A model generated the notes under the pieces. That model was given only the letters and a program-made list of their open reading frames with translations, did not search any database and was not told the DNA's origin. Shown here piece after piece: positions 1 through 46,447 of a DNA stretch of 46,447 bases. Every line of letters starts with the position of its first letter. The first letter of the stretch is position 1. The position numbers were made by a program, and so were the translations under genes. The DNA comes from Campylobacteraceae bacterium (GTDB lineage Bacteria; Campylobacterota; Campylobacteria; Campylobacterales; Sulfurovaceae). The stretch lies in the NCBI GenBank assembly GCA_027014605.1, contig JALWDJ010000008.1, forward strand, positions 1 through 46,447, read 5' to 3'.

Positions 1-1151
1 TTATTATTGTTGTTAGTTTCTATATTAGTTATATTATTAATCTCATTATTAGTAAAGTTAGGTATTTGTACTTGAACAATATTAAAGTTTCCTTTGTTAA
101 TTTTTTTTAAATTTTCATTAATAGATGTAAATATATTAATAATAGTAATAGTATCTAGTGAACTTTGATATTTACTACGAACAAATATTTTTAAAATATC
201 ACTTAATGATATATTATCAGGTATATCTGATTTTAGTTTTGAAGCAATAATTAGTGATTCGATTATATTTTTTCCTCCATCACTAATATTAACCATAAAA
301 GTAGATAACTTAAGTTTGTTTGTATCTAATATATCTAAGAGTGCTATTATTGTTTTTAAAGTTTCTGTTTTAGCCTTTACTTTGGCTTTTATATTATTAG
401 ATAATGGAAATGTTTCAATGATTTTTGAAATATTGAAATTCTTAAATTCTTCATTAACTGTTGAATTTAAAACGGTTGTTAAATTTATATCACCTATTTG
501 TTTTATAGGAACTCCACTATCTAAAGATATTTTTAATATTTCTGTTAAAATTAGAAGTTTTTGTATTTGAAGTTTTTCTATACCATTTAAATTAACAACT
601 CTATCTATTTCTGCTATATGGTCAAAATTTAATATTAATTTTTCTAATTGATTAACATCTTTTCCCATTTTTATTTTCTGAACTAAAAGTGTTGTTATAG
701 GTGTAATAACATTTACATTAGATGGTGCTGTTAAATTGAATGTTAATTTTTTAGTATCATTATTGATACCATCATTATTTATATCCATTAATATACTATC
801 TTTTTTTACAGTAATAATACAATTACTATTTTGTTTAAAATCAACTTTTGGAAAAGTTAATTTTCCTTTTTTCCCAATCTGAAGTTTGCTTGTATATTTT
901 TTATCTCCACATATAGCTTCTGCTGGTTCTGTCATTTTTCCTATAATATAGGCATCAGCTACTAATTTTGAACTTGATATCTCTTTACCATTAGTTTCAT
1001 TGTTACTATTTTCTTGATTATTAGTTTGATTATTATCTTTTTTAGTAGAAGAATTATTGTTACTTCCTCCACATCCACTAAAAATAGTTAGAATAACAGC
1101 TAAACTAATAGCAGTACCTTTGAACTTTTTATGTATAATTTTCTTGTGCAT
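1..1151 (-). CDS. Secreted lipoprotein with ITPITTL-type motif, 3'-truncated by the window edge
   Basis: I read this frame directly; it is open from an ATG at 1151 to the window edge (383 codons, no stop), so the C-terminus is missing. The N-terminus is a lipoprotein signal: basic residues 3-11, a hydrophobic stretch 12-24, and FSGC with the lipidated Cys at 27, followed by an Asn/Ser/Thr/Lys-rich linker to about residue 60. Next comes a small domain with Cys near 82 and 112, then an acidic DINNDGIN motif resembling the calcium-binding loops of dockerin or thrombospondin-3 repeats, then ITPITTL and a long, probably helical part. This order is familiar from large multicopy surface lipoproteins of Sulfurimonas/Sulfurovum-type bacteria whose function is unknown. 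It probably sits in the outer membrane. I cannot assign a ligand. The call of a secreted lipoprotein is firm; the family resemblance rests on memory of the motif. Confidence 0.75.
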   Translation of the reverse strand, partial: MHKKIIHKKFKGTAISLAVILTIFSGCGGSNNNSSTKKDNNQTNNQENSNNETNGKEISSSKLVADAYIIGKMTEPAEAICGDKKYTSKLQIGKKGKLTFPKVDFKQNSNCIITVKKDSILMDINNDGINNDTKKLTFNLTAPSNVNVITPITTLLVQKIKMGKDVNQLEKLILNFDHIAEIDRVVNLNGIEKLQIQKLLILTEILKISLDSGVPIKQIGDINLTTVLNSTVNEEFKNFNISKIIETFPLSNNIKAKVKAKTETLKTIIALLDILDTNKLKLSTFMVNISDGGKNIIESLIIASKLKSDIPDNISLSDILKIFVRSKYQSSLDTITIINIFTSINENLKKINKGNFNIVQVQIPNFTNNEINNITNIETNNNN

Positions 1152-1500
1152 TATCTCTCATTATGATATTTTATGTATCCCATATATTTTATGATAAATT
1201 TAAATTCCTTAATTTTTTAAGTTTAAATATTTACTTTTCAATTTATAGGGATACTATATTTTTTCTATAGATTTTAAAAAGTAAAATTTAATTTAAATTA
1301 ATCAAAAGAATTATTTAATAAATGTTAAAGAACTAATATAATTAAAAAAAAACATTATGAAGTTTATTTTAAAAATAATAATAGCATTAATAAACTTAAT
1401 ATAATAAGATAATGTAAATAAGAAATAAATAATAATATTATAAATTCTATTTTTACATTTATATTCTATTTTTATCAAGTCTATTTGGAATATGAAAAAA
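1152..1500. other. AT-rich intergenic region, no gene supported
   Basis: This gap lies between the 5' end of the lipoprotein gene and the 3' end of recA. It is almost entirely A/T. A 66-codon minus-strand reading frame at 1311-1511 is nearly all Ile/Phe/Asn/Lys/Tyr, overlaps the recA 3' end and has no ribosome binding site, so I treat it as chance. The promoter of the lipoprotein gene should lie here but I cannot place it. Confidence 0.5.
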
Positions 1501-2538
1501 TCAACTATCACTATCTTTTATTTCATTATTATCCATAGTAAGTATATTTGTAATTCCAAGAGCCTCTTTTACTTTAGTCTCTATCTCATCTCTAAGTTTT
1601 GTATCCTCTTTAAATTTCTTTTTAACATTCTCTTTTCCTTGTCCTAATTTACTTTCACCATAACTAAACCATGCTCCAGATTTATCTATAATATCAAGTT
1701 TTACACCATAATCAATCAATTCACCCTCCTTTGAGATACCCTCACCAAACATAATATCAAATTCTGCCTGTCTAAATGGAGGAGCTACCTTATTTTTAAT
1801 CACTTTTGCTTTAGCTCTATTTCCAATCTGTGAGTCTCCCTGCTTTAGTGTAGCAATCCTTCGTATATCTATTCTAACTGATGCGTAAAACTTAAGTGCA
1901 TTTCCACCTGTTGTAGTCTCTGGACTTCCATATCCCATCATTCCAATTTTCATACGAATTTGGTTAATAAAAATAACTGTTGTATTTGTTTTATGTAAAA
2001 TACTTGTTATCTTTCTTAGAGCTTTACTCATAAGTCTTGCTTGAAGTCCTACCTGTTGGTCTGCCATCTCCCCCTCTATTTCTGCTTTTGGAGTAAGTGC
2101 AGCTACAGAGTCTACTACAATTACATCAACTGCTCCTGACCTTGCAAGGGTTTCTAAAACATCAAGTGCTTGTTCTCCAAAGTCTGGTTGAGATACTAAG
2201 AGGTTCTCTACATCAACACCTAAATTTTTAGCATAGAGCATATCAAGAGCATGTTCTGCATCTATAAATGCACAGATTTTATCTTTAGCTTGTGCTGAAG
2301 CTATAATTTGAAGAGCTAATGTTGTTTTTCCTGAACTCTCTGGACCATATATCTCTATGACTCTTCCAACAGGTACACCACCAATTCCGAGTGCCATATC
2401 AAGACCAATTGAACCTGTGCTAATTGCTTCTATTGGCTCGATATTTTTATCACCCAATCGAATGACAGTACCTTTACCAAATGTCTTATCTATCTGTTTT
2501 ATTGCCATATCTAAAGCTTTTTTTCTGTTTGCGTCCAT
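1501..2538 (-). CDS. recA: RecA recombinase
   Basis: RecA forms filaments on single-stranded DNA, catalyses ATP-dependent strand exchange and activates repair responses. The 345-residue length is normal. The Walker A motif GPESSGKT is at residues 65-72. A Walker B-type segment [10 protein letters not shown] lies near 140 and the NQIRMKIG segment leading into loop L2 follows near 193. The C-terminus ends in an acidic tail as in other RecA proteins. The ATG at 2538 is preceded by AGGA about 7 bases upstream, and a TATAAT-like hexamer lies at 2563-2568 on the same strand, within the 51-bp gap after tolA, so recA may have its own promoter. Identification is essentially certain. Confidence 0.98.
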
Positions 2539-2589
2539 TAAATTCCTTTATTTATTTGTTATATTATAGTTTAATTTGTATTAAAATAT

Positions 2590-3726
2590 CTATTTTGCTT
2601 TGAAAGTGACTTCGATAATATATGGAGTTGATTTATTATGAATACCTAATCCAATTCTATTTAATTGGTCTAAAAATCTCTTTAATCCTCTAGTTAATGC
2701 TCTACTAGTAGAGTGTCTAACACTATATCTAAAGTGTCCACTATTCATAATAGTTAATTTTATAGTTGCACTCTGTCCCTTATAGTCACTTTGAGCGTTC
2801 CAATTACTCAATTGATTTTTAACTTTAGCAATATATGTATTTATTACACCTCTTTCTCTATTTTTATTGCTAACTCTACCACTTAGATGTGTATTCCTAA
2901 TATTATCAGCAATATTTGATTGATGTCTTATATGACTCTGTTGATAAGTTACTCTTGGCTCTCTTCTTGTTGAGGAGTGTTTTGATGATGTTTTAATAGA
3001 AGAGAATAGACTTCTTGACCTCTCTTTTATTCTTTTTTTTCTCTCTCTCTCAGCTCTAATTCTAGCTAATCTCTCTGCCTCTTTTTTCTTAGCTAATGCT
3101 CTTTTTCTAGCTTCCTCTTTAGCTCTAGCAATTCTCTCTAGCTCTTTTTTCTTAGCTATTGCTCTTTTTCTAGCCTCCTCTTTAGCTCTAGCAATTCTCT
3201 CTAGCTCTTTTTTCTTGGCTATTGCTCTTCTTCTAGCTTCTTCTTTAACCCTTGCAACTCTCTCTGCTTCTTTTCTCTTAGCTAAAGCTTTTTTTCTAGC
3301 CTCCTCTTTAGCTCTAGTAATTCTCTCTAGCTCTTTTTTCTTAGCTATTGCTCTTTGTCTAGCCTCCTCTTTAGCTCTAGCAATTCTCTCTAGCTCTTTT
3401 TTCTTAGCTATTGCTCTTTGTCTCTTTAGTAACTCTTTTTTAGATGGAATTTTAGGTTTTACAATATGTTTTGGAGGAATAGGTTTTATTATATGATGTC
3501 TATTTACACTGTGGTGTCTTGGTGTCGGTTTTTTAGGAATAGATATTTTAGAGTTTCTATTAAATACCGTTTTATCACTATTAACAAGAGTAACTGTAAC
3601 TCTATTAGCATTCTTCTCAACATAATTTTTTGATTTTATTTTATGAACATTATAGTATAGAAGGATTAAAAAAATAATCCCTAAATATATACCAACTGCT
3701 AATATTCCACTAGTTATCTTATTCAT
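2590..3726 (-). CDS. tolA: TolA/TonB-type periplasm-spanning protein with six 21-residue helical repeats
   Basis: This is the energy-transducing arm of a TolQRA system. It is anchored in the inner membrane by one helix (about residues 7-25), then has a Pro/His-rich segment (60-95), a long charged helix and a small C-terminal domain (about 290-378) expected to contact outer-membrane-side partners. The helix consists of six consecutive 21-residue units (residues 104-229) of the type RAIAKKKELERIARAKEEAR. It overlaps tolR by 4 bp (ATGA), so translation is probably coupled, and tolQ-tolR-tolA read in that order. No tolB or pal follows; recA does. The C-terminal domain is diverged, so TonB2-like rather than strict TolA remains possible. 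The architecture and neighbours support TolA. Confidence 0.82.
   Translation of the reverse strand: MNKITSGILAVGIYLGIIFLILLYYNVHKIKSKNYVEKNANRVTVTLVNSDKTVFNRNSKISIPKKPTPRHHSVNRHHIIKPIPPKHIVKPKIPSKKELLKRQRAIAKKKELERIARAKEEARQRAIAKKKELERITRAKEEARKKALAKRKEAERVARVKEEARRRAIAKKKELERIARAKEEARKRAIAKKKELERIARAKEEARKRALAKKKEAERLARIRAERERKKRIKERSRSLFSSIKTSSKHSSTRREPRVTYQQSHIRHQSNIADNIRNTHLSGRVSNKNRERGVINTYIAKVKNQLSNWNAQSDYKGQSATIKLTIMNSGHFRYSVRHSTSRALTRGLKRFLDQLNRIGLGIHNKSTPYIIEVTFKAK
3040..3417 (-). repeat. Six tandem 63-bp coding repeats inside tolA
   Basis: Residues 104-229 of the TolA-like protein are encoded by six contiguous 63-bp units. Units 1, 2, 4 and 5 are almost identical at protein level; units 3 and 6 differ by a few substitutions (KALAKRKEAERV and RALAKKKEAERL). 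The unit is a multiple of three, so gain or loss of copies would keep the frame and only change the length of the helix. Confidence 0.9.
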
Positions 3727-4109
3727 AGTGTTAAAAGAGATGCCTTTTTAAATCCACTCTGTTTAACTATCTTTAGTAGATATATAACATTATCATAAAT
3801 AATATTTTTATCTGCATTAATATAGACAGCCTTACTCTTATCTACATCGTTTGTTTTAAGACGAAAAGCATCTGGAAAACTCTCTAATGTGTAAGTATTA
3901 CCATCATAATGAATATTTAAATCTTTATCTATCTCAATTAGGATAGATTTACTATTTGTTACTTTATGAGATTTTGAACCATTTGGTAAATTTATATCTT
4001 CTTGATACTGCATAACAGGGATTGTTATCATAAATATTGCCATAAGTACTAACATAACATCGATTAGAGGGGTAATATTAAGGTCAGGATTTTCGTCCCA
4101 ATTATACAT
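3723..4109 (-). CDS. tolR: TolR/ExbD biopolymer transport protein
   Basis: This is the inner-membrane partner of TolQ that couples the proton-motive force to TolA. The protein has 128 residues with one N-terminal transmembrane helix (about 14-32) and a periplasmic domain. The helix begins with the family signature NITPLIDVML, whose Asp17 is the expected proton-relay residue. It starts at an ATG 4 bases after the tolQ stop and overlaps tolA by 4 bp. ExbD and TolR cannot be separated by this sequence alone; the TolA-like protein downstream favours TolR. Confidence 0.9.
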   Translation of the reverse strand: MYNWDENPDLNITPLIDVMLVLMAIFMITIPVMQYQEDINLPNGSKSHKVTNSKSILIEIDKDLNIHYDGNTYTLESFPDAFRLKTNDVDKSKAVYINADKNIIYDNVIYLLKIVKQSGFKKASLLTL

Positions 4110-4113
4110 ATCT

Positions 4114-4686
4114 TTATGCCTTTTGAGCTAAGATTAAATCTGCTTGGCTATCAAGTAGAATACTTAATTCATATGATTTTCTTTTTAAAATAAGATGAAA
4201 GCTATATGCAAAGGTGGCTACTAAAATACCAGCAGCGGTGGCTACGAGAGCCTCTGATATTGCAGGTGCAACAATAGCAATACTAGAGCCTTTTTGAGTT
4301 CCAAGATTTGAAAATGTCTCAAGTATAGCTACTACTGTTCCAAACAGTCCAATAAAAGGTGATGTTGAAGCTATAATAGATAGACCTGTTAGTCCACTTG
4401 TTGCACTCTTTATTGCAGACTTTTTTGCTACATCAAATATTGCTCTATTTGGGATTAATACTCTATTAAGATAGTAAAATAGTAGAGATTTCTCATCAAC
4501 ACTCTTTGTTCTGCTCATATATAGTTTTTTTAAGGAGTGTGCCTCTATTGAAATTAGCCTCTTAAGTGTAAAATAACGATATATAAATATCCACATTGTA
4601 ATAATAAAATATATAGATAAAATTGAGAGTACAAAGATAGTAATAGCACTACTTTTATCAAAATAGTTTTGAAGAATTTCAAACAT
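4114..4686 (-). CDS. tolQ: TolQ/ExbB MotA-family proton channel subunit
   Basis: This is the channel-forming subunit of the Tol or TonB motor. It has 190 residues, with one membrane helix near the N-terminus (about 14-36), a cytoplasmic loop, and two more helices in the conserved MotA/TolQ/ExbB region (about 95-170). That region includes LSIIASTSPFIGLFGTVVAILETF and AISEALVATAAGILVATFAY; the Gly, Thr and Ala pattern is typical of the family. It is the first gene of tolQ-tolR-tolA. The next gene upstream, acnB, is over 100 bp away, so an independent promoter is likely. Confidence 0.9.
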   Translation of the reverse strand: MFEILQNYFDKSSAITIFVLSILSIYFIITMWIFIYRYFTLKRLISIEAHSLKKLYMSRTKSVDEKSLLFYYLNRVLIPNRAIFDVAKKSAIKSATSGLTGLSIIASTSPFIGLFGTVVAILETFSNLGTQKGSSIAIVAPAISEALVATAAGILVATFAYSFHLILKRKSYELSILLDSQADLILAQKA

Positions 4687-4741
4687 ATAATAATCCCTTT
4701 TTCAATAAAACAGATATTATCATATTTACTCTATCTGAAAG

Positions 4742-4782
4742 CTTAATATTAAGTAGTGAAGTTATTAAGATATTTAATAACT
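4742..4782 (-). terminator. AT-rich inverted repeats after acnB
   Basis: Two dyads lie just beyond the acnB stop. CTTAATATTAAG (4742-4753) is a perfect 12-bp palindrome. AGTTATTAA (4760-4768) pairs with TTAATAACT (4774-4782) across a 5-base loop. They could form a weak transcription end for acnB, but no T-run follows and such dyads are common in AT-rich DNA. Confidence 0.3.
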
Positions 4783-4799
4783 CCATAAGAGTATAGTTA

Positions 4800-7370
4800 C
4801 TATTTTACCATAGCCTCTAACTCATCTTTAGATACTTGATTAAAGTTAAGATATTTATATACTTTATCTATCATTTCTGGAGTAATTTTAGATGATACTA
4901 TCTCTAAATACTCCTCTTTTGTAGGTATCTTACCTTTAAGTGCGACAACAGCGGCTAACTCTGCACTTCCTAAATAAACTTTACTATCTTTTCCAAGTCT
5001 ATTATCAAAGTTTCTTGTTGATGTAGAGAATACCCAAGCCCCCTGTGCTACTTGAGCTTGATTACCCATACATAGACTACAACCTGGTAGCTCAGTTCTT
5101 GCTCCTGCTGTACCAAATATAGAGTAGTAACCCTCTTCAATAAGCTCTTTCTCATCCATTTTTGTAGGAGGACATACCCAAAGCTTAGATTTTACCTGTC
5201 CTTCACCTTTTAGAATTTCACCCAATGCTCTAAATAATCCAATATTTGTCATACATGAACCAACAAATACCTCATCAATATCTGTTTTAAGTCCTGCTTC
5301 ATGGATTTCAGTTAGAGTTTTAACATCATCTGGGTCATTTGGACAAGCTAAAATTGGCTCTTTAATCTCATCAAGGTCAATCTCAATAACAGCTGCATAC
5401 TCTGCATCTTTATCTGCTTCAAGAAGTTCAGGATTTTTAATCCACTCTCTCATCTTTTTTGCTCTTCTCTCAAGAGTTGCTCTATCTTGATATCCTTGTT
5501 CTATAAGCTCTTCTATTAGTGCAATATTTGATTTTAGATACTCAATTACAGGCTCTTTATTTAATTTTACAGTACAAGCAGCTGCACTTCTCTCTGCACT
5601 AGCATCACTAAGTTCAAATGCTTGTTCACATTTAAGGTCTTCTAGCCCTTCTATCTCTAAAATTCTACCTGCAAAGATATTCTTTTTACCCTTTTTCTCA
5701 ACAGTTAATAGTCCATTTTTAATTGCTTGATATGGAATTGCATTAACTAAATCTCTTAGTACAATACCTGGTTGCATTTTACCTTTAAATCTAACTAAAA
5801 CAGACTCAGGCATAGTTAAAGGCATCATTCCTGTAACTGCTGCAAATGCTACAAGTCCACTTCCAGCAGGGAAAGAGATACCAATTGGGAAACGAGTATG
5901 ACTATCTCCACCAGTTCCTACTGTATCAGGAAGACACATTCTATTTAACCATGAATGAATAACACCATCACCTGGTCTTAATACAAAACCTTTTCTCTCT
6001 GTCCAGAATTTTGGAAGTGTATGTTGGAGTTCAATATCAGCAGGTTTTGGATATGCAGCTGTATGACAGAATGATTGAAGTACAAAATCAGCTCCAAAGT
6101 TAAGTGCTGCCAACTCTTTAATTTCATCTCTAGTCATAGCTCCTGTTGTATCTTGAGAACCAACAGTAGTACATACAGGTTCACAATAAACACCTGGTTT
6201 TATACCTTTAACTCCACAAGCTTTTCCTACCATTTTTTGAGCTAAAGTATAACCTTTTCCATCATCTTCAGGTTGAGATGGTTTAATAAATATATCACTT
6301 GGAGGTAATCCTAAAGCCTCTCTAGCTTTAGCTGTAAGCCCTTTTCCAATAATAAGAGGTATTCTACCACCTGCTCTCATCTCATCTGGAAGAGTATTTG
6401 GCTCTAATGTAAATTTACTTACAACTTCACCATCTTTTTCTATAATTCCATCATAAGGTTTGATTGTAATAATATCACCTGTTTCTAACTTATCTACAGA
6501 TGCTTGAATTGGAAGACATCCACTATCCTCTGCTGTATTAAAGAAAATAGGGGCAATAATAGAACCGATAACAACACCACCTGTTCTTTTCCCTGGAATA
6601 TATGGAATATCTTTACCTATGTGCCACTGAACAGAGTTAATTCCTGATTTTCTACTTGAACCTGTTCCTACAACATCACCAACATAGGCTAATGGAAGTC
6701 CATTTTTCTCTTTAAGCTCTGCCATAGTCTCTAAAGGTCTATTCATTCTTGATTGGAGGAATGAGTTGGCATGTAGAGGAATATCAGCTCTTGTAAATGC
6801 TTCTGACGCAGGAGATAAATCATCTGTATTTGTCTCTCCTGGAACTTTATATACGGTAACTTTTATCTCTTTTTCTAGCTCGGGTTTATTTGTAAACCAT
6901 TCCGCATCTGCCCAAGATTGTAAAATCTCTTTTGCATAACTATTTCCCTCATCAGCCATCAACTTAATATCATTAAAAGCATCGTAAACAAGAATAGTAT
7001 TTTTTAACTGCTCTGTAGCTGTCTCTGCAATCTCTCCATCAATTTTAAGTGCTTCAACTAATGGTTTAACATTAAATCCACCTAACATAGTTCCTAAAAT
7101 TTCACAAGCTTTTACTCCATCAATCACTTCACATGTAACTTTGCCTTGTACTATATCATTTAGAAATGCTGCTTTTACATAGGCTGCATCATCAACACCT
7201 GCTGGTACATGTTGAGTAAAAAGTTCCATTGCGTAATCGGCATCTTCTACTGGAGTTGCTTTTAAAAGTTCCACAAGCTCAGCTACCTGTTTTGCTGTTA
7301 ATGGTAGTGGTGGAATACCTAATTTTGCTCTCTCTTCTGTATGTTTTTTGTAATCTGCTAGTAATGACAT
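4800..7370 (-). CDS. acnB: Aconitate hydratase B
   Basis: AcnB interconverts citrate and isocitrate through a [4Fe-4S] cluster and works in either direction of the TCA cycle. The protein has 856 residues, close to the usual 865. The order is that of AcnB: an N-terminal HEAT-like domain (1-160), the swivel domain (about 170-370), then the three catalytic domains. Cluster ligands are Cys706 (VGSCMTN), Cys764 and Cys767 ([10 protein letters not shown]). The substrate-site motif GDSHTRF is at 488-494. TAGGAGA precedes the ATG. The gene stands alone between ftsK and tolQ, and a TATAAT-like hexamer lies at 7422-7427 on its strand. Confidence 0.98.
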
Positions 7371-7491
7371 TAATGTCTCCTATTAGTTTAAATATTTGTG
7401 ACATATTCTATACTAATGAAAATTATAATGTTACTTTAATAACCACTATTTATATGCTAGTTAATTGCTTTGTGTATTTAAGTTACATGGG

Positions 7492-9675
7492 CTATATTAA
7501 AATCTCTCTTTGACCTTTACTATTAGGAGTAGATAATACACCCATCTCTTGAAGTTGTTCTATGATATTAGCAGAGCGATTATAACCAATTTGTAATTTT
7601 CTCTGAAGATATGATATAGATGTTTTTCTATCAGTTAATATAACATCTTTTGCTTTTTCATATAACTCATCAAGCTCTCCAATTATACCACTATCACCTT
7701 CTATTTTTCCATCACTTCCTACTAGATAACTATCATCATAATTAGGTTCTCTTTGAGATTTTAGAAACTCTACAATAGTCTCAATCTCACCCTCACTATT
7801 CCATGGTGCATGAATTCTAACTAGTCCATTTGTAGCAGGTGGAGTGAATAGAGCATCTCCTCTTCCTAAAAGAGAGTCAGCACCAAGAGTATCTAAAATA
7901 ACCTTAGAGTCTATCCTCTGTCCTACTCTATAACTAAGTCTTGATGGAAGATTAGCTTTAATAAGTCCTGTTACTACATCTACACTTGGTCTTTGAGTTG
8001 CTATTATTAGGTGTATTCCACTAGCTCTTGCCATTTGTGCAAGTCTTGCAATAGAGTACTCGACCTCTTTACCACCAGTCATCATTAAATCAGCTAACTC
8101 ATCAATAATAACTATGATATATGGCATCATCTCGCCACCATTAGCTTTTACCTTTTTATTGTAATTTTCTATATTTTTAGTCTTATTTCCTGCCATTAAT
8201 TTATATCTCTTCTCCATCTCTGCTACCATATTAGCTAATGCTACAATAGCCTTGGAGGCATCTGTAATTACAGGTGTTAATAGATGAGGAATATCATTAT
8301 ATATAGAAAACTCTAACATTTTAGGGTCAATAAGCATTAATTTTAGTTTATCAGGGTCATTTCTATATAGGAGGGATAGTATCATGGCATTAATCCCTAC
8401 GGATTTACCTGAGCCTGTTGTACCTGCTATTAGCAGATGAGGTAATTTCTTTAAGTCTGTTATAAATGGATTTCCAACAATATCTTTTCCTAAAGCTATA
8501 GTTAATGGGGATTTTGAGTTTAAAAAAATTTTACTCTCTAATATATCTCTTAAATATATGGTATCAAAATTATCATTTGGTATCTCAATTCCTATAACAT
8601 CTCTACCAGGGATTGGAGCTTGTATCCTAATTGTCTCTGCACTTAGTGCCATAGCAAGGTCATCTTGAAGACTTAAAATTTTAGAGACCTTTACATTTGG
8701 TGCTGGTCTAAACTCAAATGTAGTAACCAATGGGCCACTATATGTTCTATGAACATCACCATCAATTTTAAACTGTTTTAACTTATCTAAAAGACCATGA
8801 ATTTTTCTATCTATCTCTGCTTCATCTATTTTTCTTGAACTCTTAAGAGGTTTTTGTAAAAAATCTATTTTTGGTAGGATAAAATTTAGAGGTTTTTCTA
8901 TCTTACCTTTTTCTATTTTGTTTAATATTTTTCTATTTTCCTCTAACTCATTGACGATATTTATTTTTTTAGACTCTTTTTTAGGAGTTATCTTTTTTTT
9001 TCTTATTGTCTTTTTCTCTATCTTTTTTTTAGGAGATGAACTCTTTTTCTTTGTTGTTGTAATTTTTTTTAGTCTATCATGAGCTATAATATGGCTATTA
9101 CTTTTTGGTTTCTCTTCTAACATTACTCCTTTAGATACAATAGTTGCCATAATTTCAGTACTCTGTTTATCAAAAAAAGGATTTTTAAATTTTACAATAA
9201 GAGATTTTATATATTTAAAAGTAGTATTTTTTAAAATAACTAGTTTTTTTCTTATAAAATATAAATCTGGAATATCGTCGAAGATGAGTACTAAAGAGAC
9301 TAAAAAGGTTAAAAGCCATAATAACCATAGTCCAGCTTTTCCTATATAGGGGAGTAGAAATAGTCTTAGAGTAGTTCCAACACTTCCAACATTATTAAAT
9401 TCTAATAGTAGAGATTCTAATAAGATTAAAGATATAAATAGTATTATCCACCCAACATAAAAATCTATTTTTTTTATTAGATTTCTATTATAGTATAATT
9501 GATATAAGGGGTATAGAAAAAGAAGTAAATCAATATAAGCTAAGTATCCAAATAGATTTAAATTTGCTTCACCATAGCTTCTACCGATATTTCCAACCAT
9601 ATCTGTGGAGTGAAATATAGTAGAGAATGCCCCATAGATAAATACTATACAAGCTACAATAATATAAATATACAC
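7492..9675 (-). CDS. ftsK: FtsK/SpoIIIE DNA translocase
   Basis: This is a septum-located motor that moves chromosome ends during division. It has 727 residues: about four membrane helices in 1-132, a Lys-rich linker (about 200-260), then the motor with Walker A GTTGSGKS (418-425) and Walker B IIDELADL (523-530), and a winged-helix gamma domain (about 665-727) that reads orienting DNA motifs. The start is a GTG at 9675 with AGGAG five bases upstream, better than any ATG nearby. The linker is short compared with E. coli FtsK. Upstream runs the divergent HU gene. Confidence 0.96.
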   Translation of the reverse strand: MYIYIIVACIVFIYGAFSTIFHSTDMVGNIGRSYGEANLNLFGYLAYIDLLLFLYPLYQLYYNRNLIKKIDFYVGWIILFISLILLESLLLEFNNVGSVGTTLRLFLLPYIGKAGLWLLWLLTFLVSLVLIFDDIPDLYFIRKKLVILKNTTFKYIKSLIVKFKNPFFDKQSTEIMATIVSKGVMLEEKPKSNSHIIAHDRLKKITTTKKKSSSPKKKIEKKTIRKKKITPKKESKKINIVNELEENRKILNKIEKGKIEKPLNFILPKIDFLQKPLKSSRKIDEAEIDRKIHGLLDKLKQFKIDGDVHRTYSGPLVTTFEFRPAPNVKVSKILSLQDDLAMALSAETIRIQAPIPGRDVIGIEIPNDNFDTIYLRDILESKIFLNSKSPLTIALGKDIVGNPFITDLKKLPHLLIAGTTGSGKSVGINAMILSLLYRNDPDKLKLMLIDPKMLEFSIYNDIPHLLTPVITDASKAIVALANMVAEMEKRYKLMAGNKTKNIENYNKKVKANGGEMMPYIIVIIDELADLMMTGGKEVEYSIARLAQMARASGIHLIIATQRPSVDVVTGLIKANLPSRLSYRVGQRIDSKVILDTLGADSLLGRGDALFTPPATNGLVRIHAPWNSEGEIETIVEFLKSQREPNYDDSYLVGSDGKIEGDSGIIGELDELYEKAKDVILTDRKTSISYLQRKLQIGYNRSANIIEQLQEMGVLSTPNSKGQREILI

Positions 9676-9804
9676 AAATACTCCTAAAAATAATAAAAAT
9701 TAATATTTTTATAAAATTATAACTAATTTTTTTACTTATAAGAGTTTTTTTTATAGCTTTAAACATCTATTTTTCGAGCTTTATCCCTTTTTTGAATTAA
9801 AAAC

Positions 9805-9833
9805 TTGTTTTTTTAAAAAAAAAATTGTAGAAT
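9805..9833 (+). promoter_or_regulatory. Candidate sigma-70 promoter of the HU gene
   Basis: TTGTTT (9805-9810) and TAGAAT (9828-9833) are separated by 17 bases and lie 31 bases before the HU start codon. They are read by eye; the AT-rich background makes chance matches likely, but spacing and position are ideal. Confidence 0.45.
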
Positions 9834-9864
9834 TGAGAGTATATATTTACAAAAGGAATTATTA

Positions 9865-10137
9865 ATGAAAAAAGCAGAGTTTATCAATACTGTGGCAAAA
9901 AAGGCAGGGTTATCAAAGAAAGATGCTAATGAAGCATTAAATGCGATATTAGATACGATTACCGAAGCATTAAAAGAGGGTAAAAGTGTGAATTTTATTG
10001 GTTTTGGTTCATTTTCAACAGTAAAAAGAGTTGCAAGAGAAGCAAGAGTTCCTCTAACAGGCAAGAAGGTAAAAATTCCTGAAAGAAATGCTGTAAAATT
10101 TAAGGTAGGTAAATCTTTAAAAGAGACTGTTGCATAG
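9865..10137 (+). CDS. hup: HU-family nucleoid protein
   Basis: This small basic DNA-bending protein organises the nucleoid as a dimer. The 90-residue length is standard. The N-terminal helices MKKAEFINTVAKKAGLSKKD, the signature GFGSF followed by basic residues (about 47-51) and the beta-arm containing the conserved Pro of RNAVKFK-type ends are visible. GGAAT lies 8 bases before the ATG. It stands alone, divergent from ftsK and upstream of tRNA-Leu. Confidence 0.96.
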   Translation: MKKAEFINTVAKKAGLSKKDANEALNAILDTITEALKEGKSVNFIGFGSFSTVKRVAREARVPLTGKKVKIPERNAVKFKVGKSLKETVA

Positions 10138-10165
10138 TTTAACAACTATTTAAGTTTTATCACTG

Positions 10166-10171
10166 TATAAT
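10166..10171 (+). promoter_or_regulatory. -10 element for tRNA-Leu
   Basis: A perfect TATAAT lies 19 bases before the mature 5' end of the tRNA, the distance expected for a short leader. I see no convincing -35 hexamer. Confidence 0.5.
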
Positions 10172-10190
10172 CGCATTCTAGTTATAGAAT

Positions 10191-10275
10191 GCCACAGTGA
10201 TGGAATTGGTAGACTTGGGAGACTCAAAATCTTCTGCCTTTAGGCGTGTCGGTTCGAGTCCGACCTGTGGTACCA
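10191..10275 (+). tRNA. tRNA-Leu (anticodon CAA)
   Basis: An 85-base type II tRNA with CCA encoded in the gene. The acceptor arms GCCACAG and CTGTGGT pair, but the first pair is G1-U72 rather than G-C. The anticodon stem-loop has CTCAAAA as its loop with anticodon CAA at 10225-10227, reading UUG. The long variable arm TGCCTTTAGGCGT and the T-arm with GTTCGAGTC confirm leucine. It ends 2 bp before the stop codon of the opposing gene at 10278. Confidence 0.97.
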
Positions 10276-10277
10276 TT

Positions 10278-10979
10278 TTAGGATTTTCTCTTTTTAATAT
10301 ATATAGAACCACAATATCTATCAAAAGTTTGAATAATGCGACTCATTCTATCATTTGAGCGAAGTTCACTAAATGGTCTATCATCTTGAAACCACAATAT
10401 ATTTGGTACATCTTGGCGAAGATGTGTATCTTTTGCTATATTTTTACCATCTATCTCCATAACAAAATATAGAGCAGGGTAGTATGTGTAGTACTCAAAA
10501 GTAGATATAACAACATCATAAGAGTTAAAATCATTTAATACCTCTTTTATCTTTTTTTCTGCTATTTCTATCTCTTTTTCAAGTCTAGCTCTTAATACTT
10601 TTCCATACTCCTTTGTTATGGCTGTCTCTTTATTCTTTATCTCTTTTTCTAAATCTGCTCTTGATTTATTTTTCCAGATTTCAAATTCTGCTGGAAGAGC
10701 TTTTTTAACTTTTAGTGGGTCAAATATCTCTTTTTTCTTATGTTTCATTAGAAGAGTATATTTATATGCAGGATATTGGGGATTTATTATCTTAGCATAG
10801 TCATAAAAATGGTTTCTTTTCTTTATTCCCTTATCTTCATTTTCTGCTACTACTCTCATCTCTAAAATCAGAGCTTTATCTAATACCTCTTTTTTTACTA
10901 GATATAATACAATACCTTTATAATCTATCTTTTTACTACCTCTCAATATATCTGCTAACTCTTTATGTATATTTTGCAT
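10278..10979 (-). CDS. Uncharacterised 233-residue protein
   Basis: I do not recognise this protein. It has no signal peptide and no membrane helix and looks cytoplasmic. Residues about 85-150 are rich in Lys, Glu and Arg and likely form a long helix or coiled coil (for example EKEIEIAEKKIKEVL). The flanks are mixed and aromatic-rich: FEYYTYYPALYF near 162-173, and ILWFQDDRPFSEL near 195. The balanced amino-acid composition argues for a real gene. It faces the tRNA-Leu gene tail to tail with a 2-bp gap and is followed upstream by AT-rich sequence. No function is proposed. Confidence 0.7.
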   Translation of the reverse strand: MQNIHKELADILRGSKKIDYKGIVLYLVKKEVLDKALILEMRVVAENEDKGIKKRNHFYDYAKIINPQYPAYKYTLLMKHKKKEIFDPLKVKKALPAEFEIWKNKSRADLEKEIKNKETAITKEYGKVLRARLEKEIEIAEKKIKEVLNDFNSYDVVISTFEYYTYYPALYFVMEIDGKNIAKDTHLRQDVPNILWFQDDRPFSELRSNDRMSRIIQTFDRYCGSIYIKKRKS

Positions 10980-11095
10980 ATCTTTTCACTTTTTACTAAA
11001 TTATATCTAATTTTTTTCTAAATAGATAATAATTGTTTAAACTAAAAGCTTTAAAAAAGATAGTTTAAAAATAAAAAATTATATTTGAATTTTTT

Positions 11096-11326
11096 TTATA
11101 AATTAAAACATCTATTACAAATTAATATTGCCCAATATCTATTATTCATAAAATTATCAATTTTTTTTCTTGTGATATGTTTTTCACAAAACCATATATG
11201 ATTATCTTTATCACTTGTTAAACCACAACCACATTCTGATAAAGCTTTTATTTTATTAATTAATTTACAATTATCTTTATGAATTGTTACCGTTCTATTA
11301 GGTTTATTTATGCTATAAAATGACAT
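11096..11326 (-). CDS. Small Cys-rich protein, probable metal binder
   Basis: A 76-residue protein with an excellent ribosome binding site (AAGGAG six bases before the ATG), which makes it a real gene despite its size. Cys residues are at 20, 32, 34, 47, 70 and 73, and His at 16, 43 and 50. The C-terminal CNRC and the HxxxC at 16-20 suggest a zinc site. The first 20 residues (NKPNRTVTIHKDNC) resemble small conserved bacterial proteins of unknown role. It stands alone between two AT-rich gaps. Zinc binding is inference from the residue pattern. Confidence 0.72.
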   Translation of the reverse strand: MSFYSINKPNRTVTIHKDNCKLINKIKALSECGCGLTSDKDNHIWFCEKHITRKKIDNFMNNRYWAILICNRCFNL

Positions 11327-11415
11327 ATTTATCTCCTTAAATAAAATATTTTTATTATATATTATTTTACATTAAAAAATACTAATATTTATTATTTTAT
11401 ATTTAAATATATTTA

Positions 11416-13302
11416 CTATTTTTCTAAATATATAGTTTGAGATGGGAATGCAAATTCTAAATTATTGTTCTCTAAAATATCCCATATCTTATATAAAATA
11501 TCCTGCTTAATCTCTAACCACTCCTGCCAATTTGTTGTTTTTGTAAATGTATATACTAAAATATCTATTGATGAGTCTGAAAATCTATCAAGATATACCA
11601 TAAGAGTACTCTTAATTCCCAACTTATTATCCAATGAGATAAATTTACGACTACTTCTATAGTTTCTCATAATCTCATCTCTATCTATCTTTTGAGGTGT
11701 ACTAATATCTTTATGTGTTAAGAGCATAGTCGTTATCTCATCAATTGCATTTTGAATATCTTTAGGGTTTGAGTTATATGTAACTCCAATATATAGTTTT
11801 ATTCTTCTTCCAACTCTTCTTCTTGACCAGTTTTTTAGAGGTGTATTTGCTAGTTTCTCATTTGGTACGGTAATCATCGCATTATCAAATGTACGAATTT
11901 TTGTAGATATAAATCCAATCTCAACTACAATTCCTTCTATATCTGCTGTCTTTATCCAATCCCCTTGTGAAAAAGATTCATCAAATATTATTTTGATAAG
12001 TCCAAAAAAGTTAGAGAGTGTATCTTTTGCAGCTAAAGCTACTGCTAAACCACCAATACCTAAAGATGCTATCACTCCTGATATATTAATATCCATTTTT
12101 ACAAATATAAAGAGTATTGAGATTAAAAATATAATAAATTTACTAATAGATAGCATTAGATTAATAAGTTCACTTCTTAGTGTTATATTTTTACTTTTTG
12201 ATGTATGAAAATAGATAAAAAAGATATTTTCTATTATCTGCATAGATATATAGGCTGTAACTATTATAAAAAATATTGTAAAATAGAGATAACTCCTATC
12301 ACTTAATCCATTTGGATAGTTTAAAATTTCTAAAGCTAATTGAAGCCCAATCCCATTTATAAGTAGTGATATTGGAACTCTTATCTTATTTAAATTTGCT
12401 AATAAAATATCATCAGTATCATCTTCCTCTTCTAAAATCTTAGCTTTAAAATAGTTATATAGTCGTCTATATATTAGATAGTTTAAAACTATAAATATAG
12501 CTATAACAATAAAAAATAAAAAGAGTCGTCCTGTATCTATCTTAATATATCTAAGATATAGATTTATCTTTTTAGATATATCTTTTTGATTAATATAGTT
12601 AATAACAGTATCTAATTTAAGTTGATTAGCCATAGAGTTATAGTTAAATATATTAATATTTAATTGTAGATAGTTTATAAAATCATCAAAAAAGTAGTAA
12701 TCCTTAGATAGAGCAAAAAAGTTATCTTTTATCTTTTGTGCCATACTATTTGATTGATTTTTTATTAGATTATATATTTTTATATTATTTTTTATATCTA
12801 TATTTTTATGAAGCTCTTTTTTATTATCAGTAATATATTTTTCTATCTCTTTACTATCTAATAGTGTCCAATTTTTTGCTAGATAGTTAAAAAAATTATA
12901 GATTTGATTTTTTAATTTAAGAGATTGTAGTTTTAATCTATCTCTTTTTACTGCCTGAATATATCCATATCTTCTATTTGTATCTATTTTAAGAGTAAGC
13001 TCTCTAATTTTTCTATCTATTTTAACCTTATCAATAAATATGGTTCTATTTTTATCTAAAGAGTATGGATTATTTTTTAAAAGATGTATTAGAGATGTAA
13101 AACTATTAAACTTTTTATCTAATATAGATGAGGTTAGATTTTTATCTACAGTTCTATTACTATCTTTTTCAATCAACTCTAAAATACTATTTTTACTAAA
13201 AAAGGTATCTTCAACTCTAATAAGCTCTTGCCAAAATGAGTCAGAGGCTGTAAGTGTGGCTGTTAATATTATAAATATTAAAATAAATTTTCTAAAAAAC
13301 AT
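11416..13302 (-). CDS. MscS-family mechanosensitive channel with large periplasmic N-domain
   Basis: This is an inner-membrane channel that opens under membrane tension. It has 628 residues. A signal peptide (1-19, ending TLTAS) precedes a largely helical periplasmic part (20-255). About five membrane helices follow between 258 and 433. The pore helix carries GIGGLAVALAAKDTLSNFFG (about 415-434), the MscS signature, and is followed by the beta domain with FDNAMITVPNEKL (about 475-487) and a C-terminal alpha/beta domain. The overall plan resembles the larger MscK/YbdG-like members. It lies alone, upstream of the DUF2442 gene's hairpin. The family is certain; gating behaviour cannot be told. 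Confidence 0.93.
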   Translation of the reverse strand: MFFRKFILIFIILTATLTASDSFWQELIRVEDTFFSKNSILELIEKDSNRTVDKNLTSSILDKKFNSFTSLIHLLKNNPYSLDKNRTIFIDKVKIDRKIRELTLKIDTNRRYGYIQAVKRDRLKLQSLKLKNQIYNFFNYLAKNWTLLDSKEIEKYITDNKKELHKNIDIKNNIKIYNLIKNQSNSMAQKIKDNFFALSKDYYFFDDFINYLQLNINIFNYNSMANQLKLDTVINYINQKDISKKINLYLRYIKIDTGRLFLFFIVIAIFIVLNYLIYRRLYNYFKAKILEEEDDTDDILLANLNKIRVPISLLINGIGLQLALEILNYPNGLSDRSYLYFTIFFIIVTAYISMQIIENIFFIYFHTSKSKNITLRSELINLMLSISKFIIFLISILFIFVKMDINISGVIASLGIGGLAVALAAKDTLSNFFGLIKIIFDESFSQGDWIKTADIEGIVVEIGFISTKIRTFDNAMITVPNEKLANTPLKNWSRRRVGRRIKLYIGVTYNSNPKDIQNAIDEITTMLLTHKDISTPQKIDRDEIMRNYRSSRKFISLDNKLGIKSTLMVYLDRFSDSSIDILVYTFTKTTNWQEWLEIKQDILYKIWDILENNNLEFAFPSQTIYLEK

Positions 13303-13374
13303 AAAGAACTCACTTATTTTTTAGAAATTATAGCTTGTTTTTTAATTTACTCCAATATACTATCAACGATTGAG

Positions 13375-13412
13375 TAGAGTGAATAAATGCCCGAAAGGGC
13401 ATTTACACTCTA
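13375..13412. terminator. Strong hairpin between DUF2442 gene and mscS
   Basis: TAAATGCCC (13384-13392) pairs perfectly with GGGCATTTA (13397-13405) around a GAAA tetraloop. The outer arms TAGAGTG (13375-13381) and CACTCTA (13406-13412) extend it to 16 bp with a 2-base bulge. It begins 6 bp after the DUF2442 stop and probably ends that transcript, but no T-run follows on either strand. Confidence 0.5.
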
Positions 13413-13417
13413 TATCT

Positions 13418-13660
13418 TTACGCTACTTTTTCAAGTGAAACTCTTAGCATACTTTCTATACTTAAATGATAATCTAATGATTCCCATTCAATACCTGTAT
13501 TTAAACAGATAAATTTATAATCTCTTAGTTGCGATATTGTAGCTTTTTGTAATGGTTTGTACCACCCAATAGGTGTAGATATAATTCTATCATCTTCAAG
13601 TTTTACATGGAGATACTCTTCATCAAAATGAACCTCTTTACCTTTAATTAAACCATTCAT
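13418..13660 (-). CDS. DUF2442 domain protein
   Basis: An 80-residue protein matching the DUF2442 pattern: a beta segment EVHFDEEYLHVKLEDDRIISTPIGW, then a Lys/Leu region and GIEWESLDYHLSIESML. The family is known next to DUF4160 genes and often suspected of acting as a toxin-antitoxin-like pair, but its function is unproven. I place the start at 13660 because AAAGGA sits 6 bases upstream; an ATG seven codons earlier (13681) lacks such a site. It overlaps the upstream DUF4160 gene by 17 bp (38 bp with the longer start), so the two are translated together. Confidence 0.82.
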   Translation of the reverse strand: MNGLIKGKEVHFDEEYLHVKLEDDRIISTPIGWYKPLQKATISQLRDYKFICLNTGIEWESLDYHLSIESMLRVSLEKVA

Positions 13661-13871
13661 CCCAAATCCTTTCAAATTCATCTTTATTTTCTTTTATGAT
13701 TTCAAGTGCTAACTTTAAATCTTTCGGTTTTAAGTAATTTTGAACTACTTTTAACTCTTTTAATTCAACTTTTGCAAAGCCGTCACTTCTTGCCACATGA
13801 ATATGTTTTGGTTCATGCTCGTTTGCATAAAAGAAAAACTTAAAACCACATTTATCTAATAAGGTTGGCAA
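13644..13871 (-). CDS. DUF4160 domain protein
   Basis: A 75-residue protein of the DUF4160 family. The typical opening MPT, then GFKFFFYANEHEPKHIHV (about 9-26) with the conserved EPxHIHV motif, and the C-terminal WDEWFN are all present. The start is a TTG at 13871; it has only a weak ribosome binding site, but the MPT opening fits the family. It forms an overlapping pair with the DUF2442 gene. A role as partner in a toxin-antitoxin-like module is inference from the pairing. Confidence 0.82.
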   Translation of the reverse strand: MPTLLDKCGFKFFFYANEHEPKHIHVARSDGFAKVELKELKVVQNYLKPKDLKLALEIIKENKDEFERIWDEWFN

Positions 13872-14018
13872 TATTTAATCTTTATTTGAGTTTTGAATAT
13901 TATATCTAAAAAAACTGATCATTTATTGCTTGTATGATTGTTACTAAAAGAGTATATAGGAGAGAATAATTAGGATTGAATATAAAGTAGAAACTTTTGT
14001 ATATATTCCCATTAAAAT

Positions 14019-14027
14019 GTTATACAC
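14019..14027 (-). repeat. Inverted 9-bp sequence at the 3' edge of the nuclease gene
   Basis: GTTATACAC on the plus strand, i.e. GTGTATAAC in the gene's direction, containing the TAA stop codon. Its exact inverse is at 15039-15047, just before the gene's ribosome binding site. Confidence 0.6.
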
Positions 14028-15024
14028 TTTCAAATTTATCTGATTTTATTTTTTCAATCTTTTTAATAAATTTAATTGTTTTATCTATATTAATAATATT
14101 ATTATTGTCTGTTATTCTAAATTCATTTTCTAAAATACCTACAGTAACACTTTTACCAGTTCTTACAACTTTGGGTTTACTTATTTTAATATTGTTATCA
14201 TTATACAAAACATGACTCTTCCATTTATTTACAATATTTTTTTCAACTTTATTGTTATCTTTAGAATAAAGTTTTATTTTTATCTTACCAATATATATAT
14301 CTTGTTCCCAGCTAGTTTCAATTTGTAAATAAACATAATATGTATCTTCTGAACTCCAATTCCACCAAAAACCTAAAAATCCACCTTGACGGTTTGGTAC
14401 ATAATCCCAATTCCCATCATTTAACTTATTTTTTAACTCTATGTAGAAACCTTTCCAAGCATTCCAACTCCATTTTTCTATTGGTGTTATTTTGTAACTA
14501 TTGATAGAATTTTCAATATTTTGTAAATAATCAGTATAATCTTCAATTACATCATTTTTATAGTTTGCATTATTTAATACATTTAAAAAATCCTTTCTAC
14601 CATAGATTGAATATCCTTTTTCTTTAACATTATCATAATTACTTTGGTCGCCTGTTTTAAAATATATAGGTAATATTTTAGTTTTATTAAAATCTTTTTT
14701 AATTTCTTCAAAATATCTTTTTAATTGGTCGGAGTGATTTTTAGTATTTGTTTTATCCTCAATAATAATTGAATATTCATTATTAACAATACATAAAATA
14801 TCAATATTTTTGTATTGTTTTTTTATCTCAATTTTATGATATGTATTTGGTTTATTAATTTGATTAAAATTATCAAATAATGAATTAATAAATTCAATTC
14901 CTAAATTATATAAATCTTCATTTATATCTTTATTTTCAATTTTTGCCCATTCTAGAATATAGCAAATTATTGCATCTTGACTTAATTCACTTGTCGCATA
15001 ATTAAATATATTTGGTTTGTTCAT
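14020..15024 (-). CDS. PD-(D/E)XK nuclease-family protein (PDDEXK_4-like)
   Basis: A 334-residue protein with the full catalytic signature of this nuclease fold: Asp75 (KNIDIL), Glu89-x-Lys91 (IIEDK) and a following QxxxY (Gln100, Tyr104). The N-terminal NIFNYATSELSQDA segment matches the PDDEXK_4 group. The C-terminal half (about 190-334) is rich in Trp and Tyr and is unassigned. The start is at 15024, where AAGGAGG stands 4-5 bases before ATG, not at 15054. No methylase or restriction partner is nearby. It is flanked by an inverted 9-bp sequence and its synteny looks foreign, so a mobile or defence-related gene is likely, but the target is unknown. Confidence 0.82.
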   Translation of the reverse strand: MNKPNIFNYATSELSQDAIICYILEWAKIENKDINEDLYNLGIEFINSLFDNFNQINKPNTYHKIEIKKQYKNIDILCIVNNEYSIIIEDKTNTKNHSDQLKRYFEEIKKDFNKTKILPIYFKTGDQSNYDNVKEKGYSIYGRKDFLNVLNNANYKNDVIEDYTDYLQNIENSINSYKITPIEKWSWNAWKGFYIELKNKLNDGNWDYVPNRQGGFLGFWWNWSSEDTYYVYLQIETSWEQDIYIGKIKIKLYSKDNNKVEKNIVNKWKSHVLYNDNNIKISKPKVVRTGKSVTVGILENEFRITDNNNIINIDKTIKFIKKIEKIKSDKFESV

Positions 15025-15038
15025 AATCCTCCTTTTTT

Positions 15039-15047
15039 GTGTATAAC
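15039..15047 (-). repeat. Inverted 9-bp sequence at the 5' edge of the nuclease gene
   Basis: GTGTATAAC on the plus strand, i.e. GTTATACAC in the gene's direction, followed 4 bases later by the A-rich ribosome binding region. GTTATAC resembles the R' core (GTTRRRY-like) that begins integron gene cassettes. No complete attC hairpin is visible around it. Confidence 0.6.
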
Positions 15048-15237
15048 GGTGCAAAGCTGAGCGAATTTTTGACAGCGTAACTATTTATTAGAGGACATTA
15101 TATACTTATAAGCTTTAAATATAAAAATAGAAAGACACAATAAATCTCCTGTTATAACCACAAAAATATATCAATTTAAAATATTTTATGTTAATTATAT
15201 TAAAATTATAGCCTCTTTTCGTGTAGTTAACTCTTTT

Positions 15238-15293
15238 TAGAGAGAGCCACACCTAAAAAAGGGGGAGGGGGGAAATAGATTGTGACTCTCCTA
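15238..15293. other. Structured intergenic region with a G-rich loop (15048-15427 has no gene)
   Basis: The gap between the nuclease and holB holds no open frame I can support. Within it, TAG/GAGAGCCACA (15238-15251, with a bulged A) pairs with TGTGACTCTCCTA (15281-15293) with one mismatch. The loop contains GGGGGAGGGGGG (15261-15272), a very unusual G-run in this AT-rich sequence. It could be a small RNA, a riboregulatory hairpin or a slippery tract; nothing here decides between them. Confidence 0.4.
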
Positions 15294-15427
15294 GATAAGT
15301 ATAGCAAAAACATTGTGTAAAAAAGGTGTATTAATAGGTATTATATTAATATTTTTTTTACTTTTAAGTTTTAATAAATAGTTAATAGAATTATTAGTTA
15401 AAATCTATTTTTAGTACTAAGATTATG

Positions 15428-16042
15428 CTATTTTTTATTAATTAGAAGTTTTAGAAGAAATCCATTTAATACAAATTGTCCAGCCGAACCAACCTCCAAA
15501 GCTTTTATACTATCTGAAAAGGTTTTTAAAAGGGAGGCATCTATATTATATGATTTTGATTTTATTACCTCTATTCCAATTTTTTCTATTATCTCTTTAC
15601 AATCTTTAGCTGATATTCGTTTATGTTTTTGGCTAAACTCATATATTTCTCTTAAATCTAAATTATCTATATCTAGTGATATTTTCTCTATTTTTTTACT
15701 ATTATTAAAAGTTATTATGGGTAGTCTTGATTTTATTGTAGGTAGGATTGATGATTTAGATTTTGTAATAAGTATAAACTCTTTATTTTTAGGAGGCTCT
15801 TCCAATATTTTTAGAAGTTTATTTTGAGATATGGTTGAAAATCTAGGAGATACAAGAATAATAAACTCTCTAACCTCATTTGCTATATAGGCTTTGGATA
15901 TAGCTTCTGAGGCATGTTCTATAAGAAACTCTCTATCTTCACTATTAATAATAGTAAATTTCTCATCTTTTTTTAACTCTTTTAATCTATCTAAAACATC
16001 ATAAGGCTCTTGAGAAATAATTATACTACTTTGTAACTCCAC
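15428..16042 (-). CDS. holB: DNA polymerase III delta-prime subunit (short form)
   Basis: This is a clamp-loader subunit that helps place the sliding clamp on DNA. It has 204 residues, much shorter than E. coli delta-prime (334) but like the short form of this phylum. The sensor-like segment LLKILEEPPKNKEFILIT (about 97-114) and SRLPIITF (about 128-135) are the clamp-loader signatures. No Walker A is present, as expected for delta-prime. The start is GTG at 16042, overlapping the TAG of the hobA remnant by one base (TAGTG). The folP gene that commonly follows holB in relatives is absent; a non-coding region and the nuclease gene follow. Confidence 0.88.
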   Translation of the reverse strand: MELQSSIIISQEPYDVLDRLKELKKDEKFTIINSEDREFLIEHASEAISKAYIANEVREFIILVSPRFSTISQNKLLKILEEPPKNKEFILITKSKSSILPTIKSRLPIITFNNSKKIEKISLDIDNLDLREIYEFSQKHKRISAKDCKEIIEKIGIEVIKSKSYNIDASLLKTFSDSIKALEVGSAGQFVLNGFLLKLLINKK

Positions 16043-16321
16043 TATTTTAAACTCAACTCATTAAATAGTGATGTATCAATAGTTTTATTGAAAAGTTTAA
16101 ATAGTTGAATAAGTTTAATATCTAAAGATACTCCACCATTTTTAAGATAAAAACTATTTGGTACATCATCATCAATAATCCATAAGAGATTACCCATCTA
16201 ATATCTTTTTTATAGCTTTTTGAATAATATGAATCCACTCATATTGGCACTCTTTCATCCAATAGAAACTTGAGTTTTCCTCTCAAATAGTCTCTCATGT
16301 CCACTTGAATATAGAAATCAT
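16042..16321 (-). pseudogene. hobA: hobA remnant (DnaA-binding initiation factor), broken by stops and a deletion
   Basis: HobA binds DnaA domain I and promotes origin opening in this phylum. In the frame starting at ATG 16321, FKWT-stop-ETI-stop-EEN (TGA at 16297-16295 and 16285-16283) leads into YWMKECQYEWIHIIQKAIKK and ILDG, the pattern of a HobA N-terminus. A TAA follows at 16192-16190. A different frame, from ATG 16197, then encodes 51 residues, MGNLLWIID...SLDIKLIQLFKLFN...SLK, closely like the HobA C-terminus, and ends in TAG at 16042. About 85-90 middle codons of the usual ~180 are missing. The position between lysC and holB is the normal hobA locus. Both TGAs could come from CGA by C-to-T change. 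No intact protein is possible. Confidence 0.82.
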
Positions 16322-16326
16322 TAACT

Positions 16327-17532
16327 CTATCTATCTAATTTATAGACAGAGTGAAGAGTTCTAACTGCTAGTTCAGCATACTTCTCATGTATAATCATTG
16401 AGACTTTAATCTCAGATGTTGAAATCATCTCAATATTTATATTCTCTTTAGCTAAAGCAGAAAATGCAGTTGCTGCAACTCCCGAGTGGGATTTCATTCC
16501 AACTCCTACAATAGATACTTTACAAATGTTACTATCAAAACTTTTACCTCCAATATCATGATTAAAGTTTTCAATAATCTCTTTTGCTTTAGATAGTTCA
16601 CTCTCTGGCACTGTAAATCCTAATGAGGTTAATCCATCACTACTAGCATTTTGGATAATCATATCAACATTTATCTGTTCATCTGCTAATTTTGTAAAAA
16701 TTTCTGCTGCAATTCCTGGTCTATCAGATACATCTCTTAGGGATACCCTTGCTTGATTTCTATCTAATGCTATACCACTTACTAAAACTGCTTCCATATC
16801 TCTAATCTCCTCACCTATAACTGTTCCATCTCCATTTGAAAATGAACTTTTTGCTACTATTTTAACACCTAATTTTTTTGCCAACTCTACTGAACGATTT
16901 TGAAGTACTTTAGCTCCAAGTGAAGCTAACTCTAACATCTCCTCATAAGAGATAAAGTCCATCTTTTTAGCTTTTGGTTCAATTCTTGGGTCTGTTGTAT
17001 AAATTCCATCAACATCGCTATATATCTCACAGGCATCAGCTTTTAATGCACCAGCAATAGCAACAGCAGAGAGGTCTGAACCACCCCTTCCTAGAGTTGT
17101 AACTGCTCCATCTTTATTTACTCCCTGAAAACCTGCTACAATAATAACTTTATTATTATCTAACTCTTTTAACATATTAGTGGGATTTATAGTCTCTATT
17201 CTTGCATAAGTGTGAAAATTATCAGTTTTAATACCTGCTTGTTGACCACTCATAGCAATCGCATCAATACCCATATCCTGTAGAGCAATAGATAAAAGAG
17301 ATGCTGTTACTATTTCACCTGAGCTTAAGAGCATATCCATCTCTCTTTTAGATGGATTATCTGAGAAATATTTAGCAAAATCTATTAATTTATTTGTTTC
17401 ACCACTCATTGCAGATACAACTACAACTATATTATTACCATCTTGTTTAGCTTTGGCAACACGCAAAGCAACATTTTTTATGCGTTTTAAATCTCCAACG
17501 CTCGTTCCACCATACTTATGTACTATTAACAT
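16327..17532 (-). CDS. lysC: Aspartate kinase
   Basis: LysC phosphorylates L-aspartate, the first step to lysine, methionine and threonine. It has 401 residues. The N-terminal KYGGTSV (6-12) begins the kinase domain, which also shows GRGGSDLSAVAIA (about 149-161) and the ATP-site segment SDVDGIYTTDPR (about 172-183). Two ACT domains (about 265-401) imply feedback control by an end-product amino acid. The gene overlaps rppH by 7 bp and is followed 5 bp later by the hobA remnant, the conserved order of this phylum. Confidence 0.97.
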   Translation of the reverse strand: MLIVHKYGGTSVGDLKRIKNVALRVAKAKQDGNNIVVVVSAMSGETNKLIDFAKYFSDNPSKREMDMLLSSGEIVTASLLSIALQDMGIDAIAMSGQQAGIKTDNFHTYARIETINPTNMLKELDNNKVIIVAGFQGVNKDGAVTTLGRGGSDLSAVAIAGALKADACEIYSDVDGIYTTDPRIEPKAKKMDFISYEEMLELASLGAKVLQNRSVELAKKLGVKIVAKSSFSNGDGTVIGEEIRDMEAVLVSGIALDRNQARVSLRDVSDRPGIAAEIFTKLADEQINVDMIIQNASSDGLTSLGFTVPESELSKAKEIIENFNHDIGGKSFDSNICKVSIVGVGMKSHSGVAATAFSALAKENINIEMISTSEIKVSMIIHEKYAELAVRTLHSVYKLDR

Positions 17533-18011
17533 CTATTTATATGTCCCTCTTTTACAAAATGTTCTATTACTCTTTTATATACTCTTCTTTTAAAATATGT
17601 TGCCTTTTTTAGCAACTGTTTATACTCTACATATTTATAATCTTCAAACTCAGGTTCATGATAACTGTCGAGATTTATTTTAGCATCACTTTTTAACTGT
17701 ACTAAAAAATATTTTTGTCTTTGACCATCAAATGGATACATCTTTCTTGCATTTACACCACTTGGAAAATCATATTTTATCCAATAGGGATATTCAGCAA
17801 TAACCTCAACACTATTACATCCTATCTCCTCCTTTAATTCACGGAGTAGTGCCTCTTTTGGAGTCTCACCATTATCAATACCACCTTGTGGAAATTGCCA
17901 TGAATTTTTAACATCTGACCGTTTACCTAAAAAAAATTCACACTTTTGTGGATAGTCTGAAGAGAGTATAACAGCTGCGACATTTGGGCGATAACGCTTT
18001 TTTGTCTGCAT
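17526..18011 (-). CDS. rppH: RNA pyrophosphohydrolase (Nudix)
   Basis: RppH removes pyrophosphate from mRNA 5' ends, which starts decay. It has 161 residues. The Nudix box Gx5Ex7REUxEExG spans 43-64 (GG-IDNGE...REL-EEIG), and the RppH-type N-terminus RPNVAAVIL and the WQFPQGG just before the box are present. It is the first gene of rppH-lysC-(hobA)-holB and is divergent from hemW with a 101-bp gap between the start codons. Confidence 0.94.
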   Translation of the reverse strand: MQTKKRYRPNVAAVILSSDYPQKCEFFLGKRSDVKNSWQFPQGGIDNGETPKEALLRELKEEIGCNSVEVIAEYPYWIKYDFPSGVNARKMYPFDGQRQKYFLVQLKSDAKINLDSYHEPEFEDYKYVEYKQLLKKATYFKRRVYKRVIEHFVKEGHINRC

Positions 18012-18112
18012 TTTCCTACTCTACTTTCATTAAAAAATTAAAATTTATTAAAAATACTATTATAGTAATCTGATTAGATTTTAGCTAAAATGTCATTAAA
18101 AAATGGTGAAAA

Positions 18113-19168
18113 ATGCTACTCTATATTCATATCCCATATTGTGACTCTAAGTGTTACTACTGTAGTTTTAACAGTTATACAGATAAATTCAACAGTAGAG
18201 AAGATTATATCTATGCTTTAATTAAACAACTTGATTTTGAATTAAAAAGATTTAGAGTTAAAAATGGAGATATTGAGTCAATATTTATAGGTGGAGGAAC
18301 ACCATCTACTATTACTCCTAAGCTATATGAAGTTATATTTAAAGCTCTTCAATCTTTTATTAAAAGAGAAATAGAGATAACAATTGAGGCTAATCCTAAC
18401 TCTGCTACTCTATCTTGGTTAGGTGGAATTTATGATTTAGGAGTAAATAGAGTCTCTTTTGGAGTACAGAGTTTTAATAGTAAAAAACTAAAAGTTCTCA
18501 ATCGTTCTCACTCTACAATTCAAGCAATTAATGCAGTAGAAAATGCTAAAAAGGTAGGATTTAATCATATATCTTTAGATTTAATATATAACTATCTAGG
18601 TGATACTAAAGAGAGTTTGAAAGAGGATATAGATATAGCATTTAGTCTGCCTATTGACCATATATCAGCTTATGAGTTAACTATAGAAGATGGAACAAAA
18701 TTTAGCTCAACTCCAGAACTAAAGCAAGAAGATAATAGTTTAGCTTTCTTTGTAGCAGATGAGATTAAAAAGAGAGGATTTAGACATTATGAGATTTCAA
18801 ATTTTGGAGAATATGAGTCATATCATAATAAGGGATATTGGAAACTAAAAGATTATATTGGGGTTGGAGCAGGGGCTGTTGGATTTAAAAGAGATAGAAG
18901 ATACTATCCTACTACTAATATAGATAGTTATATTAAAAATCCATTAGATATAAGAGAAGAGATATTAACTAAAGATGACATCTTAACAGAGAAGATTTTT
19001 CTTGGATTACGAAGTAACATAGGAATAGACGAGACTATATTAAATAAGAGTATGATAGAGAGAGCAGATTTTTTAGTAGAGAGAGGTAGATTAAAAAAAG
19101 AGAGAAAAGTTTATAAAAATATAAATTTTTTTTTAAGTGATGAGATTGCTCTATATCTTTTAGATTAA
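18113..19168 (+). CDS. hemW: HemW-type radical SAM heme chaperone
   Basis: It has 351 residues with the radical SAM cluster motif CxxxCxxCxF (Cys10, Cys14, Cys17). The GGGTPS and EANP motifs lie near 80-85 and 112-115. The HNKGYW segment (about 238-243) is the HNxxYW hallmark that separates HemW, a heme-binding protein inserting heme into apoproteins, from coproporphyrinogen oxidase HemN. The short N-terminus also fits HemW. Older annotations call it coproporphyrinogen III oxidase. The gene faces pdxA tail to tail, 3 bp apart. Confidence 0.9.
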   Translation: MLLYIHIPYCDSKCYYCSFNSYTDKFNSREDYIYALIKQLDFELKRFRVKNGDIESIFIGGGTPSTITPKLYEVIFKALQSFIKREIEITIEANPNSATLSWLGGIYDLGVNRVSFGVQSFNSKKLKVLNRSHSTIQAINAVENAKKVGFNHISLDLIYNYLGDTKESLKEDIDIAFSLPIDHISAYELTIEDGTKFSSTPELKQEDNSLAFFVADEIKKRGFRHYEISNFGEYESYHNKGYWKLKDYIGVGAGAVGFKRDRRYYPTTNIDSYIKNPLDIREEILTKDDILTEKIFLGLRSNIGIDETILNKSMIERADFLVERGRLKKERKVYKNINFFLSDEIALYLLD

Positions 19169-19171
19169 AGA

Positions 19172-20092
19172 TTAACTTAAATATCTCAAACCATTTATAT
19201 AACTTAGAGAGTTTAACTCTCTACCTTTTTTATATGCAATATCAAAAGCAGTTCCATGGTCAACAGATGTTCGTTTTATTGGAAGATTTAGAGATATATT
19301 TATACTTTCATCGAAATAGAGAGTCTTTAGAGGTGCTAAACCTTGGTCATGATACATTGCTACAAAATATCTATAGTTTTTTCTAAAGTTTGGAGTAAAT
19401 GCAATATCTGGAACTATTGGATTTGTATATACCTCATCTCCAATAAACTTCTCTGCTATACTTTTAGCTTTTATAATATCTCTCTCTTCATCTCCTAAGA
19501 CTCCTCCATCTCCTGCATGTGGATTTAGAGCTAATAGAGCAATCTCTTCATTAGTTTTTAAATCTATTGAGTTATAGAAATCTATTAAAAAATTTGAGAG
19601 TTTAGATATATCTCTAATCTCTTTTGCTACATCTTTTAATGGGATATGCTCTGTATATAGAGCTACAAACATAGAGGGGACTCCCAACATCATAATCGCA
19701 TCTCTATGGAAAAAATCTCTTAGTGCGTCTGTATGTCCCTTATATTTTACTCCTGCCTCTTCCCACGCCTTTTTATTAATTGGTAGTGTCATAACTCCAT
19801 CAACATCTTGAAGTTTAGCAAGTTCAATAGCCTTTAGAAATGATGCAAAGCTATATACTCCACTCTCTCTTGTTATCTCTCCTGCTCTAATCTTAAAAGG
19901 TTTTGCAATCTTATGGACTATCTCAAAATCTTTTGGTGTATCTATATTTAAGAGGGTTGAGGCTCTATCTAACATTATACTATCAATACAATATATAGGT
20001 TGAACTATCTCTTTTACTATATGGTGATTTTTTAGTGCTAACTCAATACCAATTCCATTTAAATCACCTATACTAATGGCTATTTTTTTCAT
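19172..20092 (-). CDS. pdxA: 4-hydroxythreonine-4-phosphate dehydrogenase
   Basis: PdxA oxidises 4-phosphohydroxy-L-threonine in the DXP-dependent pyridoxal phosphate pathway. It has 306 residues. Metal- and substrate-site motifs are visible: ISIGDLNGIG at the start, KGHTDALRDFF (about 117-127), LNPHAGDGG (about 189-197) and AMYHDQGLAPLK (about 246-257), with the three metal-site His residues. It overlaps pdxJ by 4 bp (ATGA), and the two enzymes act in consecutive steps. Confidence 0.96.
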   Translation of the reverse strand: MKKIAISIGDLNGIGIELALKNHHIVKEIVQPIYCIDSIMLDRASTLLNIDTPKDFEIVHKIAKPFKIRAGEITRESGVYSFASFLKAIELAKLQDVDGVMTLPINKKAWEEAGVKYKGHTDALRDFFHRDAIMMLGVPSMFVALYTEHIPLKDVAKEIRDISKLSNFLIDFYNSIDLKTNEEIALLALNPHAGDGGVLGDEERDIIKAKSIAEKFIGDEVYTNPIVPDIAFTPNFRKNYRYFVAMYHDQGLAPLKTLYFDESINISLNLPIKRTSVDHGTAFDIAYKKGRELNSLSYINGLRYLS

Positions 20093-20874
20093 CTTTTAAT
20101 CAATTCTCTCATCTCTAAAATAGCTCTCTCTAATCCTACCCATATTGACCTAGCAATAATACTCTGTCCAATATTTAGCTCATCAATAGTAGAAATTTTA
20201 GCAATATCTACTACATTTTGATAGTTTAAGCCGTGTCCACTCGCTACTTTAAGTTTTAAATCTCTTGCCATAGAGCTTAATAGAGTTAAGGCTTCAAGCT
20301 CCTTTTGTAACATAATTTTTAACTCATCTCTTGAAACCTCTTCTAACTCTTTTATACTATGTGGGGTTCTTCCTAAATTACTATATAACATTGCATAGAT
20401 ATTTGCATATCTTCCTGTATGAAACTCTATCCACTCAACTTCTAACTCTTTTGCTCTGTTTACATTCTCTACTGTTGGGTCAATAAATAGAGATATCTCA
20501 ATACCATTTTTATGAAGTCTTTTTATCACTTTTTTAAGTTTTTTCTGCTCTCCTAAGATATTTAATCCACCCTCAGTTGTAACCTCTTCTCTCTTCTCTG
20601 GAACAATGGTTGCACGATGAGGTTTTAATTTGCATACAATATCTATTATATCATTAGATAAAGCACACTCTAAATTAATAGGAATTGAAGAGAGTTTTAC
20701 AATGTTTTTAGCATCAATATCATTTATATGTCTTCTATCTTCTCGTAAGTGTATGGTTATCTGCTCTGCATTTGCTCTTTTTACTATGCTAATGGCATCT
20801 AATGGATTTGGGTCTGCTATCTTTCTCGCTTCTCTTAAAACTGCTATATGGTCTATATTTACACCTAATTTCAT
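20089..20874 (-). CDS. pdxJ: Pyridoxine 5'-phosphate synthase
   Basis: PdxJ condenses the PdxA product with deoxyxylulose 5-phosphate to form pyridoxine 5'-phosphate. It has 261 residues as a TIM barrel. It shows the family start KLGVNIDHIAVLREARK, the ITIHLREDRRHI segment (about 40-51), the phosphate-site GHGLNY (about 218-223) and the C-terminal NIGQSIIAR. It is the first gene of pdxJ-pdxA. Confidence 0.97.
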   Translation of the reverse strand: MKLGVNIDHIAVLREARKIADPNPLDAISIVKRANAEQITIHLREDRRHINDIDAKNIVKLSSIPINLECALSNDIIDIVCKLKPHRATIVPEKREEVTTEGGLNILGEQKKLKKVIKRLHKNGIEISLFIDPTVENVNRAKELEVEWIEFHTGRYANIYAMLYSNLGRTPHSIKELEEVSRDELKIMLQKELEALTLLSSMARDLKLKVASGHGLNYQNVVDIAKISTIDELNIGQSIIARSIWVGLERAILEMRELIKR

Positions 20875-20892
20875 TTTCGTTTCCTATATTAT

Positions 20893-20967
20893 TTATGGAA
20901 GAGAATATATTAAAAAGTAACTTTAGATAGGCTTGAACAAAATATAATTTGCAATCCTCTTCCATAA
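20893..20967. repeat. 14-bp inverted repeat between pdxJ and ackA
   Basis: TTATGGAAGAGAAT (20893-20906) and ATCCTCTTCCATAA (20954-20967) are inverse copies with one mismatch, separated by 47 bases. They sit in the 217-bp gap between the end of ackA and the start of pdxJ, both on the minus strand. The element may end the ackA transcript, bind a regulator of pdxJ, or fold an RNA. The rest of the gap is featureless and AT-rich. Confidence 0.4.
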
Positions 20968-21091
20968 TCTATGATTTGGGAGAGTGATGTTCACTTAAAT
21001 ATAATTAATCTTTAAGAAATATATTTAAATATAATTTTTTTATTTTTAAAAGACTAGTCAATTTTTTTATTAAAAAAATATATAAAAATTG

Positions 21092-22150
21092 TTAGATTTT
21101 TAATATCTCTAAACTTCCTTTAGCCATTTCTAACTCCTCATTAGTCTTTATAGTAAATATAGATATAGGGCTATTTTTATCTTTTCTAATTCCAAGATGT
21201 TCCATATTACTACAAACCTCATCTCTTACCTCTTTGCTATTTTCACCAATTCCACCTGAAAATATAATAGCATCAACTTTTCCAATAAGTGCGATATAAG
21301 CTCCTATATATTTTTTTACTCTATTACAGAACATTTTAAAGGCTAATTGTGCTTTTTTATCTCCATTTTTATAGTTTTTTATAATCTCTCTCATATCATT
21401 AGTGCCACAGATTGCTTTTAATCCACTCTCATAGTTTAATATATGCTCTATCTCTTTTGGACTCTTTTTTAACTGCTCTGCTAAATATATAATAGCTCCT
21501 GCATCAATATTTCCACATCTACTTCCCATTATTAACCCCTCTAATGGTGTAAAGCCCATTGAGGTATCTATACTTTTACCATTTTTAATGGCTGTTACAC
21601 TTGCTCCGTTTCCAAGATGAAGTGTAATAAGATTACATCTATCTATAGATTTGTTTAGGAGTTTTGATGCCTCTTTGGTTAGATATTGGTGTGATATTCC
21701 ATGAAATCCATATCTTCTAATATTAGAGTACTCTTCACCTATAGCATATCTATATGACTCAATTGGCATAGTTTGGTGAAATGCTGTATCGAAAAATGCG
21801 ATTTGAGTAGTATCTATTCTGCTAAGGGCTTTAATCCCCTCTAAGTTTGCAGGATTATGAAGTGGAGCTAAGTATGAGACCTCTTCAATTTTTTTAATTA
21901 CATCTTGGTTTATAATAGTTGGTTCTGTAAAATATGAGCCACCATGAACTACTCTATGGGCAATAATATCAAAACTATTAAAATCCTCATCTATTAACTC
22001 TAATGCCTCTTTATGATTTTTTGGATAATTTTTCCCCTCTCCAATATGCTCTATAACTCCACTATCTATAACTTTGAATTTTCCATCTTTATATAAAAAG
22101 AATTTATATTTTATAGATGAACTTCCAGAGTTTAATACAAAAATCTTCAT
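21092..22150 (-). CDS. ackA: Acetate kinase
   Basis: AckA interconverts acetyl phosphate plus ADP with acetate plus ATP. The true start is the ATG at 22150, opening KIFVLNSGSSSIKYKFF, with AAGGA before it; an upstream in-frame ATG at 22225 lies inside pta and would add 25 unrelated residues. The 352 residues are somewhat short for the family (about 400). The ASKHA-fold motifs HRVVHGG (about 64-70), FDTAFHQTMP (about 119-128), the phosphate-binding HLGNGAS (about 172-178) and SGGIGENS (about 294-301) are all present. It follows pta with a 1-bp gap. Confidence 0.95.
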   Translation of the reverse strand: MKIFVLNSGSSSIKYKFFLYKDGKFKVIDSGVIEHIGEGKNYPKNHKEALELIDEDFNSFDIIAHRVVHGGSYFTEPTIINQDVIKKIEEVSYLAPLHNPANLEGIKALSRIDTTQIAFFDTAFHQTMPIESYRYAIGEEYSNIRRYGFHGISHQYLTKEASKLLNKSIDRCNLITLHLGNGASVTAIKNGKSIDTSMGFTPLEGLIMGSRCGNIDAGAIIYLAEQLKKSPKEIEHILNYESGLKAICGTNDMREIIKNYKNGDKKAQLAFKMFCNRVKKYIGAYIALIGKVDAIIFSGGIGENSKEVRDEVCSNMEHLGIRKDKNSPISIFTIKTNEELEMAKGSLEILKI

Positions 22151-22151
22151 T

Positions 22152-24233
22152 TTAATCCTTTGAAAACTTCGCTTGAATTGCAGTAATTGCAATGGTATGG
22201 ACAATATCATCAACCAAGCAACCACGACTTAAATCATTAAATGGTCTGTTCAACCCCTGTAGGATTGGTCCAATTGCAACTCCATTTGTACTTCTCTGAA
22301 CTGCTTTATATGTATTGTTTCCTGTATTTAAATCTGGAAATATAAATACAGTTGCTCTTCCTGCTACTCTACTATTTGGCATCTTCTTTTTAGCAACCTC
22401 CATATCTATTGCTGTATCATATTGGATTGGGCCTTCTATTAGAAGATTAGGAGCTAACTCTTTAGCTATTTTAGTTGCCTCTCTTACCTTCTCTACCTCT
22501 CTACCTATTCCTGAATTTCCACTAGAGTATGATAACATAGCAACTATTGGCTCTATTCCAAATGTTTTAGCTGTTTGGGCTGAGCTAATTGCAATCTCTG
22601 CTAACTCTTTAGCTGTTGGATTTGGATTAATAGCACAATCTCCATAGACTAGAACTCTATTATTGACCAACATAAAAAAAACACTTGATACAATATTAAT
22701 CCCTTTTTTTGTTTTAATAATCTGAAATGCTGGTTTAATTGTCTCTTTTGTCGTGTGTGTTGCACCACTGACTAATCCATCTACATATCCAAAATATACC
22801 ATCATAGTACCAAAATAGTTAATTCGACTCATTATCTCTCTTGCCATAGGATATATAATCCCCTTATCTTTTCGTAACTCATAAAACTTATCTATAAAAT
22901 CATCTATATAGGGGTTATTGTGTGGGTCGACAATGTTAGCTTTTGATAAATCTAAACCTAGAGTAGTAGCTTTTTGATATATTTTTTCTCTTTTGCCAAG
23001 AAGTGTAATTTTACATAATCCTCTACGAATAACTATATCTGTAGCTTTTAATATTCTCTCATCATCACTCTCTAGTAGTAAAATATTACTATTTGATTCT
23101 TTTGCCTTTTCATATATATGATATGTAAATCTAATAGGTGACATAGAGTCTGGTTGAGTTAAAGAGAGATACTTTTTTAGACTTCTTAGATTTATATATC
23201 TACTAAAAACCCCTTCAGCTAAGGCTAACTTTTTCCTATTATAGATTGTAATTTGAGCCGATACCCTCTCTATCTTCTCTACAGCCTCTAATGTGTGATT
23301 TTTAATAGATATTATAGGGATACGAGGTATATCTGTACCCTCTATTAATCTATATATAGATTTTGGTGGAGTTATACCACCTGTTAGGAGAATACCTCCA
23401 ATTGATGGATAGTTTGTTGAGTAGTTAGCTAATAGTGTACCTACTAAAATATCACATCTATCTCCAGATACTATTATTAAATCTCCCTCTTCAAGATACT
23501 CTAAATAGTTGGGTAACATCATAGTGGCTACCTTACTCTGATATATCGTTCTATCTAACATAGAGTTATCTAATATAACCTCTTTAGCATTTAACCTTTT
23601 TATAATATCTAACATAGTAGGAGAACTCAACTCTCTTACTTTTGGTATAGTAAATAGAGGAGTATCTTTTTTTAACTCTCTTATCTTATCTAAAATATCT
23701 TTTGATACTCTATTGATAAATAGTCCAAGTAGTCTTACTCCTGCTCTTTTTGATTGATGAATAATGTAGTCTATACTCTCAACTACCTCATCTATACTAT
23801 CCATACCCTCTGCATTAATAATCTCAACTGTTGGAATTTGGAGATTTTTAGCAATCTCAAAATTTATATCAAAATCTAATAACTCCTCTAGCTCTATATT
23901 TACCATTCCATTACATATTACAAAATCATACTTTTTTATTAGATACTCATATCTCTCTAATATCTTTTCATAAATTAATTCACTCTTATCTTGAGATAAG
24001 AGTCTCTTTACATTCTCAAAATCTAATAGGTATGCACTATTTCTACTCTGTTTTAATTTAAAATAGTTTCTATAAAAATTCATATCACTATCATCTTTTA
24101 GACTATCTACTACAGGTTTAAAGAATGCCAAGTGCTGTATCTCTCTTTTAAGCATAGCCATAATTCCCATAGTTATAAATCTCATACCACCTTGAGGAGT
24201 TCTACTAATAACCATTAAAGATTTTGTTTTCAT
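22152..24233 (-). CDS. pta: Phosphate acetyltransferase
   Basis: Pta converts acetyl-CoA and phosphate to acetyl phosphate. It has 693 residues in the long form: an N-terminal BioD-like domain (1-about 190), a DRTGG-type domain (about 200-320) and the C-terminal catalytic PTA domain (about 365-693), with GATHTTKETIKPAF (about 480-493) and SYSSGNSG (about 560-567). The N-terminal P-loop position reads SRTPQGGMR and lacks the usual Lys-Ser/Thr, so this domain probably no longer binds nucleotide normally. It overlaps the SPFH gene by 4 bp, an unusual operon partner. Confidence 0.95.
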   Translation of the reverse strand: MKTKSLMVISRTPQGGMRFITMGIMAMLKREIQHLAFFKPVVDSLKDDSDMNFYRNYFKLKQSRNSAYLLDFENVKRLLSQDKSELIYEKILERYEYLIKKYDFVICNGMVNIELEELLDFDINFEIAKNLQIPTVEIINAEGMDSIDEVVESIDYIIHQSKRAGVRLLGLFINRVSKDILDKIRELKKDTPLFTIPKVRELSSPTMLDIIKRLNAKEVILDNSMLDRTIYQSKVATMMLPNYLEYLEEGDLIIVSGDRCDILVGTLLANYSTNYPSIGGILLTGGITPPKSIYRLIEGTDIPRIPIISIKNHTLEAVEKIERVSAQITIYNRKKLALAEGVFSRYINLRSLKKYLSLTQPDSMSPIRFTYHIYEKAKESNSNILLLESDDERILKATDIVIRRGLCKITLLGKREKIYQKATTLGLDLSKANIVDPHNNPYIDDFIDKFYELRKDKGIIYPMAREIMSRINYFGTMMVYFGYVDGLVSGATHTTKETIKPAFQIIKTKKGINIVSSVFFMLVNNRVLVYGDCAINPNPTAKELAEIAISSAQTAKTFGIEPIVAMLSYSSGNSGIGREVEKVREATKIAKELAPNLLIEGPIQYDTAIDMEVAKKKMPNSRVAGRATVFIFPDLNTGNNTYKAVQRSTNGVAIGPILQGLNRPFNDLSRGCLVDDIVHTIAITAIQAKFSKD

Positions 24234-25087
24234 TTAAATATTGACCCCAACATACCCTTAATTGAACTCTGAATATCAGCAGGATAGATGATAATTTTAG
24301 AGTTAGTTGAGTTTGACATCTTCTCTAAGCTATTAATATATCTATCACCAAGTAGAAACATAGCAGGTAACTCTTTACCTTTAACTGCATCACTTATCAT
24401 TTCAATAGCAGTAGCAGAGGCATTAGCTAATGCAATTTGAGCTTCAGCCTCTAATTTTGATGCTTCAAGTTTTCCTTTTGCCTCTAAAATAACTGCATTT
24501 TTATTTCCCTCTGCTGTTGTCTCTATTGCTCTTCTCTCTCTCTCTGCTGCTGCTTGTCTCTCCATAGACTCTTGCATTGAGCCACTTGGATTAATATCTT
24601 GAATTTCAACAGATTTAATAGTAACTCCCCAATCTGCTACATCATCAATTATGGCATCTTTTAGTTTTGCTTTTATAATCTCCCTATTTGATAGTGCTTC
24701 ATCTAGCTTCATTTCCCCTATAATAGAACGAAGTGTTGTCATTATAAGATTAGCTATAGCCAATTTAAAATCCTCTACACCATATAGTGCATCTTTAGGA
24801 TTAGTAACTCTAACAAAAGCTATTGCATTGGTTCTAATAACTGCATTATCTTTTGTAATAACCTCTTGTTGTGGAATATCCATAATAATATCTCTTGTGG
24901 AGATTTTTGCTCTAACTTTATCTATAAATGGTACAATTAAATTTAAACCTGGTTGTAGAGTTTTACTAAATCTACCAAGTTTCTCTATAACCCACTCCTC
25001 ACCTTGAGGTACTATTTTTATCCCTTTATATAGAGTAATAATAACACCAATAATAAGAACAACTAATATATTAAATCCTGTATCCAT
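24230..25087 (-). CDS. Stomatin-like SPFH membrane protein
   Basis: A 285-residue protein of the slipin/QmcA type. One N-terminal membrane helix (about 5-22) is followed by the SPFH domain (about 25-190), with KIVPQGEEWVIEKLGRF and LQPGLNLIVPFID, then a helical Ala/Glu-rich coiled coil (about 185-235) and a short C-terminus. Such proteins assemble into large membrane-bound rings that organise membrane domains or escort proteases. The NfeD gene 18 bp upstream is its usual partner. The downstream overlap with pta by 4 bp joins it to acetate metabolism only by transcription. Confidence 0.92.
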   Translation of the reverse strand: MDTGFNILVVLIIGVIITLYKGIKIVPQGEEWVIEKLGRFSKTLQPGLNLIVPFIDKVRAKISTRDIIMDIPQQEVITKDNAVIRTNAIAFVRVTNPKDALYGVEDFKLAIANLIMTTLRSIIGEMKLDEALSNREIIKAKLKDAIIDDVADWGVTIKSVEIQDINPSGSMQESMERQAAAERERRAIETTAEGNKNAVILEAKGKLEASKLEAEAQIALANASATAIEMISDAVKGKELPAMFLLGDRYINSLEKMSNSTNSKIIIYPADIQSSIKGMLGSIFK

Positions 25088-25105
25088 CTTACTTAAATCC
25101 TTTTT

Positions 25106-25558
25106 TTATATCTTTTCAACCTCAATAAGGTTTCCTTTAACATCAACAACTCTAACATGTGAAAGAATTGGAATATCCTCTTTAGCTGTAGCATGCCATA
25201 TTGTATTTCCAAGTATTGGTTGATTAAATTTTACTTTACCTCTACCATAGGCATCAATAGGTTCTTCAACTACACCTTTAATCCCTATTGCATAGTTTGA
25301 TTGTCCACTTTTATCACTCTTCTCTTTTTTAAAAATTCTAAATAGAATGGCTATAATCATTAAACTAATTATAATCCATATTAAAAGTTTACTATTTAAA
25401 GATAAAATTAAGATTATATCCATACTACCTACAATAATAGCACCTAATCCTAAACCTAACATTATAAATGTACCTGTAAAAATCTCTATAATAAGTAGTA
25501 GAAATCCAAAAATAATCCAATGCCACCATAGTAGTTGATTTACTAAAAACTCTAACAT
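25106..25558 (-). CDS. NfeD-like membrane protein
   Basis: A 150-residue partner of the SPFH protein. Two or three membrane helices lie within 12-72. A C-terminal OB-fold domain (about 85-150) contains GIKGVVEEPIDAYGRGKVKFN and ends VKGNLIEVEKI, typical of NfeD1b. It is the first gene of nfeD-SPFH-pta-ackA and diverges from ilvC across 116 bp. The family lacks a serine protease domain here, as usual for the short form. Confidence 0.88.
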   Translation of the reverse strand: MLEFLVNQLLWWHWIIFGFLLLIIEIFTGTFIMLGLGLGAIIVGSMDIILILSLNSKLLIWIIISLMIIAILFRIFKKEKSDKSGQSNYAIGIKGVVEEPIDAYGRGKVKFNQPILGNTIWHATAKEDIPILSHVRVVDVKGNLIEVEKI

Positions 25559-25629
25559 AATTAAATCCTTAAAATAAATAGAATTAGTTAAATTATATTA
25601 TATCAATATTTTTTTAACTATATAAGTAA

Positions 25630-26700
<1,071 letters not shown>

Positions 26701-26710
26701 AGTTTAAGTT

Positions 26711-26756
26711 TATAATGATACTATTTCGTTATTAATAAAAATTATTATTAAAAAAA
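26711..26756 (+). promoter_or_regulatory. Candidate promoter and PerR/Fur-like box before the peroxiredoxin gene
   Basis: TATAAT (26711-26716) lies 49 bases before the start codon. An A/T dyad-like sequence, TTATTAATAAAAA then TTATTATTAA (about 26729-26750), follows it. The second part resembles the TTATTATTAA-type PerR/Fur boxes of Campylobacter, and a PerR-like gene is next in line. AT-rich chance matches are a real risk. Confidence 0.35.
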
Positions 26757-26764
26757 GGTATAAA

Positions 26765-27361
26765 ATGATTGTAACAAATAAAGCTCCAGATTTTACAGCA
26801 ACAGCTGTATTGGGAAATAATCAAATAGTAGATGACTTCAATTTAATGGAAAATTTAGGTGAAAAAGGCGCAGTATTATTCTTCTATCCATTAGATTTTA
26901 CATTTGTATGTCCATCGGAGATTATTGCATTTGACCATAGATTAGATGAGTTTACAAAAAGAGGTATTAATGTTATTGGTGTATCTGTTGATAGTCAATT
27001 TTCTCATTTTGCATGGAAAGAGACTCCTGTAAATAGAGGTGGTATTGGTCAAGTTAGATTTCCACTTGTAGCAGACCTTACAAAACAGATTTCAAGAGAT
27101 TATGATGTTCTTTTAGATGATGCTGTAGCTCTTAGAGCTTCATTCCTTATTGATGCTGATGGGACTGTAAGACATGCAGTAATTAATGACCTTCCACTTG
27201 GAAGAAATATTGATGAGATGATTAGAATGGTTGATGCTATGATTTTCACAAATGAGCATGGTGAAGTTTGTCCTGCTGGTTGGACAGATGGAGATGAAGG
27301 TATGAAGCCTGATAGTGAAGGTGTTGCAGAGTATCTTGCAAAACATGAGAGTGAACTATAA
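26765..27361 (+). CDS. Typical 2-Cys peroxiredoxin (AhpC/TSA family)
   Basis: It reduces hydrogen peroxide and organic peroxides. It has 198 residues. The peroxidatic Cys49 is in FYPLDFTFVCPSE and the resolving Cys169 in GEVCPAGW, which defines the typical 2-Cys class (AhpC/Prx1 type). The ATG follows AAAAAAGG by a few bases. The next gene is a PerR-like regulator, separated by a perfect hairpin, so control by peroxide stress is likely. I leave the symbol open because ahpC and tsaA are both used for this class. Confidence 0.95.
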   Translation: MIVTNKAPDFTATAVLGNNQIVDDFNLMENLGEKGAVLFFYPLDFTFVCPSEIIAFDHRLDEFTKRGINVIGVSVDSQFSHFAWKETPVNRGGIGQVRFPLVADLTKQISRDYDVLLDDAVALRASFLIDADGTVRHAVINDLPLGRNIDEMIRMVDAMIFTNEHGEVCPAGWTDGDEGMKPDSEGVAEYLAKHESEL

Positions 27362-27366
27362 GCTAT

Positions 27367-27395
27367 TTTAGTATGAGTTAAAAACTCATACTAAA
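27367..27395 (+). promoter_or_regulatory. Perfect 13-bp hairpin between peroxiredoxin and perR
   Basis: TTTAGTATGAGTT (27367-27379) and AACTCATACTAAA (27383-27395) are perfect inverse copies with a 3-base AAA loop. No T-run follows and the GAGG of the perR ribosome binding site starts within two bases of the stem. It could be an operator, an mRNA-processing or stability hairpin, or a partial terminator that lowers perR expression. Confidence 0.55.
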
Positions 27396-27409
27396 GAGGA
27401 TCAAAATTA

Positions 27410-27796
27410 ATGATAGATTATATATCACTACTAAAAGGGAATGATTTAAAGGCTACAATTCAAAGAACTAATATACTTAAATCTATAGATAAAGCAGGAC
27501 ATATTAATATAGACGAGATTTATGAAGATTTAAAAGAGGATTATCCTACCCTCTCTCTTGCTACAATATATAAAAATATTATATTAATGGTACAACAGAA
27601 TGTTATTATAGAAGTACCTATAAATGGTAAAAAGTCAAAATATGAACTTAAAAAAGATGACCATATACATCTAATCTGTAAATCTTGTGGTAATATAGAG
27701 GATAGAGAGTTAAATGATTGTGATATGGATATTGATAATTTTCAAATAATCTCTAAGCAGATAAATATATATGGATTATGTAAGAATTGCCAGTAG
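27410..27796 (+). CDS. perR: Fur-family regulator, PerR-like
   Basis: A 128-residue metal-dependent repressor. Residues 1-75 form the winged helix, with TLSLATIYKNI (about 47-57) as the recognition helix. The C-terminal half carries HIHLICKSCG (His85, His87, Cys90, Cys93) and CKNC (Cys124, Cys127), which build the structural Zn(Cys)4 site. Location directly behind a 2-Cys peroxiredoxin favours PerR over Fur or Zur, but the sequence alone does not settle the metal. The last 10 bp overlap the LpxH-like gene. Confidence 0.82.
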   Translation: MIDYISLLKGNDLKATIQRTNILKSIDKAGHINIDEIYEDLKEDYPTLSLATIYKNIILMVQQNVIIEVPINGKKSKYELKKDDHIHLICKSCGNIEDRELNDCDMDIDNFQIISKQINIYGLCKNCQ

Positions 27797-28473
27797 ATAT
27801 AGAAGAGGGAGCTATATTTATAGCAGATGCACACTATCCAGACCATGGAGAGAAATTTTTAAAAATTTTAGAAGATGTAGATAAAAATAGGTTAGAGACT
27901 AAACAGCTTTTTTTAATGGGAGATATATTTAATCTTCTATTTGGATATAGCCAATATATTAAGAGTTTTGTTCAAGATGCGATAGATTTACTTCAAAAAC
28001 TATCTACAAAAATAGATATATACTATATTGAGGGTAATCATGATTTCTGTCTAAAAGATATTTTTCCAAATATTAAAATATATGCTATAGAGGAGCAACC
28101 AGTTAAATTTAAATTAAACAATCAAGATATATATCTCTCTCATGGAGATAGATATAAAACCTCATTTATATATGGAATATATACTAAATTGATACGAAAT
28201 AAAACTATTATCAGACTACTTCTTCCATTTGAAAAAACTATTATAGACCATATATTTAAAAAGCTTAGAAAAAAAAATATATGTGGAAAGATTAAAAATT
28301 TTGAGAAAATAATAGAGTCTATATTAGAAAAATATCCAAAAGAGTCTCTAATAGTAGAGGGACATTTTCATCAAAATAGATTATTTAAAAACTATATATC
28401 TCTACCATCTTTAGCTTGTCAAAAAAAGGTTGCCATAGTAAAAAATGGAAAAATTTTAATCTCTAATCTCTAA
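27787..28473 (+). CDS. LpxH-like metallophosphoesterase (UDP-2,3-diacylglucosamine hydrolase type)
   Basis: A 228-residue calcineurin-like phosphoesterase with the full metal-binding set: DAH (14-16), GD (45-46), GNHD (83-86), HGD (about 119-121) and GHFH (about 195-198). The pattern and length resemble LpxH, which cleaves UDP-diacylglucosamine to lipid X in lipid A synthesis, but several orphan phosphoesterases share it. The start is a TTG at 27787 overlapping perR by 10 bp; there is no better ATG before the first motif. Its end overlaps the converging dctP gene by 18 bp. Confidence 0.78.
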   Translation: MPVDIEEGAIFIADAHYPDHGEKFLKILEDVDKNRLETKQLFLMGDIFNLLFGYSQYIKSFVQDAIDLLQKLSTKIDIYYIEGNHDFCLKDIFPNIKIYAIEEQPVKFKLNNQDIYLSHGDRYKTSFIYGIYTKLIRNKTIIRLLLPFEKTIIDHIFKKLRKKNICGKIKNFEKIIESILEKYPKESLIVEGHFHQNRLFKNYISLPSLACQKKVAIVKNGKILISNL

Positions 28474-29544
28474 AATATGTTTTGTACTAATATCACTCCA
28501 AGGTCTGTTTAGTTTTACAAACTCATTATAGTTATCTAAAACTCTCTTAAAATCACTACTCTTTTTAGACTCAATCTCTAAAACCTCATCTAAAGCCTTT
28601 TTAGCAAGTTTCATCATCTCATTAGGAAATTTTTTAATTTTTACTCCTCTTCTATAGAGTTCTTGCAAGGCTTTTGCATTTTTATATCTAAACTCCTCTA
28701 TCATATTGGCAGTCATAGCTTCAGAGGCTCTTGTAATTATGGCTTTATGTTCACTACTTAACTTTTCCCATCTATTTTTATTGAAAGTTAACTCAAGAAT
28801 AGAACCCGGTTCATGCCAACCTTCATAGTAGTATTTAGTAGCCTTATCAAATCCCATCATCATATCAAGGGCAGGTCCTACCCATTCAGTTGCATCAATA
28901 GTTCCTCTCTCTAAAGAGGTAAAAATCTCTCCAGCAGGTAAAAGTACAGGATTTACACCAAGTCTCTTCATAACCTCTCCACCAAGCCCTGGTATTCTCA
29001 TCTTAAGCCCCTTTAAATCAGAGACCGATTTTATCTCCTTTTTAAACCAACCTCCCATCTGTGGTCCTGTACTTCCTCCAATTAGAGGGTATAGATTAAA
29101 TCTACCATAAAGCTCTCTCCAAAGCTCCATTCCTCCACCAAACTTTAACCATGTTATCATCTCTTCACTCAAAAGCCCTAATGGCATACCTCCAAATATG
29201 GAAAATGTTGAATTTTTACCTTTCCAATAATATACTCCAGAGTGAAAAGCATCAATCTGATTAGCAGAACAGCTATCAAATACTTGAAGTGCAGGAACTA
29301 ATATATTTTTAGGATATACCTTTATCTCTAAAGTTCCACCACTAAGTTCACTACACATCTTAGCAAAACTATCAACTCCTGTTCCCATAATTGGAAAGTG
29401 TGCAGGCCATGAGGTAGCAAGTTTTAGTTTTACTTTTTTACCTCTTACCACATTTATACTCTTTTTACTCTCTTGATAACACCCATTAATAGTAACTGCT
29501 CCTGTTATTAGAGCTGTTGTTGTTAAAAAATCTCTTCTTTTCAT
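28456..29544 (-). CDS. TRAP-type solute-binding lipoprotein with Tat-like signal
   Basis: A 362-residue DctP-family periplasmic binding protein. The N-terminus MKRRDFLTTTALITGAVTIN has the twin-arginine motif and ends in NGC, a likely lipobox with Cys22. The DctP domain covers about 38-340, with LKGLKMRIPGLGGEV (about 178-192) and the substrate-pocket region GTIDATEWVGP (about 214-224), as in binding proteins for organic acids such as lactate or 2-oxo acids. No DctQ or DctM permease lies nearby, so it is an orphan here. It overlaps the L,D-transpeptidase gene by 4 bp and, at its 3' end, the LpxH-like gene by 18 bp. Confidence 0.88.
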   Translation of the reverse strand: MKRRDFLTTTALITGAVTINGCYQESKKSINVVRGKKVKLKLATSWPAHFPIMGTGVDSFAKMCSELSGGTLEIKVYPKNILVPALQVFDSCSANQIDAFHSGVYYWKGKNSTFSIFGGMPLGLLSEEMITWLKFGGGMELWRELYGRFNLYPLIGGSTGPQMGGWFKKEIKSVSDLKGLKMRIPGLGGEVMKRLGVNPVLLPAGEIFTSLERGTIDATEWVGPALDMMMGFDKATKYYYEGWHEPGSILELTFNKNRWEKLSSEHKAIITRASEAMTANMIEEFRYKNAKALQELYRRGVKIKKFPNEMMKLAKKALDEVLEIESKKSSDFKRVLDNYNEFVKLNRPWSDISTKHILEIRD

Positions 29545-30248
29545 AATTTTACTCTCTTAATTTCGGATTTTGGAAGCTGTAGGAGTAGAGGATTATCCTC
29601 TTTTTTAAGCCACTTTAGGATTTTAATAATATTATCTTCACTCATAGCTGTACAACCTGCTGTACCTGCTCCATCTCCACTTCTAATATGCATAAATATA
29701 CATGAACCACCCATCTTAATAGCATTTGGATTATGATTTACTACAATACCATACTCATATTGATTATTGTTTAATCTCATATGCTCAAAGCTCTTATAGT
29801 CTCTCTTTACCTTAGTTGAGTCTATAATCTTATTATACCATTTAGAGTTACTATCATCAACACAGTGGTCACTTCGTTTATATACACTATATGGAAAATC
29901 TATCTTTAGTGGTGCATATCCAAATCCATTTTTTAAACTAAACAGTCCAGCAGGAGCTTTTCCATCTCCCTCTCTTTTTATATATTTTGCATCTTTTGGT
30001 ATCTTATGGAGTCCACGCCCCCAAGCTAAACCATTTCTACCTAAAATAATAGATATACTCTTGCCTACCTTATGCCATTTACCATTCTCTTTTTCATATC
30101 TCTGAAGAGTTCCATTTTTACTACTCCAATCTGCAGTTGTAACAAATAGTATCTGTTTAGTAGTTTTAGGTATCTCTATATTGGCAGTAGATTTACAAGC
30201 TGTTAACATTAACAGACCAAATGTTAATATATATAATCTTTTTATCAT
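29541..30248 (-). CDS. L,D-transpeptidase (YkuD-fold) lipoprotein
   Basis: A 235-residue enzyme likely acting on peptidoglycan cross-links. A lipoprotein signal (1-18, LLMLTAC with Cys18) leads to a catalytic domain with APAGLFSL (about 98-105), NHNPNA, and the active-site motif HIRSGDGAGTAGC (about 187-199), where the His and the final Cys are catalytic. The SGDGAGTAGC form belongs to the broader YkuD relatives seen in Proteobacteria. It is the first gene of the pair with the TRAP binding protein, divergent from the nhaC gene 36 bp away. Confidence 0.87.
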   Translation of the reverse strand: MIKRLYILTFGLLMLTACKSTANIEIPKTTKQILFVTTADWSSKNGTLQRYEKENGKWHKVGKSISIILGRNGLAWGRGLHKIPKDAKYIKREGDGKAPAGLFSLKNGFGYAPLKIDFPYSVYKRSDHCVDDSNSKWYNKIIDSTKVKRDYKSFEHMRLNNNQYEYGIVVNHNPNAIKMGGSCIFMHIRSGDGAGTAGCTAMSEDNIIKILKWLKKEDNPLLLQLPKSEIKRVKL

Positions 30249-30284
30249 GTTATAATCCTCAAAAAATAAATATTAGGACAAATT

Positions 30285-31670
30285 ATGGAAAATCTAGGAG
30301 TTATCTCTGTTATTATTCCACTCTTTATCATTATAATGGCAATTATAACAAAAGATGTAGTAGTATCGTTAATATCAGGTATATTTTTAGGTAAATTGGT
30401 TATAAATCACTTTAATCCATTAACTGCTACTATATCTATGCTTGATGGATTTGTAGGACTTTTTGCTGAGGATTGGATAACAAAAACTGTACTATTTGCT
30501 CTACTTGTTGGGGCTATTATTAGACTTATTAGTGATAGTGGAGGGGTAAGTGGATTTATAGAGTATATTAGCAAAAAGGAGAAAAATATAGACTCTCCAA
30601 AAGGGGCTTTGCTTTTAGCCTATATCTTAGGAGTTCTTATATTTATTGAGTCATCAATAACATCTCTTGTAGCTGGAACTGTAGCAAGACCTCTATGTGA
30701 TAAGAATGGAGTAAGTAGAGAGAAGTTAGCTTTTGTGTGTGACTCAACATCTGCTCCAGTTTGCTCTCTAATCCCTTTTAATGCTTGGGGAGCTTTACTT
30801 TTAGGATTAATTGTAACTGCTATTGATAGCCATATTATATCAGGAGATGGGATAACCCTACTTATTAAATCTATATTTTTTAATTTCTACTCCATAATTA
30901 CTGTAATATTTGTTCTATTAGTAATCCTATTTAATATAGATATTGGTGCAATGAGATATGCTAAGCCACATAAGTTTGAGTTAAATAAAAATAGTGAAAA
31001 AGAGAGTAAAAAGTCACCTCTACTTATGATACTTCCTCTTGTAGTTTTAATTGTAATGGTTCCAATATCTCTATACTATACAGGTAATGGAGATATACTA
31101 AAAGGTTCAGGCTCAACCTCTGTATTTTATAGTGTTATTACAACTCTTCTATTTATATACTTCTATTATGTTTTTGGTAAACACTTAACTCATAAAGAGT
31201 ATTTTAAATCATTATATGCAGGTATATCAGATATGATACCAATCACTCTTATTCTGCTTTTAGCCTTTTTAATAGGCTCTGTAATAAAAGAACTTGGAAC
31301 TGCTAACTATCTAGCTCATATTATGCAGGGTAATATATCTCCAACTCTATTACCACTAATCATATTTCTTGTAGCCTCCATTACATCATTCTCAACAGGT
31401 ACAAGTTGGGGAACATTCTCAATTATGATGCCAATAGCCCTAGCCTTAGGAGCTACATTTAATATATATACCCCTCTAATGATAGGAGCTGTTATCTCTG
31501 GTGGAATATTTGGTGACCATGTATCTCCAATTTCAGACACAACTATTATATCCTCAATGGCAAGTGGGTGTGAACATATATCTCATGTTAGAACACAGAT
31601 GCCTTACGCTTTAATATCTGCTATGATTGCCTCTATAGCCTATCTTATATGTGGTGTGATTATGATATAA
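30285..31670 (+). CDS. NhaC-family sodium/proton antiporter
   Basis: A 461-residue inner-membrane carrier with about eleven hydrophobic helices. Conserved features include FIESSITSLVAGTVARPLCD (about 125-144), SAPVCSLIPFNAWG (about 156-169), TSFSTGTSWGTFSIM (about 366-380) and GGIFGDHVSPISDTTI (about 406-421), the Na+/H+ antiporter NhaC signature. The exact substrate of this subfamily could also be an amino or organic acid. It is followed 30 bp later by cysS. Confidence 0.88.
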   Translation: MENLGVISVIIPLFIIIMAIITKDVVVSLISGIFLGKLVINHFNPLTATISMLDGFVGLFAEDWITKTVLFALLVGAIIRLISDSGGVSGFIEYISKKEKNIDSPKGALLLAYILGVLIFIESSITSLVAGTVARPLCDKNGVSREKLAFVCDSTSAPVCSLIPFNAWGALLLGLIVTAIDSHIISGDGITLLIKSIFFNFYSIITVIFVLLVILFNIDIGAMRYAKPHKFELNKNSEKESKKSPLLMILPLVVLIVMVPISLYYTGNGDILKGSGSTSVFYSVITTLLFIYFYYVFGKHLTHKEYFKSLYAGISDMIPITLILLLAFLIGSVIKELGTANYLAHIMQGNISPTLLPLIIFLVASITSFSTGTSWGTFSIMMPIALALGATFNIYTPLMIGAVISGGIFGDHVSPISDTTIISSMASGCEHISHVRTQMPYALISAMIASIAYLICGVIMI

Positions 31671-31699
31671 TTTTGTCAAAAAGGTAGGTTATTGAGTAT

Positions 31700-33100
31700 A
31701 TGTATTTATATGATAGTGTAGAGAGAAAAAAGGTTCTATTTGAGCCAATTTTTTCTAAAAAGGTCTCTATATATGTTTGTGGGGCAACTGTATATGATGA
31801 TGCACACTTAGGACATGCAAGAAGTGCTTTAAGTTTTGATATTTTAAGTAGAACTCTAAAAGCTCTTGGATATGAGGTGACTCTCTGTAAAAATTTTACT
31901 GATATTGATGATAAGATTATCAAAAAGGTTAAAGAGACAGGTAAGAGTCTTAAGGAGATTACTAGCTATTATATAGATAGATATTTAGCTGATATGGAGG
32001 CTTTGGGAGTAAGGAGAGCCAATATTGAACCCAAAGCTACAGAGTCATTAGATGCAATAGAGTCTTTAATATTTAAGCTTGTAGAGAAAGATATAGCATA
32101 TATTACTGAGAGTGGAGATGTCTATTTTGATGTATCCAAAGATAGTAAATATGGACAAATATCTCATCAAGTTGTTGATGATAGTGAAACCATAAGTAGA
32201 ATAGAGTTAGATAGCCAAAAGCGAAATATAAAAGATTTTGCACTATGGAAGAGTTGTAGTGGAGATGAGGATATATGTTTTAGTAGTAGATTTAGCAGAG
32301 GTCGTCCCGGGTGGCATATTGAGTGTTCTGCAATGATAGATAAGTACTTTAAGGGTAATAGTGAATATACTATTGATATTCATGGAGGTGGAGCTGATTT
32401 ACTATTTCCTCACCATGAAAATGAAGCCTCACAGAGTAGATGTGCTTTTGGGCATGAGTTGGCTAAATATTGGTTACATAATGGATTTGTTAATATTAAT
32501 GGAGAGAAAATGAGTAAATCTCTTGGCAATAGCTTTTTTATAAAAGATGCACTAAGAGAGTATGATGGAGAGATTTTACGAAACTATCTTATCTCCGTTC
32601 ACTATAGGAATGATTTTAATTTTAATGAAGAGGATTTGTTATTATCTAAAAAGAGATTAGATAGACTCTATAGACTTAAAAAGAGAGTTGTCCCAACTAA
32701 CCCATCTAAATCAAATAGTATATTTAAAAAAAATATATTAGATAGCCTATCTGATGACCTTAATATCTCTAAGGCATTAGCATATATTGATGAGATGATA
32801 AGTAACTCTAATGATAGATTAGATATAAATCCAAAAGATAAATCTTTAAAGAGAGAGATAGTTGCTAATATTAAATTTATTAATGAGCTTTTAGGTATTG
32901 GAGAAAAAGAGCCATTTAGCTATTTTCAGATAGGGATAGATGAGAAGTTAAAGAATAAAATAGAGGATTTAATTTCTAAACGAAATATAGCTAAAAAGAG
33001 TAGAGATTATATCTTAGCAGATAGTATAAGAGAAGAGATTTTAGCTTTAGGAGTATCTATTATGGATACATCTAATGGTACAGTTTGGGAAAAAATTTAA
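31700..33100 (+). CDS. cysS: Cysteinyl-tRNA synthetase
   Basis: It charges tRNA-Cys. It has 466 residues. The class I HIGH motif is HLGH (about 37-40) after the zinc ligand in YVCGATVYDD (Cys27). The KMSKS motif appears as EKMSKSLGN (about 265-273), and LFPHHENEASQSR (about 230-242) holds the other zinc ligands. The C-terminal anticodon-binding part (about 340-466) is complete. AtpZ follows 12 bp later, so a small operon is likely. Confidence 0.97.
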   Translation: MYLYDSVERKKVLFEPIFSKKVSIYVCGATVYDDAHLGHARSALSFDILSRTLKALGYEVTLCKNFTDIDDKIIKKVKETGKSLKEITSYYIDRYLADMEALGVRRANIEPKATESLDAIESLIFKLVEKDIAYITESGDVYFDVSKDSKYGQISHQVVDDSETISRIELDSQKRNIKDFALWKSCSGDEDICFSSRFSRGRPGWHIECSAMIDKYFKGNSEYTIDIHGGGADLLFPHHENEASQSRCAFGHELAKYWLHNGFVNINGEKMSKSLGNSFFIKDALREYDGEILRNYLISVHYRNDFNFNEEDLLLSKKRLDRLYRLKKRVVPTNPSKSNSIFKKNILDSLSDDLNISKALAYIDEMISNSNDRLDINPKDKSLKREIVANIKFINELLGIGEKEPFSYFQIGIDEKLKNKIEDLISKRNIAKKSRDYILADSIREEILALGVSIMDTSNGTVWEKI

Positions 33101-33112
33101 AAAGGAGTTATT

Positions 33113-33397
33113 ATGAGTGAAGAGCCAAAATATAGAAAATTTATATCAGCAGTTGATGGGCTTAGTTTAGGCATATCAATAGTAGTAGCAGTATTAATTG
33201 GTATTGGACTTGGTATATTTATGAAAAATCTATTTGGGTATGGGTGGTTATTGTGGCTTGGTCTGTTTTGGGGAGTAGCAGGAGCTATATTAAATATTTA
33301 TAAAGCCTATGAAAAACAGAAAAAATCACTAGATGAACTTGCGAATGACCCCAAATATAGACATAAAAAGTATGATGATAGTGATGAAGATGATTAA
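33113..33397 (+). CDS. atpZ: AtpZ/AtpI-family membrane protein
   Basis: A 94-residue protein with two membrane helices (about 18-36 and 42-61) and an acidic C-terminus (YDDSDEDD). The Gly pattern of GIGLGIFMKNLFGYGWLLWLGLFWGVAGAI matches AtpZ/AtpI, small proteins that assist F-type ATP synthase assembly or ion supply. The family usually accompanies atp operons, but here it follows cysS without other atp genes. AAGGAG precedes the ATG. Confidence 0.82.
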   Translation: MSEEPKYRKFISAVDGLSLGISIVVAVLIGIGLGIFMKNLFGYGWLLWLGLFWGVAGAILNIYKAYEKQKKSLDELANDPKYRHKKYDDSDEDD

Positions 33398-33878
33398 AAG
33401 AGCTATTAATTTACTATTAATTATAGATATTGGTATAATTTTTTTTACACTTATGAGTGGAAACTATAGTTGGTTTATAAATTCTCAAATAGGATTTATA
33501 AGCTCATCTTTAGTTATATTTGCTTCTATATTTTCATATAAAAATATGATAAAAGGTAGATTAAAAGATGAGGTAGTGGTAGCTGAAGATAATAGAGATA
33601 CTATAGAGAAGATAGAAGACCCTTATAGTATATATGTTAATGATAAAAACATTATTAGAGAAGAAAAAAAAAGATTAAAAGAGGCTCGTCGCTCTTTTTT
33701 AGAGGTTTTAAAAGATAGTAAACCTGCTCTATCTATATATAGGTTAGGGGCTTATGGAGTTTTAATTTTAGGTTTTTTTTATCTAAATGGTAATAATCTT
33801 TTAGATATTGTCTCTTATCTCTTTTCACTCTCTATTCCACCAATTATTATAATATTTTCATTATTTTCTCAACCTTGA
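33393..33878 (+). CDS. Uncharacterised membrane protein, cotranslated with atpZ
   Basis: A 161-residue protein with two N-terminal helices (about 5-22 and 30-48), a charged middle (about 50-110, with many Lys, Glu and Arg) and two C-terminal helices (about 117-135 and 140-157). I start it at ATG 33393, which overlaps the end of atpZ (ATGATTAA), rather than at 33333 inside atpZ. The position suggests a partner of the AtpZ protein, and a similar gene after atpZ is known to me in this phylum only as hypothetical. No function is assigned. Confidence 0.75.
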   Translation: MKRAINLLLIIDIGIIFFTLMSGNYSWFINSQIGFISSSLVIFASIFSYKNMIKGRLKDEVVVAEDNRDTIEKIEDPYSIYVNDKNIIREEKKRLKEARRSFLEVLKDSKPALSIYRLGAYGVLILGFFYLNGNNLLDIVSYLFSLSIPPIIIIFSLFSQP

Positions 33879-33908
33879 TTGACATGGACTAAAAGTTTTT
33901 GATATAAT
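33874..33908 (+). promoter_or_regulatory. HspR operator (HAIR-like) over a sigma-70 promoter
   Basis: CTTGATT-N7-ACTAAAA (33874-33894) matches the HAIR consensus CTTGAGT-N7-ACTCAAG at 11 of 14 positions with exact spacing. It contains the perfect -35 hexamer TTGACA (33879-33884). A perfect TATAAT (33903-33908) follows at 18 bases, 42 bases before cbpA. HspR binding would block RNA polymerase; the gene for HspR is in this operon. Confidence 0.7.
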
Positions 33909-33950
33909 TTTATTAAATTAAAATTTATAAAATTGTATAGGGATAGAGAC

Positions 33951-34880
33951 ATGGCAAAAAGTTTATATGAGACTTTAGGTGTAAGTGAAAAAGCGACTGC
34001 AGATGAGATAAAAAAAGCGTATCGTAAATTAGCAAGAAAATATCATCCAGATGTAAATAAGGATGAAGAGGCCGTCAATAAATTTAAAGAGATTAACGCA
34101 GCTTATGAAGTCTTATCTGACAAAAAGAAAAAAGATGAGTATGATTTATATGGTGACCAGATATTTGGTGGTCAAAATTTTCATGATTTTGCAAGACAAC
34201 AGAGTAGTTCAAATGTTGATTTAGATGAGATATTAAAAAGTATTTTTGGAGGTGGAGGTTCTACTGCTTCATCAGGATTTAGAGGATTTGGTAGTAGCTT
34301 TGGAGGTAACTCTTCAGGATTTGGAGGATTTGGAAGTTCAGGATTTGGTAGTAGTTCTTCTTCATCACAAGAGTTAAATCAAAGAACATCTATAACTATT
34401 CCATTTTATGTAGCTGTAAAAGGTGGAAAGCACAATATAACAATTAATAATGAGAGTTTTGATATAAAAATTCCAGCAGGAATTAATAGTGGTGAGACTT
34501 TAAGAGTTAGAGGAAAAGGTAATAGTGTTGGTGGAAAAAGAGGAGATTTACTTATAAAAGTAGAAGTAGCTCCTGCTATTGGATATGTAAGAAAAGGTGA
34601 TGATTTATATCTAGATATAGATATACCTCTAAAGACTGCTATGTTTGGTGGAAAAGTGAAAATAAATACACAAATTCATGACTCAATTACTTTAAAAGTC
34701 CCACAAAATACTAAAAATGGACAAAAATTTAGAGTAAGAGGTGCAGGTGTTCCAAATAGAAAAACAGGAATTTCAGGAAATCTATATCTTATTGCAAATA
34801 TAGTTATTCCAAAAGTAGAAGATTTAGATGATGATTTAAAAGAGATGCTTAAAGAGAAATTACCAGATGGAGTTGAGTGA
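33951..34880 (+). CDS. cbpA: CbpA-type DnaJ co-chaperone
   Basis: A 309-residue Hsp40 that stimulates DnaK. The J domain (1-68) carries HPD at 32-34. A Gly/Phe/Ser-rich linker (about 95-142) follows, then two beta-barrel substrate domains (about 148-300). There is no CxxCxGxG zinc region, so it belongs to the CbpA class and not to DnaJ. I start at ATG 33951 because AGGGATAG lies at ribosome-binding distance and the J domain begins there; a start at 33933 adds only MYRDRD. It overlaps hspR by one base. Confidence 0.92.
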
Positions 34881-35251
34881 TGCATAGTTATGATGAACCA
34901 GTATATCTTATATCTGTTGTTGCCTCTATTTTAAATATTCACCCACAGACACTGCGACAGTATGAAAAAGAGGGGCTAATTGAGCCTTCAAGGACACAAG
35001 GTAGAATGAGACTATACTCTCAAAGAGATATAGATAAGATAAAATTAGTACTTCAATTAACTAGAAAAATGGGGATAAACCTAGCTGGAGTTGATGTTAT
35101 TTTAAAACTAAAAAAGCAGATGGACGATATGGAAAAAGAGATAGAGCTATTAAGAGATGAGTTACAAAAGGTAAATAGAAATGGCTCTGTACCGACACAT
35201 AAATCTATAGTAGCAACAGGTAATTATGATATTATTATCTTTAAAGAGTAA
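34880..35251 (+). CDS. hspR: HspR heat-shock repressor (MerR family)
   Basis: A 123-residue repressor. The winged-helix DNA-binding part (about 8-75) contains IHPQTLRQYEKEGLIEP and RMRLYSQRDIDKI, which mark HspR within the MerR family. A coiled coil follows (about 85-110). The ATG at 34880 overlaps the cbpA TGA by one base; a GTG at 34877 is possible. Known HspR proteins bind HAIR sequences before chaperone operons together with DnaK. The HAIR-like operator before cbpA implies autoregulation. Confidence 0.93.
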   Translation: MHSYDEPVYLISVVASILNIHPQTLRQYEKEGLIEPSRTQGRMRLYSQRDIDKIKLVLQLTRKMGINLAGVDVILKLKKQMDDMEKEIELLRDELQKVNRNGSVPTHKSIVATGNYDIIIFKE

Positions 35252-35253
35252 AT

Positions 35254-35467
35254 CTAATAGCCTACTCTACATAAGTTATCAACTCTTTTTAAAAGAGTAG
35301 GTATTCTATATTTTCCATGCATCTCTTAGTTTAAATCGCCAAAATCACAAAGATTAAGGTCATGATTAAGGTCTAAGCTACCTTTTTGTAATTTTTGTTC
35401 TAATTTATAGTAAATCCCATAAAAGCTTGGATTTCGCTGATTATGTTATTTCTTTTTTAATAGACAT
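35254..35467 (-). pseudogene. Probable decayed gene between hspR and cca
   Basis: On the minus strand one frame reads HNQRNPSFYGIYYKLEQK...SLDLNHDLNLCDFGDLN (from 35445), then a TAA, then EMHGKYRIPTLLKRVDNLCR... to a TAG at 35254. Its amino-acid mix looks coding and unlike random AT-rich sequence. An ATG at 35467 opens MSIKKEIT in another frame just before it, so a frameshift plus a stop may have broken the gene. I do not recognise the family. The rest of the gap, to 35534, is A/T-rich and featureless. Confidence 0.45.
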
Positions 35468-35534
35468 CTGTATTATATAATATTTTTTATTGTGTATATC
35501 TTAATTTTTTAAATATTTTTTTTATTTTTATTAG

Positions 35535-36806
35535 CTATTTTATTGTGATTTTTGCGTTGTTTTTCAACTGCTTATAATTTACTAAATAACTCTTTAAAAA
35601 CTCCATAGCTTCATTATATGTAGATACTCTTCCATTTAGTTGAGCTTTAAATACAACTTTTAATAGTCGTCTAAAATCTTTAGATGGGGTTAAACCTAAC
35701 TCTATTAAATCTTTACCTCTTAAGAGAGGTTTTAGAGGGTTATTATATACATTAAGCTCTTTAGCTCTCTCTTCTAACCAATCTATCTTATTAGATGAGT
35801 TATCTAAATTGAGTATCTTTTCAAATAGTATAAACTCTTTAATATCTATCTTTGTAGAGAGTTTTCTAATATCTCTATCTAATTTTCTATTATAAAATTT
35901 ATCTAAAAGATTGTGGTATTTAATATAAATTAAGATAGAGTCTATAAATTTATGCTCATTTGTCAATCTATATAGAAAAGATTTTGCAGACTCTAGCTCT
36001 AAATTGGAGCATAATATAGCAAATGAGAGGGTTAAATCTCTTCTATTATCTCCTACTCTATATTTAGCCATAATATCAAGAGATGGAAGAGTATCTAAAT
36101 TTAATTCAGGAAAATATCTTAAAATCCCTAACTCCTCCATTAGATTAAATCCAATAGATGGCTTTTGGGCTTTAAGTAGAAGTTTTTGAAACTCAATATA
36201 TACTCTCTGTTGTGGTAACTCATCTAATAGATTATCTCTCACCATCTCTTGACATAGTTTAAAAGTAGATTTAGAGAGAGTATAGTTAAATCTAGCAGAG
36301 AACTGTATAGCTCTATATACTCTAAGTGGGTCTTCAATAAATGATTTTGTATTTATATGCCTAAGTAGTCTATTTTGCATATCAAATTTTCCACAAAATG
36401 GGTCTAAAAACTCTCTATTTTCAATATCAAACCCCATACTATTAATAGTAAAATCTCTTCTAAGAGAAGCTTCTTTAAAGGTTGCATTTTTAAGACAAGT
36501 CACACTAAATCCTCTATGCCCTTTTGATATTTTTCGCTCAACTCTAGGGCAAGAGAAGTCATAAGTTTCTCTATTATAGGTAAATTTTAAAACTCCAAAA
36601 CTCTTACCAACTAAACTCACCTTTCCATACTCTCTTAAAATATTCTCTAACTCATCAATAGAGTCTAATCCAAAAACCTCTATATCATAATCTTTTATAG
36701 GGAGTTTTAAAAAGTGGTCTCTTATACTACCACCTATAACTATAGCTTTAAACCCTTTAGAGGCTAATCTCTTAGAGACTATTTTTAATATATTGGGAAG
36801 TTGCAC
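35535..36806 (-). CDS. cca: CCA-adding enzyme / polynucleotide adenylyltransferase family
   Basis: A 423-residue class II nucleotidyltransferase. GGSIRD (25-30) and the catalytic DYDIE (Asp39, Asp41, Glu43) begin the head domain, followed by RRDFTINSMGF (about 116-126) and the RNA-binding neck EDPLRVYRAIQFSARF (about 158-173). It probably adds or repairs CCA at tRNA ends; a poly(A) polymerase role cannot be excluded. The tRNA-Leu in this window encodes its CCA. The start is GTG, overlapping the crcB TAG by one base. Confidence 0.87.
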   Translation of the reverse strand: MQLPNILKIVSKRLASKGFKAIVIGGSIRDHFLKLPIKDYDIEVFGLDSIDELENILREYGKVSLVGKSFGVLKFTYNRETYDFSCPRVERKISKGHRGFSVTCLKNATFKEASLRRDFTINSMGFDIENREFLDPFCGKFDMQNRLLRHINTKSFIEDPLRVYRAIQFSARFNYTLSKSTFKLCQEMVRDNLLDELPQQRVYIEFQKLLLKAQKPSIGFNLMEELGILRYFPELNLDTLPSLDIMAKYRVGDNRRDLTLSFAILCSNLELESAKSFLYRLTNEHKFIDSILIYIKYHNLLDKFYNRKLDRDIRKLSTKIDIKEFILFEKILNLDNSSNKIDWLEERAKELNVYNNPLKPLLRGKDLIELGLTPSKDFRRLLKVVFKAQLNGRVSTYNEAMEFLKSYLVNYKQLKNNAKITIK

Positions 36807-37213
36807 TATACACCATATATCTTTTTAAATATAACCATTCCTAAAAAAGATGCACCAATACATAAAAAGATATTTAGAACAATATTAGTTATTGCTTTTC
36901 CCCATAATCCCTCTTGTAACATAAAAAGAGTTTCCCAAGAAAAGGTTGAAAATGTTGTTAATGCACCAAGTAGTCCTGTTATAAATATTGCTTTTTGATG
37001 AAGAGATAGATTTATATATTGAAAATATAGAAATAGAAATCCAATTATAAAACTACCTAAGATATTAACCCCTAAAGTTCCAAATGGAAAGAGTGAGCCA
37101 GATAGTCTCTGTATCCAGCTAGATATGCTAAAACGCAATATTGCACCAAAAAATCCTCCTAATCCAACTGATAGAAATATACTAAATTTTATCATTTCTG
37201 TATAAACTGCCAA
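36806..37213 (-). CDS. crcB: Fluoride channel CrcB/Fluc
   Basis: A 135-residue inner-membrane protein with four helices that exports fluoride as a dual-topology dimer. The signatures are present: GGFFGAILRFSIS (about 19-31), PFGTLGVNILGSF (about 42-54) and TGLLGALTTFSTFSWE (about 79-94), with the pore Asn and Phe residues. It overlaps the von Willebrand gene by 22 bp and cca by one base. I see no fluoride riboswitch upstream; the gene starts inside its neighbour. Confidence 0.93.
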   Translation of the reverse strand: MAVYTEMIKFSIFLSVGLGGFFGAILRFSISSWIQRLSGSLFPFGTLGVNILGSFIIGFLFLYFQYINLSLHQKAIFITGLLGALTTFSTFSWETLFMLQEGLWGKAITNIVLNIFLCIGASFLGMVIFKKIYGV

Positions 37214-38961
37214 TCATCATTACTTTTTATCTTATTGAACTCTTGTGGTTTCTGTTTTAGTAGAGTATTTAAAATATTTAATTCAAGTTTTAAAGAGTCA
37301 TCTTTTAACTCACTCATCTCTTTTATAAAGTATCTTCTAAATGTTTGAAATAGTTTTATATAACCTTCTGAAACTTTTAGTTTACAAGATTTTCTTTCCC
37401 ATGTTTTAATAGTAGGGAATATTGGTCTTTTTGGAGGAAATATCATACATCTTTTTGATAGAATTATATAATCTTCCATTATCCATTTAATATTATCATT
37501 ACATCCAGCTCTTGCATCTATTATCCAATTTTTCATAATAGTTACAAAATCACTTATTAAAATAGCTTTTCTAATACCACTGTTATCATAGTATTGATGA
37601 TTTGGTTTAAATGTTACATCTTGACTATTTGAGAATGATTTACCATTAATATCTGTATAGCTAACCTTTAACTTAATATCACTATTTCCATCTGCTACTT
37701 TTTTAAGTTTTAATAGAATAATTCCACCTTTTGTCTCTCCATTCTCATTTAAAGATGGAAAGAGGGTATTTACTTTCATAATCTCTCCTGTTGAGAGCTT
37801 AGCATCAGGTGAACCATATACTGCATCTATTTTATATTTTTTACTATCTAGCTTTAGAGTTAAATCATATACTAAAGGTGTTACCATATAATCAAACTCT
37901 TTATCTAATAGTTTTTTAAACTCATTTGAAGAGTGAACAGAGAAGTAGTTTGCACCTCTTGTTTTAGATACATACTCAACTAAATTACTATTAAAATCAA
38001 CTCCAATTCCAATAAATGTTGTATGTATTCCTTTTTTTGATGCCTCTTTGGCTAATCCAAATAGTCTATCTTTTCGTAACTCTCCACTATTTGGCATGGC
38101 ATCAGTTAAAAATACTATTCTATTTTCATAATCTTTAGTTAACTTAACCTCATCAAATAGCTTTAATCCCTCTTGATAACCAGCACTCCAATTTGTACCA
38201 CCTTGCTCTTTTAGAGCTAAAATGTGGTCTTTAATTGCCTCTTTATTACTTAAAAGAACCATTCTTAAAGGTTTTGCTCTATATGCTTTATTATCAAATA
38301 GTACTATTCCTACTCTATCATCATCTTTAAGATGTGAAAGCATTGCAACTATAGATTCTGTTGCTATCTGCATTTTAGTTTTTTGACTCTTATCTTTTAT
38401 CTCAATCTTCTTACCCATTTTATCATAATAGTAACTATTGAAACTAGCACCCATAGAACCAGATATATCAAGTACAACTACTAAGTTTAATTTTTTTCTT
38501 TTAAAATTTTTGATTTTAATTCCAGAGTTTAATCCAACAGATAAAAAATACTCCTCGGCTTTAGAGAAAGGGTTTAATCTTTTTGCAGTTGAGTAGCTTG
38601 GACAAAATAACGCTCTACACTCTTTTTCTCCTAATCCTGTATTAAAATAGTGGTTATAAAATTGTCCTTCATAAGTTATTGAATCTATTTTAGGAAGATA
38701 ACCATTTTCAATATTGGCTTTAAAATTATTGGTATCTTTTGCACCACCAACTGCTAAGCCTATCTTTGGAGCAGGAGCAAATGCTTTTGTATTCATAGAC
38801 CTACTCATAGGAATAGAACTCATTGGTGCATTTAGAGTATCTTCAAAAATTCGTGTAGAGTTATACTCCCAATCATCAGTAGCATTTATATCTGCTCTTT
38901 TACTCATACCATTTAAGAGTGTTATTAGAGATATAAGTAATATAAATATTAATTTTTTCAT
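37192..38961 (-). CDS. Secreted von Willebrand factor type A domain protein
   Basis: A 589-residue exported protein. A signal peptide (1-about 18) leads to an N-terminal domain (about 30-150), where Cys115 and Cys120 could form a disulfide. The vWA domain (about 158-350) has an intact MIDAS: DISGS (165-169), the Thr of GGTNWSAG (about 254-261) and FLTDAMPN (about 285-292). A beta-rich region (about 370-470) and a helical C-terminus follow. The plan resembles the YfbK family, whose function is unknown; metal-dependent adhesion or envelope assembly are options. It overlaps crcB by 22 bp. Confidence 0.88.
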   Translation of the reverse strand: MKKLIFILLISLITLLNGMSKRADINATDDWEYNSTRIFEDTLNAPMSSIPMSRSMNTKAFAPAPKIGLAVGGAKDTNNFKANIENGYLPKIDSITYEGQFYNHYFNTGLGEKECRALFCPSYSTAKRLNPFSKAEEYFLSVGLNSGIKIKNFKRKKLNLVVVLDISGSMGASFNSYYYDKMGKKIEIKDKSQKTKMQIATESIVAMLSHLKDDDRVGIVLFDNKAYRAKPLRMVLLSNKEAIKDHILALKEQGGTNWSAGYQEGLKLFDEVKLTKDYENRIVFLTDAMPNSGELRKDRLFGLAKEASKKGIHTTFIGIGVDFNSNLVEYVSKTRGANYFSVHSSNEFKKLLDKEFDYMVTPLVYDLTLKLDSKKYKIDAVYGSPDAKLSTGEIMKVNTLFPSLNENGETKGGIILLKLKKVADGNSDIKLKVSYTDINGKSFSNSQDVTFKPNHQYYDNSGIRKAILISDFVTIMKNWIIDARAGCNDNIKWIMEDYIILSKRCMIFPPKRPIFPTIKTWERKSCKLKVSEGYIKLFQTFRRYFIKEMSELKDDSLKLELNILNTLLKQKPQEFNKIKSNDDWQFIQK

Positions 38962-39005
38962 CTGTAATCCTTTTTTTATATTGCTATATTATATCAAAAT
39001 ATTAA

Positions 39006-39593
39006 TTATTTGTAGTATGTCATTGAGGAGCGACCAAATTTCTTTTCTTTAATTTTGTTAAATTCTGCTATTATATCTGGCATATCTAATTTTGTCATAT
39101 GCTCTATAATTATCATTTCACAACTCTTTTTATTAATTGTCTCTATAAGAGAGATAGTTCTATTATATATATCTTCCATTCCATTACGGATTGAAAATGG
39201 AGGGTCAAAATAGAAGTAACTCTTCTCTCTACTACTCTTTAATAAATTTAAGATGGTATCAAACTTCTCAAAGCTATCTCCAAATATAGCGTAACATCTA
39301 TTTGAGTCTAATTTTCTAATATTTCTCTCTAAACTATTAAAGGCAACTCTATTATTCTCTATAAAATAGCACTGTTTAGCACCACGACTTAGTGCTTCAA
39401 GCCCAATAGAACCACTTCCAGCAAATACCTCAATAAAATTTTTATCTATAATATCGAACTGAAGAGTATTAAAAAGAGACTCTTTTAATATAGCTTTTGA
39501 ACTTCTTGTTGTTTCTATATTGGGAATTTCTATAAATTTCCCTTTAAACTTACCAGCAATAATTTTTGTCTTAAAATATTTTTCTCTATTCAA
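39006..39593 (-). CDS. rsmD: 16S rRNA (guanine-966-N2)-methyltransferase
   Basis: RsmD methylates G966 of 16S rRNA. It has 195 residues. The SAM-binding EVFAGSGSIGLEALSRGA (about 55-72) and the catalytic FDPPF (about 129-133) are the hallmarks; TRSSKAILKESLFNTL (about 29-44) matches the family N-terminus. The start is TTG at 39593. The vWA gene follows after 44 bp. Confidence 0.92.
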   Translation of the reverse strand: MNREKYFKTKIIAGKFKGKFIEIPNIETTRSSKAILKESLFNTLQFDIIDKNFIEVFAGSGSIGLEALSRGAKQCYFIENNRVAFNSLERNIRKLDSNRCYAIFGDSFEKFDTILNLLKSSREKSYFYFDPPFSIRNGMEDIYNRTISLIETINKKSCEMIIIEHMTKLDMPDIIAEFNKIKEKKFGRSSMTYYK

Positions 39594-39687
39594 ATTAAAT
39601 CTTTTTTATTTAAATTATATCTAATCTAATTTAAAACATATAATAAATCTAAAAATATTTTTTGATAATAAATGGCTAGATTGCAAA

Positions 39688-40371
39688 TTATATTTTGTTC
39701 AATATTATCTTCACTTTTTTAGCTGGATTTTTATCTTTATAGATAGGTCGTCCAATAACAGGGAAATCTACCAATTCATCTTTTGCTATCTCTAATGTAG
39801 CTACTCTTTTTTGGTCTCCTGCATCTTCTCCAAATGGGCGAATTGCAGGGCAGAGGGTAATAAATTTTTTAGATGTTATCTCTTTTATAGCACGACTCTC
39901 AAATGCTGAGCAGACAACTCCATCTAAACCACTCTCAAAGCTCATCTTTGCAAACTGCTCTGCTTTTGTAGATATACCTTTCTCATATATCTCCTTAAAG
40001 CTACTATTATCAAATGATGTTAGAGCAGTTACAGCTAAGACTAATGGTCTATTTGGATATTTAGATAGTCTCTGCATAACACTCCTCATAGCTAAAGAGC
40101 CTGAACTTGCATGGATATTAAACATATCAATACCAAGTTTTGCTATCTCTTCACTTGCATCTGCCATAGTATTTGGAATATCATAGAGTTTTAAGTCTAA
40201 AAAGATTTTAAAATTTGGATTTACTCTTTTTAATTCTTCAATAAACTCTTTTCCATCACGGATATAGGTTCTAAATCCAACCTTTAACCAAATATCATAC
40301 TCTTTTAGCTTACTAGCAAGTTCTAAATTCTCTTTAGATGATGGTAAATCGAGTGCTACACATAACCTCAT
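39688..40371 (-). CDS. pyrF: Orotidine 5'-phosphate decarboxylase
   Basis: PyrF decarboxylates OMP to UMP, the last step of UMP synthesis. It has 227 residues as a TIM barrel. The active-site [12 protein letters not shown] (about 57-68) holds Asp59, Lys61 and Asp64, and the phosphate-site [15 protein letters not shown] (about 206-220) is intact. It starts one base after the sdhE stop, so the pyrimidine gene is the last of the sdhA-sdhB-sdhE operon. Confidence 0.96.
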
Positions 40372-40372
40372 C

Positions 40373-41269
40373 TTACGCTTTTACCTCTTCTATAATCTGT
40401 GTAGCTGGTTGAACATGGAAGTTTAGTCCAATCTCTTTTGGTGTACAACCAAGAGCCAATGCAACCATTTGTGGCATATGTAGTACAGGAAGCTCTATAT
40501 CTCTACCAATCACTTTACCTACATCATCTTGATATGTATCCATCTTTAAATGGCATAGAGGACATGGAGTTACTAACATATCTGCATTATTATCAATAGC
40601 ATCGACCATTGCATTCCCTGCTAAAACTTCACTTGTATGGTTTGCTTGAAGCTCAACATGGAAACCACAACACTTGTTTTTATGCTCATAATCAATAGGG
40701 TGTCCCTCAAGAGCATCTATTAGATTATCTAATGATTTAGGAACATAAGCATTCTCATTTCCATTGCTTTTATGGTGTAGTTCGCTTGGTCGTATATTGT
40801 GACAACCATAAAAAGGAGCAATATTAAAGTTACTGAGTGGAGTTACAACCTTATCTTTAATAGCCTCTAATCCATAATCCTCTGTTAAAGCATATAAGAA
40901 GTGTTTTATCTCACTTGTACCTTTATACTCTAATCCAACCTCTGCTAACTTCTCATTTACTTTAGCTTTAAGCTCTGGATTTGTATCTAGTGCATGTTTT
41001 GTCATAGCAGAGTTTAGTTGACAAGTGTTACATATTGTAATCATTGTAAGTCCAAGTTTTTCTGCGTAACAGATATTTCTAGCATTCAGTACATGAGCTA
41101 AAAACTCATCAAAATCTTGTAGGTGAGAAGCACCACAACAACTCGCCTCTTCTAAGATAGTTATTTTTATTCCTAATTTTTGGGCTACTGCAAGAGTAGA
41201 TGATAGTAGTTCTGGTGTTGATTGTTTAGCTGTACAGCCCGTAAATAGTGCATAGTGTAATTGACTCAT
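40373..41269 (-). CDS. sdhE: SdhE-type CCG-domain membrane-anchoring subunit
   Basis: A 298-residue protein with two CCG domains as in HdrB. The first has CTAKQS, CNTCQ and EASCCGASH; the second has [17 protein letters not shown] and CPLCHLK. These Cys clusters bind an unusual [4Fe-4S] centre and link the flavoprotein complex to quinone or another carrier. There is no transmembrane helix, which distinguishes it from cytochrome b anchors. It follows sdhB by 9 bp. MfrE is the equivalent in periplasmic methylmenaquinol:fumarate reductases. Confidence 0.9.
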
Positions 41270-41278
41270 CTCTTCTCC

Positions 41279-42271
41279 TTATAGCTTATTTGTCATTGAG
41301 ATTTGGATTAATTTCTGTATCTCATCTAAATTTTTAGATTTTGGTACATTATCAACAAATGGTAGAGCATCATTCCAGTGGATTTTTCCAGCTTTCATCA
41401 TCTTAATAGCTGTCTTTAGATGTTTGTACATACCTAAATAACCTTCTGAATAGAGTACAATATCAGCCTCATCTAAGAAACCATGCTTTTTAATACTTCT
41501 AACAAAACCTTCAGCGTGTCTTGTAGCTACATTGCTTCTAGCAACTCCCTGCTCAAACTGCATATTGTGAAGTTTTGTAATTTTCTCAATAGGATTAATC
41601 TCTTTTGGACAAGCCTCTGCACACTCAAAACATTTTACACAATCCCAAACACCTTGTCCCATCTTAGCAGTCTCTTCAAGTCTATCTTTTCCTGCACTAT
41701 CTCGTGGGTCAATAGAGAACCTATAAGCAGCTACAAATGCAGCAGGGCCAAAGTAGTCTTCATTTACCTCAATTACGGGACATGAGTAATGACATGCACC
41801 ACACTGAATACATAAATCAGCATCTAAGAAACTATTTGCCTCTTTTATTGATTGTTTTGTCTCATGCTCTGGGTGTGGGTCGACATCTGCTACAAGATAT
41901 GGTGTAATTTTAGCATGTTTATCCCAGAAATCTTTTTTATCTATAATCATATCTTTCATAGCTCGTTTTGTACTTGATGGCTCAAGCACAAGCTCATTAT
42001 TAAATAGATTTAAAAGCTCCATAGCATTCTGCTTACAAGCTAAAGTTGCTTTACCATTTACTTTAATAGCACAAGCTCCACATATACCATGACGACATGA
42101 ACGACGATATGAGAAACTTCCATCATGTTCCCACTTAATTCTATTCATAACATCTAAAATTAAGTCATCTTTTCCAATCTCCATCTCATAACTCTTATAA
42201 TATGGAAGGTAGTCTGTCTCTTTATTAAATCTAAAAGCTTTTATTGTTACTTTTCTACTACTATTATCCAT
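41279..42271 (-). CDS. sdhB: Succinate dehydrogenase/fumarate reductase iron-sulfur subunit
   Basis: A 330-residue electron-transfer subunit. The [2Fe-2S] ligands are Cys59, Cys64, Cys67 and Cys79 (SCRHGICGAC). Two ferredoxin-like sets follow: Cys154, 157, 160, 164 and Cys211, 214, 217, 221. It starts at ATG 42271, where AAGGAG precedes it, not at 42316, which lies inside sdhA. The length exceeds typical SdhB (about 240) because of the C-terminal extension seen in the SdhE-type complexes. Confidence 0.95.
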   Translation of the reverse strand: MDNSSRKVTIKAFRFNKETDYLPYYKSYEMEIGKDDLILDVMNRIKWEHDGSFSYRRSCRHGICGACAIKVNGKATLACKQNAMELLNLFNNELVLEPSSTKRAMKDMIIDKKDFWDKHAKITPYLVADVDPHPEHETKQSIKEANSFLDADLCIQCGACHYSCPVIEVNEDYFGPAAFVAAYRFSIDPRDSAGKDRLEETAKMGQGVWDCVKCFECAEACPKEINPIEKITKLHNMQFEQGVARSNVATRHAEGFVRSIKKHGFLDEADIVLYSEGYLGMYKHLKTAIKMMKAGKIHWNDALPFVDNVPKSKNLDEIQKLIQISMTNKL

Positions 42272-42281
42272 TATGATCTCC

Positions 42282-44000
42282 TTAGTACTTTCTTTCCATT
42301 GGCTCAAATTTACCAAGGACTATATCACCCCACTCAATATTGATATTGTAATCTTTATCCATATATGCGTAAGTATGTTTTAAAAATCTCTCATCATCTC
42401 TTGTAGGAAAATCCTCTCTATAGTGACCACCACGACTCTCTTCTCGATTTAATGCACCAACTACAATAAATTTAGAGAACTCTAACATATGCCCAAGCTC
42501 TAGTGCCTCTTGAAGGTCAGTATTGAATGTATCTGATTTATCATCTATACGAATATTTTTATATCTTTCTATTAATTCATCAATAAGTTTAAGTTGTCTC
42601 TCTAATGACTCTTTACTTCTAAATACTCCAGCATCAGCAGTCATACCATTTTGAAGCTCTTCTCTTAGTTTTGGTACTCTCTCTTTTCCATTTGAAGTTT
42701 TAACTCTAGTAAACTCATCAATAAATCTTTTAGCATCATCTTTAGTTGCTTTTTTTAGCTCTACTCCACTATCTAAAGCTTTTACCATATTCTCTCCTGC
42801 ATGTCGTCCAAAGAATAGAGCTTCAAGTAGAGAGTTTGCACCTAGTCTATTTGCACCATGCACAGATACACAGCTACACTCACCAGCTGCATAAAATCCC
42901 TCTACTAGCTCATTTGAATTTTTACGCACTTGACAATTTATATTCACTGGAATACCCCCCATTGAATAGTGTGCTGTAGCAGAGATATGAATTGGCTCTT
43001 TTAACATATCTTGCCCTTGGAATGCTATTGCTAACTCTCTTAGTTCTGGTAGTCTTGTTAAGATAATTTCTGGGTCTAAATGGGTTAAGTCAATATTTAC
43101 AGACTGTTTATCTTTTCCAACACCTTTTCCTTGACGAACCTCTTCCATAATAGCTCTACTTACAACATCTCTTGATGCTAACTCCATAGCATTTGGAGCA
43201 TATTTGCTCATAAATCTTTCACCCTCACTATTATAGAGTCTTCCACCCTCACCTCTTGCTGCTTCTGATATTAAAATTCCACTTCCACCAAGTCCACTCG
43301 GGTGAAACTGAACAAACTCCATATCTTCAAGTGGTAATCCATGTCTTGCAACAATAGAGAGTGCATCTCCTGTATTTGCATGTGCATTTGAGTTAAATCT
43401 ATATGCTCTTGCATGTCCACCAGTTGCAAACATTGTAACTTTAGCATTAAAGATTGCTACCTCTTTAGAGTTTCGTATATTATAGGCTACTACACCATAA
43501 GCTTTTCCATCTTCATATAGTAAATCACCTGCATACCACTCATCAAATACTTCAATACCTGCTCTAAATGCCTGTTCATATATAGTTTGAAGAAGTGTAA
43601 GTCCTGTTCTATCTTTTGCATAACATGCTCTTGGTTTACTCTGTCCACCAAAAGGTCTTATTGCAATATCTCCCTCTTTATCTCTTGAAAAGACTGCACC
43701 CATTCTCTCTGCCCAACGAATAGTCTCTGGAGCTTTACTACACATAAGCTCTACTGCATCTTGGTCTGCCAAATAGTCAGAACCTTTTACAGTATCAAAT
43801 TCATGAAGTTCTGTAGAGTCATCTTTGCTGAGTGCTGCATTTATTCCACCTTGTGCTGCACCTGAGTGGCTTCTTAGTGGGTGAAGTTTTGTGATTACTG
43901 CTGTTTTTTTCCCTGCTTCTGTTAGCTCTTTAGCCGCTGCTAAACCAGCTAAACCTGCACCAACAATTACAGCATCATATTCGTAGATTTTAACATCCAT
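42282..44000 (-). CDS. sdhA: Succinate dehydrogenase/fumarate reductase flavoprotein
   Basis: A 572-residue catalytic subunit that interconverts succinate and fumarate. The FAD-binding [10 protein letters not shown] is at 14-23. The covalent-FAD His45 is in [20 protein letters not shown] (about 232-241), the catalytic Arg region and [19 protein letters not shown] (about 375-393) are present. There is no twin-arginine signal, so the complex faces the cytoplasm, unlike periplasmic MfrA. Direction (oxidative or reductive TCA) cannot be told. It is first of sdhA-sdhB-sdhE-pyrF. Confidence 0.96.
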
Positions 44001-44126
44001 ACTGCTATGTCCTTTAAATAAGAATTTATTTAGATTATATCTTAAGCTATTATAAGTGGCTTTAATAGTAATAGTGCGACATAAATTATATTTATTATGT
44101 TACAATTTTTCCACAATGAAGCGTAT

Positions 44127-44813
44127 CTAAATATTTAAGTAGTATCCTACACTATGTTGATTTTTAATCATATCCAAAGGGATTTTCTTTTTAAATTTTC
44201 TTATAAAAGATTTAATAGCATCAGCACTTGGAGATTTATCATAATCCCACATATACTCATACATCATCTCATAAGTAACAATACTATTTTGGGCTAATAG
44301 TTTCATAAAAGTTGCCTCTTTTTGAGTTAGTTTTATCCTATCTGTATTAACTATTAACTCTTTATTATTATAGTTTAATTTAATATTTTTATTTATTATA
44401 ATATAATTATTTAATTCAAAATAGTCTAAAAGTTTATCTAAAAGAGTTATAATTTTTTTTGTAGTAAATGGTTTAGTTATATATTTAATAATATTTAAAT
44501 CTATAGAGTCAAGAAGATAATCGGTATTTGTATATGCAGATATAATAATAATTGGAAGTTTTTTATCAAACTCTCTAATAGATTTAGCAAAAGTAATCCC
44601 ATCAGTATTTGGCATATTTATATCTGTAATTATTAAATCTATTCTATTTTGATTTTCTATATATAGACTATAAGCATCATCTCCATCTGATGCAATTAGA
44701 ACCTTTTTAAAAAAGTGTTCTAGTGTCTCTACAATATTTTTTTGGAGAGTTAAATCATCTTCTACATATAAAACAGTCTTATCTTTTAGTAATTCATACT
44801 TCTTATTTATCAT
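44127..44813 (-). CDS. Response regulator, OmpR-like
   Basis: A 228-residue two-component regulator. The receiver domain (about 10-125) has VEDD (17-20), the phosphorylated Asp64 in ITDINMPN, and YITKPF (about 109-114). A winged-helix effector domain (about 140-228) contains LTQKEATFMKLLAQN and ADAIKSFIRKFKKKIP, as in OmpR/PhoB. It overlaps the kinase gene by 4 bp and is certainly its partner. Confidence 0.94.
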   Translation of the reverse strand: MINKKYELLKDKTVLYVEDDLTLQKNIVETLEHFFKKVLIASDGDDAYSLYIENQNRIDLIITDINMPNTDGITFAKSIREFDKKLPIIIISAYTNTDYLLDSIDLNIIKYITKPFTTKKIITLLDKLLDYFELNNYIIINKNIKLNYNNKELIVNTDRIKLTQKEATFMKLLAQNSIVTYEMMYEYMWDYDKSPSADAIKSFIRKFKKKIPLDMIKNQHSVGYYLNI

Positions 44814-46258
44814 CTAATCAACCTTATTGTAAATTTACTACTTTTACCTATACTAACTACTTCTAATTTTCCATTAAAGTGTTGTTCTATAATAACTTTA
44901 GATACATATAAACCTAATCCCAGATTGGTGGGGTTTTGACTATTTTTTGTAGAGAAGTGTGCATCAAATATTTTATTTATATTCTCTTTAGATATCCCCC
45001 CTGCTTCATCTGTTATCTCTATAACATACTCTTTATATTTTAATATAGTTTTTATCTCTATGAATGCACCTCTTTTAGAAAAGTCAATAGCATTTTGTAT
45101 TATATTTATTATTACCTGCATTAACTCATTTTTATATAAAACAATTTTAGCATCCTTTCCAAAAATCTTTTTAATCTTTATATCTTTCTTCTTTATTTCA
45201 TTATCTAAAAAATTTAGAGATTTTTGGATTATTGGTTGAATAAATAACTCCTCTTTCTCTTTTTTAGGTTTATAAAACTCTCTAAAATCATCTATTGTTT
45301 CAGATAGAAACTCTGTATAGTCTTCTATCTCTTCACACTTCTCATCTAAATAACTATTTTCAAGTTGTTCTCCTAACATAATCTTAAATCTTAAATTAGA
45401 TGTAATTGATGCAATTTTACTAATAGGTTGTCTCCATTGATGTGAAATCATACTTATAAGCTCTCCTGCTTGAGCTAATCTTGATTGTGAAAACATAATA
45501 TCATGACTCTTTTTAATCTCTTTTTCATAATCTTTTATAAGCATATTTATAAATTTAGAAAAAGAGAGTGAAAATAGTATGGATATTAAAGATACTATAA
45601 ATAGAAGTTTTATCATATCTTCTAACTCATCATTTAATTTATTTTCTAAAATACTCTTTTTTTCCTCTATTGACCTAGCAATATCTTTTTCATTTTTACT
45701 AATAACTACATATAGGTCTGTATTTTTGATATGGTGAACAAATGCTATTTTATTAACCAATTTATCATTAACACAATCTGTACCTTTATAATTTATAAAT
45801 TGATTATATTTAGAGGCATTTAAAAGTTTATAGAGTATATTATAGGCATCTTTATTAATTTGCATATCTGATTCAACCAACTCTATTAATCTATTTGCAC
45901 ATGGGTGTTTTAATACTGTACCATCTTGTTTAAATACAAATATAAACCCACTATCATATTTTTGTAAAGAGTCCACAAATAGTAAAATTCTATCTGTTAA
46001 GTTCGACTCATTTTTTAACTCTTTTTCCCTTGATAAGAAGTTAATAAATGAATCAATATATTTAACTTTCTCTTTAAAAAAATGAATATGTTTACTCTTT
46101 AACTCCTCTTCATATCTTTTTAACTCCGATTTTTCATACTTTTGGTGTCTATATCTAAGTGTAATAGATGTAGATATTCCATAAAATAGTATAATAATTA
46201 ATGGAAAAATAATAGTAATAGTTGATATATATTTAATAAAGATAGATTTTAAGTTCAT
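44810..46258 (-). CDS. Membrane sensor histidine kinase with a periplasmic sensor domain
   Basis: A 482-residue kinase. Two helices (about 9-31 and 215-235) bracket a periplasmic domain of about 180 residues that looks like a CACHE or PAS-like ligand sensor (GFIFVFKQDGTVLKHP). The H-box ISHQWRQPI with His273, the N-box QVIINIIQNAIDF (about 382-394), DEAGGI and NLGLGLYVSK are all intact. The HQWRQP form is typical of kinases in this phylum. It overlaps its response regulator by 4 bp. The signal is unknown. Confidence 0.93.
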   Translation of the reverse strand: MNLKSIFIKYISTITIIFPLIIILFYGISTSITLRYRHQKYEKSELKRYEEELKSKHIHFFKEKVKYIDSFINFLSREKELKNESNLTDRILLFVDSLQKYDSGFIFVFKQDGTVLKHPCANRLIELVESDMQINKDAYNILYKLLNASKYNQFINYKGTDCVNDKLVNKIAFVHHIKNTDLYVVISKNEKDIARSIEEKKSILENKLNDELEDMIKLLFIVSLISILFSLSFSKFINMLIKDYEKEIKKSHDIMFSQSRLAQAGELISMISHQWRQPISKIASITSNLRFKIMLGEQLENSYLDEKCEEIEDYTEFLSETIDDFREFYKPKKEKEELFIQPIIQKSLNFLDNEIKKKDIKIKKIFGKDAKIVLYKNELMQVIINIIQNAIDFSKRGAFIEIKTILKYKEYVIEITDEAGGISKENINKIFDAHFSTKNSQNPTNLGLGLYVSKVIIEQHFNGKLEVVSIGKSSKFTIRLIR

Positions 46259-46376
46259 AATTTATTTTAACATAAATATAATTAATATATATTTTTACTC
46301 TTTTTTAACAAAAGACACTTATTAAACACTTTATTATATTATAATTCATTTATCTTAACAAATAAAAGGATTTAAA

Positions 46377-46447
46377 ATGAAAAAGTTAGCATTAGTAGGA
46401 ATTTTGATTTTGGGTATGAGTTCAGCAATGATGGCTGATAGTGCAGT
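46377..46447 (+). CDS. Start of a secreted protein, cut by the window edge
   Basis: ATG 46377 follows AAAAGGA by 6 bases, and a TATAAT lies at 46340-46345. The 23 visible codons encode MKKLALVGILILGMSSAMMA then DSA, a clean signal peptide with cleavage after MMA. The mature protein is not visible; small periplasmic cytochromes or binding proteins often start this way. It diverges from the histidine kinase, 118 bp away. Confidence 0.75.
   Translation, partial: MKKLALVGILILGMSSAMMADSA

Follow-up and report, generated by a model that had tools for sequence, protein, structure and literature searches.

Decay of hobA and probable loss of DnaA-dependent replication initiation in a member of the Sulfurovaceae

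Two fragments of hobA between lysC and holB

The DNA analysed here (the window) is a stretch of 46,447 nucleotides from contig JALWDJ010000008.1 (C8) of assembly GCA_027014605.1, which belongs to a Campylobacteraceae bacterium of the Sulfurovaceae. On its reverse strand, intact lysC and holB-like genes enclose what is left of hobA (Table 1). An earlier note on this DNA had proposed a hobA pseudogene at 16042-16321 between lysC and holB, and both the matches to the HobA profile and the alignment with hobA of the sister species G008 confirm it. When the whole genome was searched with PF12163 (HobA), matches were confined to the lysC-holB interval, where two fragments scored above the curated cut-off: a C-terminal piece at 16048-16194(-), covering profile positions 132-180 (E 1.2e-13), and an N-terminal piece at 16181-16321(-), covering positions 1-47 (E 1.1e-7) and containing internal stops. 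By itself, the C-terminal ORF of 51 aa gave 54.6 bits (E 1.3e-14). The intact second copy of hobA that the note had suggested looking for was not found in the assembly.

Table 1. Features of the window and of the former dnaA locus on contig C11 of the same genome
Feature	Position	Strand	Description
recA, intact	1501..2538	-	Pfam RecA 1.9e-135 over residues 7-269, plus RecA_C
holB-like (DNA polymerase III delta' subunit), intact, downstream of hobA	15428..16042	-	Pfam DNA_pol3_delta2; 87% identical to G008 over 203 residues
hobA pseudogene, C-terminal fragment	16042..16197	-	51-codon ORF, profile 132-180; TAG stop overlaps holB GTG start (TAGTG)
Junction of the 266-bp internal hobA deletion	16194..16195	-	Frameshifting; alignment with G008 hobA
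hobA pseudogene, N-terminal fragment	16195..16321	-	HobA codons 1-43; PF12163 match and nucleotide alignment to G008 hobA
Second TGA in hobA N-terminal fragment	16283-16285	-	CGA in sister G008
First TGA in hobA N-terminal fragment	16295-16297	-	Leu codon in relatives
lysC (aspartokinase), intact, upstream neighbour of hobA	16327..17532	-	Pfam AA_kinase and ACT domains; 95.5% identical to G008
Contig C11, S41 peptidase/dnaN interval	S41 ends 14487, dnaN starts 14632		144 bp between; decayed dnaA 3' end

The lesions were defined against the intact 181-aa hobA of G008. In this alignment the start codon at 16321 is preserved, TGA stands in place of codons 9 and 13, and 266 bp, not a multiple of three, are missing at the 16195/16194 junction, in agreement with the note's estimate that about half of the gene is deleted. 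The C-terminal piece is in a different frame from the N-terminal one and reaches the normal stop, whose TAGTG overlap with the holB start is common to this genome and G008. With two TGA codons and a frameshifting deletion, no full-length hobA ORF of about 180 aa is present. The note had explained both TGA codons as CGA to TGA changes; this holds for the second but not for the first, which is CTA in G008, two steps away from TGA, and encodes Leu in all 30 relatives. Similarly, it had placed the C-terminal fragment correctly in another frame, but the 'LDIKLIQLFKLF' pattern that it read there is altered, since Asp replaces the Gly of WIIDGDVPNS, which is kept in 29 of the 30 relatives.

Both its sequence and its position in the order lysC-hobA-holB mark the remnant unmistakably as a member of the HobA/DiaA family (PF12163; PMC5448010). 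It differs from that family in having two stops, a frameshifting deletion and half of the gene missing, and judged by these lesions it is a non-functional gene. HobA has been described as essential in Helicobacter pylori, where it acts on domain I of DnaA (PMC5448010). It reportedly binds DnaA and helps it to assemble at oriC.

Loss of hobA is specific to this lineage

Intact, full-length hobA was found in 30 of the 33 other genomes of the genus, G008 among them, and the remaining three, in which no match was obtained, are 77-86% complete. The comparison with relatives proposed in the note thus indicates that the loss is lineage-specific and later than the split from G008. In G003, a second, N-terminal hobA fragment lies at a contig end (C51:3-113) besides the intact copy. 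A tree built from lysC and holB joined our genome to G008 with a support of 100, with G026 as the next relative (support 99).

Along the N-terminal fragment, 14 nonsynonymous and 5 synonymous changes fall on the branch of our genome, compared with 1 and 5, respectively, on that of G008, a pattern that suggests relaxed evolution of this fragment. Excess change was also looked for in lysC, holB and dnaN on the same branch, and none was seen. The C-terminal fragment is better conserved than the N-terminal one (P 0.001), and its 51-codon ORF is probably kept open for translational coupling to the overlapping holB start, to which it would carry ribosomes. Downstream of holB, positions 13418-15054 of the window hold a DUF2442/DUF4160 pair and a gene for a PD-(D/E)XK nuclease, while the gene at this place in G008 resembles argininosuccinate lyase (argH); judged against G008, this part of the window looks inserted or rearranged.

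Deletion of dnaA at its syntenic locus

From the broken hobA, the note had concluded that the lineage starts replication without HobA, or else uses a second copy or another regulator of DnaA. This conclusion did not survive the search for the client protein, as DnaA itself and the oriC signature are missing. The absence of dnaA, oriC and hobA rests on one assembly of 1.98 Mb in 97 contigs, with an estimated completeness of 99.99%. Neither the DnaA_N nor the C-terminal DnaA Pfam domain had a match in this genome, and an AAA search returned two sub-threshold matches only (E 0.19 and 1.85). A hidden DnaA among these weak AAA matches was considered and rejected, as the sequences resemble RuvB and a helicase of the RecD/PIF1 type. 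With DnaA absent, the genome has no domain I surface of the kind that the note had proposed to inspect.

In G008, dnaA is intact between a gene for an S41 peptidase and dnaN. Contig C11 of our genome aligns with the G008 dnaA contig at 91% as far as the opening bases of dnaA; the alignment resumes at 83%, covering the final ~100 bp of dnaA and the whole of dnaN, which is intact. The dnaA 3' remnant on C11 carries a frame shift and a loss of 12 bp. The alignment indicates that dnaA is deleted at its syntenic locus within a single contig. Because the deletion is internal to the contig and the remnant is point-mutated, C11 does not look like a simple assembly gap. Three Pfam domains and the syntenic deletion agree that no dnaA is present in this near-complete genome. 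That hobA was simply lost while DnaA was retained, with another regulator or an altered DnaA domain I replacing HobA, would fit the broken hobA, but with no DnaA in the genome and the dnaA locus deleted we regard it as highly improbable.

The dnaN genes of the two sisters (L084 14632-15705 vs L064 272-1336) are 76% identical, more divergent than the other genes compared; the divergence is present on both branches and perhaps dates from the relocation of dnaN. Elsewhere on C11 (L084 7502-10966), an ORF of 1154 aa for a ribonucleotide reductase contains an internal insertion resembling an intein or a homing endonuclease.

A survey of 397 Campylobacterota genomes that are 97% complete or better found dnaA in 393; those with no match are our genome and three fragmented ones. 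Within the genus, dnaA is present in 27 of the 34 genomes and went undetected in six besides ours, mostly incomplete. The genomes G022, G317, G232 and G389 are relatively complete members of the Campylobacterota with no dnaA match; in G022, a gap at dnaA is likely because hobA is intact there.

The origin of replication

In the Sulfurovaceae, the gene order is ruvC, dnaA, dnaN, pyrG, and at 77 of 80 named dnaN loci dnaA adjoins dnaN, the other three stopping just before dnaN. Both spacers flanking dnaA contain TTWTTCACA boxes; the one between dnaA and dnaN contains DnaA-trios in addition. These spacers match the published bipartite epsilonproteobacterial origin (PMC5043019), and the trios match the published DnaA-trio element (PMC6052347). 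The bipartite ruvC-dnaA-dnaN arrangement, with oriC1 between ruvC and dnaA, oriC2 between dnaA and dnaN, and boxes with a TTCAC core (PMC5043019), is the ancestral state of the Sulfurovaceae; it is missing from our genome, and in G008 dnaA and dnaN lie away from the origin.

Within the genus, the pattern of boxes plus DnaA-trios coincides exactly with the presence of dnaA: both are found in the same 27 of 34 genomes, and a search of our assembly did not find the pattern. Closely paired DnaA boxes number 0 in our genome, 3 in G008, 5 each in G026, G001 and G003, and 17 in G016; G005, where dnaA is present, also has 0. In G016, about 13 DnaA boxes form a regular, iteron-like array of 21 bp near dnaA (C29:9612-9892, L264), unlike the other genus genomes looked at. 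GC skew was uninformative as a locator of the origin, as it follows the gene strand in these contigs.

Both flanks of the G008 origin were found in our assembly with the origin between them absent. Contig C92 follows the left flank as far as the oriC edge and then runs into dxr, while contig C89 starts 219 bp before its match, which begins just past the trios, upstream of pyrG. Loss of oriC in this lineage is likely; it is not proven, because C89 begins at the origin site.

The proximity of this site to the start of C89 is one reason to consider a gap in the assembly, in which case dnaA and oriC would have moved together again to an unassembled stretch, the copy at the S41 site would be a dead duplicate, and a dispensable hobA would have been lost independently. 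There is a precedent in the ancestor, where dnaA-dnaN was duplicated or moved, and the region is prone to be missed: the six other dnaA-less genomes of the genus jointly miss the origin signature, four of them with intact hobA, and outside the genus three fragmented genomes of the phylum gave no dnaA match. However, besides the completeness estimate, three independent losses agree with each other (dnaA on C11, oriC at C92/C89, hobA on C8). Moreover, hobA matches accompany dnaA in 26 of 27 genomes of the genus, all except G032, which is 85% complete, and among the dnaA-less genomes ours alone has a visibly broken hobA. We thus consider the assembly gap improbable, and hold with considerable confidence that DnaA-dependent initiation was lost in this lineage.

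Separation of dnaA from its origin in the sister species

The sister G008 (loci L064, L225), with intact dnaA and hobA, provides a natural case of dnaA parted from oriC. Its origin of boxes and trios occupies ~0.9 kb of contig C40, near the contig end and not beside dnaA, and contains DnaA boxes and five or more trios. Aligned to G026, this part of C40 reads as a worn dnaA 3' end, followed by oriC2 and a worn 5' end of dnaN. The alignment identifies an INTERMEDIATE in G008, in which dnaA-dnaN have moved off and left the origin behind. The order of events would then be separation of dnaA and oriC first, followed by loss of dnaA, oriC and hobA in the lineage studied here.

Condition of the genome and other replication genes

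General decay of the genome, as in a reduced endosymbiont, was considered and rejected: the compared genes that aligned to our contigs, which cover a small part of the genome, are all intact except hobA, and at 1.98 Mb the genome is at least as large as that of G008 (1.9 Mb), which has dnaA. The intact recA of the window is a candidate player in a DnaA-independent initiation of the recombination type. In E. coli, loss of rnhA permits initiation at R-loops. Loss of RNase HI as a permissive change was rejected for our genome, where rnhA is intact in C30. Initiation of the recombination type is therefore possible, recA being intact, but the signal of rnhA loss does not accompany it.

Discussion

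The broken hobA is most simply a consequence of the loss of DnaA, the client of HobA, rather than a puzzle of DnaA regulation. We propose that in the common ancestor with G008 a copy of dnaA-dnaN came to adjoin the S41-peptidase gene, while the origin would have remained at the ancestral site upstream of pyrG, as the remnants in G008 indicate. In the lineage studied here, the chromosome would have become independent of initiation by DnaA at oriC. After that, dnaA was deleted, an event recorded within one contig, oriC was probably lost, as suggested by its absence from an assembly in which the flanks are present, and hobA decayed to the fragments described above.

Replication would now most likely start without a dedicated initiator of the DnaA type, through loading of the RecA/PriA type at R-loops or recombination intermediates, to which we give about an even chance. 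Alternatively, a candidate initiator of the plasmid or phage type may have been acquired. As one form of DnaA loss, chromosome replication would now start from the origin of an integrated plasmid or phage that encodes its own Rep protein, which would have made DnaA, HobA and oriC dispensable. Integrative suppression of dnaA loss is established in E. coli, and such a takeover explains how all three parts could disappear although the genome is not smaller than that of a sister with dnaA, but no Rep gene lies within the annotated part of the window, and we put it forward as a tentative explanation. The choice between these modes of starting replication is much less certain than the loss of DnaA itself.

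Initiation by DnaA at oriC is nearly universal in bacteria, and loss of dnaA is known in organelles. Other cases have been described from insect symbionts (PMC4389277) and, among cyanobacteria, from symbiotic and some free-living species (PMC7198777). In the endosymbionts Blochmannia, Wigglesworthia and Carsonella, dnaA is likewise deleted or a pseudogene while dnaN and other replication genes persist; those genomes are strongly reduced and host-restricted (PMC4389277), unlike ours with its size and intact compared genes. The free-living cyanobacteria Cyanobacterium and Geminocystis also lack dnaA in a genome that is not tiny, and some dnaA-bearing relatives no longer depend on DnaA-oriC (PMC7198777). 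However, they belong to another phylum, and many are polyploid with multiple replication starts; they have no HobA partner gene, and our case includes a sister with dnaA parted from an intact oriC. According to the same 2020 paper, no free-living dnaA-less species had been reported outside the cyanobacteria (PMC7198777).

A non-reduced, perhaps free-living member of the Campylobacterota may thus have abandoned DnaA-oriC altogether, losing the initiator, the origin and the partner of the initiator, a proposal on which we are evenly balanced. If true, this would be without precedent except in cyanobacteria and host-restricted symbionts, and a living sister would preserve an intermediate step, that of dnaA parted from its origin. 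The genome is near-complete and has no initiator, no intact copy of the partner that is essential in Helicobacter and, in the assembly, no origin, in a phylum where almost all genomes surveyed keep dnaA. As G008 keeps all the parts, with dnaA moved from the origin, the order of events becomes readable, and two close species make the route to DnaA independence testable by comparison. The co-loss also supports, from the side of evolution, the view that HobA does nothing important independently of DnaA.
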